Of a stretch of 64,000 bases of DNA, positions 1 through 64,000 are shown piece after piece. Each line of letters opens with the position of its first letter. Within the stretch, counting starts at the first letter, position 1. Below the pieces are notes generated by a model that saw only the letters and a list, made by a program, of their open reading frames with translations, was not told the origin of the DNA and made no database searches. A program made the position numbers and the translations under genes. Where the stretch lies: contig NZ_KI421517.1 in assembly GCF_000473365.1 (NCBI RefSeq), positions 3,800,634-3,864,633 on the forward strand. Reading direction: 5' to 3'. Source of the stretch: Adhaeribacter aquaticus DSM 16391 (GTDB taxonomy: Bacteria > Bacteroidota > Bacteroidia > Cytophagales > Hymenobacteraceae).

Positions 1-1284
1 TTTTTGGAAAGGTCCTAACGGAGAATCTCCAATGGCCACCCCAATACCGTACTGGTCAGTAGAGAAATCATTACCGGCATAAAACAAGTAATATTTATCT
101 CCTTGTTGGGAAATCCACATGCCTTCTACTAAGTGCGCTTCCCATTCCAGGTCGTTCTCCAGAATCTTGGTGCGGGTTCCAATTAAAGTCCGGCCATCTG
201 GAGAGAGCTGCTGCGCAAACATAGGCGTTTTCATAAATGCTTGCACTTCCCGGATTTGTTCCTGAACCTCAGTTGGATGATTTTCCAACAAATGGCTAAG
301 TAAGTGGTAGCATTCCAGGTACCGGGAAGTAATAGCTTCAATCAGCACCTGAATAACCAAAAAACGCTCCATAGGCTCCAGCATTCGGGCCCACGGCCAG
401 ACCGTCAGGATAAAGGAGGCCGTAACCTGGTCTTGCTGATTTGGAAAAAGGACTGGCAATAATTCTGGTTGGGAAAGGAGTAAATCAATAAGCTTTCCTG
501 GCCAGACATCGTTGTTGTCTTCTTTCCAGTACAGGTAAGCGGTACCGTTTTCCTGTACAAAAACATGGGGATCGATGATGTTCCCTGTCAGAATAGGTTC
601 ATCTTCCGAGGTAAATGGTCCTTCTGGTTTGCTGGCTTTTGCCATACCAATGCACAGTTCGCGGCTATGTTTATCGCGGGCCACAAAGTACAGCCAGAAT
701 TCATTGCCGACCTGATGCATTTCGGGTGCCCAGTAATCGCTGATTAATTCTCCTTCAGCTGCCCAAAGTGGTTTTTGCCCTAGCGGGAAAACAAAGCGGA
801 CAAATTCCCAATCCACCAGGTTTTGGGAGCGGAGGATCGGGAAAGCTTCGGGCGAATCGTTGGTAGTGGAAACAAGGTAATACCAGGGGGCTTCACCTGA
901 ATCATCTTCTACCCGAAGCACAGCCGGATCGCCGTATCCGTACTGAATATCTTTATTAAAATTTTGGGTTAGTAATTGGCGGTAAGGAATTTTGGTAGCA
1001 GGTTTCGCTTTTCGGGGCTGCCGGTTCAATGGCATCCTAAGGTTAAATTCACGAGCCATTTTTTCATAAAAGTCCAGGTAAGCATTGTGGGCTTTATCGG
1101 CCAGTTGATAGTGGATAGTCTTTTCAGTTCCGGTTTCTGGATTGGTACCGGTAACTTCAAGGGTGTGGCCAAAATTCTCACTATCACTTGCCTCCCGGAT
1201 ACCTATTGAAAATTTAAAAGGAATATGCTCCGGGGAAGTTAGCCTTATTTCAATATCCGGCTCCTGCATTACTTTATTTTCCAT
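1..1284 (-). CDS. GH43-type glycoside hydrolase, C-terminus cut by window edge
   Basis: The frame stays open for 428 codons from an ATG at 1284 to the window edge, so the C-terminus is missing. It reads as a five-bladed beta-propeller glycoside hydrolase of the GH43 type, a group that acts on arabinose- or xylose-containing glycans. Visible family motifs are YGDPAV (D119, candidate general base), WAPEMH near 185, IIDPHVF (D238, candidate pKa modulator) and LVEGMW (E387, candidate general acid). There is no signal peptide, so a cytoplasmic location is likely. Residues about 265-360 form a helix-rich segment between the DPHVF and EGMW blades that is unlike normal propeller sequence. The substrate cannot be assigned. 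Confidence 0.85.
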   Translation of the reverse strand, partial: MENKVMQEPDIEIRLTSPEHIPFKFSIGIREASDSENFGHTLEVTGTNPETGTEKTIHYQLADKAHNAYLDFYEKMAREFNLRMPLNRQPRKAKPATKIPYRQLLTQNFNKDIQYGYGDPAVLRVEDDSGEAPWYYLVSTTNDSPEAFPILRSQNLVDWEFVRFVFPLGQKPLWAAEGELISDYWAPEMHQVGNEFWLYFVARDKHSRELCIGMAKASKPEGPFTSEDEPILTGNIIDPHVFVQENGTAYLYWKEDNNDVWPGKLIDLLLSQPELLPVLFPNQQDQVTASFILTVWPWARMLEPMERFLVIQVLIEAITSRYLECYHLLSHLLENHPTEVQEQIREVQAFMKTPMFAQQLSPDGRTLIGTRTKILENDLEWEAHLVEGMWISQQGDKYYLFYAGNDFSTDQYGIGVAIGDSPLGPFQK

Positions 1285-2092
1285 AAATCTGCCATTCTAC
1301 GTGCAAAATCAAATTCTAATACTGAGAGTGGGGGTGTTAAGTTTTTTAAGTTCCGAAGGCTTTTTGAAAAGCTGGATTAAATAAGTTAGTTAACAAAGGA
1401 ATAAGAGCCTGGTAATTAATGGTGTAAAGTATAGTTGAAAAATTATATATTAGGTAAACAGCTTGGAGTAAAGGAGGGTGCTTTGAGTGATTTTTATTTA
1501 TTTGACTCCTTTAATTATTTTCTTTTGAGGTTTGGTACACAAATTCTTGCACCTTTCGATTACAGTAAAATCTATAAAAGTCATTCCGAGCCTGTCCAGG
1601 AATCTAAGGATTACCTTTATGTCTTTACGAGCGAAGTAAGTAAAGATTTACCACTAAAGCGGTAGGCAATAGATCCTTCGACAGGCTCAGGATGACAATT
1701 AATTACTTCGGTGAAGAAAAGGAAGCTAAGGCTAAGAATGAAATCTAAGGCTAGAAAGGAAATTTAAAAAAATTGAGCAGTGTAAACTCTTTACGTTTCT
1801 GGTAACGGCGGAGTAAAAGTTTTAAAAATAAGGGGGAAGGGAACAATCTGCAGTGCAATATCAAGGGGCCTTATTCCTTTAAATCAACCAGGCCAAGGCA
1901 AGAAACGACTTTAAGCCGAAGCCAACAGGTAGCATTTTTCATTGGAAGATGGAAACGTACCATATAAAAGCCCTTGCCTGCTTAGATTAAAAGCGAGTGC
2001 CCATAGAGTCTAGAATACAGGTTGTCACGAGCTGAAAGACTCGCAACAACCTAAATATTGAATTTATGAAGGAATTAAAGGTTAAAATCTAC
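1285..2092. other. intergenic region with a repeat, no convincing gene
   Basis: This is AT-rich sequence between two minus-strand genes. The only structure I see is the long imperfect inverted repeat at 1580-1696. A 76-codon plus-strand frame at 1435-1665 runs through that repeat and has no protein-like features. Confidence 0.6.
1580..1696. repeat. dispersed intergenic inverted-repeat element, copy 1
   Basis: The left arm at 1580-1606 begins GTCATTCCGAGCCTGTC. The right arm at 1670-1696 is its reverse complement with 5 mismatches in 27 positions. The spacer contains a GTCTTTAC motif and a GGTAGGCAATAG motif that recur in the copies near 4.2 and 4.6 kb. This is a dispersed repeat typical of Bacteroidota intergenic DNA, without coding capacity. 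Confidence 0.75.
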
Positions 2093-3139
2093 TTACAACT
2101 TTCCATAAAAATCTGGTAAGGGATTTAATTTAGTATTTTGGCGTTGATGCCAATACGGGTAGATAGTAGGCACTTCGCTGGCTTTATCTAAACGCTTTAC
2201 TTGTTCTTTGGTCAGGTTCCAGCCAACGGCAGCCAAATTTTGTTTTAACTGTTCTTCGTTGCGGGCCCCTATAACAATGGTAGATATGGTTGGCCGTTGC
2301 AATAACCAGTTTAAAGCTACCTGGGCTACACTTTTACCGGTTTCTTCAGCAATTTCGTCCATCACGTCCAAAGTATTATAAAATACTTCTTCGTTTACTA
2401 CGGCTTCCGGCACCGGGCTACCTCCTTGGGCTATGCGGCTATCTTGCGGCAATGGTTGGTTGCGCCGGTACTTACCGCCTAAACGCCCGGCAGCTAACGG
2501 CGACCACACCAAGGCACCTACTTGCTGATCTAAGCCTAAAGGCATTAATTCCCATTCGTATTCCCGGTTGGCCAACGAATAATAAACCTGGTGCCCTATG
2601 TATTTTGCCCAGCCGTATTTCTCGGAAACAGCTAAGGATTTCATCAGGTGCCAGCCGGAAAAATTGGAAGCAGCGATGTACCTGATTTTACCTGCCTTCA
2701 CCAAAGTATCCAGCGTGTGCAAGGTTTCTTCCACAGGGGTATTGCCATCGAAGCCGTGCATGTGGTATACATCTATGTAGTCGGTGCCCAATCGTTTTAA
2801 ACTGCCTTCCACTTGCCTCGTTAAATGAAAACGGGAGGAGCCTTGGTTGTTGGGCCCTTTACCAAACGGGAAAGTACCTTTGGTGGAGATGATCATTTTA
2901 TCCCGGCGACCGGCAATGGCTTTGCCTAATATTTCTTCGGATAAACCATCAGAATAAATATCAGCCGTATCGAAAAAGTTGACCCCGGCATCCATACAAA
3001 TATCTATCAACCGGGTTGCTTCTTCTACCTGTGTACTGCCCCAAGCTTTAAAAAAATCGCCGGCGCCGCCAAAAGTAGCTGTGCCAAAACATAAAACGGG
3101 TACAAATAAGCCCGATCCTCCTAATTGTCTGAATTCCAT
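2093..3139 (-). CDS. aldo/keto reductase
   Basis: This 348-residue protein is a cytoplasmic NADPH-dependent aldo/keto reductase with a TIM-barrel fold. The catalytic tetrad is visible: D57 and Y62 in NFFDTADIYSDG, K87 in MIISTKG, and H128 in DVYHMHGFD. The NADPH-binding end contains the IVIGARNEEQL block near residue 308. Length and architecture are normal for the large bacterial AKR subfamily that reduces aldehydes or sugars. It lies in the same direction as the cupin gene upstream, 182 bases away, but no operon is proven. Its physiological substrate is unknown. Confidence 0.9.
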   Translation of the reverse strand: MEFRQLGGSGLFVPVLCFGTATFGGAGDFFKAWGSTQVEEATRLIDICMDAGVNFFDTADIYSDGLSEEILGKAIAGRRDKMIISTKGTFPFGKGPNNQGSSRFHLTRQVEGSLKRLGTDYIDVYHMHGFDGNTPVEETLHTLDTLVKAGKIRYIAASNFSGWHLMKSLAVSEKYGWAKYIGHQVYYSLANREYEWELMPLGLDQQVGALVWSPLAAGRLGGKYRRNQPLPQDSRIAQGGSPVPEAVVNEEVFYNTLDVMDEIAEETGKSVAQVALNWLLQRPTISTIVIGARNEEQLKQNLAAVGWNLTKEQVKRLDKASEVPTIYPYWHQRQNTKLNPLPDFYGKL

Positions 3140-3321
3140 AGTTTGTATTTTGTTTAAATCAGGTTTTAACGTGTCTGTTTCAGAAATGTAAAAAATAGCA
3201 GGAATAAAAATTGGAAAAAAGCACTGCTACTACCTAAAGCTAAAAAAAAGTAACTTTAATAATTTTTGTAATATTTCTTAATCTGGAAATAAGTATGAAG
3301 TAATTAGAACCTGCCTATTGC

Positions 3322-3834
3322 TTATTTCCAGATGGTAATTAAACCGCCGTTGTTGCCCAATAGGGGATCTGTTTTGGGAAAAGGAACTGCTGCAATATTC
3401 TTGTCAGCCTGGGGCCGGTCTCCTTTATCTCCTCTTTTTAAATCAGCACGCATGCCGTCGGGGTATGCCCCAACCACTGTGAAGTGGTCGCTGTGGCTGA
3501 TGCACTTGTGGCCGACACCTGCTGGAATTACCATTATGTCGCCTGCCTGCACCGTTACTTCTTTTCCTTTTTCACCGCCCATTTGCAGTTTAGCCGATCC
3601 GCTGAACACGCCTAATACTTCGTGGGTATTGCTGTGGTAGTGGTGAAAAGGATACACGCCCCAGCGCCAGGAATTTGTCCAGTGATGGGAGGCAAATTTA
3701 TCTTCCAGCCATTTAGCACCCAGCGTGTCGCGTTCGGTAAATACCTGCCGGTATAACAACAACGGGAATTGGCTATTTGGGATAGTGCCATCGTCTTTAA
3801 AAAGAAAGGTCTCGGGTTGGAGTGGTGGTTGCAT
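3322..3834 (-). CDS. YjlB-like cupin protein
   Basis: This 170-residue single-domain cupin resembles the Bacillus YjlB family, including the N-terminal LFKDDGTIPN segment and the HHYHSNTHEVLG core. The metal-binding motif H65-x-H67-x4-E72 is present, followed by the second cupin motif in PAGVGHKC. The family has no established reaction; a metal-dependent role in small-molecule modification is usual for cupins. It has no signal peptide and is probably cytoplasmic. The gene precedes the aldo/keto reductase on the same strand. Confidence 0.85.
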   Translation of the reverse strand: MQPPLQPETFLFKDDGTIPNSQFPLLLYRQVFTERDTLGAKWLEDKFASHHWTNSWRWGVYPFHHYHSNTHEVLGVFSGSAKLQMGGEKGKEVTVQAGDIMVIPAGVGHKCISHSDHFTVVGAYPDGMRADLKRGDKGDRPQADKNIAAVPFPKTDPLLGNNGGLITIWK

Positions 3835-4171
3835 AGGTTCTCTTTTTACAGACGTTCAATATAAAGGTTTTCTGTTTTCTTTGTTTAGCTATTGGAAGAG
3901 GAAGAGATCTTCTTGTAATGGTCTGGTGCTAATGATGATGTTTAAGCCTCAGGTGCCGTATGATTGGTGAGTCTTGCCTGGCATGTTCGGATGGCTAATC
4001 TTTTTTTCTAGCTCCGATCCCGCCTACTTTTAACCGCTACCCCGGAAAATTAAAAGGTTCTTATTACCAGATTGGTATTGTATATCTTTTTGTCTTGTAC
4101 TATACTTTGGTTGTCATGGCTTATAGTGCCGCTGGCAAGCAGGATTTAGTCCATGCTGCCATTTATAGTAA

Positions 4172-4240
4172 GTCTTTACTGCCTGCGGCCGTAAAGACAT
4201 GGTAATATTACATAGTTCCCTCGACTCCGCTCGGGATGAC
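4172..4240. repeat. dispersed intergenic repeat, copy 2 (half element)
   Basis: The right end, CTCGACTCCGCTCGGGATGAC, matches the reverse complement of the repeat arm seen at 1580. A perfect hairpin GTCTTTAC (4172-4179) / GTAAAGAC (4191-4198) lies inside. It directly abuts the TAAG microsatellite. Confidence 0.65.
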
Positions 4241-4242
4241 CA

Positions 4243-4312
<70 letters not shown>

Positions 4313-4583
4313 TTTTTTGTCATTCAAGAGGAGGTTTTAATCAAAATATAGGCAGTTTGGGGGGATAAGCTTAATTTAATTGGCAGGGAAATATTAGTGA
4401 AAGTTTATATTGGCAAGATTAAAGGTTCCTTAATAGGAAGAAGTATCTAATGCTTCTTATTAGGAAGAAGGTTAATCCAAGATTTTAATAACAAATAGTT
4501 GTCATATTAAAAGCGTTGGAAACCGCTGAAACTGGCTTGGCTTACTTTGAGCCTGGCGAGGATTGAAATTACAATAACCCTCC

Positions 4584-4680
4584 GTCATTCCGAGCCTGGC
4601 GAGGAATCTAAATAGTACCGCCATTAGTGGTAGGCAGTAGTTATTTTTTCATAGGGGAACCTCCACAAATTCAGAATGAC
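4584..4680. repeat. dispersed intergenic inverted-repeat element, copy 3
   Basis: The left arm at 4584-4610 begins GTCATTCCGAGCCTGGC and is nearly identical to copy 1. The interior shares the GGTAGGCAGTAG motif. The right arm is degraded, with only TCAGAATGAC at 4671-4680 still pairing. Confidence 0.7.
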
Positions 4681-4926
4681 TAAAAGAAGGCACCATAAGA
4701 TTTCACTAGTTTGGTCGGCTATAGCCTGTTAGGGCTTCGGTGTTGCAGGCATTCGTTGGCCCCCTGGAAAGCAAGGCTAAGTTGGCGCAATTGAGACATT
4801 GCGGCAGTGAACGAACTTAGGCAGAAGCTAATTATTAGCATCAATACTTTAAAAGAGGTTTTCTCCTACCGAAGGAAATCATTTAACCCAAACCAGGAGC
4901 AGTAACTACTGCATGCTCTTTCTCTT

Positions 4927-6060
4927 TTACTTCTCTAGCCGAAAAAATAATTGCGATATAGGAATAAGCATGATACCGGCAATGGCAAAAGTTATAAAGG
5001 ATATTTTCAGGTTAAATGCATGCGCCAGGTACCCTATCATAGGTGGCCCAAGGAGCATACCTACCACCCCAAAGGTAGCAATAAGCGAGACAGCCATACC
5101 CGGTGAATACTTTTTGGAAGTTCCAGCCAAAGAATAGGTCATCGGGAAAACTGAGGCCGTACCAAAGCCTACCAATGAAAAACCAACCATGGCCGGCCAG
5201 TAGCTGGGGAACAGAATAGCTAAAAGTATCCCTACGAAGACTAATGAGGCACTAAAAATATAGGTGGCTGCCATTCCAATTTTTTCGATTATCCGATCGG
5301 AAACAAAACGGGAAGTAGCCATAAAAATCATGAATATCAGATAGCCAGCGGTGAATACTTCTTCTTTTATTACTTTCTGGAAATAAATGCCACTCCAATC
5401 GAACATGCCCCCTTCGCAAATGGCCGCACAAAATACCAGTAAACCCAGGTACAGGATAAATGGATCGGGCTTACCAAAAACAAGTTTGTTTCCGGAAGTA
5501 GACTTATCACCCCTTAACAAAAACTTGTAAAAATAAAGGGTCATTAACAACAAAAGAAATGAAACTATAATCAGGTGGGGGATGATAGGTACACCTAATG
5601 AGACCAATAAAGTGGTAAAACCAACGCCCACAATACCACCAGTGCTCCATAAGCCATGGAAGGAACCGTTTATTTTTCGGTCGAATTGTTTCTGAAGGGT
5701 AATGGCTTGGGTATTCAAGGCTATATTTAAAATACGCATACTGAGCGCATATAAAAAGAGGGCAACCACCAGCGAAGCCGTAGAGCTGGCTAAGCCTATT
5801 AGTACCAAACAAAGCGCATTGGCTAAGAAAGAGCCTGTTAAAGGAACCCGGCTATCAAATTTACTAATGAGCCAACCGGAAAAAGTAAGTCCAATTAAAG
5901 AACTGATTGGCATTACAAACAAGATGGAGCCTAGTTCGGCTTCATTCAGGTCTAATGCTGCTTTTATGGTTGGGATGCGGGAGGTCCAGCTGGAAAAACT
6001 AAAACCAGTAAGAAAAAAAAAGATGCTAAGCGAAAGGCGCTGTTGTTTTAAAGAATGCAT
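4927..6060 (-). CDS. MFS transporter, YbjJ-like
   Basis: This is a polytopic inner-membrane protein of about 377 residues with roughly 12 hydrophobic segments, as expected for the major facilitator superfamily. The opening segment FSFSSWTSRIPTIKAALDLN and the following ELGSILFVMPI resemble the E. coli YbjJ branch, which is functionally uncharacterised. I chose the ATG at 6060 because the seven residues from the upstream ATG at 6081 look non-conserved and precede the normal Lys/Gln-rich MFS start. The substrate is unknown. It lies between the repeat-rich gap and a 443-base spacer, so it is probably transcribed alone. Confidence 0.85.
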   Translation of the reverse strand: MHSLKQQRLSLSIFFFLTGFSFSSWTSRIPTIKAALDLNEAELGSILFVMPISSLIGLTFSGWLISKFDSRVPLTGSFLANALCLVLIGLASSTASLVVALFLYALSMRILNIALNTQAITLQKQFDRKINGSFHGLWSTGGIVGVGFTTLLVSLGVPIIPHLIIVSFLLLLMTLYFYKFLLRGDKSTSGNKLVFGKPDPFILYLGLLVFCAAICEGGMFDWSGIYFQKVIKEEVFTAGYLIFMIFMATSRFVSDRIIEKIGMAATYIFSASLVFVGILLAILFPSYWPAMVGFSLVGFGTASVFPMTYSLAGTSKKYSPGMAVSLIATFGVVGMLLGPPMIGYLAHAFNLKISFITFAIAGIMLIPISQLFFRLEK

Positions 6061-6081
6061 GCTACTAAAATCTGGGTACAA

Positions 6082-6524
6082 ATATGCAGATTTTATTTCC
6101 TTCTATTTAGGTATAGGGGAAATGGCGTAGGTTTACTACCTAAAAAAGATAAAAGAATACCTCTGGAAATAACCTTTGATAACTATTTATGAGATTATTT
6201 CCAGTAAGGCGAATAAAATAGTTGAGGGCAAGATATAAGTTAAACTTTTGGTTTGAAGAGTCGGTACATTCTCATAGTTAAAACAACGGCGGCGGCGGGA
6301 AGGGCAATAATAGATAAAATTTTCATTGGGTCCATGGCTTAGCTTTTTTAGCTTTCATACGATCCCAGGACCTATATAGGTTATTAACCATATAAGAGCA
6401 AAAATGCTAAACCAGATTTTAAAACTTTGGTGTTCTTTAAATTTAGCAAGAATATCTTTATTCTTATGATAAAGATATTCTTGCCATTGCACAACTTATA
6501 AAAATAGCCTAAAGCTAATTTTAG
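6082..6524. other. intergenic region with one possible small gene
   Basis: Apart from the possible 31-codon reading frame at 6240-6335, I see only AT-rich sequence here. A 12-base direct/near-palindromic run near 6450-6480 (AAGAATATCTTT / AAAGATATTCTT) could form a hairpin downstream of that frame's upstream region. No promoter is obvious. Confidence 0.4.
6240..6335 (-). CDS. possible small membrane protein, 31 aa
   Basis: An ATG at 6335 opens a 31-residue frame whose residues 5-21 (KILSIIALPAAAVVLTM) form one hydrophobic segment, followed by a basic tail ending RLFKPKV. The composition fits a single-pass small membrane protein. The frame contains GCC-rich codons that stand out from the surrounding AT-rich spacer. 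No homologue is recognised and there is no clear ribosome binding site, so this is only a candidate. Confidence 0.35.
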   Translation of the reverse strand: MDPMKILSIIALPAAAVVLTMRMYRLFKPKV

Positions 6525-7709
6525 TTAGGTAAGTTTTAATGGCTGAGCTTGCTTTTGGGCTTTCAAAGCCAGTTCGGTTGCCAGAAAACAATGCGCTTGG
6601 GTCATGGCCGTTTCAGTGCGGTTTACAATATCATTTACTAATTGTTCTCCATAAGGAAGCGGTACGTCTTTGCAATCTATGTATTGCGTTTCTTGCTGGT
6701 TTGTCAGAAAAAGGTGGTTGCCACCAGGACGCCCGGCTATATCTATGTTCTTGCGTATTTCAATAAAGCCTTCCGTTCCCAGGATAGTTAACCGGCCATC
6801 GCCCCAGCTTTTAAGGCCATCCGGGGTAAACCAATCCACCCGAATATAGCCGGTACCCCCATTACCGCGCAGCATCACATCCCCAAAATCTTCAAAGTTA
6901 GGGTATTGCGGGTGGTTTACATTTCCTACCTGGGCAGCAACAATGTCGGCTTGCGTGGTACCGGTAAAATATAAGTATTGGTCGAACTGGTGTGAAGCTA
7001 TATCACAAATAATACCTCCAAATTTTTCTTTATCAAAGAACCAGGCCGGCCGCGATTTGGAGTTCATGCGGTGCGGACCCAAACCAATAGTTTGAATAAC
7101 TTTACCAATAGCACCGGCTTTTACCAATTCACCTGCTTTTACAGTTGCCCGGTTCTCGAACCGCTCGCTGTACATAATGGAATAAATGCGTTTGGTTTCG
7201 GCTTGCACGCGCTTTACCTCTGCCAATTGCGCTAAAGTAGTAATGCCCGGTTTATCGGCCATGTAGTCTTTTCCGTGGTGCATTACCTGAATGCCCAGCG
7301 GTGCCCGTTCGTCAGGGATAGCGGCACTTAAAACTAAATGGATAGATTTGTCCTCTAAGATTTCCTGCTGGTTCCGGGCTTTTTTTGCCTGCGGATACCG
7401 TTTAGCAAAGTCGGCCGCTAAATCCGGTTCTTTGGCAAAAAACGATATTAATTGTCCTCCGCCCCGGCTAACCGCCTCAATTTGAGAGTGAATATGACCA
7501 TGGTTAATGCCAATAACGGAAAACCTGATGCGTGCAGGAGCAGGTGCTGTAAGGTTATTTTTTTGATTATCTGGTTCAGAAGCAGGAAACGATGAAGCAG
7601 AACTGGCCAGGGATTCAGAAGCTAATCCGGATAGTAAAGTAAATCCGGCGGCAGTAGCAGCCGTGCTTTTTAAAAACCGTCTTCGGTTATTGTTGTAATT
7701 ATTAGGCAT
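6525..7709 (-). CDS. Tat-exported Gfo/Idh/MocA family oxidoreductase
   Basis: This 394-residue protein begins with a twin-arginine-type signal (NNRRRFLKSTAATAAGF) followed by a hydrophobic stretch and a Ser/Ala-rich cleavage region, so it should act in the periplasm. The N-terminal Rossmann domain starts at RIRFSVIGINHGH. The family's EKP-like motif appears as DKPG near residue 153, and the C-terminal alpha/beta domain contains GGIICDIASHQFDQ. Periplasmic members are common in Bacteroidota and probably retain a tightly bound NAD(P). The substrate is most likely a sugar or polyol. Neighbours do not indicate a pathway. Confidence 0.88.
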   Translation of the reverse strand: MPNNYNNNRRRFLKSTAATAAGFTLLSGLASESLASSASSFPASEPDNQKNNLTAPAPARIRFSVIGINHGHIHSQIEAVSRGGGQLISFFAKEPDLAADFAKRYPQAKKARNQQEILEDKSIHLVLSAAIPDERAPLGIQVMHHGKDYMADKPGITTLAQLAEVKRVQAETKRIYSIMYSERFENRATVKAGELVKAGAIGKVIQTIGLGPHRMNSKSRPAWFFDKEKFGGIICDIASHQFDQYLYFTGTTQADIVAAQVGNVNHPQYPNFEDFGDVMLRGNGGTGYIRVDWFTPDGLKSWGDGRLTILGTEGFIEIRKNIDIAGRPGGNHLFLTNQQETQYIDCKDVPLPYGEQLVNDIVNRTETAMTQAHCFLATELALKAQKQAQPLKLT

Positions 7710-8125
7710 AGTGGTGGAATATTCAAATAAACTTATTTTAAATATAAGGAACTAAACCAGAACATAAAACAATTAAAGGAGGAATGAACACTGGTCCTGT
7801 TAAAAGTAGGATATAATTTTCAAGTAAGGGAACCGTGTAGTTAGCGGCACCCATGGTAACAGGTGTTTCATCCTAGTATTGATTTCAGCTTATTTATAAT
7901 GAGAAAGTGCAATATGAAGAGAGGATCTAAACTTACCCTGTTGAGCAAGTAGAAGTTGTAAATATATGAATAGTAATATATTAATTAAATATTAATTTTA
8001 AATTTGCTGGGCAGGTTGCTTAGATATAATAATAATTTTTATTAATTTTGAATCGTTACGAAATTTGTAGATAAAGGTTTCAAAAATTCTAAAAAAAATC
8101 TGGTGTTGGTTTCTAATTTGTCTGT
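7710..8125. other. intergenic region upstream of small gene
   Basis: This is AT-rich DNA between divergent genes. A TAAATTTG sequence at 7999-8006 matches the Bacteroidota -7 element TAnnTTTG in the plus direction, but I see no matching -33 TTTG at the usual spacing. Nothing else is recognised. Confidence 0.35.
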
Positions 8126-8377
8126 ATGTTAAATTTAGTAAATAATTTAAAATTAGTTGTTGTTTGTATTCTTATTTCAACGGCTTTAGGTAATACTATT
8201 TCAGAAGTTCTGGGGGTAATGTGGAGCCTGGGTTATTTCTTAGGTTTTTACCTGGAAAACGTGCAGCATACTGATCGCGAATCTTTACCTATGCCAGTTT
8301 CTTTTCTAACCACACCTTATCTTTGCAGTGAATTTGTTGTTGATTATCTGGATAAATTATTCCAACTAGATAAATAA
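8126..8377 (+). CDS. hypothetical small protein, 83 aa
   Basis: This 83-residue frame has codon choice similar to the neighbouring genes and is followed 10 bases later by a 13-base hairpin, which supports a real transcript. The first half is hydrophobic (LVVVCILISTALGNTI and then VMWSLGYFLGFYL) and the second half is more polar, ending YLDKLFQLDK. I do not recognise the family. It may be a small membrane-associated protein. The LxxF and LGY patterns are too weak to assign a fold. Confidence 0.5.
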   Translation: MLNLVNNLKLVVVCILISTALGNTISEVLGVMWSLGYFLGFYLENVQHTDRESLPMPVSFLTTPYLCSEFVVDYLDKLFQLDK

Positions 8378-8387
8378 ATATATTAAA

Positions 8388-8424
8388 AGTTAGGTTTGTA
8401 TGGTATTACTTTACAAGCCTAACT
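8388..8424 (+). terminator. hairpin after the 83-aa gene
   Basis: AGTTAGGTTTGTA at 8388-8400 pairs with TACAAGCCTAACT at 8412-8424, with one G-T wobble and an 11-base loop. It sits 10 bases after the stop codon. There is no clean T-tract, so termination is likely but not certain. Confidence 0.5.
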
Positions 8425-8671
8425 GATTTCCCCCTCTCTTCCTTTCTGGTTTTCTAAAGCCTGTCCTTAAAAAATCTTAATTCTTTCAGATTTTTAATTT
8501 TTCTTATAAATCACAATAAATTTTAAAAACCATTTATTGATTTGGTTTATATTTTGTGATATTTGCTGGTGTTTTATTAATTGCTGCTATATAAAATTAG
8601 GGTCAGCTTTTAGTAATGTGTAAAAGTTGCGTCAATTTTCCTTTATATTGGCATTTGATGCCTGAAAAAAA

Positions 8672-11278
8672 ATGATTAGTAAAGAATACGAGCGATTAGT
8701 ACAATCTCCCCGGAACCGCAACTGGAAGACCTGGGGACCCTATTTAGCCGAAAGGCAATGGGGAACCGTGCGAGAAGATTATAGCCCGGATGGGAATGCC
8801 TGGAATTTTATTACGCATGATTTGGCCCGTAGTAATGCTTATCGGTGGGGAGAAGAAGGAATTGCCGGCTTTTGCGACTATCAGCAGATATTATGTCTGG
8901 CTCCGGCCTTTTGGAATGGAAACGATCCTATAATAAAAGAACGACTTTTTGGTCTTACCAATGAGCAGGGAAACCACGGGGAAGATGTAAAGGAATTGTA
9001 TTATCACCTGGATTCGTCGCCGACTCATTCGTATTGTAAATTTTTATATAAATATCCGCACGCTGCTTTTCCTTATAATGAGCTGGTGCACAATAATCGG
9101 ATAGATCGCCTGAAGCCGGAATACGAGATACTGGATACGGTGGTATTTAATGAAAACCGGTATTTTGATATTTTTATAGAATATGCCAAAGCCGGTCGTC
9201 AGGATATTCTAATGAAAATTACAGTACATAACCGGGGACCGGAAACTGCTCCTATTCATGTACTGCCTCATTTATGGTTTCGCAATTACTGGAAGCACAA
9301 CCCACAGTTTTCCCGGCCTGAACTGGTTTCGTTAAAGGATAACTGTGTAAAAACCAGCTCTAAACGCAACGGGGTGTTTTTTATGTACCACGAAGGGGGA
9401 GAGCAATTATATTGTGAAAACGAAACCAATAACCAGCGTATTTATAAATCATCTAATGAGTTTCCGTTTGTAAAGGATGGCATTAATGATTTTATAGTAC
9501 ATCAACGGCCCACTATAAATCCTCAGAAAAAAGGAACCAAGGTGGCTATCTGGTATAAGGCAGATATTCCATCAGGTAAATCTCAGGTATTTCGGGTACG
9601 GCTAAAACGTAGCCGGGTAGAAAACCCATGGCATGATTTTGATGCTATCTTTGCCAAGCGGTTAGCAGAATCAGACCGGTACTACAAGGAATTTATTTAT
9701 ACCGACAAACTTACTTCTCCGCAGCGACGAATTATCAGACGCGCCTTTGGCGGCTTGCTTTGGACTAAGCAATTTTATTATTTTGATGTTTACAAATGGC
9801 TGAACGGGGAGCACAACGATAAGGCTACTTACCGCAACCATAAACGAAATAGCAACTGGCAGCACCTGACAAACCGGAACATTATTTCGATGCCGGATAA
9901 GTGGGAATATCCCTGGTATGCAGCCTGGGATTTGGCTTTTCATGCTACTTCTTTTGCCCACATTGATCCTAGTTTTGCCAAGCAACAGTTGTTGCTGATG
10001 CTCCGGGAATATTACATGCACCCCAATGGGCAGATTCCGGCGTACGAATGGAACTTCAGCGATGTAAATCCACCAGTACACGCCTGGGGGGTTTGGAAGG
10101 TTTATGAAACCGATAAAAAGAAAACCGGCGTATCAGATTGGGATTTTTTGGAAAGAGCCTTCCAAAAATTGTTGATGAACTTTACCTGGTGGGTAAATCA
10201 AAAAGACGTTACCGGAACCGACCTGTTTGAAGGAGGCTTCCTAGGGTTAGATAATATCGGGGTATTTGACCGGAACCAAATGCCGCCTGGCATTAAAAAC
10301 CTGCAACAGGCAGACGGTACCAGCTGGATGGCTATGTTTTCCCTGAATATGCTGCGGATATCTTTAGAGTTGGCTAAAAGAAACCCGGCTTACGAGGAAT
10401 CAGCGGCTAAATTTTTCCGCCACTTCCTGAGTATCGGATGGGCCATGGATAACATAGGTGAAAACAATATTTCGCTTTGGGACGATGAAGACAACTTTTA
10501 TTACGATGCCGTATTATTAGATAATGGTAAAAGTGAGCGGCTAAAAGTACGTTCCTTAGTAGGCATTATTCCGTTATTGGCCGTTGAAATTATTCATGGG
10601 CAACTATTCGGGCAAATGCAGGAGTTTAAACGGCGGGTGATGGGTATTGTACGTACACGCGCCGACCTGGCCCAGTTAATCTCTTACATTGAGGTACAGA
10701 ATGAAAACGGCAATCACCTGTTCTCCATTATGCGGGGGTTCCGGTTAGAAAATGTTATGAAGCGCTTGCTAGACGAGAATGAATTCTTGTCGGAATATGG
10801 AATTCGGTCCTTATCTAAATACCACCTCGAGCATCCGTATGTATTTGGTTACCAGGACCGGCACCATGTAATTCAGTATGAGCCCGGCGATAGTACTTCT
10901 TCTATGTTCGGAGGTAATTCCAACTGGCGCGGTCCTATCTGGTTGCCCCTAAATTACCTGATTATTCAGTCACTAAAGAAATATTATAAATATTATGGTG
11001 ATACCTATGTGTACGAATTCCCAACTGGCTCCGGCAATAAATTAAATTTAAAGCAAATTGCCCAGGAGTTAACCAAACGTCTTTTAAAGTTGTTTGAAAA
11101 AAATACGGAAGGGAAATACCAGTACCATAGTAACCATGCTCAATATAGCAAAGACGAGCATTTCCGGGATTTGCATTTGTTTTATGAATTCTTCCACGGC
11201 GATACCGGACAAGGTTTGGGTGCTTCGCACCAAACCGGTTGGACAGCTTTAATTGCCAATTTGTTATTGGAAGATTAA
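8672..11278 (+). CDS. GH63-like glucosidase, cytoplasmic
   Basis: This 868-residue protein looks like a glycoside hydrolase family 63 enzyme of the large bacterial/fungal type. An N-terminal beta-sandwich (about 1-330) is followed by an (alpha/alpha)6 barrel (about 360-868). Barrel signatures include WYAAWDLAFHATSFAH (D420, candidate general acid), WRGPIWLPLNYL and the C-terminal ASHQTGWTAL. Family members remove terminal glucose from oligosaccharides or glucosides; the exact substrate is not inferable. There is no signal peptide, so it probably works in the cytoplasm. Its long upstream region and strong downstream terminator suggest a single-gene transcript. Confidence 0.82.
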   Translation: MISKEYERLVQSPRNRNWKTWGPYLAERQWGTVREDYSPDGNAWNFITHDLARSNAYRWGEEGIAGFCDYQQILCLAPAFWNGNDPIIKERLFGLTNEQGNHGEDVKELYYHLDSSPTHSYCKFLYKYPHAAFPYNELVHNNRIDRLKPEYEILDTVVFNENRYFDIFIEYAKAGRQDILMKITVHNRGPETAPIHVLPHLWFRNYWKHNPQFSRPELVSLKDNCVKTSSKRNGVFFMYHEGGEQLYCENETNNQRIYKSSNEFPFVKDGINDFIVHQRPTINPQKKGTKVAIWYKADIPSGKSQVFRVRLKRSRVENPWHDFDAIFAKRLAESDRYYKEFIYTDKLTSPQRRIIRRAFGGLLWTKQFYYFDVYKWLNGEHNDKATYRNHKRNSNWQHLTNRNIISMPDKWEYPWYAAWDLAFHATSFAHIDPSFAKQQLLLMLREYYMHPNGQIPAYEWNFSDVNPPVHAWGVWKVYETDKKKTGVSDWDFLERAFQKLLMNFTWWVNQKDVTGTDLFEGGFLGLDNIGVFDRNQMPPGIKNLQQADGTSWMAMFSLNMLRISLELAKRNPAYEESAAKFFRHFLSIGWAMDNIGENNISLWDDEDNFYYDAVLLDNGKSERLKVRSLVGIIPLLAVEIIHGQLFGQMQEFKRRVMGIVRTRADLAQLISYIEVQNENGNHLFSIMRGFRLENVMKRLLDENEFLSEYGIRSLSKYHLEHPYVFGYQDRHHVIQYEPGDSTSSMFGGNSNWRGPIWLPLNYLIIQSLKKYYKYYGDTYVYEFPTGSGNKLNLKQIAQELTKRLLKLFEKNTEGKYQYHSNHAQYSKDEHFRDLHLFYEFFHGDTGQGLGASHQTGWTALIANLLLED

Positions 11279-11360
11279 ATAAAAAAGGCCGAAATTATTA
11301 TTTCTTGGCAGGTCAGGAATAAATAATGACTGTGGCAAACAAATGGTTTAACTTCTTACA

Positions 11361-11398
11361 AGAATCCATCCCAAAGTCTGCGGATGGATTCTTTTTTT
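11361..11398 (+). terminator. rho-independent terminator
   Basis: A perfect 11-base stem, AGAATCCATCC (11361-11371) and GGATGGATTCT (11382-11392), is followed by a run of T. It lies 83 bases after the glucosidase stop codon. Confidence 0.9.
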
Positions 11399-11431
11399 AT
11401 CTGCTTATAGGTTTTGATATTTCAGCTCTAC

Positions 11432-11461
11432 CTAGGATTATACTGACTAGGATTATACTGA
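11432..11461. repeat. 15-base perfect tandem duplication
   Basis: CTAGGATTATACTGA occurs twice back to back at 11432-11446 and 11447-11461. It lies between the glucosidase terminator and the PhoX gene, within the 365-base spacer, where it could affect promoter spacing. Confidence 0.9.
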
Positions 11462-11643
11462 TTTAATCTCATTATGTAGCTTGTGAAGTCTCCTGAAAAA
11501 ACGTATTATTATTTCTTTATTAAGTTCAAATAAATAGGCGACTAATTAAATTTTAACTTAAATTAGGCCTTAAAATTTAGCTGGAAATAATATCCAGATA
11601 AGAGGGTTATTATTGACCAACAATAAACCTAAAAATTCATAGC

Positions 11644-13065
11644 ATGGCTATAAGTCGTCGTCAGTTTGTAAAGAGCTCTGGATTGGTTAGCCTGGGTTTT
11701 ATGGGTTTAACGCATTTAGCGGCTAAGGCCGCCGTTATCCCGCTGCAAGCCTACGGTACTTTGGCGGTTGGTTATGGACCATTAGGAAACAATGCCAACG
11801 GTATTCTAAATTTACCCAGCGGCTTTTCTTGTAAAGTTATCTCCCAGAAAGGCGAGACCATGAGTGATCAATTAATTACACCAGGTTATTTTGATGGTAT
11901 GGGAGCTTTTGAAAATACGCCCGGGAAAGTTGCCCTTATCCGAAATCATGAGCTATCTCCCGGGTCTACTTTGGGGCCCTATGGAACGGATAACAGCCTG
12001 GTAAATAAAGTTGATAAGAATCTGATCTATGATTATGGGCAGGGTACCCAAATTTGTATGGGTGGCACTACTACCTTACTTTATGATGAAAATACCCAAA
12101 GGGTTGAGAAACAATTCTTAAGTTTAGCGGGCACTATCCGGAATTGCGCTGGCGGAATAACCCCCTGGAAATCTTGGATTACCTGCGAAGAAACTGGTTT
12201 AAAAGCGAATGATAAGGTTAACCCTCATGATTCCATTGGGGTGCTGGAAAAAGATCATGGTTATAATTTTGAAGTTCCGGCTGCAGCAAATGGCTTAACC
12301 CAACCAATTCCATTAAAAGCAATGGGCAGATTTGTTCATGAAGCGGTAGCCGTTCAGCCCGTAACTGGTATTGTTTACCAAACCGAAGATATGGCAGATG
12401 GCCTGTTTTACCGGTTTAAACCCAAAAAATACGGTCAGCTGCAACAAGGGGGTAAATTGCAATGCCTTTCCTTGCGGGACTGGAAAAGTGCCGATACCCG
12501 TAATTGGCCAGATTTAAGCACCGATAAATTCCCAATTAAAAAATCATTTGCGGTAGAATGGCTGGATTTAGATGAGGTAGAAGCTCCTAATAATGATTTA
12601 CGGTTGCGCGGCTTTCAGCAGGGCGGAGCCCGGTTTGCCAATATGGAAGGCATTTGGTACGGAAAAGAAGAAGTATTTTTTGCCTGTACATCGGGAGGTG
12701 AAAATGCCAAAGGACAAATTTTTCGCTATGAACCCAGTAAATACGAAGGGCATCCACGGGAGCAGGAAGAGCCAGGCAAACTGGAATTATTCCTGGAGCC
12801 TAACAATTTTGAAATTTTTCAGAAATGCGATAACCTTACTATAAGTCCCTGGGGCGATGTAATAATATGTGAAGATATTTCCAATCCCCGCATTTTAGGA
12901 ATTACACCCAAAGGAGAAGTTTATGTTATTGCGCAGAATATTGGTTATCCGGATTCAGAATTTGCCGGACCAGTATTTTCGCCATCTGGAAAAACCTTAT
13001 TTATTAATATTCAAAATCCCGGCTTAACAATTGCCATAACCGGCCCCTGGAAAAGTCCGGCTTAA
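11644..13065 (+). CDS. PhoX-family phosphatase, Tat-exported
   Basis: This 473-residue protein begins with a twin-arginine signal (SRRQFVKSSGLVSLGFMG) and carries the PhoX/DUF839 core, including RNCAGGITPWKSWITCEE near residue 165 and the EWLDLD and IWYGKEEVFFACTSGG blocks. PhoX enzymes are calcium/iron-dependent periplasmic alkaline phosphatases that release phosphate from organic esters. The length is shorter than classic PhoX but usual for Bacteroidota members. A histidine kinase gene begins 13 bases downstream, so the two are probably cotranscribed. The family assignment is firm; the specific activity is inferred. Confidence 0.85.
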   Translation: MAISRRQFVKSSGLVSLGFMGLTHLAAKAAVIPLQAYGTLAVGYGPLGNNANGILNLPSGFSCKVISQKGETMSDQLITPGYFDGMGAFENTPGKVALIRNHELSPGSTLGPYGTDNSLVNKVDKNLIYDYGQGTQICMGGTTTLLYDENTQRVEKQFLSLAGTIRNCAGGITPWKSWITCEETGLKANDKVNPHDSIGVLEKDHGYNFEVPAAANGLTQPIPLKAMGRFVHEAVAVQPVTGIVYQTEDMADGLFYRFKPKKYGQLQQGGKLQCLSLRDWKSADTRNWPDLSTDKFPIKKSFAVEWLDLDEVEAPNNDLRLRGFQQGGARFANMEGIWYGKEEVFFACTSGGENAKGQIFRYEPSKYEGHPREQEEPGKLELFLEPNNFEIFQKCDNLTISPWGDVIICEDISNPRILGITPKGEVYVIAQNIGYPDSEFAGPVFSPSGKTLFINIQNPGLTIAITGPWKSPA

Positions 13066-13078
13066 TGTTATTTTTACT

Positions 13079-14377
13079 TTGAAAGTATTAGCTTCTATAA
13101 ACGCTTTCTGGCAACACCTCATTGGAGAACCCAATAAATTTTCGTTGGAAAGCCGTATTTTTAATTCTATTTGTGTAGTTGTTTTAATTGCCATTGCCTA
13201 TCATATACCTTTTAATTTTTATGTAGGACTGCCGGTTTCCGCAGGGCTATCAATTGGTTTGTTGCTGGTCCAATCTTATTTGTATTACTTGGCGCGGTTT
13301 AAGGATAAGCTTAATTTCAGTATTATTATTTCGGGAGTTATAATCCACCTGTTGTTTGCGGTAAATTATTTTTATAATTCTGGGTTAAACGGCCCCACGC
13401 TGTTGTTATTGGTGCTTTCTTTTTTCCTGCTCATTGCGGTTTCACCAGCCAAACAATACCCTTATTGGATATTGCTTAACCTCTTTATCGTCCTTTCGCT
13501 TTTAACTTTTGATTACCTGCATCCGGGCTGGGTTAAAGAGTCTTACGCAAGCAGGTTCAGTCAATTTACCGATGTGATTTCTGCTTATGTAATTTCTATA
13601 TTGCTGATATACACCGGAACAGCTTATATCCGTAAAAACTTTTCTCTGGAGCGCCAATCATCCGAAGAAAAAGCGCTGGCGCTGGAACATGCCAATAAAG
13701 AAAAAATAAAGCTATTTTCAATCATATCCCATGATCTGCGTTCTCCACTTACCACAATTCAGCAGTACCTGGAGGTGCTAACCGAAAAAGATTTAACCGA
13801 AGAAGAACGCTTGAAAGTAAGGACCCATTTATTACGGACTACAAAAAATACACAGGAATTGCTTTTAAACTTGCTTTCCTGGTCTAAATCCCAAATAGAT
13901 GGACAAGAAACAATTTTAAGTAAAACTAATGTTTATAGTACCCTAGAGCCTACTTTAGTGAGCCAGCAGCAATTAGCTAGTAAAAAAGGAATTACGCTTA
14001 ATTATTCCATTGCCCCGGATTTACATATTCAGGCGGATGCCAACCGGTTGCAGCTCATAATCCGGAACTTAGTTACCAATGCCATAAAGTTTACCCCGGC
14101 TACTGGCGAAATTATGGTAAAAGCCTCTAAAAAGGATAATGAACACTGTTTGTTAATGGTAAAAGACAATGGATTGGGCATTCCTTATGAAAAACAACCG
14201 GAAATATTCTCTTTACATGTAAAATCGACCTATGGTACTAGCCGGGAAAAAGGGGTAGGCCTGGGCCTGGTTATGTGTAAAGAATTTGCTGAATCCCAGA
14301 ATGGGAAAATATGGTTCGAAAGCGCGCCTGGCCAGGGAACTACCTTTTATTTTTCTATCCCGCTTTGTCTTAATTAG
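13079..14377 (+). CDS. membrane-bound sensor histidine kinase
   Basis: This 432-residue protein has about six transmembrane segments between residues 28 and 185, then a short coiled coil and a histidine kinase core. The phosphoacceptor is H218 in FSIISHDLRSP. The ATPase domain shows the N box (RNLVTNAIKFTP), G1 (VKDNGLGIP) and G2 (GVGLGLVMCKEF). The frame has no ATG before the membrane region; the best start is TTG at 13079, 13 bases after the phosphatase stop. No response regulator is adjacent, so it is an orphan kinase in this window. It lacks a recognisable periplasmic sensor domain and probably senses within the membrane. Confidence 0.85.
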   Translation: MKVLASINAFWQHLIGEPNKFSLESRIFNSICVVVLIAIAYHIPFNFYVGLPVSAGLSIGLLLVQSYLYYLARFKDKLNFSIIISGVIIHLLFAVNYFYNSGLNGPTLLLLVLSFFLLIAVSPAKQYPYWILLNLFIVLSLLTFDYLHPGWVKESYASRFSQFTDVISAYVISILLIYTGTAYIRKNFSLERQSSEEKALALEHANKEKIKLFSIISHDLRSPLTTIQQYLEVLTEKDLTEEERLKVRTHLLRTTKNTQELLLNLLSWSKSQIDGQETILSKTNVYSTLEPTLVSQQQLASKKGITLNYSIAPDLHIQADANRLQLIIRNLVTNAIKFTPATGEIMVKASKKDNEHCLLMVKDNGLGIPYEKQPEIFSLHVKSTYGTSREKGVGLGLVMCKEFAESQNGKIWFESAPGQGTTFYFSIPLCLN

Positions 14378-14822
14378 CTGTTACGTTATTTTTTAGTTAA
14401 ACCCTTTCTACCTGATCTGGTAATTTGATTTTCCCATTTTAAATCAGTTATTTTTTTATTCCTAAAAGGTGGAAACTAGGATGAGAAATGCTTTTTACTG
14501 CTTATTGGGTACTAAGCCGTTTACTTATTTGTAGTAATATTTTATAAACACAGGTTGGTTTGATTTTAAATAAGTTCCTGGCACCGACTTGTTAAAAAAT
14601 TTATATAGGTTCACCTGCCTTTTTATAAAGTTGCTACGTTCAAGGTTCCTGAATTAAATTTGTCTGTACTTTTTACTAGATGAAATATAGGTTTTTTACA
14701 TCCAGAATTTCTGGAACCTAAGGTTTTAAAAATTATGGAAATTATAGGATAAAACTGCTGGAAACTAATTAAATTTATTTATGAGGCTTAGCTCCAAGTC
14801 TTGTTTACCATTTAGTCATTGT
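14378..14822. other. intergenic region with promoter candidate
   Basis: This AT-rich spacer separates the kinase from the T9SS protein gene. The only feature I can support is the promoter candidate at 14631-14662. Confidence 0.4.
14631..14662 (+). promoter_or_regulatory. Bacteroidota-type promoter candidate
   Basis: A TTG at 14631-14633 and TAAATTTG at 14655-14662 match the -33 and -7 (TAnnTTTG) elements with a 21-base spacer. It would give a leader of about 150 bases before the secreted protein gene. Confidence 0.4.
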
Positions 14823-17000
14823 ATGAAGCAGTTTTTACTTTCTTTGTTGCTGCTATTCTGGTGTTTATCTGCTTCCGCCACGCACATTGTGGGCGGTGAA
14901 TTACAACTAAAATACTTGGCTGGGTCCAATTATCAAATTACATTAAATATGTATTTTGATAATATGAATGGTAATCGGGACGCAATTGATCCTACTATAT
15001 TTGTCTCAATTTTTGAAAAAGGTACGAATATCCGGATAACCAATATTACTATGAGAAATCCCCAGGAGTCGCCGGTGCCATATACCTTTTTAGCCTGTAC
15101 CAGTGGCTCCTTGAGTACTAATAAAATAGTATATACTCAAAATGTTACCTTGTCCGAATCCATCTATACTAGTCCGAATGGCTATTACATGGTTTGGGAG
15201 CGGTGTTGCCGGAATGGCGTAATCAGTAATATTGAAAACCCGGGCGTAGCCGGTCAAGCTTTTTACCTGGAGTTTCCCGCGGTCTCCAGAAATGGCCAGG
15301 TTTTTCGTAACTCTTCCCCCGAATTATTTGCGCCGGTAAGTGATTATGCCTGCTTAAATGAGTTGTTTTATTATAATTTTGGAGGTACCGATCCGGATGG
15401 AGATTCATTGGTATATGAAATGGTCACGCCCCTGAACGGATGGAGTAGTATGAATAATGCTGCACCGGTAGCTTTACCGGCACCTTACGCTCCCGTTCGG
15501 TGGATATCCGGAATAGGATTAAATAACCAAATTCCTGGAAATCCTGCCATTTCTATAACGCCTCAAGGTGGTTTTTTGTCGGTCAGGCCCAGCCAATTAG
15601 GCTTGTTTGTTTTTGGAGTTAAGTGTTCGGAATACCGTAATAAAGTTAAAATAGGGGAGGTAAGGCGCGATTTCCAGATTTTAGTTTTAAACTGTCCGAA
15701 GAACAATAAACCTGCTGTTAATGTAAAAGCACCCGGTGCTAAAACGTTTTACCAGGAAGGCCAGGTAATTAAGATTGGTACTGCAGATAACCGTTGCCTG
15801 AACTTATTTTTATCAGATACAGATATCGATGAAAATTTGACCATTGAAGCCAAACCTGTAAATTTTGCCAGCACTGAAAAATTATTAAATATTACTTTCG
15901 GAATGGTAAACCGGCATGGAAGGATAGATTCTTTAAAAACCTCAGTTTGTTTTAGTCCTTGCCTGGACTCCAAAGGAGAGGTTTATTATATAGATTTTAT
16001 CCTATCGGATGATGGCTGCAGCCTGCCTAAAAAAGATACCATTCAGGTGGCATTCCTGATAGAGCCAGTGATGGATGCCCCACCAACTATTTCTACCTCG
16101 GCGGGTACCATGGTGTTTAAACCCCGAATGGGTGAAACCTTATCCTTTGAGGTAACCGGGTTAGACTCTGACAATGACCTGGTAAGTTTAAGTTTGTTGG
16201 GACAAAACTTTAATGTAGCCAGCCAAAACATTAAATTTCCGGCAGCTTCCAATCCCGGACGAGCCACCAGCCAATTCACCTGGCCTATAGATTGCAAGGC
16301 CTTAAATCAGAGTTCTTACTTATTAGAATTTAAAGCTACTACCATTGTTTGCGACAAAGTAGTAATAGCTACTACCACCATTGAAGTAATACCTGATTAT
16401 GCAAACCAAAGCCCAACCATTACCGCTGATTTGGCCAACCGCACTTATGAAATTTTATTTGGGGCTGATTTTTCGGATAGTATATTTTCGGCAGATCCTG
16501 ATTTAGATCTGATAAGGTTAACAGCCTCGGGCGATGGCTTTAATTTAGCTGATTATGGGATGGTTTTCAAGGCTGTGTCGGGAAAAGGAAAAGCTAATTC
16601 ATTATTTTCCTGGTCGCCGGATTGTAGCATTAAAAATAAAAATGAATTTAAAGTAAATTTTATGGTGGCAGAAGAAACTTGTAAACCTTTCCCGCCGCAA
16701 ACCATTTCCGTTACTTTTAAGGTATTTAATGAAACGCCGGCCACTTTTGTTCCCGCCAACATTTTTACCCCCAACAATGACGGACTGAATGATTTTTTTG
16801 AGATGCCAACATTGCCGCCAAATTTTTGTGAAAGTGTTTTCTCTGATATAAAAGTCTTTAATCGATGGGGCCAATTAGTGTTTAAAAGCAATGACCGCCA
16901 GTTTAAATGGGATGGCAACAATGTAGGCGATGGCATTTATTATTATATTGTTGCTTTTTCCGATAAAGAATTTAAAGGTACTGTTACCAAAGTAAGATAA
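14823..17000 (+). CDS. secreted T9SS cargo protein with type B sorting domain
   Basis: From the ATG at 14823 the product is 725 residues. I prefer this start to the ATG at 14781 because it places a classic signal peptide (KQFLLSLLLLFWCLSASA) at the very N-terminus. The C-terminal 80 residues are a gliding-motility-type (CHU_C, type B) sorting domain: VPANIFTPNNDGLNDFF, then VFNRWGQLVF and WDGNNVGDGIYYYIV. The protein should therefore cross the inner membrane by Sec and the outer membrane by the type IX system. The middle contains repeated beta-sandwich-like modules with DPDGDSLVYE, DSDNDLVSLSL and DPDLDLIRLTA motifs, suggesting calcium-binding adhesin-like repeats. It has no catalytic motif. 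An adhesion or surface role is inferred. Confidence 0.88.
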   Translation: MKQFLLSLLLLFWCLSASATHIVGGELQLKYLAGSNYQITLNMYFDNMNGNRDAIDPTIFVSIFEKGTNIRITNITMRNPQESPVPYTFLACTSGSLSTNKIVYTQNVTLSESIYTSPNGYYMVWERCCRNGVISNIENPGVAGQAFYLEFPAVSRNGQVFRNSSPELFAPVSDYACLNELFYYNFGGTDPDGDSLVYEMVTPLNGWSSMNNAAPVALPAPYAPVRWISGIGLNNQIPGNPAISITPQGGFLSVRPSQLGLFVFGVKCSEYRNKVKIGEVRRDFQILVLNCPKNNKPAVNVKAPGAKTFYQEGQVIKIGTADNRCLNLFLSDTDIDENLTIEAKPVNFASTEKLLNITFGMVNRHGRIDSLKTSVCFSPCLDSKGEVYYIDFILSDDGCSLPKKDTIQVAFLIEPVMDAPPTISTSAGTMVFKPRMGETLSFEVTGLDSDNDLVSLSLLGQNFNVASQNIKFPAASNPGRATSQFTWPIDCKALNQSSYLLEFKATTIVCDKVVIATTTIEVIPDYANQSPTITADLANRTYEILFGADFSDSIFSADPDLDLIRLTASGDGFNLADYGMVFKAVSGKGKANSLFSWSPDCSIKNKNEFKVNFMVAEETCKPFPPQTISVTFKVFNETPATFVPANIFTPNNDGLNDFFEMPTLPPNFCESVFSDIKVFNRWGQLVFKSNDRQFKWDGNNVGDGIYYYIVAFSDKEFKGTVTKVR

Positions 17001-17560
17001 ATTTTCTGAGGTATTTTCCGAGATTATTTTTATATCCGGCAAGGCCAATAAGGCCAGCTATAAAAGTAATTAGGCTTTTGAAGTTGTTTATGTTGGCCAG
17101 AGAATACATTTACAAAAGGGTATTTTATTTTACCAATTAAATATTCATTGGTCTCTTCTAAAGATAAATCTGGTGTTGCAAGCAGGAGTAACTGGGGCTG
17201 AAACACTTTTTAAATAAAAAATATGTTTCAGTTTAATCTCCTGGCCTTATTAAAATAAACCTCATTCTGCCAGCTAATTAAGATTGTGTACATCGGGCAT
17301 TACAAATAAAATAACAATTTTTACTTACCCAGGCAACGGGGGCTTAACAGGCCAGCGTATTATTTAGTATAGGTCGAAGCCCAAAAAAATATTATTTTAA
17401 TTCCATGAGGCAACGTAGCCCGCAAAAGCGGGCGTAATGGTTATATAAGGATTCAGTATTACACCAATGAACAGAGATATTGCTTATGAATTAATTTTTA
17501 CCAGTATGGCCGGCCTGATACTTTAATTATAACTATTCCTTTAAAACCAAAACAAAATTT
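17001..17560. other. intergenic region with a GC-rich hairpin
   Basis: No gene is visible in this 560-base spacer. A perfect hairpin GCCCGC-AAAA-GCGGGC at 17418-17433 stands out from the AT-rich surroundings and may be part of a dispersed repeat, but no second copy is in this window. Confidence 0.4.
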
Positions 17561-18205
17561 ATGAACCTAAAATCTATTTTAGCCCTTTCGTTGGGGCTTA
17601 TGCTTTCTATTGCCAGTTGCGACCAGAATGAAGTAATTCCACAGCTGCAGATTTATCTGCTACAGTCGTGGTGCTGTTAGCTACCGCTAGCACGGTAAAC
17701 GATCCAACTGTTGCTGCCGGAACCACCAAGGGCAACCGCTGTGGGCTAACGGAGGTGCCTGCTACCGACTTACCCGAAACAGTTACCAAATTATGTAACT
17801 ACAAATTATCCTAATGCTACCATTGAGCGGGCCGCCACTACTGGGGATGGTAGTTTTGTGTTGCACGTAAAAAAATAGGATGGCTCCCGTGTGGGTTTAG
17901 TGTTTAATGCTAGTGGTAACTTTGTAAGCGAAAAAAGCTCTAAAAAAGTACATGGTACTGAAGTAGCGGTAGCTGATTTGCCGGCAACAATTACAGGTTA
18001 TATTTCTACTAACTATGCTGGAGCCACGCTTGTGAAAGCTTTCAAAAACGGTGAAGGCAATTATTTAGTGGCTATACAGAATACTGAAAGCACCGTAATG
18101 GGTTTAGCATTTGATGCAGCCGGCACTTTTACCGCGGAAGTTACGATGAAAGGCAAAGGAGGAATAAAGGGTTTAGGTAAAAAAGGAAAAAGCCGGAAAA
18201 AATAA
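17561..18205 (+). pseudogene. broken PepSY-like lipoprotein gene
   Basis: The ATG at 17561 starts a lipoprotein signal (ALSLGLMLSIASC, with a lipobox ending at Cys20), but the frame stops at TAG 17678-17680. The homologous reading continues in another frame (ADLSATVVVL, later DLPETVT), shifts again near ACCAAATTATG at about 17790, and meets an in-frame TAG at 17876-17878. After that it is open to 18205. The remains contain two PepSY-like units, each with a DLPxTxxxYxxTNY opening and a GLxFxAxGxF ending, and a basic Gly/Lys-rich tail. Intact relatives are small periplasmic PepSY-like proteins. At least two frameshifts plus one nonsense codon argue for a genuine pseudogene, although sequencing error is possible. 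Confidence 0.8.
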
Positions 18206-18232
18206 CCTTACCTGTTTCAGTGAAATAAATCA

Positions 18233-18280
18233 GTTAAAAAGAAGAGGCCCGATCATCAGATCGGCCCTCTTCTTTTTAAC
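18233..18280. terminator. bidirectional terminator
   Basis: A 22-base stem with one mismatch runs from GTTAAAAAGAAGAGGCCCGA to its complement ending TCTTTTTAAC, with a four-base loop. It lies between convergent genes and carries A-rich and T-rich flanks, so it can serve both. Confidence 0.9.
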
Positions 18281-18290
18281 TTCCAGGTTA

Positions 18291-19184
18291 CTAAGCTTCA
18301 CCCATCATCAAACCTTCAATGGTATGAGCCTGTACAATTGGTTCAAGTTTATCTACTATGCGGCAAGTCAGGTGCTGGCGTAAATATTCCGGAAGCCTTT
18401 CGTAGTAGTCGCGGGTAACCTGCAAATCGTGTCGCTCGGCATTATTTGCTCCTGGTGCATCTACGCCCAATACGAGGGCCGGACGTGATTTATTAGAATA
18501 ATTAGTCGTTCCGCGATGAATGGTAAGCGCCGACCGGGCGGATATATCACCCATTTGTGGGAATTTACGTTGCGCCCGGCTTTCGTATCGTTCATATTGG
18601 TCTTTAGGCGGGAACATTTCATGGTCAAAATTAATAGGTAAATCCCATTGTGTGCCGGGTGCAATTTCAAAAGGACCCATGTCTTCCTCTACATCTACAG
18701 TAGTAAGATTAAAAGCCAGGGAATTAAGCCTCCGGCCGTGTATGGTATCTTCAGGAGCCGGAAAATCGCGGTGCCAGGGCTGGTTTACAGCTCCCGGGTT
18801 AGGCACATCAAAACCGATTTCTACAATTTTGTATTCCGGTCCTAAAATGGTTTCGCAAACTGTAGTTACCCAGGGGTGCGTGGCCAGCTCTATAAAACCC
18901 CGGATATCTTCCGGATGTATTTCTACATAATGGCGTTTAGGACCACGGCCTACGGCTCCGCCCGGTCGTTCCAGAGCTTCGGCATAGAGGCGTAAAAGGT
19001 CTTCATGCAGTTGGGCAGCCCATTCCCGCCGGAAAGCGCCTTTCAGACCAATAATGCCATCGCCATACAAGCCGCCCATAATTTGGGCAATATCATACTG
19101 CGAGGTAATAGGGTTTATTATTTTAGAGGGCTCCGCTAAAACTGCGGTTCCGTTGTTTTGCTGTTCCTGCCAAGTATTTTCCAT
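18291..19184 (-). CDS. phytanoyl-CoA dioxygenase (PhyH) family protein
   Basis: This 297-residue protein is a non-heme Fe(II)/2-oxoglutarate oxygenase of the PhyH family with a double-stranded beta-helix core. The iron ligands are visible as H138-x-D140 in QPWHRDFP and H223 in LTIHRGTTNYS, and R234 in SRPALVLG is the expected 2-oxoglutarate contact. PhyH members hydroxylate diverse small molecules, so no substrate can be assigned. There is no signal peptide. It is convergent with the broken PepSY gene and is probably monocistronic. Confidence 0.85.
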   Translation of the reverse strand: MENTWQEQQNNGTAVLAEPSKIINPITSQYDIAQIMGGLYGDGIIGLKGAFRREWAAQLHEDLLRLYAEALERPGGAVGRGPKRHYVEIHPEDIRGFIELATHPWVTTVCETILGPEYKIVEIGFDVPNPGAVNQPWHRDFPAPEDTIHGRRLNSLAFNLTTVDVEEDMGPFEIAPGTQWDLPINFDHEMFPPKDQYERYESRAQRKFPQMGDISARSALTIHRGTTNYSNKSRPALVLGVDAPGANNAERHDLQVTRDYYERLPEYLRQHLTCRIVDKLEPIVQAHTIEGLMMGEA

Positions 19185-19365
19185 TTTCCTTCCGCTAAAA
19201 TTCTACAAATAATTCAGGCAATGATCTATAGCTTTTTCAAACGAGCGGGTAGGGGTTTTGTTACGGAATCAAACGTACCTGGTAGAGAGAAAATCAATTC
19301 TGGCGAGTAGGTAGGTCAGCCATTTAAAATGTATATTTTTTGTGTTAGCAAAAGTTTTATTCTTT

Positions 19366-19863
19366 TTAAAACCTTTTGCCAATAGAAATACCGGCCCATG
19401 GTAAAAAAAAGTCTTCAAAAAAGACAGGTGTAAAGTTAATGCGCCACATTAAATTTTTGGAAGTATATCTCCTGTAGCCAATGCTAGGAAAATAATTTAT
19501 AAACCCTTTCCTTTCAGGATATTTAGGAAGTTTAAAGTAAAGTTCCAGGGGTGTCCAGGTTGCTCCAAGACCTGCATCTATAAAAGACTGATTGTTTTTA
19601 AGATTCACTAAATAATTAATACTAACTGGAATAGTCAACCAATAAGTAAGTGGATCACTAATACCTTCCCGTTGTCCATGAAGCGTACCGATTCCAAATC
19701 TGGCACTTAATCCTGGCTGTTTTGTCAGTTGCCGTTCATAATTTAAGGAGCCATAAACGCCATTACCCCCTAGTTCAAAAAAAATGTTATTCCTTAAAAA
19801 AGGATTCTGTCCCCATGCCAGAGTGGCACTTAAAGTCAATACTGTAATTAAGTATTTTCTCAT
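19366..19863 (-). CDS. small outer-membrane beta-barrel-like protein
   Basis: This 165-residue protein has a Sec signal peptide (MRKYLITVLTLSATLAWGQ) followed by alternating hydrophobic/aromatic strands such as IFFELGGNGVYGSLNYERQL and WAGISIGKRF, ending in a C-terminal Phe. These features fit a small outer-membrane beta-barrel of unknown role. It resembles in style, but not clearly in sequence, the protein at 28.9 kb. No domain is recognised. Confidence 0.65.
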   Translation of the reverse strand: MRKYLITVLTLSATLAWGQNPFLRNNIFFELGGNGVYGSLNYERQLTKQPGLSARFGIGTLHGQREGISDPLTYWLTIPVSINYLVNLKNNQSFIDAGLGATWTPLELYFKLPKYPERKGFINYFPSIGYRRYTSKNLMWRINFTPVFFEDFFLPWAGISIGKRF

Positions 19864-19988
19864 AAAGAAGGACGTGTAAAGGTATGCTAACGTGCTGATT
19901 TAAAATTGGTTTTGCGCATTATTGTTATTGTTTAGTTTTGCTTTTTTAATGGAAGATACATTTAAGCCTAACAAAGAATACGCAAGTA

Positions 19989-20525
19989 TTAATATGTAAT
20001 ACCAGCCAAATCGCTGTTCTTTTCTGCCTTATTTATTTTGAATAAAGGCACCATTTCATTGTACCAAAAAACGTCACTATAATATTTAAATCCTACCTTA
20101 CTTAAAACCCGTTGTGAAGCAGCATTATCTGGATGAGTTACAGCATTAATCTCTTGTAACTTTACCTGATCGAAGCCATAAGCAACAACGGCTTTGGCTA
20201 GTTCTGTTGCCATTCCAGAACCCCAATATTTCACATGAAATCTATATCCCAGTTCAATTCTGTTTTGGTCGTATTCGCTTGGTTTCAAAAAACACACGCC
20301 AATAAAATCGGTATCTTCGTGATTAAATATTCCCCACCTACCTAAACCACTGGTATTAGTATATTCTCCTAAAGTTTTGGCAAAGACTTGTTTGCTTTCT
20401 TGAACAGTCCGTTTGGGAATATATTTGGTAAGTTGATCATCTCCGTCTATATCTAAAAAAAGGTGTTCTTCTTCAGGTTTAAATTCACGGATAATTAAGC
20501 GGGAAGTTTGGGTAATAATTTTCAT
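19989..20525 (-). CDS. GNAT acetyltransferase, RimJ/RimL type
   Basis: From the ATG at 20525 the product has 178 residues and starts with the family's usual TSRLIIREFKPEE segment, so I prefer it to the ATG at 20564. The acetyl-CoA region includes IELGYRFHVKYWGSGMATELA, and the C-terminal VTHPDNAASQRVLSKVGF block is typical of RimJ/RimL-like N-acetyltransferases. It should be a cytoplasmic acetyl-CoA-dependent enzyme that modifies an alpha-amino group or a small molecule. The target is unknown. Confidence 0.85.
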   Translation of the reverse strand: MKIITQTSRLIIREFKPEEEHLFLDIDGDDQLTKYIPKRTVQESKQVFAKTLGEYTNTSGLGRWGIFNHEDTDFIGVCFLKPSEYDQNRIELGYRFHVKYWGSGMATELAKAVVAYGFDQVKLQEINAVTHPDNAASQRVLSKVGFKYYSDVFWYNEMVPLFKINKAEKNSDLAGITY

Positions 20526-20744
20526 ATTAGGGTTATTCATGTTCCAGAAAACACAAACATACATTAGATATAATTCAGTATATTAAGTTTCAAACCCAAA
20601 ACTTATCTGAATAGTGATTATTTTTAAAATAGTTGGCCCTTATGCTGGTGGATTTCTGGCATAGGATGACCTTTCGTTGCAAGTTTAGATTTTTAGGTTT
20701 TTTTGATTTTCCCAAAAGTTAATTTGTATTAAACCCTCTACCTA

Positions 20745-22421
20745 ATGAGATACCTACTTCTATTCTTCTTTTTATTTCCCACTGTATTCAGTACGGCACA
20801 AGGGCAGGCCAAAAGCCCGTCTGAAAAGGTAATAATAACTTCTACAAAAAATAAAACCCAAGTCAGCACCAATGAAAAGGGAGAAATATTAATTAATGTA
20901 TCTCCAAAGGATGCCAGTAGATTTAAAGCTACCGGGTCAGTTCGCTATAGCGACTTCGGCGCCAAGGGTGATGGTAAGACCGATGCTATAGACGCCATTG
21001 CTGGAACCCATGCGTACGCCAATCAGCACCAGCTTTCTGTGAAAGCCGACGAAGGGGCTACTTATTACATCAGTGGGAAGAACCGCCCGGCGGTTATCCA
21101 GACAGACACTGATTTCGGTACGGCTTCCTTTATTATTGACGATACCAGTGTTCAAAACCGTTCAGCCCCTATTTTCGTGGTCAGTTCTAACCTGCAGCCT
21201 TTCAAGTTGGCGGGAATTACCTCACTTAAGAGGAACCAGGAGAAAATTAATGCCTCTTTACCCGGAACCTGCTTGGTTACCGTTACCAATTCCCAGATAA
21301 GACGTTACATCCGGCTAGGGCTGAACCAGGACAATGGAGCCGAACAGACGGATATTTTTATGGTGGACAAAAACGGGAATGTGGATAGGAATGCCCCGAT
21401 TATCTGGGACTTCGATCAAATAACAGAAATTACTGCCCTCCCCATCGACGAAACAAAGCTGACCATCTCCGGAGGACGTTTTACCACCATCGCCAACCAG
21501 GCAGAATCGAAGTACAACTACTACAGAAGGGGCATTGCCATCAGGCGATCAAACGTTCTGGTAAATGGGTTGGAGCACCGGGTAACCGGCGAAGGAGACA
21601 ACGGGGCTCCATATCATGGGTTTATAATTATTGGCGATTGCTCCTATGTAACAGTTCAAAACACCCTCCTGACCGGACACAAGATGTACCAGACCATTGG
21701 CTCAGCGGGAGCTCCGGTTTCTATGGGTACTTACGACATCTCTCTTAACCGGGCCCTCAATGTGTCTTTTGTCAATTGCCGCCAGACAAATGATATTAAC
21801 GACAGCAAGTACTGGGGAATTATGGCGTCAAACTATTGTAAGAACCTGGTTTATGATAATTGTACCTTTTCCAGGTTCGATGCCCATATGGGAGTTGCCA
21901 ATGCCACCATCCGTAACTCTTCCTTAGGCCACCAGGGCATCAACGCCATCGGCAGCGGAGTATTAACGGTAGAAAATTCTACTATCTACGGCAGGAACCT
22001 CATTAATTTGCGCTCTGACTACGGCAGTACGTGGGAGGGAGAAGTCTTTATTCGCAACTGCACTTTCGTGCCCGCAGGTGGCAAACCCACCAGCGCCAGC
22101 CTGATAGGCGGGGCTAATTCCGGTCAGCATGATTTTGGCTACACTTCTTATATGCCGGAACGGGTTACTATCGAAAACCTCCATATCGATGATTCCAAAC
22201 ATACGGCCGATTATCAGGGAACAACCATTTTTGCAAATTTTAACCCAGATATGAGGGCCGGTTCTTATATAGAGAAGTTTCCTTATATCAGGACAAAGGA
22301 AGTTGTTCTAAAAAATGTAACCGTAGCCAGCGGCAAACCCTTACGGATCAGTGATAACCCATTTATGTTTAAAGATGTAAAAGTTACCACCAATCAAGAT
22401 GTGCTGCTTAAAAAGCCCTAA
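20745..22421 (+). CDS. secreted right-handed beta-helix protein, pectate-lyase-3 type
   Basis: This 558-residue protein has a signal peptide (RYLLLFFFLFPTVFSTAQG) and the pectate-lyase-3 opening YSDFGAKGDGKTDAI at about residue 67. From about 270 onward it shows short repeated coils (VNGLEHRVTGEGDNG, VQNTLLTGHK, VYDNCTFSRF, VENSTIYGRN) typical of a right-handed parallel beta-helix. Such proteins usually bind or cleave acidic polysaccharides, but I cannot identify catalytic residues. There is no sorting domain. The gene's base composition is visibly more GC-rich than its flanks, which hints at acquisition. A strong hairpin follows. Confidence 0.82.
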   Translation: MRYLLLFFFLFPTVFSTAQGQAKSPSEKVIITSTKNKTQVSTNEKGEILINVSPKDASRFKATGSVRYSDFGAKGDGKTDAIDAIAGTHAYANQHQLSVKADEGATYYISGKNRPAVIQTDTDFGTASFIIDDTSVQNRSAPIFVVSSNLQPFKLAGITSLKRNQEKINASLPGTCLVTVTNSQIRRYIRLGLNQDNGAEQTDIFMVDKNGNVDRNAPIIWDFDQITEITALPIDETKLTISGGRFTTIANQAESKYNYYRRGIAIRRSNVLVNGLEHRVTGEGDNGAPYHGFIIIGDCSYVTVQNTLLTGHKMYQTIGSAGAPVSMGTYDISLNRALNVSFVNCRQTNDINDSKYWGIMASNYCKNLVYDNCTFSRFDAHMGVANATIRNSSLGHQGINAIGSGVLTVENSTIYGRNLINLRSDYGSTWEGEVFIRNCTFVPAGGKPTSASLIGGANSGQHDFGYTSYMPERVTIENLHIDDSKHTADYQGTTIFANFNPDMRAGSYIEKFPYIRTKEVVLKNVTVASGKPLRISDNPFMFKDVKVTTNQDVLLKKP

Positions 22422-22869
22422 TTCAGTATACTAAAGGTTTGAAATGACGATAAATATTTAACTTCAGCCAAAGCAACCGTAATAAATATTTATTTGATTT
22501 TCCGGATGGGTAAGGAATCCGTATCTATTCAACACCTCAACGTTTGTATCAGAATAGAAGATTATAAAGGTCGTTCTGTTATCAATACTAGGACGACCTT
22601 TATAATTTATAGTAATGGCTGTATTGGAGGAGAGGGGAAAGAAAACATAAAACTATCTACTGACAAAGGCCGCACTTATTTAAATTTATAATTGATGGCA
22701 GTCTATATAAACCTAATAAACTTCCCTGATATATACATCTTGCCAGTTTCCTTCAGTTCATCGCTAAAATTTAGCCTGTGAACGAAAGAGAGAATATTCA
22801 TTGGCACCTAAATTAAGGCAAGTTCTTCCTTGGGAATTAAGTTTTTTTTTAATCTTGTTCAATTGGCAG
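22422..22869. other. intergenic region with hairpin terminator
   Basis: This spacer between convergent genes contains the hairpin at 22561-22606. A 65-codon frame at 22494-22691 passes through both hairpin arms and has no protein-like features. Confidence 0.5.
22561..22606. terminator. hairpin terminator
   Basis: ATTATAAAGGTCGT at 22561-22574 pairs perfectly with ACGACCTTTATAAT at 22593-22606, and wobble pairs extend the stem inward. AT-rich flanks on both sides suit a bidirectional terminator. Confidence 0.75.
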
Positions 22870-23772
22870 TTAGTCTCCCTTCACGTAATTCCGCCAGTTA
22901 TGCTGCTCTTTAAATCCCAGCACTTCCCGGATTTTGCGGTTGGAAAATAATGCTTCATGTTCCTCTAATTCCCGGGTAACGGGTACACCAGGGAAAAACT
23001 GTTCGGCCAATTTTTTACTTGGAATAATGGCACCGTTATGATCATTGCCTGCATTGAAAACCTGATAACCAAGGCTATCTTTTTGCAAACATAAATCTAC
23101 AATCTGTCCCAGATCACGCGCGTCAATATAACAGAACGCGTTCCGGCGACGCACTTCCGGGTTTTGGAAATAATGCGGAAACAGTTCAGCGTATTCGTTA
23201 GGTTCAATTACATTTCCAATCCGAAGTGCATAAATATCATAGCCGGAGCGTTTCTGGAAGCTACGGGCTGTTTTCTCATTTACTACCTTAGATAAGCCAT
23301 AGCTATCCATCGGATCAACATCATAATCTTCTTCCAAAGGCAGTGAATGTGGGTTGGTTCTGCCGTCGGCAAAACAGATACCATAGGTGGTCTCTGAAGA
23401 AGCAATAATTATTTTTTTAATACCTAGTTTTACAGCTGCTTCAATTACATTGTAAGTGCCTATAGTATTAACCCGAAAGGTTTCATTATCTGGTTTAATC
23501 AAAATTCTGGGCACAGCCGCAAAATGTACGACCGCATCAAATGGTGGTACGCCATTTCCTGGTTCCAACTCATCTAGTCCGGCATACGAACTCATGGCAT
23601 TAAACATTTGGCCGGAATCGGTAATATCAGCTATCAGATTATCTACCCCTGGGTAATGCAAAGGCACCTGATCGACATTCATTACCCGATGGCCTTGCTC
23701 AAGCAGGTAAGGGATTACGTGCTTGCCTGCTTTTCCCGAACCTCCCGTAAAAAATATTCGCTTTTTAGTCAT
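22870..23772 (-). CDS. NAD-dependent epimerase/dehydratase
   Basis: This 300-residue extended short-chain dehydrogenase has the nucleotide-binding motif TGGSGKAGKHV at 9-19, the VVHFAAVPR block, and the catalytic Tyr-x3-Lys in SYGLSKVVNEK near residue 161. The family interconverts or dehydrates nucleotide sugars and related carbonyl compounds using NAD. The C-terminal part is short, so sugar-nucleotide binding is not certain. The gene stands alone; its closest neighbours do not suggest a pathway. Confidence 0.85.
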   Translation of the reverse strand: MTKKRIFFTGGSGKAGKHVIPYLLEQGHRVMNVDQVPLHYPGVDNLIADITDSGQMFNAMSSYAGLDELEPGNGVPPFDAVVHFAAVPRILIKPDNETFRVNTIGTYNVIEAAVKLGIKKIIIASSETTYGICFADGRTNPHSLPLEEDYDVDPMDSYGLSKVVNEKTARSFQKRSGYDIYALRIGNVIEPNEYAELFPHYFQNPEVRRRNAFCYIDARDLGQIVDLCLQKDSLGYQVFNAGNDHNGAIIPSKKLAEQFFPGVPVTRELEEHEALFSNRKIREVLGFKEQHNWRNYVKGD

Positions 23773-24182
23773 GTTGTTTCCTGTTTAATAATGATTCTAC
23801 TTTACCCCAGCTATTACGTGTGCGTTGCCTATACCAGCTCATTTGCACCCGTCGTGTTTACAAATATAGAAATTATGAAATGTTATGTTTAATGACTGGT
23901 AATGATTTATTGATGCCTTAGTAGGCCTGGTTATCCCTTCAATACTTATCAAATGCATTTTTCAGGTTGGCTATTAATATTTTGTTAGGGGGAAGGAATA
24001 GCATCGTTGATAGTATTCTTTTTACTGAATTTTATGAGCTTAATCTTTCCTGAATAAGTTTGCGACCCGTAACTGAGGTATAAGGAAATCTACTGTTTCT
24101 GGTTCTGCTTAATACTAATTATAAATTTAAAAAAGTAATCCATGCATAAAAAATACAATACTTAAACCTTCCTGATAGTTTA
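23773..24182. other. intergenic region, nothing recognised
   Basis: This is AT-rich sequence between two minus-strand genes. I see no reading frame, strong hairpin or promoter element that I would defend. Confidence 0.5.
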
Positions 24183-25172
24183 TTAGCGCTTCAATTTTTT
24201 CCACCTTTCCTTTATCCATTCCTGCTGTTTTGCCGGAGGCAGAAAAGTCCAGGCCACCAGGCGACTGGTTTTATTGCCCTGGCTCATTTCAATGGTTTTT
24301 ACCTCCACTGCCTTTACTTCCTGCAAGCTTTTGTAAACGGTTTTTAAGTGAGCGCTTTTAGATACTAACGTGGTGAACCAGAAGCAGGAATTTGCAAATT
24401 GCCGGCTTTCCCTGATCATGTTGGTTACAAAATTTTTTTCTCCACCCATGCACCACAACTCATTGCTTTGGCCACCAAAATTAAGGAGTGGTTTTGCTCC
24501 TTTTTTCTGGGTCAGGTTAGTTACTTTTCGAAAAGTACCTGCGCGAGCTTCTGCAGCCGAAGCATGAAACGGAGGGTTGCAGATAGTCAGGTCAAACCGC
24601 TCGCCCGGTTGGATGATGTTGATAAAATAATGTTTGTTATTGGGCTGCAACCGGCATTCTACCTGCCCCGTTAAAGCCGGGTTCATTTCTATTATTTTAT
24701 TCGCTGATTCTATAGAAATGGCGTCTATGTCTGAACCTACAAAAGACCAGCCATACTCGGTATGCCCTATAATGGGGTAAACGCAGTTGGCTCCCACACC
24801 TACATCCAGGCATTTTATGCCAGAGTCCCTGGGTATTTTGCCAACCTTGTCTCCTTGGTTACAGCTGGCCAACAAATCGGCAGCATGGTGCAGGTAATCT
24901 GCTCTGCCTGGTATAGGAGGGCATAAATAATTAGCCGGAATGTCCCAGTAATTGATATTATAATAGTGCTTTAACAAAGCCCAATTCAACATTTTTACCG
25001 CTTCAGGATTGAAAAAGTCAATGGTTTCATCTTTGTATTCATTCAGCTTTACAAAGAATTTCAGGTCCGGACAACTTTTTATTAACTGATGAAAATTATA
25101 GCGCCGACGGTGTTTGTTACGGGGGTGTAACTCAGTTTTCTCTTTCGGATGTTCTCTCTTATCGGTGCGCAT
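24183..25172 (-). CDS. rlmF: 23S rRNA (adenine-1618-N6)-methyltransferase RlmF
   Basis: This 329-residue protein matches RlmF along its length: a basic N-terminus rich in His/Arg (HPRNKHRRRYNF), the family segment NPEAVKMLNWALLKHYY, the SAM motif CLDVGVGANC at 121-130, and the adenine-N6 catalytic motif N199-P-P-F202. RlmF methylates A1618 of 23S rRNA using S-adenosylmethionine. The length is typical. It is probably a core gene inside an otherwise accessory stretch. Confidence 0.93.
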   Translation of the reverse strand: MRTDKREHPKEKTELHPRNKHRRRYNFHQLIKSCPDLKFFVKLNEYKDETIDFFNPEAVKMLNWALLKHYYNINYWDIPANYLCPPIPGRADYLHHAADLLASCNQGDKVGKIPRDSGIKCLDVGVGANCVYPIIGHTEYGWSFVGSDIDAISIESANKIIEMNPALTGQVECRLQPNNKHYFINIIQPGERFDLTICNPPFHASAAEARAGTFRKVTNLTQKKGAKPLLNFGGQSNELWCMGGEKNFVTNMIRESRQFANSCFWFTTLVSKSAHLKTVYKSLQEVKAVEVKTIEMSQGNKTSRLVAWTFLPPAKQQEWIKERWKKLKR

Positions 25173-25407
25173 ATATTCCTTTTTCCCAAAGATACTTACT
25201 TTTTAAAAGCCTGAACCTGTAATAACCTGTTTTAAGCCAATTAACTTATAAACATCCTAATGCATCCTCTCTTTTAAAGATTCTATATAATTCACTCCTA
25301 TGCTATTATAGGTTGTCTAATTGCCACAAATAATCCTTTAATAAAGAAGGCAATCATTAATGGCCTATGCCATAGAGGGTAAAGGTACCTACTAAAACAA
25401 GCAATGG

Positions 25408-25434
25408 CTAAAGTTAACAAGGAACAAACTTTAG
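25408..25434 (-). terminator. hairpin after DinB gene
   Basis: CTAAAGTT at 25408-25415 and AACTTTAG at 25427-25434 form a perfect 8-base stem, 6 bases beyond the DinB stop codon on the minus strand. The following T content is moderate. Confidence 0.4.
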
Positions 25435-25440
25435 GTTACT

Positions 25441-25887
25441 TTATTTATCGATTAACCTCCTGTGGTAGTTAATTTGTCCTAAGTGGTAGGTGAGATGAGT
25501 AGCCAAGTGAACCAACAAGTATTCAGTAGAGGTTTTTTCATCAAATACTAAAATGTGATATTCTTTTGTTAACGTACTTTCATCCAGGTTGGAGATTGAT
25601 TTACTAATTACCTCAATGGTGTCATCAATTTTAGTTAACAATTCCTGGCGCGGTACATCTTTTAATGAAAACTCTGATTCCCTATTTCTGATATATCCTG
25701 TTTTCCCGATTTCTTTACCAATATAGGTGTTCAGGTTGCCTATTAAATGTAAAAAAAGATTTCCAGCTGAGTTAGCAATGTCTCCATCCACTTTCCATAT
25801 GTTTTCTTCCTTTTGGTAAGATGTTATTTCACTTCGTAGCCGGTTTAAATCTCGGGTAAAAATTGCAATTAAGGTTTCAATTAACAT
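25441..25887 (-). CDS. DinB-like four-helix protein (DUF1572 type)
   Basis: This 148-residue protein has the DinB/YfiT four-helix pattern with conserved histidines in FLHLIGNLNTYIG near 47 and in HLATHLTYHLGQINYHRR near 129-143, which bind a divalent metal in the family. Some relatives are bacillithiol- or small-thiol-dependent transferases; the reaction here is unknown. It starts 5 bases after the PhzF gene and is almost certainly cotranscribed with it. Both are AT-rich compared with the following hydrolase gene. Confidence 0.82.
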   Translation of the reverse strand: MLIETLIAIFTRDLNRLRSEITSYQKEENIWKVDGDIANSAGNLFLHLIGNLNTYIGKEIGKTGYIRNRESEFSLKDVPRQELLTKIDDTIEVISKSISNLDESTLTKEYHILVFDEKTSTEYLLVHLATHLTYHLGQINYHRRLIDK

Positions 25888-25892
25888 AGTGA

Positions 25893-26690
25893 TTAATCTT
25901 TAAATTGACCTTCAAATACAGTGACAGCCTCGCCACATATCAAAACGTAATCATCAAAAAGTTTTGTAGTCATTTTACCTGTTCTTTTTGAAGATTGGAA
26001 AGCGTTTAATTCATTTTTATTTAATTTTTCTGCCCAATACTTAGTCAGAAATGTTTGAACTCCACCTGTTACAGGGTCTTCATTAGTACCAGCCCATGGC
26101 CAAAAGTAGCGATATTGAAAATCAAATTCGGGATCAACAGAAGAAGCGGTTACTAAAACGCCATTTATGCCGCTATAAGAATGAACTAAAGCAAGAAAAT
26201 CCGGCTGTAGCTGGGCTAAGGTTTCTGAATCATGAATCTCAATTAAAATAATTTTATTTTTAGGGCTATACCGGGAGTTTACTATTTGGTTAATTCCGAG
26301 GGCATTAATTAAAGTTTTGGGTACCTCAAATGCTTCTGTATCGTAAATGGGAAATTGCATTTCAATTTTGCTATCCTTTTTTTTAACCCGTAATTCAACG
26401 TTTTCACAATTGAAGAAGCTTATCTGATCCAGGTTAACGGCATCAAAAATTATTTTGGCCGATGCTAATGTAGCATGGCCGCATAATGGAATCTCTTTTT
26501 TTGGGGTGTAAAATCGAATGCTGAAAGTATTGTTAGCTATTTTTTGGATAAATGCAGTTTCCGAAAACCCAATTTCCGCGGCAATATTTTGCATTGTTTC
26601 ATTGTCCAATTCCCTTTCTACTAAACAAACAGCAGCAGGATTACCTTTAAACTTTTGACTGGTAAATGAATCTACAAAATATATATGCAT
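25893..26690 (-). CDS. PhzF-family isomerase/epimerase
   Basis: This 265-residue protein is a member of the PhzF family (diaminopimelate-epimerase fold). Signature segments are FKGNPAAVCLV, SETAF with the family's catalytic Glu (E44), and PLCGHATLAS. The C-terminal half repeats the fold and contains WPWAGTNEDPVTGG. PhzF in phenazine producers isomerises a dihydro-hydroxyanthranilate, but most family members, like this one, lie outside phenazine clusters and have unknown substrates. The gene pair with DinB looks like a mobile accessory module. Confidence 0.87.
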   Translation of the reverse strand: MHIYFVDSFTSQKFKGNPAAVCLVERELDNETMQNIAAEIGFSETAFIQKIANNTFSIRFYTPKKEIPLCGHATLASAKIIFDAVNLDQISFFNCENVELRVKKKDSKIEMQFPIYDTEAFEVPKTLINALGINQIVNSRYSPKNKIILIEIHDSETLAQLQPDFLALVHSYSGINGVLVTASSVDPEFDFQYRYFWPWAGTNEDPVTGGVQTFLTKYWAEKLNKNELNAFQSSKRTGKMTTKLFDDYVLICGEAVTVFEGQFKD

Positions 26691-26705
26691 TGTTAATATT
26701 TATTA

Positions 26706-26740
26706 GCGTTATGGGCCACAACGGTTGGGCTATGGCACGC
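26706..26740. repeat. nested inverted repeat between hydrolase and PhzF genes
   Basis: GCGT (26706-26709) pairs with ACGC (26737-26740) and GCCA (26715-26718) with TGGC (26733-26736), and an inner CAAC-G-GTTG can also pair. It includes GTTGGGC, a match to the GTTRRRY core of integron attC sites. It is shorter than a standard attC site. Confidence 0.4.
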
Positions 26741-26793
26741 TTTAGTGCTTCTTAGGTGATGTGGTAAACAGTTATTTTTGCTTAACAGGTTTA

Positions 26794-27837
26794 CTATTGG
26801 AGGTTCAAAGACTTCTTTACTGCTCGGTACTGCGCGTCAACTACTGCCTGGTTATGTCCGTGTGCGGCACCCGGCACCAGTTCAAACTCTTTTTTCGGAG
26901 CCTTCAGTTTATCGAAGTAGGCTTTGGTAAGCTCTTTAGGAGTCAAGATGTCTTCCTCGCCCTGAATGAGGAAGACTGGTATTTTATAGCGCAAACCATC
27001 GTTCATGAAATTCACTCCAGCCATCATGGACTTTATTCCCATCTTTTTGTGGCCGGCAGAGTAAAGGAAAGAATAATCGTCGCCGTTATATCTGTCCTTA
27101 GCGTCCTTCTCATTATCATAGGAGCTGGCCAACTTCCACCAGGAGGCGGGGGCTGGTGTGGAGTTCTGCCTTTCGTACTTTTTAATGACACGCATTAGCT
27201 GACCTTCTTTTCGGGCATTCTCATAGGGGGGAGGGCCCAATTCCTTCAGCTTATCTAACAACTCCTGGTCTTTGGCGTCCTGGGCCATTTTAGACACTTT
27301 ATTGTAAGCGTGTGCAAATCCTTCGTAGAAGTTTACAACCTGGGCATGGCCTATATAGGCAGAGAAAAGGTCCGGGCGCGCAAGAGCCATCTTGGCGCCA
27401 AGCACAGAGCCCCAGGAGGTTCCTACAAGAGTTATGTTTCGCTTGCCCAGGTGCCTGGCCAGGTATTCGGCAAGCTCAATCCCATCGGCTGTCATCCGCT
27501 CCAGAGTCAAAGGGTTCTCCATCCAGTAATCCTCGGTTACCGGATCGGGGGCATTGCGGCCAAAGGTTCTGCCTGCCCCTCGCTGGTCCCAGTACACCAG
27601 AACAAAGTCTTTTTTCCAGTAGCCGTAAATGGCGTCATCGTACTGGCTCATCGTGCTGCCAGGCCCACCATGCAAAAACAGGATAACAGGTTTGGATTGG
27701 TTCTCCCCGCTGATGGTTACCCACTGCTCTATGCCACCAATTGTGACAAACTTTTCCTCGTTGATTGGCTTAGCTTGTGCGGCTAACCCGCAGGATATTA
27801 CAGAAAAGAATAGAACTAGGAAAAAGGTATGCTTCAT
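26794..27837 (-). CDS. exported alpha/beta hydrolase, proline-iminopeptidase-like
   Basis: This 347-residue protein has an export signal (KHTFFLVLFFSVISCGLAAQA); the VISC at 13-16 could be a lipobox or the cleavage may follow AQA. The hydrolase fold is clear: oxyanion motif HGGPGS, WDQRGAG, nucleophile elbow GTSWGS with S141, an acidic residue in QGEEDILTP, and His in PGAAHGHNQ. These motifs resemble the S33 proline-iminopeptidase branch. The gene is clearly more GC-rich than both neighbours, which suggests separate acquisition. Confidence 0.85.
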   Translation of the reverse strand: MKHTFFLVLFFSVISCGLAAQAKPINEEKFVTIGGIEQWVTISGENQSKPVILFLHGGPGSTMSQYDDAIYGYWKKDFVLVYWDQRGAGRTFGRNAPDPVTEDYWMENPLTLERMTADGIELAEYLARHLGKRNITLVGTSWGSVLGAKMALARPDLFSAYIGHAQVVNFYEGFAHAYNKVSKMAQDAKDQELLDKLKELGPPPYENARKEGQLMRVIKKYERQNSTPAPASWWKLASSYDNEKDAKDRYNGDDYSFLYSAGHKKMGIKSMMAGVNFMNDGLRYKIPVFLIQGEEDILTPKELTKAYFDKLKAPKKEFELVPGAAHGHNQAVVDAQYRAVKKSLNLQ

Positions 27838-27923
27838 TTTAAGTAAAGTTGCGAAATAATTGATTAAGTACTATTGGTAATGTGTGATTCAAATTGGCTG
27901 CAATGTTTCTGTAAAACGTCGGC

Positions 27924-27950
27924 CTAAGGTTGAGCTTTAGCTGTCGTTAG
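27924..27950. repeat. attC-like hairpin, site A
   Basis: CTAA (27924-27927) pairs with TTAG (27947-27950), and inside AGCT-TT-AGCT (27933-27942) forms a small perfect hairpin. GTTGAGC, matching GTTRRRY, lies inside. It stands about 90 bases upstream of the alpha/beta hydrolase start. Confidence 0.4.
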
Positions 27951-28116
27951 CGGCTGGCATTTTTATTATTCTACAATGTTTATGACAACATTGCCTGTTT
28001 TTTGACTTGTTTCAACATACCGGTAGGTCTCAACATTTTGATCCAATTTATAGTATTTAGGTTTTTGTTGTGCCAAGGGATATTTAGGTAATTAACTACA
28101 GAAATAACGATTCATA

Positions 28117-28230
28117 TTATTTCTGTTTATTCTTTGTTCGATCTTGGTAAGTTTTGCTGGCATGCTTCCTGTTAAAAAACATAGCCATACCCTCCATCAA
28201 ACTTCCGAATAATTTTATAATTCCTTCCAT
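28117..28230 (-). CDS. possible small protein, 37 aa
   Basis: An ATG at 28230 opens 37 codons: an amphipathic or hydrophobic start (GIIKLFGSLMEGMAMFF) followed by a strongly basic tail. A perfect 10-base inverted repeat (ACAGAAATAA at 28098-28107, TTATTTCTGT at 28117-28126) overlaps its stop codon. It lies between the two attC-like hairpins of this spacer. No homologue is recognised; treat it as a candidate only. Confidence 0.33.
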   Translation of the reverse strand: MEGIIKLFGSLMEGMAMFFNRKHASKTYQDRTKNKQK

Positions 28231-28299
28231 ATCATAATTTTATTTTTTGTTAATTCCGATCGGGGTTTTGTATTCACCGCAGAACTTTCTAATAAGCAC

Positions 28300-28330
28300 T
28301 AAACTTTTGCTTGCGGGTAGCCGCTGTTAG
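28300..28330. repeat. attC-like hairpin, site B
   Basis: CTAAAC at 28300-28305 can pair with GTTAG at 28326-28330, and an inner hairpin GCGG-GTAG-CCGC occupies 28313-28324. GTTAGGC at 28326-28332 matches GTTRRRY exactly and lies 5 bases after the stop codon of the upstream minus-strand gene. Confidence 0.45.
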
Positions 28331-28337
28331 GCCACGT

Positions 28338-28859
28338 TTACTTTTCGTCTTCCTCCAATATTTTTTTCTTTTCTTTTTCAAATTCTGCCTGAGTTACTAC
28401 CTTTTCATCAAGTAGTTGCTTTAACTCTCTAAGCCTGTCAGCCTTTGATTTTTTCTGATCTTGCTGTGGATTGGTTTTAATTGTTGTTGGTTCGTTACTT
28501 GAACTTGGCATCAATTCATAAGTATGGGTAGGCTTATACTTCATTGTCCAAAGAAAGGGAACCAAAACGAAAATTCCGCCAATAATTGCTCCAACATCAA
28601 CTTCTTCATCTCGTGAAAAGGAAGTGTGTAAAGGGTTATAACCTTCTTTTTCTAATTTAACCATAGTCGTGCTGCCAACTATTTTTGTATCGTGGTGAGT
28701 GTAAGGTGTTGTTCCTACTGGTTCACCATTAAGATAAACTTTTGCATTACTTGGGTTTGATTGTATCAGTGTCGTGCTTGCACAACTTGTTAATAAAATT
28801 GAACCAGTTAATAACAGCGCAATCGTCTTTGGCATTATTGTTTGATTTTTCTTATTCAT
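28338..28859 (-). CDS. PEGA-domain lipoprotein with C-terminal SHOCT domain
   Basis: This 173-residue protein has a lipoprotein signal with a lipobox (GSILLTSC), a PEGA domain (SNPSNAKVYLNGEPVGTTPYTHHD, about residues 33-56), a hydrophobic segment (VGAIIGGIFVLVPFLW, about 88-103) and a C-terminal SHOCT domain (LRELKQLLDEKVVTQAEFEKEKKKIL). PEGA domains are found on cell-surface proteins and SHOCT is a short oligomerisation-type helix pair. The combination suggests a membrane-anchored scaffold of unknown function. Either the ATG at 28859 or that at 28835 could start it. Confidence 0.8.
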   Translation of the reverse strand: MNKKNQTIMPKTIALLLTGSILLTSCASTTLIQSNPSNAKVYLNGEPVGTTPYTHHDTKIVGSTTMVKLEKEGYNPLHTSFSRDEEVDVGAIIGGIFVLVPFLWTMKYKPTHTYELMPSSSNEPTTIKTNPQQDQKKSKADRLRELKQLLDEKVVTQAEFEKEKKKILEEDEK

Positions 28860-28877
28860 TCTGTTTTGAATGTTACA

Positions 28878-28915
28878 TAACGGACCGCGGCTAAAATGCT
28901 TTTTAGCCAGTGTTA
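28878..28915. repeat. attC-like hairpin, site C
   Basis: TAAC (28878-28881) pairs with GTTA (28912-28915). Inside, GGCTAAAA (28889-28896) pairs perfectly with TTTTAGCC (28901-28908) around a four-base loop. The spacers between outer and inner stems differ in length (7 and 3 bases). Confidence 0.5.
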
Positions 28916-28942
28916 GTTCTTGTTTTTTTTATGTAGTTAAAG

Positions 28943-29449
28943 CTATAATTTATAGAACACTTGAATTCTTATACTTGGCAAAACAAAAAAACGCACATCA
29001 CTATCACAATCAAAACAATATTGGTCTCTTTTAATTTTTTGCCATATCTGTATGAATGTTCCAATGTCAGCGTTCAATCCAAACTTATCAGATATATTTA
29101 TATGTTTACCTATATTAGGGGTTAAATAGATGGTTCTCCATTTTATTTCACCATTATCTTCATAAAAGCCGGTAACCCTTTGGCCAAAATACCACGTAGG
29201 TTGATTGGTAAATTTTCTTGAATATTTGAAATTTAGCTTATGTTCAAAGGTCAACTGACGCATCTTTGACGAGGCTGGAATAAATCCTACATTAGCTCCT
29301 AAAGAACTTCTAGTAGTAAGATTTTTATTTAATCCTATATGAATTAAATCAGGGAGTCCTACTCCTGATACTACTTCCCATTTTCTTTTTTGGGCTAAAA
29401 CACCACTAATTAGCATAAAAAAAGCTAATGTTAAAAGAGATAACTTCAT
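28943..29449 (-). CDS. small outer-membrane beta-barrel-like protein
   Basis: This 168-residue protein has a Sec signal peptide (KLSLLTLAFFMLISGVLAQ) and amphipathic beta strands such as KWEVVSGVGLPDLIHIGL, TWYFGQRVTGFY and the terminal RIQVFYKL. It contains a YCFDCDSD segment with two cysteines that could form a disulfide. No domain is recognised. It is strongly AT-rich and flanked on both sides by attC-like hairpins, like a cassette gene. Confidence 0.6.
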   Translation of the reverse strand: MKLSLLTLAFFMLISGVLAQKRKWEVVSGVGLPDLIHIGLNKNLTTRSSLGANVGFIPASSKMRQLTFEHKLNFKYSRKFTNQPTWYFGQRVTGFYEDNGEIKWRTIYLTPNIGKHINISDKFGLNADIGTFIQIWQKIKRDQYCFDCDSDVRFFVLPSIRIQVFYKL

Positions 29450-29468
29450 AAATAGTGTTTTAATAAGA

Positions 29469-29519
29469 ACTAACTAATGGCTAAACGAAACTTGTTCCGG
29501 TTATCCAACTACCGTTAGT
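29469..29519. repeat. attC-like folded site, site D
   Basis: ACTAAC (29469-29474) pairs with GTTAGT (29514-29519). The interior forms a 13-base imperfect stem, 29479-29491 with 29494-29506, matching at 10 of 13 positions around a two-base loop. The outer/inner spacers are 4 and 7 bases. This is the best-folded of the series. Confidence 0.5.
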
Positions 29520-29589
29520 CAGATATATGGAACTACATTAACGAATATACTATATATTAAAATCACTATTCAGACTGTTTGTACAAAAA

Positions 29590-29621
29590 ATAAAGAGGCC
29601 CCTCAATAGGAGCCTCTTTAT
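29590..29621 (-). terminator. terminator after bestrophin gene
   Basis: ATAAAGAGGCCCCT (29590-29603) pairs with AGGAGCCTCTTTAT (29608-29621) with one mismatch. On the minus strand it is followed by a run of T, and it lies downstream of the bestrophin gene. Confidence 0.8.
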
Positions 29622-29773
29622 CCTGCTTTATAACATACTTTACTTTTACTTATTTTCCTCCTGACGTTTAAGTTTTTGTTATCTTTTTTTAGTCAGTAAT
29701 ATTTATGGCGTTCTCTTTATTATGGTGAACAGCCAATTATCAAATAAATCAGGACAATTTAATCCAACTATAT

Positions 29774-30733
29774 CTACAATACAATGCCGTCGGGAGCATC
29801 CTTTTTGGCCGGGAAGTTAGTATCGCCCCATTGTTCTTTCACATTTGTTTCTATGGTTAAACTTAGTGCTGTTAGCGGCACATCTTCCAACCTGTTTTCA
29901 AAGGGATCTTCAGACCTTTCTCCTATTAAATCGAGGCATAAAAAGACAAAAGAGATAATAACAGATACCGGTATGCTGGCCCAACTCAGGTCTTCTACAA
30001 ATACAAACGGCAAAAGCGAAGCGTGAATAAAAACAAACACCCTGGAAAAGAAACTATACTGCCGCAAAAATGGTGTGTTTTTTATTCGCTCACTACGGCC
30101 TTGAATATTATTAAATTCAACGAGCGTTTCTTCAAGTTTTACAAACCGGAAATCGGACAGCCAGCCTTGGTTAAAAGCTAATTGCAAGTCTTTGCCCTGT
30201 TGCTCCAGTAAAAAGTTGGGTGGGTTTTGTTTGTGAATAAAAGCTTCATACTCATCAGCACTTATAAAAGCATTTGCATCTGAATACTCATTGGGTTCCT
30301 CAGAAATTTCTTCCTTGCCCCGATCATTATACACGTGTTTCTTCCGTAAAAAAACCCGTAACCCGTGCACAAATGCAATATGCCGGTACACCATCCGGGA
30401 CTGGTGGGCTTTAACTATTGAGGCTTCCTCGTTATTGGCAGGAATGATCATGGTAATAACCTGTCGGGTCCAGGCCCGGCTATAGTTTACCAATGCTCCC
30501 CAAATTTGCCTGGCTTCCCACCAACGCTCGTAGGCATTACTGGTTTTAAAACCCAGAAAAATAGCCAGTGCCGTACTTAAAGCTGTGATGGCAGTAAAAG
30601 GAATATGTAATTTTAGTACCTTATAAAAATCATGTAATAGATACACCGCAATAGCGAGTAAAATATAATACAACATGCTTTTCCAGGTGTAGTGGAGAAT
30701 CATGTTCCAGGTTATATTTCTTCTTACCAGCAT
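29774..30733 (-). CDS. bestrophin-family ion channel
   Basis: This 319-residue membrane protein matches the bacterial bestrophin family (RFP-TM, UPF0187). It has the family segments ALSTALAIFLGFKTSNAYERWWEAR and WGALVNYSRAWTRQV near residues 50-95, and membrane segments near 25-42 and 225-255. Bacterial bestrophins form pentameric ion channels in the inner membrane; reported examples conduct cations rather than chloride. The C-terminal DLIGERSEDPFENRLEDVPL block is typical. It appears monocistronic with its own terminator. Confidence 0.87.
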   Translation of the reverse strand: MLVRRNITWNMILHYTWKSMLYYILLAIAVYLLHDFYKVLKLHIPFTAITALSTALAIFLGFKTSNAYERWWEARQIWGALVNYSRAWTRQVITMIIPANNEEASIVKAHQSRMVYRHIAFVHGLRVFLRKKHVYNDRGKEEISEEPNEYSDANAFISADEYEAFIHKQNPPNFLLEQQGKDLQLAFNQGWLSDFRFVKLEETLVEFNNIQGRSERIKNTPFLRQYSFFSRVFVFIHASLLPFVFVEDLSWASIPVSVIISFVFLCLDLIGERSEDPFENRLEDVPLTALSLTIETNVKEQWGDTNFPAKKDAPDGIVL

Positions 30734-31190
30734 AATTAAAGTTTTAATGCCTTTACCTTAATATAATCTTATTTGTTCGGGTAGGTGACAAAAAACAGGT
30801 TTAATATAAATAGGATAAAGGGAGTAAAATGCTGATTCTTATTAGCCTAGTAGGGAATTTGTTAAATGACTACTTTAAATTAAAATAGTTAGCCATCAGC
30901 CTAATTGTGTTAAAGTTTTGTGATGTAACATCTATTGCTACCGAATTTGCCATACTCTCTTCTTTACTGATTATTACTTCTGGATAATTTGAAATTTTCA
31001 TTATATGGGTGCAGACAGAACCCATAAGATTATTCCTGCTTTTATGAGCTTTTGAAGCTTATTTTATATTCTTGTCTCTTCCGCTAAGGCTGGTTAAAAC
31101 TAAAAGGAGCTAAAGCCATTTTGTATTGACTTTAGCTCCTTTTATTTTTGAGTGAAATGCTATTAAAGTTACATATTATGTGGTAGAACC
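30734..31190. other. intergenic region with terminator
   Basis: The spacer holds the terminator at 31101-31144 near the end of the ABC-F gene. The remaining 350 bases are AT-rich with nothing I can name. Confidence 0.5.
31101..31144 (-). terminator. terminator after ABC-F gene
   Basis: TAAAAGGAGCTAAAG at 31101-31115 and CTTTAGCTCCTTTTA at 31130-31144 form a perfect 15-base stem with a 14-base loop. A/T-rich ends on both sides suit termination of the minus-strand ABC-F gene. Confidence 0.85.
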
Positions 31191-32831
31191 TTATTTAGCA
31201 GTTCGTTCAATTTCCCGCAGGTTTTCCATTTTCTTGTTACGCAGGAAGCCGTTTATATCTTCGAAGTGTTCTTTAATACGCTTGTTGCCAAATTCAAAAA
31301 CTTTTTCTGCCAAACCATCCAGGAAGTCCCGGTCGTGCGATACTAAAATTAAGGTGCCATCAAATGCTTTAAGAGCATCTTTTAGGATATCCTTGGTTTT
31401 AATGTCCAAATGGTTGGTAGGCTCATCCAGAATTAATAGGTTTACCGGTTGTAGCAATAGTTTTATCATAGCCAAACGGGTTTTCTCACCGCCCGAAAGT
31501 ACTTTTACCTTTTTCTCAACTGTGTCGCCGCTAAACATAAAAGCTCCCAATAAGTCCTTTATTCTGGTACGCATGTCACCAACTGCAATCTGATCTATAG
31601 TTTGGAATATGGTTAATTCTCCGTCCAGTAAAGAAGCTTGGTTTTGGGCAAAATAGCCTATCATGGAATTGTGGCCCAATTGTAAGCTTCCTTCATAATC
31701 AATTTCACCCATTATGGCTTTCACCAAGGTAGATTTACCTTCTCCGTTTTTTCCAACAAAAGCAATTTTCTGGCCTCGTTCAATGGTTATGGAAGCATCC
31801 TGGAAAACCACATGGTCGCCGTACTTTTTCGTCAGGCTGTCTACAATAACCGGATAATTACCGGAACGCGGAGCCGGAGGGAATTTTAAACTTAAGGCCG
31901 AAGTATCTACTTCATCTACCTGAATAATTTCAATTTTTTCCAGCATTTTTACCCGCGACTGCACTTGCAAGGTTTTGGAGTAGGTGCCTTTAAAACGGTC
32001 GATAAAACCTTGAATATCGGCAATTTCTTTTTGCTGGTCTTCGAACTGACGTTGTTGCTGCTCGCGGCGCTCTTTGCGCAGTTGTAAATACTGGGTATAG
32101 GTAACTTTGTAGTCGTAGATGCGGCCCATAGTAACCTCAATCGTCCGGTTGGTTAAATTATCTACGAAGGTTTTATCATGGGAAATAACGATTACCGCCT
32201 TGGCGTTATTTTTCAGAAAATCCTCTAACCACTGAATCGATTCAATATCCAAATGGTTGGTAGGCTCATCTAATAAAATTAAGTCCGGCTTTTGTAACAG
32301 GATTTTAGCTAACTCAATCCGCATACGCCAGCCACCGCTAAACTCGCGGGTAGAGCGGTTTAAATCAGACCGGGAAAAACCTAGGCCCTTTAAAGTTTTT
32401 TCTACTTCGGCATCAAAGTTTATTTCCTCAATAGAATAATATTTTTCGCTTAGCTCTGAAACTTGTTCTATAATCTGGCTGTATTCCTCCGACTCGTAAT
32501 CTGTACGGGTTTCTAACTGTAAATTCAGGTCTTCCATCTGGGTTTTCATAGCCAGAATTTTTGAAAAAGCTTTAGAAGCTTCTTCAAATACCGTACAGTT
32601 GTCTTCGGTAAGTAAGTGCTGAGGCAAATAGGCAATTACCGCATCCTTAGGGGCTGATACTTTGCCCCGGCTGGGTTTACTAACACCGGCTATAATTTTT
32701 AATAAAGTAGATTTTCCGGCTCCGTTTTTACCCATTAGGGCAATCCGGTCATTTTCATTGATATTAAAATTAATGTTGCTGAACAGGGCTGAACCGTTAA
32801 ACTCAACACTTACCGCGTCAACTGAAATCAT
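31191..32831 (-). CDS. ABC-F family ribosome-associated ATPase
   Basis: This 546-residue protein has two ABC ATPase domains in one chain and no membrane segment, the hallmark of the ABC-F family. Walker A motifs are GKNGAGKST and GKNGEGKST, signature motifs are EFSGGWRMR and LSGGEKTR, and both Walker B regions read LLLDEPTNHLD-like. The linker around 240-310 is rich in Arg, Gln and Glu, as expected for the ribosome-contacting helices. The branch looks like YkpA/YbiT rather than Uup. ABC-F proteins act on translating ribosomes; no antibiotic-resistance role is implied. Confidence 0.9.
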   Translation of the reverse strand: MISVDAVSVEFNGSALFSNINFNINENDRIALMGKNGAGKSTLLKIIAGVSKPSRGKVSAPKDAVIAYLPQHLLTEDNCTVFEEASKAFSKILAMKTQMEDLNLQLETRTDYESEEYSQIIEQVSELSEKYYSIEEINFDAEVEKTLKGLGFSRSDLNRSTREFSGGWRMRIELAKILLQKPDLILLDEPTNHLDIESIQWLEDFLKNNAKAVIVISHDKTFVDNLTNRTIEVTMGRIYDYKVTYTQYLQLRKERREQQQRQFEDQQKEIADIQGFIDRFKGTYSKTLQVQSRVKMLEKIEIIQVDEVDTSALSLKFPPAPRSGNYPVIVDSLTKKYGDHVVFQDASITIERGQKIAFVGKNGEGKSTLVKAIMGEIDYEGSLQLGHNSMIGYFAQNQASLLDGELTIFQTIDQIAVGDMRTRIKDLLGAFMFSGDTVEKKVKVLSGGEKTRLAMIKLLLQPVNLLILDEPTNHLDIKTKDILKDALKAFDGTLILVSHDRDFLDGLAEKVFEFGNKRIKEHFEDINGFLRNKKMENLREIERTAK

Positions 32832-32853
32832 GTGCTATTTAAATATTTGGCTG

Positions 32854-32861
32854 CAAAGATA
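32854..32861 (-). promoter_or_regulatory. -7 element candidate for ABC-F gene
   Basis: Read on the minus strand, this is TATCTTTG, matching the Bacteroidota -7 consensus TAnnTTTG, 23 bases upstream of the start codon. I do not see a good -33 element. Confidence 0.4.
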
Positions 32862-33096
32862 CTAGGAATTTCCCTATTGCCTTAGCTTTTAAAGGCAGTT
32901 ATGCTATAATTCCTTAGGTTTTACTTAGAAAAAAAAATGCAGGTAAATAGTTCAAATACGGGTAAGCCGTTAACTGACCAAAACTTTTCCTGATTATCCC
33001 TTTAAGTGCCGATCATCTACGTTTCTTGAGGAAAAAATATAAAACATTTCCTATATAAAACTCGTCTGGAGAGGTCGGAAATCAAACAGGTTATAC

Positions 33097-33993
33097 ATGC
33101 ATATTCTGCAAGGTGGCGTACCCAAGTGTGGTAACTTCTGGTTATATCAAATCATTCAGCAAATTTTGTCCCGGTCGGGCCACAATACCACAACTTTTAT
33201 CCAGCAACAGCCCATTTATAATCTTGCCCGGGAATGGGATTTAAATTATCCAAGTCAGGCGGGAATTGATGTGCTGGAAATAACTGATTTGCAGTACAGC
33301 TACCGGATCAGTAGTATTTTTAGAATGCCTGTTCTGAACCTGGCTGAATACATTATGCAAACCCCGCACGTCTGGACGCATTCACCGGTTTGCAAGAAGA
33401 GTGACGAGGTCTTTAACTTGTTTGATAAAAAAGTGTACATCATCCGGGACCCCAGGGACAGGGCTATATCGGCGGCTAAATATTACACCTCGGAATATAT
33501 GCTGAAATATTACCCGCAACCAGAAACAGACCCGGATAAGTTTTTACAAAAGAATTTTGAGAACCTGATGCACGAGTGGGTATGGCATGTGTATGACCAT
33601 CTCCGGCTTAGCCAGACCTACAATATTCATATAACTTTTTATGAAGCCTTTTTAGCAGATTTTCAGGGAGAATTGACCAGATTGTTAACTTACCTGGGCA
33701 TTGAATTAGGCCCTGAACAAAAAGCGGAACTGGCGGAAGCCATGCATTTTTCAGCACTTAAGAAGCAAAACCCAAAACACCTGAAAAAAGGGGAGTCGTA
33801 TTATTGGAAGAACGGACTAACAAAAGAGCAGCAAGAGAAAGCAGCTATAATGGCAGGCCCGCTTTTACAATACCTGAATTACCCGCTGGAAGAGATATCA
33901 GGTTTACCGGCCTTTACACCAGTGGCCGCCTCTTATTTTGAAGAACTAAAAGAACAGATTATTACCTCGCAACTCCCGCTTTACCAGGAGTAG
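33097..33993 (+). CDS. sulfotransferase-domain protein
   Basis: This 298-residue protein has the PAPS-dependent sulfotransferase pattern: a 5'-phosphosulfate loop GGVPKCGNFWLYQII at 6-20, a 3'-phosphate motif VYIIRDPRDRAISA at 113-126, and a C-terminal LKKGESYYWKNGLT that resembles the KGxxGxWKNxFT motif. It should transfer sulfate from PAPS to a hydroxyl group on a small molecule or glycan. There is no signal peptide. It lies just before the sugar-assembly block, separated by one minus-strand gene, so sulfation of that product is possible but unproven. It converges with the DinB gene with only 2 bases between the stops. Confidence 0.8.
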   Translation: MHILQGGVPKCGNFWLYQIIQQILSRSGHNTTTFIQQQPIYNLAREWDLNYPSQAGIDVLEITDLQYSYRISSIFRMPVLNLAEYIMQTPHVWTHSPVCKKSDEVFNLFDKKVYIIRDPRDRAISAAKYYTSEYMLKYYPQPETDPDKFLQKNFENLMHEWVWHVYDHLRLSQTYNIHITFYEAFLADFQGELTRLLTYLGIELGPEQKAELAEAMHFSALKKQNPKHLKKGESYYWKNGLTKEQQEKAAIMAGPLLQYLNYPLEEISGLPAFTPVAASYFEELKEQIITSQLPLYQE

Positions 33994-33995
33994 GT

Positions 33996-34469
33996 TTACC
34001 AAACCCCTAGTTGCCGACCTATGGTTTTAAGCTGACCAATGTGGTAACCGTTGTGGTGCAAGGTAGTCATGGCCGCCCAGGCAAGGGTTTTGCCATTTGA
34101 TTGCACCTGAAATAAATCTATTTCCGGGTTTTTAACCAGGTCTATCATTTCGTTTAGCTCCTTTTCGAATTCCGCTATGGCTTTTTCCCATTCATCGGCA
34201 GAAGCAGGGGCATAGTTTTCCGGCCAATGCGCATCCGGCCAGATATCCTGGTTATTTTCCGGATCTTTCATAAAGCTCAGAAGCGTATTTTGACGGGCCC
34301 GCATGTGGCCTAATAAAATCCAACCAGAAAAATGTAAACCATTAAGTATTTGGCCGGCTTTATCATACTGAAATTCGCGTAATAAAATTACGGTAGGGGC
34401 AAAGCCACCTACTAAAAGTTCCGCTAAATACGCTCTGGTTAATTGATCAGTAGTATTTTCTGAACCCAT
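33996..34469 (-). CDS. DinB-superfamily protein
   Basis: This 157-residue protein has the DinB_2 four-helix pattern with the metal-binding histidines in LLGHMRARQ near 54 and in LHHNGYHIGQLKTIGRQLG near 137-150. The function in this subfamily is unknown. It starts with ATG at 34469, has no signal peptide and is flanked by genes on the opposite strand, so it is transcribed alone. Confidence 0.82.
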   Translation of the reverse strand: MGSENTTDQLTRAYLAELLVGGFAPTVILLREFQYDKAGQILNGLHFSGWILLGHMRARQNTLLSFMKDPENNQDIWPDAHWPENYAPASADEWEKAIAEFEKELNEMIDLVKNPEIDLFQVQSNGKTLAWAAMTTLHHNGYHIGQLKTIGRQLGVW

Positions 34470-34851
34470 AAAAACTTAAGTTTCCTGTTTATATTGAAAA
34501 ACAACCTTTAATAGGTAAATACATAAAAAGTAAATTATGGGCTGAAACGTAGGGAAGCGTTTTAGGTTTTTTTCTTATCTCAAAAATAAAATTACTGCAT
34601 TTACCCGCACTTTGGTTCGAGTTGATTAAATACAAACATTAATTAGGTTTTGTAGGTAATTAGAATTAGTAGTTTAAAGTTTAGGACTGCTCCAGGTTCA
34701 GAATGGATGCCTTTTCCAGACAAATTAACTTTTAAGGAAAAGATTTATAATTTTTTTAAGCATCTTCTTCTTCTTCTTCAACCCTTTTGCTGAGAATTAC
34801 GTTTTAGGATAGTAAATCAAAATATAGCTATATCGCTATACGTATTGCTTA
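34470..34851. other. divergent intergenic region upstream of the sugar cluster
   Basis: This spacer must hold the promoters of the DinB gene and of the sugar cluster. I see a (TTC)5 tract at 34765-34779 and a small ATAGC...GCTAT inverted repeat at about 34824-34839, close to the cluster's first start codon, but no clear -33/-7 pair. Confidence 0.35.
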
Positions 34852-35571
34852 TTGGAAACGTTTACGCCACATACCCTTACCAATAGAAATGCCCTTATAT
34901 CCGGAGGTCACTCCGGCATCGGATTAGCTGTTGCTGCTAAATTGCAGGCAGCAGGTGCCCAGGCAGCCGTAGCCGATATTTCTTCCCCCAATCATTTACC
35001 TGTTGGCATAACTTCTTTTTCCTGCGACATCACCAATGCTGCCCAAATAGATAATCTCTATGGGGAAGTTAATGCGCATTTTGGTCACCCGGATATTTTA
35101 ATTTCTAATGCCGGACAAGGCATTCATGAAAAACTGACAGAAGGTGATCCGGCTAAATGGCAAAAAGTAATTGAACTAAATTTGCTGGGTGCTTTGCGAT
35201 TAATCAGGGCTTTTGTACCGGGTATGTTGGCTGCCGGTTCGGGCGATGTTGTTTTTATTTCATCAGTTTCAGCGGGCCAGGCTTACCCCTACGGCGGTAT
35301 TTATGCGGCTACCAAATCCGCGTTGCAAACAGTAGCCGAAACCTTACGCCTGGAGGTTTTACCAACCTTACGGGTAATTACCATTGCTCCGGGTGTAACC
35401 GATACGGCCTTTTTTAAAAATACCATTTCGGGTTTTCATACAGCAGACGATATTGGCTATGGTGCTTTGGCACCCGAAACAGTAGCTGATGCGGTGCTTT
35501 ATGCGCTCATGCAGCCGCCGGAGGTTTCGGTTAACCATATAACCGTTAGGCCAACCCTCCAACCTTTTTAA
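34852..35571 (+). CDS. short-chain dehydrogenase/reductase
   Basis: This 239-residue classical SDR has the cofactor motif SGGHSGIGLAVA at 17-28, the NAG motif (LISNAGQG), a catalytic Ser in FISSVSAGQ and the catalytic Tyr-x3-Lys in YAATK. It should be a cytoplasmic NAD(P)-dependent oxidoreductase. The frame lacks an ATG; a stop at 34825 limits it upstream and TTG at 34852 is the best start. It is followed 28 bases later by a sugar epimerase gene and is probably the first gene of the cluster. Confidence 0.82.
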   Translation: METFTPHTLTNRNALISGGHSGIGLAVAAKLQAAGAQAAVADISSPNHLPVGITSFSCDITNAAQIDNLYGEVNAHFGHPDILISNAGQGIHEKLTEGDPAKWQKVIELNLLGALRLIRAFVPGMLAAGSGDVVFISSVSAGQAYPYGGIYAATKSALQTVAETLRLEVLPTLRVITIAPGVTDTAFFKNTISGFHTADDIGYGALAPETVADAVLYALMQPPEVSVNHITVRPTLQPF

Positions 35572-35599
35572 CCTTAAACCAAAAACAAACAAAAGAACT

Positions 35600-36718
35600 A
35601 TGAAGAAGAAAGTATTGATTACAGGCGGTGCCGGTTTCATTGGCTCCCATCTGGCAGATGAGTTGCTTAATTTTGGTTATGAAGTAAGAGCGCTGGACAA
35701 CTTGTCGGAACAGGTACACGGCAAAAACTGTAAGCGGCCAGACTACCTGCATCCTGATGTTGAATTGCAAATCGGGGATGTTCGGGATAAAGAAGCGGTG
35801 CTAAAAGCTTTAGAAGGAGTAGATGCTGTTTTTCACCTGGCCGCCATGGTAGGAGTAGGGCAGAGCATGTATGAAATCCGCGAGTATACCGATGTAAACA
35901 ATACCGGAACGGCTGTTCTGTTAGAATGTTTATCCCAAAAACCAGTAGAAAAACTGGTAGTTGCTTCCAGCATGAGTATTTACGGCGAAGGGCTTTATCA
36001 AAATAAAACCGGGAAATTAGTAACCGCTTTCGAAAGACCTTTAGAACAACTAAAAGCCGGTTTATGGGAAGTAATGGACTCAAATGGGCAGGAGTTAACA
36101 CCGATTCCTACACCGGAATCTAAAACACCTTGTTTGTCTTCGGTATATGCCCTTTCTAAGTACGATCAGGAACGAATGAGTTTGATTGTTGGCCGGGCGT
36201 ATAATATCCCAACGGTAGCCATGCGCTTCTTTAATGTTTATGGTACCCGCCAGGCTTTATCTAACCCTTATACCGGGGTATTAGCCATTTTTGCTTCCCG
36301 TTTCCTGAATGAAAATCCGCCTATGATTTTTGAAGATGGCCAGCAGCAACGCGATTTTGTGCATGTACGCGATGTCGCTTTAGCTTGCCGCCTGGCTTTG
36401 GAAACACCGGAAGCTGCCGGTCAGGTATTTAATGTGGGCAGCGGAAATAACTACACGATCTCAGAAATTGCGGAGCGTCTGGCGGCAGTAATGGGAAAAG
36501 AACATTTACAAGCCCAAATAACAGGTAAATACCGGGTAGGAGATATCCGCCATTGTTATTCAGATATTTCTTTGGCCAATGAAGTATTGGGCTTTTATCC
36601 GCAGGTAGATTTTAATAGTGGTTTGTTAGAGTTGGCGGAGTGGTTAGAAGGTCAAATAGCCTATGACCGGGTAAATGAAGCCAGCGCCGAATTAGCCTCC
36701 CGGGGGTTGACTGTTTAA
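35600..36718 (+). CDS. nucleotide-sugar epimerase, extended SDR
   Basis: This 372-residue protein is an extended SDR sugar epimerase. The NAD motif is TGGAGFIGSHL at 8-18, the catalytic Ser region is VASSMSIYGEG, and the Tyr-x3-Lys occurs in SSVYALSKYDQE near residue 191. The long middle insertion (about 125-185) and the segment FNVYGTRQALSNPYTGVLAIF resemble the dTDP-L-rhamnose 4-epimerase/WbiB group rather than GalE. It should interconvert a nucleotide-activated sugar for the downstream glycosyltransferases. The precise sugar is inferred only. Confidence 0.83.
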   Translation: MKKKVLITGGAGFIGSHLADELLNFGYEVRALDNLSEQVHGKNCKRPDYLHPDVELQIGDVRDKEAVLKALEGVDAVFHLAAMVGVGQSMYEIREYTDVNNTGTAVLLECLSQKPVEKLVVASSMSIYGEGLYQNKTGKLVTAFERPLEQLKAGLWEVMDSNGQELTPIPTPESKTPCLSSVYALSKYDQERMSLIVGRAYNIPTVAMRFFNVYGTRQALSNPYTGVLAIFASRFLNENPPMIFEDGQQQRDFVHVRDVALACRLALETPEAAGQVFNVGSGNNYTISEIAERLAAVMGKEHLQAQITGKYRVGDIRHCYSDISLANEVLGFYPQVDFNSGLLELAEWLEGQIAYDRVNEASAELASRGLTV

Positions 36719-36758
36719 ATTCTGCCGAGGCAGATTTACGCTTAAATGTGAAAGGACA

Positions 36759-38822
36759 ATGTTAAAAAATACGAATTTAATAGTGGAAAAAGAAAAGACT
36801 GCCCATCCGGTTATAGGTATGGTAGAGTGGTTCCGTCCCGGCGAATATGAGCACGTAGAGAAAGTACTGGCTGAACTGAATGAACTAGGAGTGACCGAAC
36901 TCCGGACGGGTATTTCCTGGGCCGATTATTATACTCCGGCGGGTAAGGATTGGTATGATTGGCTAATTCCGCGTCTGGCAAAAGAAGTTAACCTGTTGCC
37001 TTGCTTTTTATATACCCCTCCATCGTTGGGGTTAGCACCGCGTACCTCCTCGCCGCCAGCTACACCAAAAGCATTTGCCGATTTTCTGGATATAATTATT
37101 ACGGACCTGGGCGAACATTTTGAGTGGGTGGAGCTTTGGAACGAGCCCAATAATAAACTGGAGTACGATTATACGTTAGACAAATCCTGGTTCCGGTTTG
37201 CCGAAATGGTGGGTGGGGCGGCCTATTGGGCGAAACAGCGGGGTAAAAAAACTGCTTTAGGTGGAATGAGCCCTATTGATCCGAACTGGCTGCAACTGAT
37301 GTTTGACCGGGGAGTAATGCAATACATAGATGCCGTTGGTATTCATGGTTTCCCGGATGTCTTTGACCAGTTATGGGAAGGCTGGGAAGAAAATGTTGCA
37401 AAAGTACAGGACGTGCTGGTGCAAAATAATTCGGCTGCTCAGATCTGGATTACAGAAGCCGGGTTCTCTACCTGGCAACACGATGAGTATAAACAATTAC
37501 AGGAATTTCGGAATATTCTAAAAGCGGATGTGGCTAAGGTTTATTGGTACAGCATGCACGATCTGGATCCGGAACTTTCAACAGTTGGCGGCTTTCATGT
37601 AGACGACCGGGAATATTATTTTGGCTTAAAGCGCACCGATGGCACTCCTAAATTATTGTACCGCCTGTGGGCAGAAAATGGAATAGAAGGTTTAAGTAAG
37701 CTAACCTGTATTAAACGGAAAACAGATTTTAAAACCGAAGAAAAATATAGCTTAATCACAGGTGGGGCCGGGTTTGTAGGAACCAATTTAGCCAAACGGT
37801 TACTGGAAGAAGGCAAACGCGTCCTAATTCTGGATAATTTATCCCGTAATGGCGTGGAGCGCAATCTGCAATGGCTGCACGATAATTACGAAGAACGGCT
37901 GGAAATACATGTGGCTGATATCCGGGATTTGCAAACCGTAAAACGCCTGATGAAAGGAGCAAACCAGGTATTTCATTTTGCAGCCCAGGTAGCGGTTACC
38001 ACCTCCCTTGATTTTCCTATCAATGATTTTGAAATTAATGCCCGTGGTATTATAAATGTGCTAGAGGCCATTCGGACCATGGATAATCCGCCGCCACTGG
38101 TGTTTACTTCTACCAATAAAGTATATGGGGGGCTGGAAGATTTATTGTTCATTGCGGACGGTTCCCGGTACAATCCCTCCGATAAGGCAATCCTGAAACA
38201 TGGCATTAGTGAAGCGCGTCCCCTTGACTTTCATAGCCCGTATGGATGCTCCAAAGGAGCCGCCGACCAGTATGTGGTTGACTATGCCCGCACGTATGGT
38301 ATTCCGGCGGTAGTTTTCCGGATGAGCTGCATTTACGGACCGCACCAGTATGGCAATGAAGACCAGGGTTGGGTAGCCCACTTTGCTATTCGCGCCATTG
38401 AAAATAACCCAATCAGTATTTACGGTGATGGCAAACAGGTGCGGGATGTACTTTTTGTGGAAGACCTGGTAGATGCGTTTTTGCTTGCTCAGAAACATAT
38501 GCCAAAAATTTCAGGTCAGGCCTTTAACATTGGCGGAGGACCAGAAAATACGACCAGTTTACTTGAGTTACTGGAACTAATTGGTGAGTTTCAGGGCCAG
38601 AAAATTCCGCTCAAGTTTGGCGATTGGCGCCCCGGTGACCAGCACTATTACGTGTCTGATATCCGCAAATTTAAAAAAGCCACTGGCTGGTTTCCTAAGC
38701 ATTCGGTTCAGGAAGGCGTAGCCAAGTTATATAAGTGGCTATGCGAAACCCGTGGCATAGAAGTGCCGGCCGATTTTGCTTTACTCGAAGAAAAAGTTGA
38801 TCCTAAAGTAGTTGTAGCCTAA
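36759..38822 (+). CDS. fusion: GH-A TIM barrel plus CDP-paratose-2-epimerase-like SDR
   Basis: This 687-residue protein joins two unrelated enzymes in one frame. Residues about 15-310 form a clan GH-A TIM barrel with a candidate acid/base E129 in ELWNEPNN and a candidate nucleophile E233 in WITEAGFST. Residues about 330-680 form an extended SDR with TGGAGFVGTNL at 334-344 and the catalytic Y495-x3-K499 in SPYGCSKGAADQY, resembling CDP-paratose (tyvelose) 2-epimerases. The linker at about 310-330 is short and Lys-rich. There is no signal peptide. The next gene's ATG overlaps its stop (TAATG). The fusion physically couples glycoside cleavage or binding with nucleotide-sugar epimerisation; its real substrate is unknown. 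Confidence 0.85.
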   Translation: MLKNTNLIVEKEKTAHPVIGMVEWFRPGEYEHVEKVLAELNELGVTELRTGISWADYYTPAGKDWYDWLIPRLAKEVNLLPCFLYTPPSLGLAPRTSSPPATPKAFADFLDIIITDLGEHFEWVELWNEPNNKLEYDYTLDKSWFRFAEMVGGAAYWAKQRGKKTALGGMSPIDPNWLQLMFDRGVMQYIDAVGIHGFPDVFDQLWEGWEENVAKVQDVLVQNNSAAQIWITEAGFSTWQHDEYKQLQEFRNILKADVAKVYWYSMHDLDPELSTVGGFHVDDREYYFGLKRTDGTPKLLYRLWAENGIEGLSKLTCIKRKTDFKTEEKYSLITGGAGFVGTNLAKRLLEEGKRVLILDNLSRNGVERNLQWLHDNYEERLEIHVADIRDLQTVKRLMKGANQVFHFAAQVAVTTSLDFPINDFEINARGIINVLEAIRTMDNPPPLVFTSTNKVYGGLEDLLFIADGSRYNPSDKAILKHGISEARPLDFHSPYGCSKGAADQYVVDYARTYGIPAVVFRMSCIYGPHQYGNEDQGWVAHFAIRAIENNPISIYGDGKQVRDVLFVEDLVDAFLLAQKHMPKISGQAFNIGGGPENTTSLLELLELIGEFQGQKIPLKFGDWRPGDQHYYVSDIRKFKKATGWFPKHSVQEGVAKLYKWLCETRGIEVPADFALLEEKVDPKVVVA

Positions 38823-39829
38823 TGAATTCTGAATTAGTAGATTTACCTGAATTAACAGAAACAAAAGTTGGCACCATGCGGGCCGCCGTAATAGCGGCTC
38901 CGCAAACAGTAGAAATAACCGATGTAACTTTACCTGAACCTGGGCCAACCCAGGTGCGGATAAAAATGGAAGGTTGCGGTCTATGTGCTTCTAATATCCC
39001 GGTTTGGCAGGGGCGGGAGTGGTTTTCATACCCAATAGCTGCCGGTAATCCGGGCCACGAAGGCTGGGGTATAGTAGATGCTATTGGCGAAGAAGTAACT
39101 TCCGTACAGGTAGGGGAGCGGGTAGCTGCCATAACCTATAATGCCTATGCCCAATACGATGTGGCGGAAGCCGACTCTTTGATAAAATTACCCGAAAGTT
39201 TGGCGGGTGTGCCTTTCCCGGGCGAGCCTTTGGGTTGTGCCATCAATATTTTTAAACGTTCTGATATTAAAGCCGGGCATACCGTCGCCATCCTTGGGAT
39301 TGGGTTTTTAGGAGCATTATTGGTACAGTTGGCTAAACAGGCCGGAGCCAAAGTTATTGCGTTATCACAGCGGGATTTCTCTTTAACTATAGCCGAGGAA
39401 TGCGGGGCAGACGAATTAATCAAACTCGACGACCATTGGCAAATTATTGAAAAAGTTAAAAACCTGACCAATGGTAAATTTTGTGAACGGGTAATTGAAT
39501 GTACCGGGAAAGAATGGCCTTTAAACCTTTCGGGTGAATTAACCGCTGAACGGGGAAAACTAATTATAGCCGGTTTCCATCAGGATGGCATGCGGTCTAT
39601 TAATGTGCAGCTCTGGAACTGGCGGGGCCTTGATGTAATAAATGCGCACGAACGGGATCCTAAAATATACCTCGAAGGTATGCAGGAAGCTGTGGAGGCC
39701 GTGGAAGCAGGAAGAATAAACCCTCAGCCACTTTACACGCACACTTTTGCCCTGGAGAATATAGAAGAGGCTTTCCAAATGTTACAAGACCGTCCGGATG
39801 GTTTTATGAAAGCTTTGATAACGTTCTAA
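38822..39829 (+). CDS. zinc-dependent alcohol dehydrogenase, MDR family
   Basis: This 335-residue medium-chain dehydrogenase has the catalytic zinc site (C52 in GCGLCASN, H79-E80 in GNPGHEGWG) and a Rossmann domain with AILGIGFLGALLVQLA. It lacks the four-cysteine lobe that binds structural zinc in classical alcohol dehydrogenases: after VAAITYNAYAQYDVAE the chain moves straight on. It should oxidise a sugar or polyol hydroxyl using NAD(P). Its start overlaps the fusion gene's stop, indicating translational coupling. About 155 bases separate it from the next gene, where a weak hairpin (CCCT/AGGG) is followed by T residues. Confidence 0.85.
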   Translation: MNSELVDLPELTETKVGTMRAAVIAAPQTVEITDVTLPEPGPTQVRIKMEGCGLCASNIPVWQGREWFSYPIAAGNPGHEGWGIVDAIGEEVTSVQVGERVAAITYNAYAQYDVAEADSLIKLPESLAGVPFPGEPLGCAINIFKRSDIKAGHTVAILGIGFLGALLVQLAKQAGAKVIALSQRDFSLTIAEECGADELIKLDDHWQIIEKVKNLTNGKFCERVIECTGKEWPLNLSGELTAERGKLIIAGFHQDGMRSINVQLWNWRGLDVINAHERDPKIYLEGMQEAVEAVEAGRINPQPLYTHTFALENIEEAFQMLQDRPDGFMKALITF

Positions 39830-39985
39830 AACCGGTATAATAAAAGTAGATATCCTATCCGGAAAAAATCAAAAATTAATATTCCAGCCCTAATGAAAAG
39901 CTAATTGTCAGGGTTTTTTAAGCCGGGTAAAAAAGAAGAACTGACTATGCTTAAGCATTAATGCTACAGGCAAAATAATAAAACT

Positions 39986-41026
39986 ATGCAAACAGATTTA
40001 GTACTAGATAAAAACACCACGCTTTCAGAAAACACTCCAATTCAACTTCCCAGGCTTGGCTTCCTGGGTGTAGGCTGGATTGGCCGTAACCGAATGGAAG
40101 TAATTGCTCATAACCAGGCCGGCAAAGTAGTTTATATTGCCGACCCAGTTCAGGTTAATTCAGAAGAAGCCTTAAAAACCGCGGATAATGCTATCGTTGT
40201 TAATGATTTGAAGGAAATGCTTACTGGCGATGTAGACGGCATCGTGATAGCTACGCCCAGTGCCTTACACGCGGAGCAAACCATTGCGGCCTTAGAAGCT
40301 GGGAAAGCGGTATTTTGCCAAAAGCCCTTAGGCCGGAATAAAGAAGAAACCAAACGTGTAGTAGAAGCAGCCCGGGAAGCAGATAAATTATTAGGCGTTG
40401 ATTTATCGTATCGCTACACAAAAGCCATGCAGGAAGTGTACCGGGTAGTGCAATCTGGCGAACTAGGCGAAATTTATGGAGTAGAGTTAACTTTCCATAA
40501 TGCCTATGGTCCCGACAAACCCTGGTTTTATGACCCTAAATTATCAGGCGGTGGGTGTGTAATTGATCTGGGCGTGCATTTAGTGGATCTGGCTTTGTGG
40601 TGCTTAAATTTTCCGGAAGTAGAAAAAGTTACTAGTAGTTTATTCAGTAAAGGCAAACGCATCACCGCTACCGATGTAATAGTGGAAGACTATGCAAATT
40701 CCAGCATAAACTTACAAACCGGTACCCATGTGCAGTTAACCTGTTCCTGGAATTTGCCAGCCGGGCAGGAAGCCATCATCAGTGCGGTATTTTACGGTAC
40801 CAACGGCGGTGTTGCCTTCAAAAATACGAATGGTTCTTTTTATGATTTTGTGGCCGAACGATATTATGGTACCCAAACCCATACTATGTGCTTTCCACCC
40901 GACGATTGGTCGGGCCGGGCCGGGGTAGCTTGGGCGAACCGCCTGGCGGCCGGTGAAACATTTAGTCCGGAAGCCGAAGAATTTGTAAAAGTGGCCGAGG
41001 TGCTGGATAGAATTTACGGTAAATAA
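39986..41026 (+). CDS. Gfo/Idh/MocA family dehydrogenase, cytoplasmic
   Basis: This 346-residue protein has the N-terminal Rossmann motif GFLGVGWIGRNR at about 26-37, the catalytic-domain hallmark CQKPLG near 114, and the C-terminal segment GGGCVIDLGVHLVDLALW. Unlike the relative at 6.5-7.7 kb it has no Tat signal and should work in the cytoplasm. It probably oxidises or reduces a sugar or nucleotide sugar, working with the neighbouring MDR enzyme. The next gene starts 3 bases after its stop. Confidence 0.87.
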   Translation: MQTDLVLDKNTTLSENTPIQLPRLGFLGVGWIGRNRMEVIAHNQAGKVVYIADPVQVNSEEALKTADNAIVVNDLKEMLTGDVDGIVIATPSALHAEQTIAALEAGKAVFCQKPLGRNKEETKRVVEAAREADKLLGVDLSYRYTKAMQEVYRVVQSGELGEIYGVELTFHNAYGPDKPWFYDPKLSGGGCVIDLGVHLVDLALWCLNFPEVEKVTSSLFSKGKRITATDVIVEDYANSSINLQTGTHVQLTCSWNLPAGQEAIISAVFYGTNGGVAFKNTNGSFYDFVAERYYGTQTHTMCFPPDDWSGRAGVAWANRLAAGETFSPEAEEFVKVAEVLDRIYGK

Positions 41027-41029
41027 TTC

Positions 41030-42127
41030 ATGGCGCAGGACGGGAAACCGCTAAAGATTTTAATGACAGCCGATACCATTGGAGGTGTCTGGACGTATTC
41101 GCTTGAGCTCTTGGCGGCCTTGGGAGCGGAAAATATAGAGGTGGCTCTGGCTACCATGGGTGCACCTTTATCTGTTTTTCAGCAGGAACAGGTTAAAGAG
41201 TTGCCTTTTGTTCAGGTTTACGAAAGCAACTTTAAGCTGGAATGGATGGAAAATCCCTGGACAGATGTGGAGGCTGCCGGCCAATGGCTACTGGATATAA
41301 AAAATGAATTTAATCCGGATGTAATTCACCTGAATAATTTTCCGCATGGCAACCTGAACTGGGGAAAGCCAGTGGTAATGGTGGTGCACTCCTGTGTAAA
41401 ATCGTGGTGGCAGGCCGTAAAAAATGAACCGGCTCCCGAAAGTTGGAATACCTACCAGGAAAAAGTTGGGGAAGGCTTACGGGCTGCTGACCTGGTGGTG
41501 GCTCCGTCTAAGGCTATGCTGGCGGAAGCAGTTGCCTTATATGGCCCTTTTAAAAAGCAACGGGTAATTTACAATGGGCGCAATACCGATAATTTCCGCT
41601 ATGGCAAAAAAGAACCTTTTGTTTTTAGTATGGGCCGTATCTGGGACGAAGCAAAAAACATTCAGGCCTTAGCCGAGGTAGCCGCCTCATTAAGCTGGCC
41701 GGTATATGTGGCCGGGGAGACTGCTCACCCAGATTCAGGAAAAGATCTTCCGTTCCGGAATATTCGTTTTTTAGGAAAGCTTAACGAAGTTGAAATTAAA
41801 GAATACCTCAGTAGAGCATCTATTTTTGCTTTACCGGCCAAATACGAACCTTTTGGATTATCGGCTTTAGAAGCCGCTAATTCTGGATGTGCGTTGGTCT
41901 TGGGTAAAATTCCGAGCCAGCAGGAAATATGGGAACAGGCAGCTACTTATGTAAACCCAAATAATCCGGATGAGCTAAAAACCAGCCTGAATAATCTGAT
42001 AGAGGATGAATTTATCCGCAATATTATGAGCTTCCGGGCTATACAGCGGGGACTGAAATACAGCGGAAAACAAAAGGCTTTTGAATACTACCGGGTATAT
42101 CACCAGCTAATTTCTGAAAGAGAGTAG
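41030..42127 (+). CDS. GT4-like glycosyltransferase
   Basis: This 365-residue GT-B glycosyltransferase has an N-terminal acceptor domain beginning KILMTADTIGGVWTYSLELL and a C-terminal donor domain with the E-x7-E motif (E273 in YEPFGLSALE to E281). The family transfers a sugar from a nucleotide-activated donor with retention. It is soluble with no membrane segment. It lies 3 bases after the Gfo/Idh gene and 32 bases before the first CgeB-like gene, so it is part of the same unit. Confidence 0.87.
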   Translation: MAQDGKPLKILMTADTIGGVWTYSLELLAALGAENIEVALATMGAPLSVFQQEQVKELPFVQVYESNFKLEWMENPWTDVEAAGQWLLDIKNEFNPDVIHLNNFPHGNLNWGKPVVMVVHSCVKSWWQAVKNEPAPESWNTYQEKVGEGLRAADLVVAPSKAMLAEAVALYGPFKKQRVIYNGRNTDNFRYGKKEPFVFSMGRIWDEAKNIQALAEVAASLSWPVYVAGETAHPDSGKDLPFRNIRFLGKLNEVEIKEYLSRASIFALPAKYEPFGLSALEAANSGCALVLGKIPSQQEIWEQAATYVNPNNPDELKTSLNNLIEDEFIRNIMSFRAIQRGLKYSGKQKAFEYYRVYHQLISERE

Positions 42128-42159
42128 CAGATAAGACGACGATTTAATTTAACATAATT

Positions 42160-43296
42160 ATGAAACTAGTGTTATTTTACCATTCCCTGCTTTCAGACTG
42201 GAATCATGGAAATGCGCATTTTTTGCGGGGTATTGTTCAGGAGTTAAAAGTTCGTGGGCACGATGTGCAGGTATATGAACCAGAAAATGGGTGGAGCCTG
42301 CAAAACCTGGTGGGTGAATACGGTGAAGAAAAGCTGGAAGAACTAAAGAAATACTATCCTGGCCTGAAAACCAATTTTTATAATCTGGAAACGCTGGATT
42401 TAGATGCCGTTTTAAATGAGGCCGACTTGGTGCTGGTGCACGAATGGAATGATCATGAGTTGGTAAGAAGAGTAGGGGTACACCGGACCAGGAGTAAATA
42501 CAAACTGCTTTTTCATGATACGCACCACCGTGCGGTAACAGAAAAAGGAAGCATGGCTGCCTACGATTTAAGTAATTACGATGGGGTGCTGGCTTTTGGC
42601 GAAGTAATTAAAAATATCTATTTAAAAGAAAATTGGACAAAAAAAGCCTGGACCTGGCACGAAGCAGCTGATGATTACGTGTTTTACCCGCGAACCAAAA
42701 CCGAAGATGCTGGTGACCTGGTTTGGATTGGCAACTGGGGCGATGAAGAGCGCACCGCTGAGTTGCATGAGTTCCTGATAAACCCGGTTAAAGAATTAGG
42801 TTTAAAAGCTAAAATCTATGGGGTTCGGTATCCGGAACATGCCCTGAAATCTCTGGCTGATGCCGGCATTGAATATGGTGGCTGGCTACCAAATTACAAA
42901 GCACCAGAAGTTTTTGCCAATTACAAAGTCACCGTACATGTGCCTCGCCGGCCATATGTAGAAGCCCTGCCGGGAATCCCAACTATTCGTCCGTTTGAGG
43001 CTCTTAGTTGTGGCATACCACTTATTTCGGCTCCCTGGGAAGATGCCGAAAATTTGTTCAGACCGGGTCATGATTTCTTAGTAGTCCACAATGGCGAGGA
43101 AATGAAAAAACATTTACAGTCTGTGCTGCACGATAAAAAAATCGCTCAAAATTTAGCTTCCTGTGGTTTAAAAGCTATTAATCGTCATCATACCTGCGCC
43201 CACCGGATAAGCCAGTTAGAAAAAATTTGTGAGCAATTAGGTATTGCCCCGGCTAAAATTTATGTAGATACAAATGAAGATATATTCTATGCATAA
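42160..43296 (+). CDS. CgeB-like glycosyltransferase 1
   Basis: This 378-residue protein is a GT-B-fold glycosyltransferase related to the CgeB/DUF3880 group. The N-terminus LVLFYHSLLSDWNHGNAHFLRGIVQEL matches the equivalent region of the next two genes. The C-terminal donor-binding part has IPTIRPFEALSCGIPLISAPW, the usual Glu-containing loop. It has a histidine-rich HDTHHRAV segment near residue 120. It is the most divergent of the three tandem paralogues. CgeB-type proteins decorate spores or polysaccharides in other bacteria; the acceptor here is unknown. Confidence 0.82.
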   Translation: MKLVLFYHSLLSDWNHGNAHFLRGIVQELKVRGHDVQVYEPENGWSLQNLVGEYGEEKLEELKKYYPGLKTNFYNLETLDLDAVLNEADLVLVHEWNDHELVRRVGVHRTRSKYKLLFHDTHHRAVTEKGSMAAYDLSNYDGVLAFGEVIKNIYLKENWTKKAWTWHEAADDYVFYPRTKTEDAGDLVWIGNWGDEERTAELHEFLINPVKELGLKAKIYGVRYPEHALKSLADAGIEYGGWLPNYKAPEVFANYKVTVHVPRRPYVEALPGIPTIRPFEALSCGIPLISAPWEDAENLFRPGHDFLVVHNGEEMKKHLQSVLHDKKIAQNLASCGLKAINRHHTCAHRISQLEKICEQLGIAPAKIYVDTNEDIFYA

Positions 43297-44398
43297 TAAA
43301 AGAAAATTAAAAATAGCTTTCTTTGGTTCCAGCCTGGTTTCTGCTTACTGGAATGGCGCAGCTACTTATTACCGGGGAATAATACGGGCCTTGCACGGAC
43401 GCGGGCATCAGGTAACTTTTTATGAACCGGATGCCTACCAGCGGCAGGAAAACCGCGACATGGCCGATCCGGACTGGGCTAAAGTAGTGGTTTATCCGGC
43501 TACGGAAGAAGCCGTTTTTAAAGTACTGGAAGAAGCAACTGAGGCCGATATTGTGGTAAAAGCCAGTGGCGTTGGCGTTTTTGATGAATTGCTGGAAGCG
43601 GAAGTTTTGAAATTACAAACTAAAGAGCGGATGGTTGTTTTCTGGGATGTGGATGCGCCAGCAACCTTAGACCGAGTGCATCATAATCCTCAGGACCCAT
43701 TCCTGCAACACATTCCGCAGTACGATATGGTGTTGACCTACGGCGGCGGGGAACCTGTTATTCAGGCTTATGAAGCATTAGGAGCGAAAAAATGTGTGCC
43801 TATTTATAATGCCTTAGATACATCTACTCATTTTCCGGTAGCGGCAAATCCTGACTTTGCCTGCGACTTAGCCTTTTTGGGAAACAGATTACCAGATCGG
43901 GAGGCCAGAGTAGAGCATTTCTTTTTAGACGTGGCCGTACAGTTGCCGGATCAGCAATTTATAATAGGAGGTAGCGGTTGGGGCGATAAACCCATGAGCT
44001 CCAATGTAAAATACATTGGGCACGTTTATACTAAAGACCATAATGCTTTTAATTGTACACCCAAAGCGGTACTTAATATCAGCCGGGAAAGCATGGCCCG
44101 CTACGGTTTTTCGCCCGCAACCCGGGTATTTGAAGCCGCCGGTGCCGCTTCGTGTATTATTACCGATTACTGGGAAGGTATAGATTTTTTCTTTGAGCCA
44201 GATACAGAAATTTTGGTGGCTAAAAGTGGGGCAGAAGTGGCGCAGATTGTAGCCAGTTTAACTGACGAAAAAGCCAAGGCCATTGGTCAGGCTGCTTATA
44301 AAAAAGTTTTATCAGCTCATACTTATAACCACCGGGCTGATCAGCTGGAAACGCTCTTGTATAATAAAATAACAAACAAAACTGAGGAGTTAGTATGA
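43289..44398 (+). CDS. CgeB-like glycosyltransferase 2
   Basis: From the ATG at 43289 the product is 369 residues and overlaps the previous stop by 8 bases; I prefer it to the ATG at 43274 because the family motif KLKIAFFGSSLVSAYWNGAA follows directly. It shows the same N-terminal pattern (WNGAATYYRGIIRALHGRGH) and the donor-site block GFSPATRVFEAAGAASCIITDYW. It is a GT-B enzyme of the CgeB type, and shares higher similarity with the third copy than with the first. Its stop overlaps the next start (ATGA). Confidence 0.83.
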   Translation: MHNKRKLKIAFFGSSLVSAYWNGAATYYRGIIRALHGRGHQVTFYEPDAYQRQENRDMADPDWAKVVVYPATEEAVFKVLEEATEADIVVKASGVGVFDELLEAEVLKLQTKERMVVFWDVDAPATLDRVHHNPQDPFLQHIPQYDMVLTYGGGEPVIQAYEALGAKKCVPIYNALDTSTHFPVAANPDFACDLAFLGNRLPDREARVEHFFLDVAVQLPDQQFIIGGSGWGDKPMSSNVKYIGHVYTKDHNAFNCTPKAVLNISRESMARYGFSPATRVFEAAGAASCIITDYWEGIDFFFEPDTEILVAKSGAEVAQIVASLTDEKAKAIGQAAYKKVLSAHTYNHRADQLETLLYNKITNKTEELV

Positions 44399-45486
44399 AG
44401 CAGGAATCATTAAAGGTTGTTATTATAGGATTATCGATTACATCGTCTTGGGGTAATGGGCATGCTACTACTTTCCGGGGATTGGTTCGGGAATTAGCAG
44501 CGCGCGGACATGAGGTACTGTTTCTGGAACGGGATGTGCCTTGGTATGCTTCTAACCGCGATTTGCCTAATCCGAAATATTGCAAAACGGAACTGTATAT
44601 TTCTTTAGATGATTTAAAGGTCCGATTTACCGAGCAGGTACGGGAAGCGGATTTAGTAATTGTTGGCTCTTATGTGCCGGAAGGAGTGCTGGTAGGGCAA
44701 TGGGTGATTAATACCGCGCAAGGCATAAAAGCATTCTACGACATAGATACACCCGTTACGTTAGCTAAGCTGGAGCGGGAAGATTTTGAATACCTTCATC
44801 CAAACCTGATTCCGCAATACGATTTATATTTATCTTTTACCGGTGGACCAACCCTGGAGGTATTAGAGCAGAAGTATGGGTCGCCGAAAGCAAAGCCGTT
44901 GTATTGTTCTTTTGATCCGGAATTATACTTTCCGGAACAACAGGAAATGCAATGGGGTTTAGGCTATTTAGGTACTTACAGCGATGACCGTCAGCCCCCC
45001 CTGGAAAAATTGATGCTGGATGCGGCCCGCCAATGGCCGGAAGGTAAATTTGTGGTGGCTGGCCCGCAGTATCCGGCTTCGGTGCAATGGCCAGCAAATA
45101 CACAGTACATTTCGCATTTGCCGCCCGCCGAGCACCGGAAGTTTTACAACAGCCAGCGCTTTACGCAAAACATTACCCGGGCTGATATGATTAAAGCCGG
45201 CTATTCGCCAAGTGTGCGGCTGTTTGAAGCGGCAGCCTGTGGCATCCCCATAATCAGCGATTACTGGGACGGCTTAGATTCCGTTTTTGATTTTGATTCC
45301 GAAATATTAGTAGCCTATTCAGCTAAAGATACGTTGTCTTTCCTAAAAGATATTCCCGAGGCTGATCGGAAAGCTATAGGAGAGCGGGCAAGGCAGAAAG
45401 TACTGAATGGGCACACAGCCGCTCATCGGGCGCGGGAGGTAGAGCAATATGTGCGGGAACTGTCCGGTGCCTTAAAAACTGTCTAA
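44395..45486 (+). CDS. CgeB-like glycosyltransferase 3
   Basis: This 363-residue protein overlaps the previous gene by 4 bases. It has the N-terminal SWGNGHATTFRGLVRELAARGH segment and the C-terminal GYSPSVRLFEAAACGIPIISDYW block, aligned with copy 2. The three tandem copies look like an internal duplication with divergence, which would supply three linkages or successive transfers on one acceptor. About 113 bases with a perfect 12-base palindrome separate it from the methyltransferase gene. Confidence 0.83.
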   Translation: MKQESLKVVIIGLSITSSWGNGHATTFRGLVRELAARGHEVLFLERDVPWYASNRDLPNPKYCKTELYISLDDLKVRFTEQVREADLVIVGSYVPEGVLVGQWVINTAQGIKAFYDIDTPVTLAKLEREDFEYLHPNLIPQYDLYLSFTGGPTLEVLEQKYGSPKAKPLYCSFDPELYFPEQQEMQWGLGYLGTYSDDRQPPLEKLMLDAARQWPEGKFVVAGPQYPASVQWPANTQYISHLPPAEHRKFYNSQRFTQNITRADMIKAGYSPSVRLFEAAACGIPIISDYWDGLDSVFDFDSEILVAYSAKDTLSFLKDIPEADRKAIGERARQKVLNGHTAAHRAREVEQYVRELSGALKTV

Positions 45487-45561
45487 TATCAAAGAAGTTA
45501 CCAGTGAAAATGGTAATCTCTGCCGAACCCAAAATATATTTTAAACCAAAATAAGGCTCCT

Positions 45562-45573
45562 TAGGTATACCTA
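45562..45573. promoter_or_regulatory. perfect 12-base palindrome
   Basis: TAGGTATACCTA lies 26 bases upstream of the methyltransferase start. It could be an operator or mRNA hairpin. Nothing else supports a function. Confidence 0.3.
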
Positions 45574-45599
45574 GGGCAACTTTTATAAACCACAAATGC

Positions 45600-46421
45600 A
45601 TGACTACTTCAATACAGCAGGAAATTGAAAACTTAGGTCCCTGGTTCCATAATATTCATTTGCCTGATGGTACCCAAACGGCACCTAAACATGCTTTTGG
45701 TGATTTCCCAGCTTTTAAGTGGAGAGAAATAGAACCCAATATTCCTGCTGATTTAAACGGATGGAATGTTTTGGATATTGGTTGCAATGCCGGCTTTTAT
45801 ACCATTGAACTTGCCAAGCGAGGTGCACAGGTTTTAGCCATTGATGTAGATCCGCATTACCTGAAACAGGCTGCCTGGGTAGCCGACCAATTTGGCTTTA
45901 CCGACCAGATTGAATTCCGCCACATGCAGGTATACGATGTGGCACGCCTGGACCAGAATTTTGATCTCATCTGGTACATGGGCGTTTTGTATCATTTACG
46001 ATATCCTTTATTATCGCTGGATATTTTAAGCCAAAAGCTTAAGCGGATGATGATTTTTCAGACGTTAACCCTGCCTGGTGAAGCAGTGGCAGAAGTGCCG
46101 GAAGATTTACCTATCAACGGGCGGGAAAAAATGCAGCAGGATGGCTGGCCGAAAATGGCCTTTATTGAACACCGCTTAGCCGGGGATATTACAAATTGGT
46201 GGGCGCCTAATCATGCTGGTATTGAAGCAATGCTTCGTTCTTGCGGTTTTAAAATTAAAAGCAGACCAGGTCACGAAATTTATATCTGCGAACCTGATGC
46301 TGAAAACCCAACTCAGTTGCACAGCTGGAATAGCTCGGAGTATTTATCGGCAACCGGGCAAAACTGGGAAGAAGCGGTAAAAGCTAAAGTAGCAGATAAA
46401 AATCGTACACTCACTTCATAA
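45600..46421 (+). CDS. SAM-dependent methyltransferase, glycosyltransferase-cluster type
   Basis: This 273-residue class I methyltransferase has motif I VLDIGCNAG at 57-65, motif II-like VLAIDVDPHYLKQA and the LIWYMGVLYHLRYPLLSL segment seen in CmoB-like proteins. The N-terminal LGPWFHNIHLPDGTQTAP and GDFPAFKWREIEP match, from memory, the TIGR04290 (Rta_06860) methyltransferases that occur in glycosyltransferase/epimerase clusters. That assignment needs a profile search. It probably O-methylates a sugar of the cluster product. It is soluble. Confidence 0.8.
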   Translation: MTTSIQQEIENLGPWFHNIHLPDGTQTAPKHAFGDFPAFKWREIEPNIPADLNGWNVLDIGCNAGFYTIELAKRGAQVLAIDVDPHYLKQAAWVADQFGFTDQIEFRHMQVYDVARLDQNFDLIWYMGVLYHLRYPLLSLDILSQKLKRMMIFQTLTLPGEAVAEVPEDLPINGREKMQQDGWPKMAFIEHRLAGDITNWWAPNHAGIEAMLRSCGFKIKSRPGHEIYICEPDAENPTQLHSWNSSEYLSATGQNWEEAVKAKVADKNRTLTS

Positions 46422-46468
46422 GGTAGTCGGGGAGCATTTTTTTAATCTTGGAAATAGGAGAAACGGGC

Positions 46469-47830
46469 ATGGAGAGATTTCCAAAAGTTGTAAAAAAAAC
46501 TTATTTTTCGATTACCAGCAGTATTGCTTTTTGGCCTACCATAATAGCCTGTTCTTATTTTGTATTAGCTATTTGTATCTGGTATTTCGAAGGCACGAGA
46601 CTTAGCTCTTTTCTCGAGAGCAAAATTCCTATTTTTAAGAATTTAAAAGAAGACGTGGATAATGCCCGTTTACTTTTAAATATTTTAGCTTCCGGCACTA
46701 TTACCCTGACGGTGTTTAGTTTCTCCATGGTTATGATTGTGTTAAGCCAGGCTTCCTCTAATCTTTCGCCCCGGGTTATACCCGGATTAGTTTCTGACAA
46801 ATCACACCAGGTGGTATTGGGGGTAAATGTAGGCACTATTATTTACTCGTTATTTCTGATACTTAGTTTTAAGCCCGGGAAATCAAATGCTACCATTCCG
46901 GTTATAGGTATTTTGCTAGGTTTGGTGTTCGGCATTCTTTGTTTGGCTTTGTTTGTTTATTTTATTCATTCTATCTCCAAATCCATTCAGGTAGATACTA
47001 TTATTAAAAGGATTTACCGGAAAGCCCTACAGGAATTTAAACGGGAAGGCGAAATAAGTATAGAAGATCATACAGATGAGATAGTAATAGAAAAACATGA
47101 TTGGGTTGTTTTTGGTAGTGTAGAGTCTGGATATTTAAGGCGAGTAGAAAAAGACGTTCTGTTGGAGTTTGTTACTGACCATGATTTATTGGTGGAAGTG
47201 ATGGTGCCTCTAGGTACTTTTATGGTGATAGGTAAACCGTTTTTAAAATTTAACCGGGATGTAAGCCAGGTAAAAAATATAAATGATATAATATATCAGT
47301 GTTTCATCTTTTCTAAAGATGAAATGGTAACACCTGATTATGAATATAATTTCCGGCAAATAACCGAAATAGCGGTTAAGGCGTTAAGCCCGGGTATAAA
47401 CGATCCTGGTACTGCCTATAATGCCATTGATTTTATGACCTTATTATTGGCAGAAAGGCTTAAAACCAAAGAAACTACCTACCTATATGATCAGAATAAA
47501 AAAGTGCGGGTAATATTATCACGGTCTTCTATGGATAAATTGTTGTTTAATTATTTAACACCCATCCGCACTTATGGTAAAAACGATGTCATGGTTATTC
47601 TGAAGCTTCTGGATTGCCTTAAAACGCTTATACATCTAAATAAAAAAGAACAAACATATTATCCTGAGCTTTTAAAGCATGCCTTTGCCATTCGGGAAGA
47701 TGCTGATGAATTTATTAGAAATCGGGAGGATCGGAAACGGGTAAACGAGATGTTAAACCAGTTACAGGAAACCTGCCAGGTTAAAGCAGGAAAAATAGCC
47801 CTGGAAAATTTAACAATAACCAGCACCTGA
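46469..47830 (+). CDS. DUF2254 membrane protein
   Basis: From the ATG at 46469 the product has 453 residues. I chose it over the TTG at 46448 because an AGGAG sequence lies 9 bases upstream and the frame's earlier codons look non-coding. The N-terminal half has about four transmembrane segments (near 15-35, 75-95, 115-135 and 145-170), and the soluble C-terminal half contains the DUF2254 hallmark VKALSPGINDPGTAYNAID. The family has no known function. It may be a membrane component of the sugar system, since it lies between the methyltransferase and the hydrolase genes on the same strand. Confidence 0.83.
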   Translation: MERFPKVVKKTYFSITSSIAFWPTIIACSYFVLAICIWYFEGTRLSSFLESKIPIFKNLKEDVDNARLLLNILASGTITLTVFSFSMVMIVLSQASSNLSPRVIPGLVSDKSHQVVLGVNVGTIIYSLFLILSFKPGKSNATIPVIGILLGLVFGILCLALFVYFIHSISKSIQVDTIIKRIYRKALQEFKREGEISIEDHTDEIVIEKHDWVVFGSVESGYLRRVEKDVLLEFVTDHDLLVEVMVPLGTFMVIGKPFLKFNRDVSQVKNINDIIYQCFIFSKDEMVTPDYEYNFRQITEIAVKALSPGINDPGTAYNAIDFMTLLLAERLKTKETTYLYDQNKKVRVILSRSSMDKLLFNYLTPIRTYGKNDVMVILKLLDCLKTLIHLNKKEQTYYPELLKHAFAIREDADEFIRNREDRKRVNEMLNQLQETCQVKAGKIALENLTITST

Positions 47831-47925
47831 TTTCTTCTTTTTGCTTTAAAAGTCCTGCTTCTGAAGATTTTAAACCCCCATATTAAAACATTGTATCATA
47901 TTTTTAAACTTAGTTTTTAAAGAAA

Positions 47926-49332
47926 ATGGGAATGCCCTGGATCCAGGTAGCTCCTGGAGCCCCTTATTTTATAACTGAAGAAGGCAATGCCTGGACGCCA
48001 ATTGGGCAGAATGATGCCATTACCTGGCCTGATTTTGCCGGATTATTCCGGCGAAAAGATATGGCAGCTGTGGAAGGTCATTTGGCTTATCTGGTAGAGC
48101 ACGGAGTTACCGTATTACGGTTTATGCTGGAGTATGCTCAAACGGAAAACCGTTATTTTGAAAAACCAGCTGGTAAATTTCAGCCTAACATGATTAAGCT
48201 CTGGGATGATCTTTTTGCTTTGTGTGAGAAATATGGGCTGCGTATTTTATTGACCCCATATGATACATTCTGGATGTGGATCCGGTGGAACCATCATCCT
48301 TATAACCAAGCCAATGGCGGGCCCTGCCGGAAGCGCTCACAATGGTTGCTTTGCCCGGAAACCCTAAAAATTATCAAAAACCGGTTAAGCTTTGTAGCAG
48401 AACGTTGGGGAAGCAGTGGTGCTTTATTTGCCTGGGACTTATGGAATGAAATTCACCCGGCCCATGCCGAAAACAATCCTGAAGTTTTTAATGAGTTTGT
48501 AGTAGAATTAAGTACCCACTTACGGGAAGTAGAATTGCGGTTGTATGGCCGGACCCATTTGCAAACAGTTTCTCTTTTTGGTCCGGTTTTATATGAGCAT
48601 CCTATTGTGGCCGACGTTATTTTCCGGCATCCGCAACTCGATTTTGCCACCACCCATTTTTACGATGCTAAAACCATTAACCATCCCAAAAATACAGTAG
48701 CTTCGGCCATTTGTACCGGAGCATTAATTCGGGAGGCTCTGGAGCATTTACACCAGCCTAAGCCTTTTTTTGACAGCGAGCACGGTCCTATACATGCTTT
48801 TAAAGATTTACATAAAACCTTGCCTGCGCCTTTTGATGATGAATATTTCCGGCATATACAATGGGCCCACTTTGCTTCGGGTGGGGCAGGAGGTGGTATG
48901 CGTTGGCCTAACCGGCATCCGCACGTTTTAACTTACGGCATGCGCGAAGCCCAAAAAAACTTAAATAAATTTCTTCCTTTACTTAGCTGGTCCTTTTTTA
49001 AAAGAAAAAATTTAAACCACGAAATCAAAATTTCTTCGCCGGCTCTTTCTGGTTTTGCCTGTGGCGACGAACACCAGGCTTTAGTCTGGCTTTTAAGGAA
49101 AGATAAAATTGAAAAAAATGGTTTAGTGTCTAAAGTCGCAGAACCGGTTGGCTTTACTATTTCCATACCAGGTTTAACCAGTAGCAGGTACCTTATTTCT
49201 TATTTTGATACAATATCGGGTATGGTAATTCACACGGAAGAAGTAGAAAAAAGAGGAGTTGAGGAACTCGCCCTTACGCCGCCTCCTATAGTGGCTGATA
49301 TGGCTATAGCTATAAGAGGAGATAAAGTATAA
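47926..49332 (+). CDS. GH5-like cellulase-fold hydrolase, cytoplasmic
   Basis: This 468-residue protein is a GH-A clan TIM barrel. Candidate catalytic residues are E175 in WDLWNEIHP and E285 in FFDSEHGPI. A short beta domain (about 375-468) follows the barrel. There is no signal peptide, which is unusual for a cellulase-like enzyme and suggests an intracellular substrate, perhaps the cluster's product or an intermediate. The frame starts at ATG 47926. A strong terminator 26 bases after the stop marks the end of the block. Confidence 0.8.
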   Translation: MGMPWIQVAPGAPYFITEEGNAWTPIGQNDAITWPDFAGLFRRKDMAAVEGHLAYLVEHGVTVLRFMLEYAQTENRYFEKPAGKFQPNMIKLWDDLFALCEKYGLRILLTPYDTFWMWIRWNHHPYNQANGGPCRKRSQWLLCPETLKIIKNRLSFVAERWGSSGALFAWDLWNEIHPAHAENNPEVFNEFVVELSTHLREVELRLYGRTHLQTVSLFGPVLYEHPIVADVIFRHPQLDFATTHFYDAKTINHPKNTVASAICTGALIREALEHLHQPKPFFDSEHGPIHAFKDLHKTLPAPFDDEYFRHIQWAHFASGGAGGGMRWPNRHPHVLTYGMREAQKNLNKFLPLLSWSFFKRKNLNHEIKISSPALSGFACGDEHQALVWLLRKDKIEKNGLVSKVAEPVGFTISIPGLTSSRYLISYFDTISGMVIHTEEVEKRGVEELALTPPPIVADMAIAIRGDKV

Positions 49333-49357
49333 GAGCTTTAAAAATAACAAGTTTTTG

Positions 49358-49389
49358 AAAGGGATACACGCTTATTGTATCCCTTTTTT
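49358..49389 (+). terminator. rho-independent terminator closing the sugar cluster
   Basis: AAAGGGATAC (49358-49367) and GTATCCCTTT (49377-49386) form a perfect 10-base stem followed by more T residues. It ends the long plus-strand block. Confidence 0.88.
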
Positions 49390-49667
49390 ATCTCCGCTTA
49401 GGTTCTGGTCTACTAGCTGATCTGCTATAGCAGAAGTATTTTTTTTGTTTAGCAAAATTCTGAAACTGAATAAAAACAAAAAGGGGAGGATCATTTTCCA
49501 TTGTAGAGGCTTATTCCTCTTTCCTAAACCGAATTTTATTATTCCTTTTTCCTTGCCGATCCTAATCAATTTTTTGATGCGATTTAACAAGCTGATCCTC
49601 AAGTAAAATCAAACAAGGATTTAGGTCTTAACCAGAATATTTTAAAATAAAAAAACTTTTAGTTAAA

Positions 49668-49701
49668 AATGTATGTATATACATTAAATGTAGTTACATT
49701 T
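49668..49701. promoter_or_regulatory. tandem palindromic operator upstream of YceI gene
   Basis: Two palindromes abut exactly: AATGTA-TGTATA-TACATT at 49668-49685 and AAATGTA-GT-TACATTT at 49686-49701. Both share ATGTA/TACAT half-sites and their centres are 17 bases apart. This looks like a double site for a MarR-type or similar dimeric repressor. No such regulator gene is in the window. Confidence 0.65.
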
Positions 49702-49702
49702 G
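49695..49702 (+). promoter_or_regulatory. -7 element overlapping the operator
   Basis: TACATTTG matches the Bacteroidota -7 consensus TAnnTTTG and overlaps the second palindrome, so a bound repressor would block it. No strong -33 element is seen. The start codon is 48 bases further on. Confidence 0.55.
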
Positions 49703-49750
49703 TATTGTCAGTAAACTTATGGCAAGCAGAACAATTTAAACAATAGAGAT

Positions 49751-50287
49751 ATGTCAACAACAAAATGGATTTTAGACCCAATGCACAGTGAGGTGCAGTT
49801 TAAGGTAAAGCATTTAATGATTACTACAGTAACAGGATATTTCCAGAAGTTTCATGTAGAAGCAGAGACAGCAGATGATCAGTTTACGTCAGCAGAAAGT
49901 GTCGTATTTACTGCGGATGTTGATTCCATCAATACCAATAATGACCAGCGGGATACGCACCTGCGCTCAGCTGATTTCTTTGATGCGGCTAATCATGGAG
50001 AAATCAGGTTTGAAGGTACCGGTTATAAAAATGTAGGCGGCGATAATTACCAGTTGGATGGTAACCTGACTATCCGGGGCATCAGCAAGCCGGTAAGCCT
50101 ACAGGTAGAGTTTGGTGGTATTGTAGTAGACCCATACGGACAAACCAAAGCTGGTTTCACCGTTTCAGGTAAAGTTAGCCGCAAAGAGTTTGGCTTAACC
50201 TGGAGTGCTGTTACCGAGGCGGGTAGTGTAGTAGTAAGCGATGAAATAAAACTGCAAGCCGAAATTCAGCTCGTAAAACAAGCTTAA
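49751..50287 (+). CDS. YceI-family protein
   Basis: This 178-residue protein has the YceI lipocalin-like fold, with the family opening WILDPMHSEVQFKVKHLMITTVTG, the HLRSADFFDA motif and VSRKEFGLTW. YceI proteins bind isoprenoid-like lipids. This member has no signal peptide and should be cytoplasmic, as is common for the Bacteroidota copies linked to quinone-stress operons. It is the first gene behind the tandem palindrome and is probably cotranscribed with the genes after it. Confidence 0.87.
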   Translation: MSTTKWILDPMHSEVQFKVKHLMITTVTGYFQKFHVEAETADDQFTSAESVVFTADVDSINTNNDQRDTHLRSADFFDAANHGEIRFEGTGYKNVGGDNYQLDGNLTIRGISKPVSLQVEFGGIVVDPYGQTKAGFTVSGKVSRKEFGLTWSAVTEAGSVVVSDEIKLQAEIQLVKQA

Positions 50288-50388
50288 AGTTTATTGTTAA
50301 AGTTGAAAAGCCGAAGTAATTAAAAGTAATAATTATATTTCTTTATTACTTCCCGTACAAACTTCAAGAAACCAATATAAATCATGCT

Positions 50389-51099
50389 ATGAAATTTGAA
50401 TTATATAAGCCAGCGGAAAGAGGATTAAAAGATATTGGTTGGTTAAAGAGCAATTTTATTTTCAGCTTTTCTGGTTTTTATAACCCGGTCCGAGCTGGAT
50501 TTGGTTTACTACGGGTGTTTAATGATGATTTTGTTCAGCCTAAGAATGGATTTGGTATTCATCCGCACGCTAACATGGAAATTATTTCCATAATGCTGGC
50601 CGGCTCCATGAATCACATTGACTCGCTGGGTTATAAAGAAGTAGTGCATAAAGATTGGGTACAAATAATGAGTGCCGGCAGTGGCTTGCGCCACGAAGAA
50701 CATAATGTTGGCGAGGACGAGGTTAATTTTTTGCAAATCTGGATAGAACCAAAACTGCAGAATATTACTCCTCGTTACCAGCGCCGGTATTTCCCGGAAG
50801 AGAAACGACTGAATAAATTAGTGACAGTGGTCAGTAACGAAGAAGGCCAAAGCCATTGCTGGATAAACCAGAATGCTAAACTTTCTTTGGGTTATTTCGA
50901 ACAAGAACAGACCTTAACTTACTCCTTTAATTCTTTAAATAAAGGCATTTTTATTTATAATATCAGCGGTACACTGCAGGTAAACCAACAGAACTTAAAT
51001 CAACGGGAAGGGATTGGCATCTGGGAAACAGATCACCTACAATTCAGTTTTTTATCCGACAGTAAATTCCTGTTAATAGAGGTGCCGATTAATCATTAA
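50389..51099 (+). CDS. pirin-family protein
   Basis: This 236-residue protein has a bicupin pirin fold. The N-terminal metal site is visible in GFGIHPHANMEI near 57-67, with further ligands in GSGLRHEEHN near 98-107. Bacterial pirins include quercetinase-like dioxygenases and redox-sensitive regulators. It has no signal peptide and lies 7 bases before the dioxygenase gene, so the two are coupled. A role in electrophile or quinone stress is inferred from context. Confidence 0.87.
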   Translation: MKFELYKPAERGLKDIGWLKSNFIFSFSGFYNPVRAGFGLLRVFNDDFVQPKNGFGIHPHANMEIISIMLAGSMNHIDSLGYKEVVHKDWVQIMSAGSGLRHEEHNVGEDEVNFLQIWIEPKLQNITPRYQRRYFPEEKRLNKLVTVVSNEEGQSHCWINQNAKLSLGYFEQEQTLTYSFNSLNKGIFIYNISGTLQVNQQNLNQREGIGIWETDHLQFSFLSDSKFLLIEVPINH

Positions 51100-51106
51100 T
51101 AACATT

Positions 51107-52042
51107 ATGGAAAATACAATTCTAGGCCTGCACCATATTACGGCAATAGCCGGGTTAGCCAAAAAAAATTTAGACTTTTATACCAAAACCTTAGGCCTGC
51201 GTTTGCTAAAGAAAACTGTTAATTTCGATGATCCAGGCACTTACCATTTGTACTACGGCGATGAGAGGGGTAGCGCCGGAACTATCTTAACTTTTTTCCC
51301 TTACGAGGGTGCCCGAAGAGGCAGTGCCGGTACGGGTATGGCCACCAACATTGCTTATTCTGTGCCCGAAGGCAGCTTTGACTTCTGGATTGATCGGTTT
51401 GAAAAGTATAACGTTATTTACAACAAACCTTCCGAAAAGTTTGGGGAAAAATACATAACCTTCTTAGATCCGGATGGCTTAAAATTAGAACTGGTTATAC
51501 CTAAAATACAGGATAACCGCGTAGCCTGGGAAACCGACGAAATAAAAGCCGAGGTGGCTACCAAAGGTTTTCATGGGGTAACGTTAACTCTACGCCATAT
51601 TGAAGCTACTGCGGCTATTTTAACCGACATTTTTGGATATAAATTGTTAGAGAAAAGTGGCAACCGCTACCGCTACATCACAGAGTCAATTGATTCGGCT
51701 AATATTATAGATTTAGTGGAATTACCAAACGAAGCGCGGGGTATAGGTGGGGCCGGTACCAATCACCACATAGCATTTAGGGTAAAAGACGAAGAGGTAT
51801 TAATGCAGTTCCGCCGGAAAGTAGCAGGGGCGGGCCATGGCATTACCGACAAAATTGACCGTAATTATTTTTATTCACTTTATTTCCGGGAGCCGGGAGG
51901 CGTATTGTTTGAGATTGCCACTGATAATCCGGGATTTGGCATTGATGAGCCCTGGGATAAATTAGGTTCAGGTTTATTATTGCCGCCGCAGTACGAAGCG
52001 CGTCGGGCGCAAATAGAAGCTGTTTTACCTAAGCTGGATTAA
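51107..52042 (+). CDS. ring-cleaving dioxygenase, MhqO-like
   Basis: This 311-residue protein has two VOC domains. The first begins ILGLHHITAIAG and the second KGFHGVTLTLRHIEA, with metal-ligand histidines in each first strand and a Glu in the C-terminal GVLFEIATDNPGF. Sequence and length match the Bacillus MhqO and related ring-cleaving dioxygenases that protect against hydroquinones. It is one gene of a run that also includes an MhqD-like hydrolase. The substrate is not fixed by the sequence. Confidence 0.85.
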   Translation: MENTILGLHHITAIAGLAKKNLDFYTKTLGLRLLKKTVNFDDPGTYHLYYGDERGSAGTILTFFPYEGARRGSAGTGMATNIAYSVPEGSFDFWIDRFEKYNVIYNKPSEKFGEKYITFLDPDGLKLELVIPKIQDNRVAWETDEIKAEVATKGFHGVTLTLRHIEATAAILTDIFGYKLLEKSGNRYRYITESIDSANIIDLVELPNEARGIGGAGTNHHIAFRVKDEEVLMQFRRKVAGAGHGITDKIDRNYFYSLYFREPGGVLFEIATDNPGFGIDEPWDKLGSGLLLPPQYEARRAQIEAVLPKLD

Positions 52043-52098
52043 TTTTTTCCGGCGTGTTCCGCAGTTTATACAGACGTCTTACTTTAAAATAACTTCTT

Positions 52099-52734
52099 AT
52101 GTATATCCATAAAACCCAGATTATAACCCAGGGACGACCCTTAATGGAATCTAATAAAGCTTTAATTATGATTCACGGTCGGGGAGCTACTGCCGAAAGT
52201 ATTTTATCCCTGGCAAATAATTTACCTGTAGCAGATTTTTCTCTTTTTGCTCCACAAGCAACTAACCATAGTTGGTACCCATATAGTTTTATGGCGCCCG
52301 TTGAGCAAAATCAGCCGGCCCTGGAATCGGCCCTGGAAAGAATAGATGAGCTGGTAAAAAGCATACAGGACCAAGGCATATCGAGCGAAAATATATTCCT
52401 GTTGGGTTTTTCGCAGGGTGCTTGTTTAACTTCTGAGTATGCTACCCGCTATGCTCAGAAGTTTGGCGGACTTTTAATCTTTACTGGTGGTTTGGTTGGA
52501 CAACAATTAACTATAGACAATTATCAGGGAAATTTTGCCGGAACTCCGGTTTTAATTACTACGGGTGATCCGGACCCGCATGTGCCTGTAAGTAGGGTGG
52601 AAGAAACCGTAAGTATTATGGAAAATAAAGGGGCGGTAGTAACTAAAAGAATATATAAAAACCGGCCGCATACAATAACAGGGGAAGAATTAGCGCTAGC
52701 TAAAGAAATTTTGATTAAGGCATCTGCTAAATAA
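52099..52734 (+). CDS. alpha/beta hydrolase, MhqD-like phospholipase/carboxylesterase
   Basis: This 211-residue protein has a phospholipase/carboxylesterase-type hydrolase fold: oxyanion segment MIHGRGATAES, nucleophile elbow GFSQGAC, acid in TTGDPDPHVP and His in NRPHTI. Relatives of this type accompany MhqO in quinone-resistance operons. It is soluble and cytoplasmic. It lies 56 bases after the dioxygenase gene and 19 bases before the acetyltransferase gene. Confidence 0.85.
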   Translation: MYIHKTQIITQGRPLMESNKALIMIHGRGATAESILSLANNLPVADFSLFAPQATNHSWYPYSFMAPVEQNQPALESALERIDELVKSIQDQGISSENIFLLGFSQGACLTSEYATRYAQKFGGLLIFTGGLVGQQLTIDNYQGNFAGTPVLITTGDPDPHVPVSRVEETVSIMENKGAVVTKRIYKNRPHTITGEELALAKEILIKASAK

Positions 52735-52753
52735 TTTTTAATCCTCCGGCGGT

Positions 52754-53044
52754 ATGGATTTAGAAATCATAGATAATAAGATTAATCATCATTTTGAAAC
52801 CACAGTAGAAGGTAAAACAGCTTTTATCGATTATAAAAAGCGGCCTAGTGCTTTGGTAATTTTTCATACGGAGGTTCCTAAGGAACTGGAGGGTAGGGGA
52901 ATTGCAGCTGCTTTAACTAAGCATGTATTAGATTATGCAGCAAGAGAAGAATTGGGAGTAGTACCGTTCTGTCCTTATATGCTGGCTTACCTGAAACGGC
53001 ACCCGGAATACCATTATTTGGTAAAAAGTAAAAAAGCAGTATAA
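52754..53044 (+). CDS. small YjdJ-type GNAT acetyltransferase
   Basis: This 96-residue protein is a short GNAT of the YjdJ type. The acetyl-CoA loop is LEGRGIAAALTKHVLDYA and the C-terminus ends with PFCPYMLAYLKRHPEYHYLV. Homologues are small cytoplasmic proteins of unknown target often found in stress operons, which fits the context. It starts 19 bases after the hydrolase stop. Confidence 0.85.
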   Translation: MDLEIIDNKINHHFETTVEGKTAFIDYKKRPSALVIFHTEVPKELEGRGIAAALTKHVLDYAAREELGVVPFCPYMLAYLKRHPEYHYLVKSKKAV

Positions 53045-53095
53045 AAGCCTAAAGCAATTAAATTATACTTATCAGAAAAAAAGAACTCGTTAAGC

Positions 53096-53764
53096 ATGAA
53101 TCCGAAGAAAATAGCTGGCGAAAAAGCTGTAGAATTTGTAACAGATAATATGGTGGTAGGGTTGGGAACTGGTTCTACAGCGTTTTTTGCTATACAGAAA
53201 CTGGGAGAACGGGTGCAGGAAGGCTTACAGATTAAGGCCATTGCTACTTCCCTGGCTTCCGAAAATTTAGCCCGGGAGCTGCAAATTCCGCTCACTACTT
53301 TTGCTGAAGTTGACTTTCTGGATGTGACTATTGATGGTGCCGATGAAGTTGATGAGAACAATAACCTAATAAAAGGGGGAGGAGGGGCATTACTTCGCGA
53401 AAAAGTTGTGGCTTATCATTCAAAAAAATTTCTGGTTATTGTAGATGAAACTAAACTGGTGGAGAGGCTGGGTAAGTTTGCATTACCCATAGAGATTGTA
53501 CCTTTTGGTGCCGACTTAACCCTGAAACAATTACAAAAATTGGGCGGTAATCCTTTAATAAGGCAAGCAAACGGACAGAAATTTATAACTGATAACGGCA
53601 ATTTAATTGTTGATTGTCAATTTTATCCCATTGAAAATCCCGCCAAGCTAAACCAGGATCTTCACCTAATACCGGGGGTGGTAGAGACTGGTATCTTCCT
53701 CAACGAAATGGTTCATGCCATCATTTCTGCTTCCGACACCGGTGCAATAACTTTAAGAACTTAA
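53096..53764 (+). CDS. rpiA: ribose-5-phosphate isomerase A
   Basis: This 222-residue protein matches RpiA over its full length, with the phosphate-binding motif GLGTGSTAFFAI, the active-site block TIDGADEVD and the KGGGGALLREK loop. It interconverts ribose-5-phosphate and ribulose-5-phosphate in the cytoplasm, in the pentose phosphate pathway. It lies 51 bases after the acetyltransferase gene and so may share its transcript. It is convergent with wrbA across a hairpin. Confidence 0.93.
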   Translation: MNPKKIAGEKAVEFVTDNMVVGLGTGSTAFFAIQKLGERVQEGLQIKAIATSLASENLARELQIPLTTFAEVDFLDVTIDGADEVDENNNLIKGGGGALLREKVVAYHSKKFLVIVDETKLVERLGKFALPIEIVPFGADLTLKQLQKLGGNPLIRQANGQKFITDNGNLIVDCQFYPIENPAKLNQDLHLIPGVVETGIFLNEMVHAIISASDTGAITLRT

Positions 53765-53772
53765 CTTGGAAA

Positions 53773-53828
53773 AGCAGGCTAATTTCTGGTGAATTACCTT
53801 ACAGGGTTATTGCTGAAATTAGCCTGCT
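53773..53828. terminator. bidirectional hairpin between rpiA and wrbA
   Basis: AGCAGGCTAATTTC (53773-53786) is a perfect inverted repeat of GAAATTAGCCTGCT (53815-53828), separated by a 28-base loop, between convergent genes. Confidence 0.65.
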
Positions 53829-53836
53829 GAAATTAA

Positions 53837-54454
53837 TTATTGGCCACCAGCTAATCCATTCTTTACCCAATTGGCTACCATTACCGTACGTTTTGCCTGG
53901 TGAATGGCAGCTTCCCGGGCATCATTCTGGATGCCTTCCCTATTAACAGTTACACTAGTGCCATAAGGATTACCACCAGCGCCAAAAATAACCTGATCGG
54001 TGTAGCCCGGGGCAGCGATAATAGCTCCCCAGTGGAACATCATGGTATACAGCGAAAGTAAGGTGGCTTCCTGTCCTCCGTGCGGATTTTGTGCACTGGT
54101 CATGGCACTTACTACTTTATTAGCTAATTTACCATTAAACCATAAACCACCGGTAGAGTCCAGAAATTCTTTTAGTTGAGCCGCCATGACGCCATAGCGG
54201 GTAGGTACACTAAAAATTATACCATCTGCCCATTCCAGGTCAGCCAAAGATACTTCGGGTTCTTCTTTTACAGCTTCTACGTGGGCTTGCCAGGCCGGAT
54301 TTTGAGCAATGGCTTCGGGCGGTGCCAGTTCCTTTACTTTAAGAATTTTTACATCTGCTCCTGCCTGCTGGGCACCTTCGGCTGCCCATTTAGATAATTG
54401 GTAATTAGTGCCGGTAGCACTGTAGTAGATAATCGCCAAATTTACGTTTGCCAT
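53837..54454 (-). CDS. wrbA: NAD(P)H:quinone oxidoreductase WrbA
   Basis: This 205-residue flavodoxin-like protein shows WrbA hallmarks: the FMN-binding opening YYSATGTNYQLSKW, the PTRYGVMAAQLKEFLD segment, and the TSAQNPHGGQEATLLSLY loop. It reduces quinones by two electrons with NAD(P)H and FMN, avoiding semiquinones. This fits the quinone-stress genes opposite it. It starts 9 bases after the stop of the truncated aldehyde dehydrogenase gene on the same strand and probably shares its promoter. Confidence 0.9.
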   Translation of the reverse strand: MANVNLAIIYYSATGTNYQLSKWAAEGAQQAGADVKILKVKELAPPEAIAQNPAWQAHVEAVKEEPEVSLADLEWADGIIFSVPTRYGVMAAQLKEFLDSTGGLWFNGKLANKVVSAMTSAQNPHGGQEATLLSLYTMMFHWGAIIAAPGYTDQVIFGAGGNPYGTSVTVNREGIQNDAREAAIHQAKRTVMVANWVKNGLAGGQ

Positions 54455-54463
54455 AGTTTTATT

Positions 54464-54901
54464 TTAGTTATGGATAAGAGATATGAATATATTTTTTTGA
54501 CCAGGTACAGAGGCGTTTGGAATAATACCGTGCATTCGGGTTGGAAACGATGAACCTTCAACTATTAGGTCATGGGTTTGCTGCACTTCCATGTTTGCTT
54601 TTATTACTGTTCTATCAACTTCTTTAACCAGCCAGTCCACGACTTCGGCTTTTCGCTCTTTTAAAAGGTTGGCTGCTTTAAGTAATATTTCCTGTCGCTC
54701 AAGGGTTTTGGTGTTGCGCCAGGAATTAGCGGTACCTTTGGCTACGGCAAATGCCCGGTTTTCGTATTCTTTACTGGTGCGGGCAACCGTATTTAAAATA
54801 GCATCATCATAAGGGTTTAAGTTATCCGGGGTAAAAGCTTCGCCACCATCGAGCCATTGGCCTTCAATAAATTGCTTATTCAGCTCCTGTAATGCCGTCA
54901 T
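54464..54901 (-). pseudogene. truncated aldehyde dehydrogenase
   Basis: The 145 residues match only the N-terminal quarter of an aldehyde dehydrogenase (normally about 480): FIEGQWLDGG, an NPYDDAIL motif, the RQEILLKAANLLKERK helix and the VPGQKN segment that normally leads into the Rossmann domain. The cofactor domain and the catalytic Cys/Glu are absent. After the KN residues the frame ends within 11 codons and wrbA starts 9 bases later, so the rest was probably deleted with wrbA joined behind. An annotated short gene would be misleading. Confidence 0.8.
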
Positions 54902-55144
54902 CTGTTAGAGTAGTAGGTGAACCCGTAGTTTTACCGGCCTTTTTATATTTTTGTTTTTATAAGCCTTTCAAGATCAATTATAATGGATTACAAAATAGCC
55001 AGGAGATGCGGAAGAATAGCAGGAAAAGGAGGTAAAGGCTTAAAAGGGTGCTAAACCATATTCAATAAAAAAATTAATCTTTTTTGGTCAGTAGCTAACT
55101 AAAGAATATTTCTTAATTTAATGCCTTACTAAATATTAACGGGG

Positions 55145-56095
55145 ATGCCCTTTCAGGTAAATTTTAAAGGAGAAAATGTTATTGCCATTGAAGAAAGCCA
55201 AACCTTATTGGAGGCGTCGCTGGCAGCAGGAATTCCGCATTACCATGCTTGTGGCGGTAATGGCCAGTGTTCTACCTGTCGGGTTTTAGTCCTGGAAGGT
55301 GCGGAGCAACTTTCGGAACAGAATAGTTGCGAACGGGTAGCCAGGCAAGTAAGAAAGTTTGCTGATGATATCCGATTAGCCTGCCAAATAAAAGTAAAAG
55401 GAGATGGGCTTATCGTGCAACGGATAGTAAAAGATGAAACCGACCGTTTCTTATTTATCAATAACGACGGGGAGGACCTGCATCAGGTAACGGGTATCCG
55501 GAAGAAACTGGTGTTATTTTTTATTGATATCCGGAATTTTACTCCTTTTATAGAAAGTAATCTTCCTTTTGATGTCATTCATATTATGCGCCGGGCCTTT
55601 GCTATTTTTAAAAATGCAATAGAACAATACAACGGTAAAATTATAGATACGGCCGGCGATGGTTTATATGCCGTTTTTGGGTTGGAATCAAAAATAAAAA
55701 CTTCCTTAGATTCGGCTGTACTGGCAGGTCTTAAAATATTAGAGGATATCAAGATCTTCAATAATACTTACCTGCGTCCTTATTTTAACCACCAGTTTGA
55801 GGTAGGAATTGGGGTGCACGCGGGTAAAGTTATTTATGGCAATGTAGGAATTGGCCTAAATGATAACTTAACAGTGATGGGCTACCCGGTAAATATTGCA
55901 GCCCGACTTCAGGCTGCTACCAAAGAAGTAAACAACAGCTTTGTCATTTCTGAATATGCTTACCAGTTACTTAAAAAGCCACCTTATGCAGTAGGAACTG
56001 CCCGGCTTACCTTAAAAGGGATAAGTGCCCCATTTGAAGTAAAATTAATAGGTAAACCTTACCAACCAGTGGTCGCTTTTGCTAAAAATGATTAG
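55145..56095 (+). CDS. [2Fe-2S] ferredoxin fused to class III nucleotide cyclase
   Basis: This 316-residue protein has an N-terminal [2Fe-2S] ferredoxin domain (cysteines C36, C42, C45 and C80) and a C-terminal class III cyclase domain (about 120-290). The two metal aspartates (D128 in FFIDIRNF, D172 in DTAGDGLY) and the transition-state pair N250/R254 in VNIAARL are present. At the position that selects adenine in adenylyl cyclases (four residues before D172) there is Asp168 rather than Lys; the partner position is Thr243. It is soluble. The redox centre probably controls cyclase activity; the product, cAMP, cGMP or another, is open. Confidence 0.87.
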   Translation: MPFQVNFKGENVIAIEESQTLLEASLAAGIPHYHACGGNGQCSTCRVLVLEGAEQLSEQNSCERVARQVRKFADDIRLACQIKVKGDGLIVQRIVKDETDRFLFINNDGEDLHQVTGIRKKLVLFFIDIRNFTPFIESNLPFDVIHIMRRAFAIFKNAIEQYNGKIIDTAGDGLYAVFGLESKIKTSLDSAVLAGLKILEDIKIFNNTYLRPYFNHQFEVGIGVHAGKVIYGNVGIGLNDNLTVMGYPVNIAARLQAATKEVNNSFVISEYAYQLLKKPPYAVGTARLTLKGISAPFEVKLIGKPYQPVVAFAKND

Positions 56096-56128
56096 GTTAC
56101 TAGTTTAATTTTATATTGGGAAAAAAAG

Positions 56129-57361
56129 TTAAACAACTCCTATGTCCGGCTCTCTAACTTTAAGGGATTTTTGAATACCAAAAGTTAAAACAACATTAAT
56201 TCCGGCCATAAGGCAAAGAACCGCTAAAAACCAGAATATTCCCATGTGCTGAATAAGGAAACCACCAATAAAGGGCGTAAATGCCTGGGCGATCAAAGGG
56301 GGACGAGCTAGGGTCCCCATTATACTGGCATAAGAACCAGAACCAAAGATATAAAGCGGTAAGGTTCCGCGTAAAATTGAGCGCATACCATTTCCCAGGC
56401 CGTACATTATTATTCCTAAAAAGGCCATTTGGGGAAAAAACAACAACAGTCCTAACCCGGCTAAAACTCCTACCGCCGACATAATGGAAGTTTTTACAGG
56501 AGATCTTTTAGGCAAAATAACTTCTAAAATTCTGACCCCAACCTGGCTTGGACCTAGCAAAGCTCCTAAACCAATGGCTACCGCTTTGGGCAGCTTCCTG
56601 TCTAATAATATATCTATTAAATGCAAGGAAACAGCTGTCATTAAAACTGCACTAATGGTGAAACTAAAAAGCAGGAAATAATAGACGGTGGGCCGTTTAG
56701 GAGTTGCAGGTGTTGATTCTATACTGAATAAAGTATTGTTTTTTACTTTGCCTGTACGATAAGCAGCTAGAGTATAATAATGAATAGGAAATATACTGAC
56801 AAATAAAAGTACGGCGTAAAGTTGGCAGGTGGTGCGCCAGTCGAAATACTCCAGCAGGATAGAAAGAGCTGGCCAGACCAGGGTAGTGCAAAATCCGGAA
56901 ATTAAGGTGATTTGGGTGATAGCCTTACTGGCATTTGTGCCATATTTTTTTCCTAAAGAAGCAAATAATGTATCGTAGAGGCCCATGGCCATACCAATGC
57001 CAATAATAACCCAACCGGTTATAAACAAGGCAATATGGGTTGATAATGATAACACCACTAACCCGGCACCAATAACAAAACCACTGTATAAAAGAAAATG
57101 ATAGTTTTCCTGGGAATTAATTTTTTTTCCAATGGTAGGAGCTAAAAGTCCGGATAGTAGTAATGCCAGGGATAAGGATCCGTAAACCAGTTCTGGGGAC
57201 CAGCCTGTTTCCTGCATGATAGGTTTAGCCAGAATGGCTAATAAAAAAAAAGAGCCCCCCCATAAAATAATTTGTCCTATGCCCAATAAAATATTACTGA
57301 ATAAAGCGGGTGCGTTAGGTTTTACTTCTGGGGAGTTCAATATAATTGTTTTAAAAGCCAA
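56129..57361 (-). CDS. MFS transporter
   Basis: This 410-residue membrane protein has about 12 hydrophobic segments with the major facilitator pattern, including a GIGMAMGLYDTLFASLGKKYG segment in the first half and GLGNGMRSILRGTLPLYIFG in the second. It is of the multidrug/monocarboxylate-like general type; the substrate is unknown. It is convergent with the cyclase gene with 33 bases between. No regulator is next to it. Confidence 0.85.
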   Translation of the reverse strand: MAFKTIILNSPEVKPNAPALFSNILLGIGQIILWGGSFFLLAILAKPIMQETGWSPELVYGSLSLALLLSGLLAPTIGKKINSQENYHFLLYSGFVIGAGLVVLSLSTHIALFITGWVIIGIGMAMGLYDTLFASLGKKYGTNASKAITQITLISGFCTTLVWPALSILLEYFDWRTTCQLYAVLLFVSIFPIHYYTLAAYRTGKVKNNTLFSIESTPATPKRPTVYYFLLFSFTISAVLMTAVSLHLIDILLDRKLPKAVAIGLGALLGPSQVGVRILEVILPKRSPVKTSIMSAVGVLAGLGLLLFFPQMAFLGIIMYGLGNGMRSILRGTLPLYIFGSGSYASIMGTLARPPLIAQAFTPFIGGFLIQHMGIFWFLAVLCLMAGINVVLTFGIQKSLKVREPDIGVV

Positions 57362-57479
57362 ATTTCTTAAAGAAAACTTTAATAAACACAGGGATAATTA
57401 TATTTTAAGAATAGCTAATTAACGGAGGTGGAAATTTTAAGTATAACAGTAAAGCTATAAAACAACTAAATAAACAACT

Positions 57480-57857
57480 ATGGGATTTTTTTCAGGATTA
57501 ATTGGCAATGCAGGGGTAATGCAACCCAACGAAATACAAAAAGAGTACGGCAATTTGCTCGCTCCCAATGAACAGATAGAGATAGGCTTTAAGCTTATAA
57601 GGGATGTGTTTGTGTTTACCAATAAAAGGCTTATACTAGTTGATAAGCATGGGCTTACTGGCAAACGAACTGAATACATGTCCATCATGTACAAAAGCAT
57701 TTCCAGATTTAGCATAGAAACTGCAGGTCATTTTGAATTAGATGCTGAATTAAAAATTTGGCTGTCAAATGAATTGACCCCAAGTATTGCTAAAAAATTT
57801 AATAAGCAGGTGAATGTGTACGATCTGCAGAAAGTACTGGCCCAGCATGTTATGTAA
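57480..57857 (+). CDS. bacterial PH-domain protein
   Basis: This 125-residue protein is a single bacterial PH-like domain (PF08000/DUF1696 type) with the FVFTNKRLILVDKHGLTGKRTEY signature. Such small proteins are of unknown function; this one has no membrane segment. A hairpin (57899-57924) follows 42 bases after its stop, with one mismatch and no T-tract. It is probably transcribed alone. Confidence 0.78.
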   Translation: MGFFSGLIGNAGVMQPNEIQKEYGNLLAPNEQIEIGFKLIRDVFVFTNKRLILVDKHGLTGKRTEYMSIMYKSISRFSIETAGHFELDAELKIWLSNELTPSIAKKFNKQVNVYDLQKVLAQHVM

Positions 57858-57944
57858 ATAAAAAACCGGTCAAGACTAAATATTTCGATAGCAAAGTGCC
57901 AGGCAAATCTTATACTTTGCCAGGTTCCTGCTTAGTTTTGTGCT

Positions 57945-58352
57945 ATGGTAATTAAAAAAATAACACCTGAAGATACCTGGCCTATCCGGCAGAAAGTAAT
58001 GTGGCCAGATAAGCCAATTAGTTTTGTTAAGCTGGAAGAAGATAAGAATGGTACGCATTACGGGCTTTATCAGGATGAGGTGTTGACTTCTGTTGTTTCT
58101 GTATTTGAGGTTAATGGAGAAATTCAGTTCCGGAAATTTGCGACCTTGCAGGATAAGCAAAAAAGAGGGTTTGGCACCTTACTTCTGAATCATGTATTAG
58201 CTGAAGCCAGAAGCAGAAAAGCAAAAAAAGTTTGGTGTAATGCCCGGGTCCATAAAAAAGGATATTATGAGAAGTTCGGTTTGGCAGATACCCACCAGCG
58301 GTTCGCTAAAGCAGGAAAGGAATATACTATTATGGAATTAATTTTAATTTAA
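57945..58352 (+). CDS. GNAT N-acetyltransferase
   Basis: This 135-residue protein is a GNAT acetyltransferase with an acetyl-CoA loop in KQKRGFGTLLLNHVLAEA and the KGYYEKFGL segment in the C-terminal half. It is soluble. A TAGTTTTG sequence at 57933-57940 could be a -7 element, but it would leave almost no leader. A bidirectional terminator follows its stop. The target is unknown. Confidence 0.82.
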   Translation: MVIKKITPEDTWPIRQKVMWPDKPISFVKLEEDKNGTHYGLYQDEVLTSVVSVFEVNGEIQFRKFATLQDKQKRGFGTLLLNHVLAEARSRKAKKVWCNARVHKKGYYEKFGLADTHQRFAKAGKEYTIMELILI

Positions 58353-58396
58353 GTAAGATTAGCTTAATTAAAGGTATATGAATCTGTTTAACTAAA

Positions 58397-58429
58397 AAAG
58401 CCACCGGCTATATTATAACCAGTGGCTTT
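58397..58429. terminator. bidirectional terminator
   Basis: AAAGCCACCGG (58397-58407) and CCAGTGGCTTT (58419-58429) form an 11-base stem with one mismatch, flanked by A- and T-rich runs between convergent genes. Confidence 0.82.
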
Positions 58430-58450
58430 AGCCTGCTTCAAAGGTTTACT

Positions 58451-59245
58451 TTAAATGCCTAAAGCTCTTCTTTTTAAAACAGCAAATTCTTCGTTTGTAA
58501 TAGAACCTCTTTCGCGTAGTTGTTCCAGTCTTTCAATTGTTGCGATAGAATCTTCTACTGATTTAGGATTATTATCCTGGTTATCAGTATTAAAAGGCTC
58601 ATTAGTATCGTAGAAGGTTGAGCTGTTACGGTTAGTGTCATAAGTCCCGGTATCTTCCGGAGCATTATAAAACCGATTTTCATTATAATAATCAGATGCG
58701 TAAAAATCGTTAGAAAGTGGTTGAGCAGCTGCAGGTCGAGACAAAGGTACCTGGTTGTTGTCTGAGAAAGTATGATCCGTGTTCCGGTGATCCGCTATAT
58801 CATAATCAGTTCTATTTTGATCGGAAGTAGGGTGAAGGGTATTATGTTGCGATTTCATAAATAAATCACGCACCGAATATTCATAATCCTCCGGAATAGG
58901 ACCCCCGCCATAAACTGGATAGTTGGAGAGGGAATTGGAATCAATAAAGGAAACAAAGATATTATTCCTTTTTTTATCCAGGGCAGCTGCTCCAATTGGT
59001 ATTAACAGGTAAGGATCATACTCAGATTTAAAAAATTTTCTTTCGGCAACCACATATAAATAACGTACTTTCATGGCTGTAGGATCAAAAATTAAATCCC
59101 GGACAACGCCAAAATATTCTCCGTCTGATCCTACTACACGCCAACCTAAAACATTTGGATTGTCTTTAGCTATCTCATAATCCTTCATACCACTCAACGG
59201 TACAAGCCTATCCGTATCGACATATTTTATATTATCATTTCTCAT
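58451..59245 (-). CDS. PRC-barrel protein with C-terminal SHOCT-like segment
   Basis: This 264-residue protein has an N-terminal PRC-barrel domain (about 20-125: VLGWRVVGSDGEYFGVVRDLI and VRYLYVVAER), a disordered Asn/Asp/Tyr-rich linker (about 130-225) and a C-terminal IERLEQLRERGSITNEEFAV segment typical of SHOCT. There is no signal peptide. PRC-barrel proteins bind RNA or other proteins in stress and photosynthesis settings; here the role is unknown. It is the second SHOCT-bearing protein in the window. Confidence 0.82.
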   Translation of the reverse strand: MRNDNIKYVDTDRLVPLSGMKDYEIAKDNPNVLGWRVVGSDGEYFGVVRDLIFDPTAMKVRYLYVVAERKFFKSEYDPYLLIPIGAAALDKKRNNIFVSFIDSNSLSNYPVYGGGPIPEDYEYSVRDLFMKSQHNTLHPTSDQNRTDYDIADHRNTDHTFSDNNQVPLSRPAAAQPLSNDFYASDYYNENRFYNAPEDTGTYDTNRNSSTFYDTNEPFNTDNQDNNPKSVEDSIATIERLEQLRERGSITNEEFAVLKRRALGI

Positions 59246-59291
59246 AGCTTTATTCCTTTAGTTTTTTCAATCTATTTTTCCTATTGTCTCT

Positions 59292-59483
59292 TTAAGCAGC
59301 CCAGGAGTGCTCCTTATCAGTTATAATAAATCCGGTTCCCGGAGTTTCCTGAATGGTTTCGGAAGAATCTCTTTTATAAGCAAACTCATAAACAGCATAC
59401 GCCACTAAAGCCAAAAAAATCAGGATAAGAATCCAGGCCCAACCTGAGTTACTTTTTTTCTTTACAATTTTTATTTCTGCCAT
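59292..59483 (-). CDS. small single-pass membrane protein
   Basis: From the ATG at 59483 the product has 63 residues: a basic N-terminus (KIVKKKSNS), one transmembrane segment (GWAWILILIFLALVAYAVYEF) and a short polar tail. I prefer this start because the upstream ATG at 59543 adds a non-hydrophobic stretch typical of unrelated frame. It lies 46 bases upstream of the PRC-barrel gene on the same strand and may be cotranscribed. The function is unknown. Confidence 0.6.
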   Translation of the reverse strand: MAEIKIVKKKSNSGWAWILILIFLALVAYAVYEFAYKRDSSETIQETPGTGFIITDKEHSWAA

Positions 59484-59543
59484 CTTTTTTAATTTTTGAT
59501 TACTAAAACCTTTATTAGTACTATTTCCAGGTTCCAATGCCAA

Positions 59544-60086
59544 GGTTTTGTATTTCTACTATTTATAAACCTCTATTTGAAGAATCTTATCCAATTATTT
59601 TACTTTATAATTTTTCAAATTCTAGTAAAACCTGGTTGTACTACTTGTCAATATTGTAATACGCTGAATTTCAATAGTAGTTAAAAGGTGTAATTTGTTT
59701 TAAACAAAAAATGATTTAGTAATAAAGTGAGTTTTAATAATCCTGATGATAGGAATGGATCCAGAATACTTGAGTTATTAATTGGCAGTAGTAACTAATT
59801 GCCAAAGCCTTTGGCTACCTGAAAAATAACAGAACTAAAAACTAATGCTGTACCTGGTTCCAAATAATTAATTCCTATAAGAAGTTAAGTAGTAAAAGAT
59901 CAGAAGAATAGTAACTAGTAAATTTTATTAGGTTAATATTATTTAAAATTTTAAATAAGGCTTGGTAATGTGTGTAACAGAAAATTAACCTCTATATTTT
60001 AAATAGTTTTGTTATGAAAAAAGACTAAATTGTTTTGTTCAGATTTTGCCGATCTGAAGTTTTACCGCCACTCATATTCCACCACC
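59544..60086. other. intergenic region upstream of Tat-exported protein
   Basis: This AT-rich spacer contains TAGTTTTG at 60004-60011, a match to the -7 consensus, 75 bases upstream of the next gene, but no -33 partner at the right distance. Nothing else is visible. Confidence 0.4.
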
Positions 60087-62285
60087 ATGCAAAGAAGAGA
60101 TTTTATTAAAAGTACGGCCGTTGTGGGCGGTGCTTTTGCCCTGACCGGAACTTCTACCTTAGTTCAGGCTTCCAATTTAGCAGATACTCCCTGGTTCGAT
60201 CGTTCTATGCGGTGGGCGCAACTGGCCTTTGTAGAAAGTGACCCCGGGAATTATGATCCTGATTTTTGGTTGGATTATTTTAAAAGCCTGCATGCGGATG
60301 GCGTGTTGTTAAGTGCCGGCGGAATAGTGGCTTTTTACCCCACCAAAGTACCGTTGCATTACCGCAGTGCCTGGCTTAAAGATCAGGATGTGCTTGGGTA
60401 CCTGGTAAATGGCTGCCGGAAAATGAACATGTCCATAATTCTGCGCACCGATCCGCATGCAGCTCGTCAAAATGTGTATGAAGCGCATCCTGATTGGATA
60501 CATACCCTGGCAGATGGCAGTAAGCGAAAGCACTGGGCTAACCCGGAGTTGTGGGTAACCTGTGCTCTTGGCCCGTATAATTTTGAATTTATGAGGCAGG
60601 TAAACCAGGAAATAACGCAGCGTTACAAACCCGATGCAATTTTCTCTAATCGCTGGTCGGGCCACGGAATTTGCTATTGCGAACACTGTAAAAAGAATTT
60701 TAAAGCTTACTCCGGATTTGAACTGCCTCTATCTACTTCGGTCAACAACAGTACGGCCATGGCATCCGGCGATAAAAATGATTTGGTTTACCGTAAATAT
60801 ATAACCTGGCGTACGGATCGTTTAAAGGAACTATGGTTTTTATGGGACAAGGAGATCAGGAAACAAAAATCTACAGCCCGTTTTATTCCGAATGGTTTTC
60901 CGGATAAACTACTTACCGGTAAGCATTCTGATTTCTTTTTTGCCGACCAGCAAGCCCGGAGTGGTGTTATTCCGCCCTGGTCTAACGGTAAGCACGCGAA
61001 GGAACTGCGGGCTACCATGGGCATGAAGCCGCAGGTAGGCATTTTTAGCGTAGGAATAGAAGAGCAATATCGTTGGAAAGATTCGGTGCAGGATAATTCG
61101 GAAATCCGGATTTGGGTAGCCGAAGGCACTGCCAATGGCCTCTTGCCTTGTTTTGTAAAATTTGGTGGACAGATTTATGATAAACGCTGGATGGCCACAG
61201 TAGAAAACTTATATCAGAACTATTATAAAAATGAGAAATACCTCCGCAATACCGCTCCTTTAGCCCGGGTTGGCATTGTCTATTCAGAGCAAACAGATAA
61301 AAATTACGGCGGTAAAGCCTGGCAGAAAAATTACCATGACCATGCCAATGGCGTATATCACGCTCTGATTGAAGACCGGCTCCCGTTTGAAATGGTAAAT
61401 GATCGCCTGATGGATACCGAACACCTGAAACCTTATAAGCTTTTAATTTTACCTAATATTGCAGCGCTATCGGAAGGGCAATGTGAGCAACTGCGGCAAT
61501 TTGTGCAAAATGGAGGTAGCCTGGTGGCTACTTATGAAACTTCTTTGTACGATGAAGAAGGCAAACAGCGAATCAATTTTGGCTTAGCTGATTTACTAGG
61601 GGTTACTTATGCTCAGGGAGTAGAAGGCCCAATGCAGAACAGTTACCTGAACTTAAAAGCTGATCCGGCTACCAAACAATATCACCCGGTACTAAAAGGC
61701 CTGGAAGAAGCAAACCGGATAATTAATGCAACCCACCGCGTAAAGGTAAAGGCCAATACTAATTTCCCAAGCCCGGTAACCTTAGTGCCAACTTACCCCG
61801 ATTTGCCCATGGAAGACGTATTTCCGCGTCAAGGCGATACGGATATCCGGGAACTTTATTTGCGCGAAGTAGGGCAGGGGCGGGTAGCTTATATTCCCAG
61901 TGATCTGGATCGTACTTTCTGGCAAATTATGAGTACCGATCATAGCAAATTACTCCGGAATACCATTAGATGGGCCCTGAACGAAGAACCAATGGTAGAG
62001 GTAAAAGGTCCCGGCGTTATTGATGTAACTACCTGGCAACAGAAAAATTCCCTGACGGTGCACCTGGTAAATCTCACCAATCCGATGATGTTAAAAGGCC
62101 CTTTTCGGGAGTTGATACCGGTGGATACGCAGGTAAGTATCCGGGTGCCACAAAATAAGAAAGTTACCGCAGTACATTTGCTATTAAGTGGCCAGAAACC
62201 AGCCTTTGAAAATACAAGAGGTCTTATTCATTTAAAAGTAAATCAGCTTACAGACCATGAAATAATAGCCTTGGATTTTGCTTAA
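60087..62285 (+). CDS. Tat-exported glycoside-hydrolase-like protein with GATase-like domain
   Basis: From the ATG at 60087 the product is 732 residues with a twin-arginine signal (RRDFIKSTAVVGGAFAL), so I reject the start at 60030. The N-terminal part is a TIM-barrel-like region (WLDYFKSLHADGVLLSAGG, CYCEHCKKNFK), the middle (about 385-560) looks like the class I glutamine-amidotransferase-like trimerisation domain of GH42 beta-galactosidases (YKLLILPNIAALSEGQCEQL, FVQNGGSLVATYE), and a beta domain follows. Catalytic residues are not certain. A periplasmic glycosidase on sugars or fucosides is likely. Confidence 0.75.
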   Translation: MQRRDFIKSTAVVGGAFALTGTSTLVQASNLADTPWFDRSMRWAQLAFVESDPGNYDPDFWLDYFKSLHADGVLLSAGGIVAFYPTKVPLHYRSAWLKDQDVLGYLVNGCRKMNMSIILRTDPHAARQNVYEAHPDWIHTLADGSKRKHWANPELWVTCALGPYNFEFMRQVNQEITQRYKPDAIFSNRWSGHGICYCEHCKKNFKAYSGFELPLSTSVNNSTAMASGDKNDLVYRKYITWRTDRLKELWFLWDKEIRKQKSTARFIPNGFPDKLLTGKHSDFFFADQQARSGVIPPWSNGKHAKELRATMGMKPQVGIFSVGIEEQYRWKDSVQDNSEIRIWVAEGTANGLLPCFVKFGGQIYDKRWMATVENLYQNYYKNEKYLRNTAPLARVGIVYSEQTDKNYGGKAWQKNYHDHANGVYHALIEDRLPFEMVNDRLMDTEHLKPYKLLILPNIAALSEGQCEQLRQFVQNGGSLVATYETSLYDEEGKQRINFGLADLLGVTYAQGVEGPMQNSYLNLKADPATKQYHPVLKGLEEANRIINATHRVKVKANTNFPSPVTLVPTYPDLPMEDVFPRQGDTDIRELYLREVGQGRVAYIPSDLDRTFWQIMSTDHSKLLRNTIRWALNEEPMVEVKGPGVIDVTTWQQKNSLTVHLVNLTNPMMLKGPFRELIPVDTQVSIRVPQNKKVTAVHLLLSGQKPAFENTRGLIHLKVNQLTDHEIIALDFA

Positions 62286-62288
62286 TAT

Positions 62289-62323
62289 AAAAGCTCCTGG
62301 AGCAGAGCACTCCAGGAGCTTTA
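62289..62323. terminator. rho-independent terminator
   Basis: AAAGCTCCTGGAG (62290-62302) and CTCCAGGAGCTTT (62310-62322) form a perfect 13-base stem with a 7-base loop and a short T-run, 4 bases after the stop. Confidence 0.9.
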
Positions 62324-62553
62324 ACAATTACTCTTAATTTTATCTACGGGATAATCAAGAAGAAACATAGTATGCTAATTTATTCTAATATTTTAACTAT
62401 CACTTACAAGAAAATAATAAGCTTAAGCTAAGTTGGATAAAATACTTTCTCCTCTTGAAAATGTTTTATTGTAAGTTTTAAAAGTTGATAGTAAAAATTG
62501 TGAAATGAAATTAGCAAAGCTTAGTAGAACTACACATAGAAGCTGGCTAAATC

Positions 62554-63852
62554 TTATTTAGCTATACCAACCCTTACTTTCTTATTTTTAAGCTTATGGG
62601 TTTCTAAAGCCTTTACTACTTTATCGGCCTTGGTTCGGGATACGGCAGCAAAGGTTACATAATCCTGCACAGCAATTAAACCTAATTCTTCTTTCTGTAA
62701 GCCGCCTTTTTGTAACAGGAAACCTGCCACATCGCCTTTGCTTATTTTGTCTTTTTTGCCGGCACTTAAATAAATAGTTTCCCAAGGACTTGGCGGAGGT
62801 AGAACAGGGCGTGTGGGCAATCTTTCGGTCTGTAAAGAGGCTGGAAGGTAGCCAGGTTTTTCGCCGGGATTTAGCAATACATAAGCTGTGCCTTTCGCCT
62901 GCATCCGGGCTGTACGGCCATTACGGTGAACAAAAGTTTCGGCAGTGGCTAGTTCATAATGCACCACATTTTCTATTTCCGGAATATCCAGGCCACGGGC
63001 GGCCAGGTCGGTGCTTATAAGCAGATTATAAGTGCCGTTTCGGAATTTCATTAAAGCTCTTTCCCGGTCAGGTTGTTCTAATCCCCCGTGAAAAATGCCA
63101 TGAGCCAGTCTTTTCTGGTTAAGGTAAGCACTTAGTGCTTCCACGGCATCCCGTTGGTTGCAAAATACTAAAGTAGGGGCATTTCCTATTTTACATAATA
63201 AACTAAACAAAGTACTTTCTTTGTCTTCATTAAGAACAGGAACAGCTTTAAGTTCTAAATCAGAAATGCTTTGATTGTCGGTAAGGAAATTTAATGTCTC
63301 ATAATTTCGCAAGCCCGTAAATCCGGGTATTTTTTGCATGGAAGTAGCTGAAGTGAGTAGCCGTTTTTTTACCCGGGGGAGTTGTTCAATAATAAACTTC
63401 ATTTCGGCTTCAAACCCAAATTCCAATGCTTTGTCAAACTCATCGAGTACCAGCGTATGCACAGAAGTGCCGGTAAGGTTACCTTCCCGTAAGTGAAAAG
63501 CAATCCGACCCGGAGTACCTATCAAAATAGCAGGAGGATTGGTTAGACTACTTTTTTCCGAGGTGGTGTTGTGCCCCCCATAAAAGCATTTAATCCGGAA
63601 GCCGGTACCCATTTGGCTTAAAACCTGTTCTATTTGTAAAGCCAGTTCCCGGGCCGGTACTAACACCAAAGCTTGTACGCCAGTAACTTCAGGTGATAGC
63701 AGGTTTAAAAGTGGCAATAAAAATCCCAAGGTTTTCCCAGAACCAGTAGGAGCCAGTAAAACCATATCCTGGCGGGAGGCTACTTCAAGAGCCGCTTCCT
63801 GCATAGGGTTTAATTTGGATATGTTAAGTTTCTGAAGCGCTTGTTCCAACAT
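62554..63852 (-). CDS. DEAD-box-like RNA helicase, DbpA-type
   Basis: This 432-residue protein is an SF2 RNA helicase with both RecA domains and a C-terminal DbpA RNA-binding domain (about 360-432; GDVAGFLLQKGGLQ and VQDYVTFAAV). Motif I is APTGSGKT at 34-41 and motif III SAT at 168-170. Motif II reads DEFD (137-140) instead of DEAD, and motif VI reads HRNGRTAR. DbpA relatives assist assembly of the large ribosomal subunit. The variant motifs are shared by related Bacteroidota proteins in my recollection but should be checked. Confidence 0.87.
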   Translation of the reverse strand: MLEQALQKLNISKLNPMQEAALEVASRQDMVLLAPTGSGKTLGFLLPLLNLLSPEVTGVQALVLVPARELALQIEQVLSQMGTGFRIKCFYGGHNTTSEKSSLTNPPAILIGTPGRIAFHLREGNLTGTSVHTLVLDEFDKALEFGFEAEMKFIIEQLPRVKKRLLTSATSMQKIPGFTGLRNYETLNFLTDNQSISDLELKAVPVLNEDKESTLFSLLCKIGNAPTLVFCNQRDAVEALSAYLNQKRLAHGIFHGGLEQPDRERALMKFRNGTYNLLISTDLAARGLDIPEIENVVHYELATAETFVHRNGRTARMQAKGTAYVLLNPGEKPGYLPASLQTERLPTRPVLPPPSPWETIYLSAGKKDKISKGDVAGFLLQKGGLQKEELGLIAVQDYVTFAAVSRTKADKVVKALETHKLKNKKVRVGIAK

Positions 63853-64000
63853 GGGTTTGATTTTAGATTTTGGTAAAGGTACGGGAATAAAGCCTAATTT
63901 AGTTTCTATTGTTTATACTGGATAGTGGGCGACTATGTAGTTTTAGGTTTTATCCAAAAAGAAAGAAGCAGCAAAAAAGCTGGAAAGGGATCAACAAGTT

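Follow-up and report, generated by a model that had tools for sequence, protein, structure and literature searches.

A PslG-like barrel fused to a TyvE-like epimerase in a putative glycan-biosynthesis cluster, and its standalone, circularly permuted relative

Introduction

Why biosynthesis clusters encode glycosidases is described as an open question in the literature (PMC9075953). A gene of Adhaeribacter aquaticus DSM 16391 raises this question within one polypeptide. In the window, the whole stretch of 64,000 nucleotides analysed here (contig NZ_KI421517.1, positions 3,800,634 to 3,864,633), a single frame appeared to join a glycoside-hydrolase-like barrel to a nucleotide-sugar epimerase. 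The original prediction, made from the sequence, proposed that the barrel either cleaves a glycoside to feed the epimerase or acts as a binding or transferase module in synthesis. Is such a chain real, what are its two halves, and what might a sugar-cutting enzyme contribute to a pathway that builds? Among the matches listed for open-licence PubMed Central papers, we found nothing on a barrel-epimerase fusion, nor on a permuted barrel of the type described below or its context on pSymB of Sinorhizobium meliloti.

Results

Barrel and epimerase share one frame

In the window translation, the 687-residue protein is encoded by one unbroken plus-strand frame that runs from the ATG at 36759 to the stop codon at 38822, and the opposite strand carries many stops across the gene (Table 1). 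A (beta/alpha)8 barrel is followed by a short linker and a TyvE-like SDR domain. AlphaFold2 modelled the full chain with a mean pLDDT of 87.0 and a pTM of 0.83, using an alignment of 29 fusions of which the other 28 are 40-62% identical to the window protein. When the organism's own genome was searched with the fusion, the fusion alone covered the barrel; the other 13 matches lay in the epimerase half.

The same architecture recurs elsewhere. A tblastn search of plasmids returned 52 records in which 80% or more of the query is found at a single place, and the 40 best, at 47.8-52.6% identity, come from Rhizobium, Allorhizobium, Agrobacterium, Paracoccus and Xanthomonas. Genome contigs were scanned with the barrel alignment, by means of peptide patterns that represent the N-terminal third of the unpermuted barrel and are thus ill-suited to permuted copies; this yielded 121 relatives. 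We kept the best 80 of these 121, and barrel and SDR lie in one frame in all 80; at one locus (L066) the frame breaks inside the SDR half, and some others end at contig ends. The single-frame fusion is therefore borne out, by the window's frame and by the kept loci alike. The latter belong to Flavobacterium, a Cytophagaceae, Geomonas, Citrifermentans, a Desulfobulbaceae and many Alphaproteobacteria, as well as to a Chloroflexi, a WS1 and a Nitrospira assembly. Within the window's own phylum, a search of 395 genomes with the barrel recovered only the genome itself and three weak matches, a sparseness which argues that the cluster is patchy and was probably transferred. None of 36 pattern matches in viral contigs encodes a relative.

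Two variants of the architecture were encountered. In genome G1115, a single frame of 1260 codons encodes SDR1, barrel and epimerase, SDR1 being followed by a long linker (L179:4158-7937, plus strand), and a second, unpermuted barrel lies downstream of the methyltransferase. In a Xanthomonas sacchari plasmid record (L013, about 14730-17087), the barrel occupies two frames.

Table 1. Features of the fusion gene and its neighbourhood in the window. Counts of relatives refer to 80 fused loci with 10-kb flanks, several of which are shortened by contig ends or the flank limit.
Feature	Coordinates	Strand	Basis or recurrence
Short-chain dehydrogenase SDR0, upstream	34852..35571	+	family match; relatives in 16/80 loci
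NAD-dependent epimerase/dehydratase SDR1, directly upstream of fusion	35600..36718	+	79/80 loci
Fusion gene, 687 aa, PslG-like barrel and TyvE-like SDR	36759..38822	+	ORF, sequence and structure matches
GH-A (beta/alpha)8 barrel, residues 17-314	36807..37700	+	strands in AlphaFold2 model; PslG ranked first by Foldseek
E129 codon, predicted acid/base (counterpart of PslG Glu165)	37143..37145	+	profile alignment
E233 codon, predicted nucleophile (counterpart of PslG Glu276)	37455..37457	+	profile alignment
TyvE-like SDR epimerase half, residues 329-665; T452, Y495, K499	37743..38753	+	family, PDB and structure matches
Zinc-type alcohol dehydrogenase	38822..39829	+	relative in 72/80 loci
Gfo/Idh/MocA oxidoreductase	39986..41026	+	relative in 67/80 loci
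GT4-type glycosyltransferase	41030..42127	+	relative in 77/80 loci
Glycosyltransferase a (PF13524)	42160..43296	+	relative in 76/80 loci
Glycosyltransferase b (PF13524)	43274..44398	+	relative in 77/80 loci
Glycosyltransferase c (PF13524)	44395..45486	+	relative in 74/80 loci
TIGR04290 family methyltransferase	45600..46421	+	350.1 bits against cut-off 300; relative in 57/80 loci

The N-terminal half is a GH-A barrel resembling PslG

Clan GH-A enzymes carry the acid/base after strand 4 and the nucleophile at strand 7, and the predicted barrel has precisely this arrangement. In an AlphaFold2 model of the barrel alone (mean pLDDT 91.5, pTM 0.90), eight strands follow in GH-A order, E129 stands after strand 4 (residues 123-126) and E233 is located at the end of strand 7 (228-234). 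Both glutamates that the original prediction had singled out, E129 in WNEPNN and E233 in WITEAG, were found at the positions given for them and occupy the catalytic positions of the model. Foldseek placed Pseudomonas PslG first (4zn2 at E 2.2e-16, then 5bx9 and 9g17; TM 0.76-0.77 on the query at 18% identity), followed by a GH30 xylanase at 5e-11. A barrel profile searched against PDB sequences likewise recovered PslG (E 1e-5), its WNEPN and IWSTE segments aligning with the two glutamates. These correspond to Glu165, the acid/base, and Glu276, the nucleophile, of PslG (PMC11912335, in excerpt), with a numbering offset of 26 that we counted ourselves.

Membership of a known Pfam or NCBIfam family was considered and rejected: Pfam has no family for residues 1-317 at E <= 10, nor does NCBIfam for residues 1-314 at E <= 1. 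Given the lack of a Pfam match, we call the barrel PslG-like and do not assign it to GH39. In a single-sequence search of PDB sequences, the barrel had a sole match at E 0.57, which we judged to be due to chance. A C-terminal accessory domain after the barrel is a known feature of GH39 and PslG. This domain is absent from the fusion, since in the model the last barrel helix (309-314) leads to the first SDR strand (330-334).

The C-terminal half is TyvE-like, with a glutamate in place of TaTyvE Tyr203

Residues 332-656 match NAD-dependent epimerase/dehydratase families. Among PDB sequences, the SDR half is most similar to CDP-tyvelose 2-epimerases (9rl0, E 1.5e-86; 1orr, E 3.8e-85), and 1orr is also its best structural match, at 45% identity. 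The enzyme from which 9rl0 derives, TaTyvE, has a Thr124-Tyr164-Lys168 triad and a TNK segment (PMC13098431, in excerpt); the corresponding residues of the window protein are T452, Y495 and K499, and T452-K454. Together with a glycine-rich GGAGF NAD motif, these features identify the half as TyvE-type, and the CDP-paratose-2-epimerase-like SDR with an intact Y495-x3-K499 was thus correctly foreseen. A DQG loop is also common to this half, TaTyvE and the Salmonella enzyme (1orr), and the motif EDQGW is present in all 30 epimerases that were read, the one at L204 included.

The SDR half departs from TaTyvE at one position. Tyr203 of TaTyvE closes over the cytosine of CDP (PMC13098431, in excerpt), whereas the window protein has Glu534 there. 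Of the 29 fusions in the alignment, 28 have Glu at this position and one, L022, has Leu. This replacement suggests that the base is probably not cytosine, and we do not assume the use of a CDP-sugar. The fusion to a barrel is a further difference from TaTyvE, and, of the 80 fused loci, 64 contain a relative of UDP-glucuronate decarboxylase. All 64 fall among the 70 loci from L026 on, L064 excepted, which are mostly alphaproteobacterial. Such relatives would fit the use of a UDP-sugar by the epimerase. The window cluster contains none, and the same genome has a 48% relative elsewhere.

The fusion is embedded in a cluster of putative glycan-building genes

The fusion is surrounded by oxidoreductases, four glycosyltransferases and a methyltransferase, all on the same strand (Table 1). 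The ATG of the zinc dehydrogenase overlaps the stop codon of the fusion by one base, and a 48% relative of SDR0 adjoins SDR1 in the Flavobacterium locus L017. The annotated clusters of X. sacchari, R. etli, Paracoccus and A. fabrum agree with that of the window. Genes further downstream are rarely shared: a DUF2254 relative occurs in two of the 80 fused loci, and a GH-like protein in none. The methyltransferase scores above the curated cut-off of TIGR04290, a family for which we found no mention in open-licence PubMed Central papers, which does not imply its absence from print. It is not invariably linked to the barrel: a relative was found in 57 of the 80 fused loci, some loci being cut at contig or flank ends.

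Among the ten window genes that were typed, we recognised no kinase or nucleotidyltransferase and no flippase, polymerase or export gene. On the latter ground we guess that the product may be an oligosaccharide that is soluble or linked to protein or lipid.

Several further genes were noted near the cluster or its relatives. The GH-like protein downstream in the window (47926-49332, plus strand; 468 aa) shows a WNE motif by eye, has no Pfam or NCBIfam match and lacks relatives in the 80 fused loci. A sulfotransferase-domain protein (PF00685; 33097-33993, plus strand) could modify the glycan. B12-binding radical SAM proteins occur at L177:14006-15298 (typed) and, by eye, at L110:6872-8218 and L025:11994-13331. 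Three genomes (G401, G533 and G1216) encode a protein with a radical-SAM-like cysteine motif between the epimerase and GT4 genes, the G1216 copy being typed as B12-binding; in the stretches examined, cluster-type relatives of the zinc dehydrogenase and of the Gfo/Idh/MocA enzyme were not found. A radical SAM protein in the place of these two enzymes might be a functional replacement. In Nitrospira, L097:5000-9436 holds genes for a nucleotidyltransferase, a methyltransferase, a permuted barrel and a PIG-L deacetylase, with a further glycosyltransferase by eye; this group is perhaps a second glycan module. On R. etli p42b, an annotated nucleotidyltransferase family protein (L014:10077-10883) lies about 0.8 kb from the Gfo/Idh/MocA gene.

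A standalone form of the barrel is circularly permuted

Whole-genome profile searches uncovered a second form of the barrel, in which approximately the final two thirds of the profile precede the first third within one open frame. The frame starts just before the WNEPNN strand, so that the GH-A barrel is cut before strand 4. Phylum-wide searches detected this form in 4 of 148 genomes (phylum of G401), 11 of 398 (G403), 4 of 151 (G399) and 2 of 198 (G396); class-wide searches that overlap them added 2 genomes (230 searched) and 12 (63 searched). The order was read from profile match positions in all 35 genomes, and for four of the barrels BLAST also gave two separate alignments in swapped order, at 32-37% identity. 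The set N-E-NN, H, E and Y is present in order in every one of the 35. A standalone, circularly permuted barrel with an intact catalytic set in 35 genomes is what is new here.

What are the neighbours of the permuted barrel? A relative of the cluster-type methyltransferase adjoins it in 20 of 21 loci, once as a weak 29% match, the only exception being G1017. The epimerase of these genomes is usually encoded by its own separate gene; where one stretch shows both, the two adjoin in only 2 of 7 loci (L175, L176). On S. meliloti pSymB, the permuted gene is annotated as beta-xylosidase in some records, and the record that we examined also contains a separate epimerase and the other cluster genes. 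We take this protein to be the permuted form of the window barrel, in a relative of the same cluster; it differs from the fusion in being circularly permuted and standalone with the epimerase separate, and its name reflects annotation, not an assay. A polysaccharide pyruvyl transferase is encoded near the permuted gene in this record.

In a tree of 20 fused, 18 permuted and 12 outgroup barrels, several of the outgroup branches being long, fused and permuted barrels separate into one clade each (96/99 and 100/99, respectively). The permuted set comprised 18 of the 21 then known, L140, L141 and L142 being left out. The simplest reading would be one fusion event and one permutation event.

Barrel and epimerase co-occur, and most eroded fused barrels are accompanied by intact ones

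Exactly one epimerase match at E <= 1e-60 was found in 30 of the 31 barrel-bearing genomes searched with the epimerase half; the remaining one, G1294, has a permuted barrel and no close epimerase. Thirteen of these 30 epimerases are fused to a barrel; the other 17 have frames that show no barrel similarity. On the epimerase tree, four to five changes between the fused and standalone states are required, and supported branches force three of them, which indicates that the two became coupled or uncoupled more than once.

Of 85 fused barrels, the window's own included, 81 retain all of seven pocket residues (N128, E129, N131, N132, H196, E233 and Y264). The four eroded ones (L025, L098, L159 and L160, from G401, G533, G1115 and G1216) are of different degrees: L098 and L159 keep E129 and E233 and have lost other positions, L025 has lost E233, and L160 both glutamates. 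Each of the four genomes has a second barrel that keeps all seven residues, permuted in three and unpermuted in G1115. Among the genomes searched whole, the fused barrel is eroded in 4 of 4 with a second barrel and in 1 of 12 without a detected one, where weak matches below 40 bits in G398 and G399 are not counted as second barrels; in other fused loci, second barrels were looked for in the flanks. The one is G1323, whose gene runs off the contig end and whose changes resemble those of G401. Fisher's test, which ignores kinship, gives p = 0.003 (0.0007 without G1323). In the barrel tree, all four eroded barrels fall into one group (87/80; three of them 98/90) and may thus represent only one or two independent events.

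The converse case is found in a Cytophagaceae assembly (L022:9418-11382, plus strand), where the barrel is intact and the SDR half has decayed, with Y495, K499 and DQGW lost. We found no spare close epimerase in this genome, relatives outside the fused gene having at most 37% identity, and L022 forms a very long branch in the epimerase tree.

Discussion

How might a glycosidase barrel serve a pathway that builds glycans? The explanation that we consider best, and hold with moderate confidence, is that the fusion is a two-enzyme chain in a glycan-biosynthesis cluster, with a PslG-like retaining barrel acting on the cluster's glycan. We envision that, in this patchily distributed cluster, the C-terminal half would act as an NAD-dependent sugar-nucleotide epimerase of the CDP-tyvelose 2-epimerase type, which probably inverts C2, probably not on a CDP-sugar, and would make one of the nucleotide sugars used. 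The four glycosyltransferases would build an oligosaccharide that the methyltransferase modifies, and the N-terminal half, a putative retaining glycosidase or transglycosidase in the cytoplasm, would trim, edit or transfer it. Catalysis by the barrel is suggested by the conservation of its pocket residues, and its action on the cluster's own glycan is presumed. Its cytoplasmic location is likewise suggested by the fusion to an SDR and by the lack, by eye, of an obvious signal peptide.

PslG, a GH39 enzyme of the Pseudomonas Psl operon and an endo-glycosidase (PMC11912335, in excerpt), is the nearest match by fold and by profile, and shares with the barrel both glutamates and a gene situated in a glycan-synthesis operon. 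Identity is 18%, and PslG is a separate protein of about 414 residues in the structure, most of it residing at the inner membrane and a part in the periplasm (PMC9075953, in excerpt), whereas the window barrel is fused to an SDR within a different cluster.

Alternatively, the barrel may be a transglycosidase in the strict sense, its retaining mechanism moving a glycosyl unit onto an acceptor, and so build rather than trim. The biosynthetic setting with four glycosyltransferases and often a methyltransferase speaks for this possibility, as does the catalytic set of retaining GH-A type; the nearest relative, PslG, is however an endo-glycosidase, and sequence features do not separate transfer from hydrolysis. 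We regard it as a somewhat unlikely but credible variant. The predicted transferase module in synthesis, or a processing module, may apply, and lies close to our preferred reading of a retaining barrel acting on the cluster's glycan.

It is less probable still, and in our opinion doubtful, that the barrel is catalytically unnecessary and serves as a carbohydrate-binding or structural module that places the epimerase on the glycan. The four eroded fusions do keep their barrel domain despite lost pocket residues, and some structural use of these copies is likely. Against such a role for the barrel at large, which was among those originally proposed, stands the retention of the seven residues in 81 of 85 fused and 35 of 35 permuted barrels, the four exceptions being accompanied by a second, intact barrel.

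A glycosidase releases a free sugar, and an epimerase needs a nucleotide sugar. This chemistry and the existence of the split form do not fit the other role first suggested, in which the barrel cleaves a glycoside to supply the substrate of the epimerase, and which we consider very unlikely. The shared chain, the co-occurrence of barrel and epimerase in 30 of 31 barrel-bearing genomes, and nucleotidyltransferases near some clusters (typed at L097, seen by eye at L110, annotated in R. etli) would agree with it. Yet the ten typed window genes include neither a kinase nor a nucleotidyltransferase, 17 of 30 epimerases have no barrel in frame, and the permuted barrel adjoins the epimerase in only 2 of the 7 loci where one stretch shows both. 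Finally, a sequencing error that joins two neighbouring genes, named beforehand as an outcome that would undo the prediction, has virtually no chance of explaining an architecture that all 80 kept loci share with 52 plasmid records.

Taken together, the original interpretation is partly supported: most likely the barrel is a cytoplasmic retaining glycosidase or transglycosidase of the pathway, and neither a binding module nor a feeder of the epimerase. More tentatively, and with somewhat less than even confidence, we propose that a patchily distributed glycan pathway, so far undescribed, depends on this activity as an obligatory step, secured either by fusion to the epimerase or by permutation and pairing with the methyltransferase, one active barrel being kept per pathway.

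Circular permutation is known in other glycoside hydrolases, such as GH13/GH70 and permuted GH3 enzymes, whose domain order is altered as in the present barrel. Unlike in those cases, it is a GH-A barrel that is cut here, before strand 4, and its unpermuted sister is fused to an epimerase. The family is a natural example of circular permutation in a GH-A barrel, and the fused, separated, permuted, duplicated and decayed copies of this one barrel within one recurrent cluster constitute natural experiments on the role of glycosidases in biosynthesis clusters. That the barrel is fused in some genomes and a separate, permuted partner in others suggests a sugar-cutting step within an undescribed glycan-building pathway, and could lead to a glycan, probably methylated and as yet uncharacterised, that rhizobia and other bacteria make.
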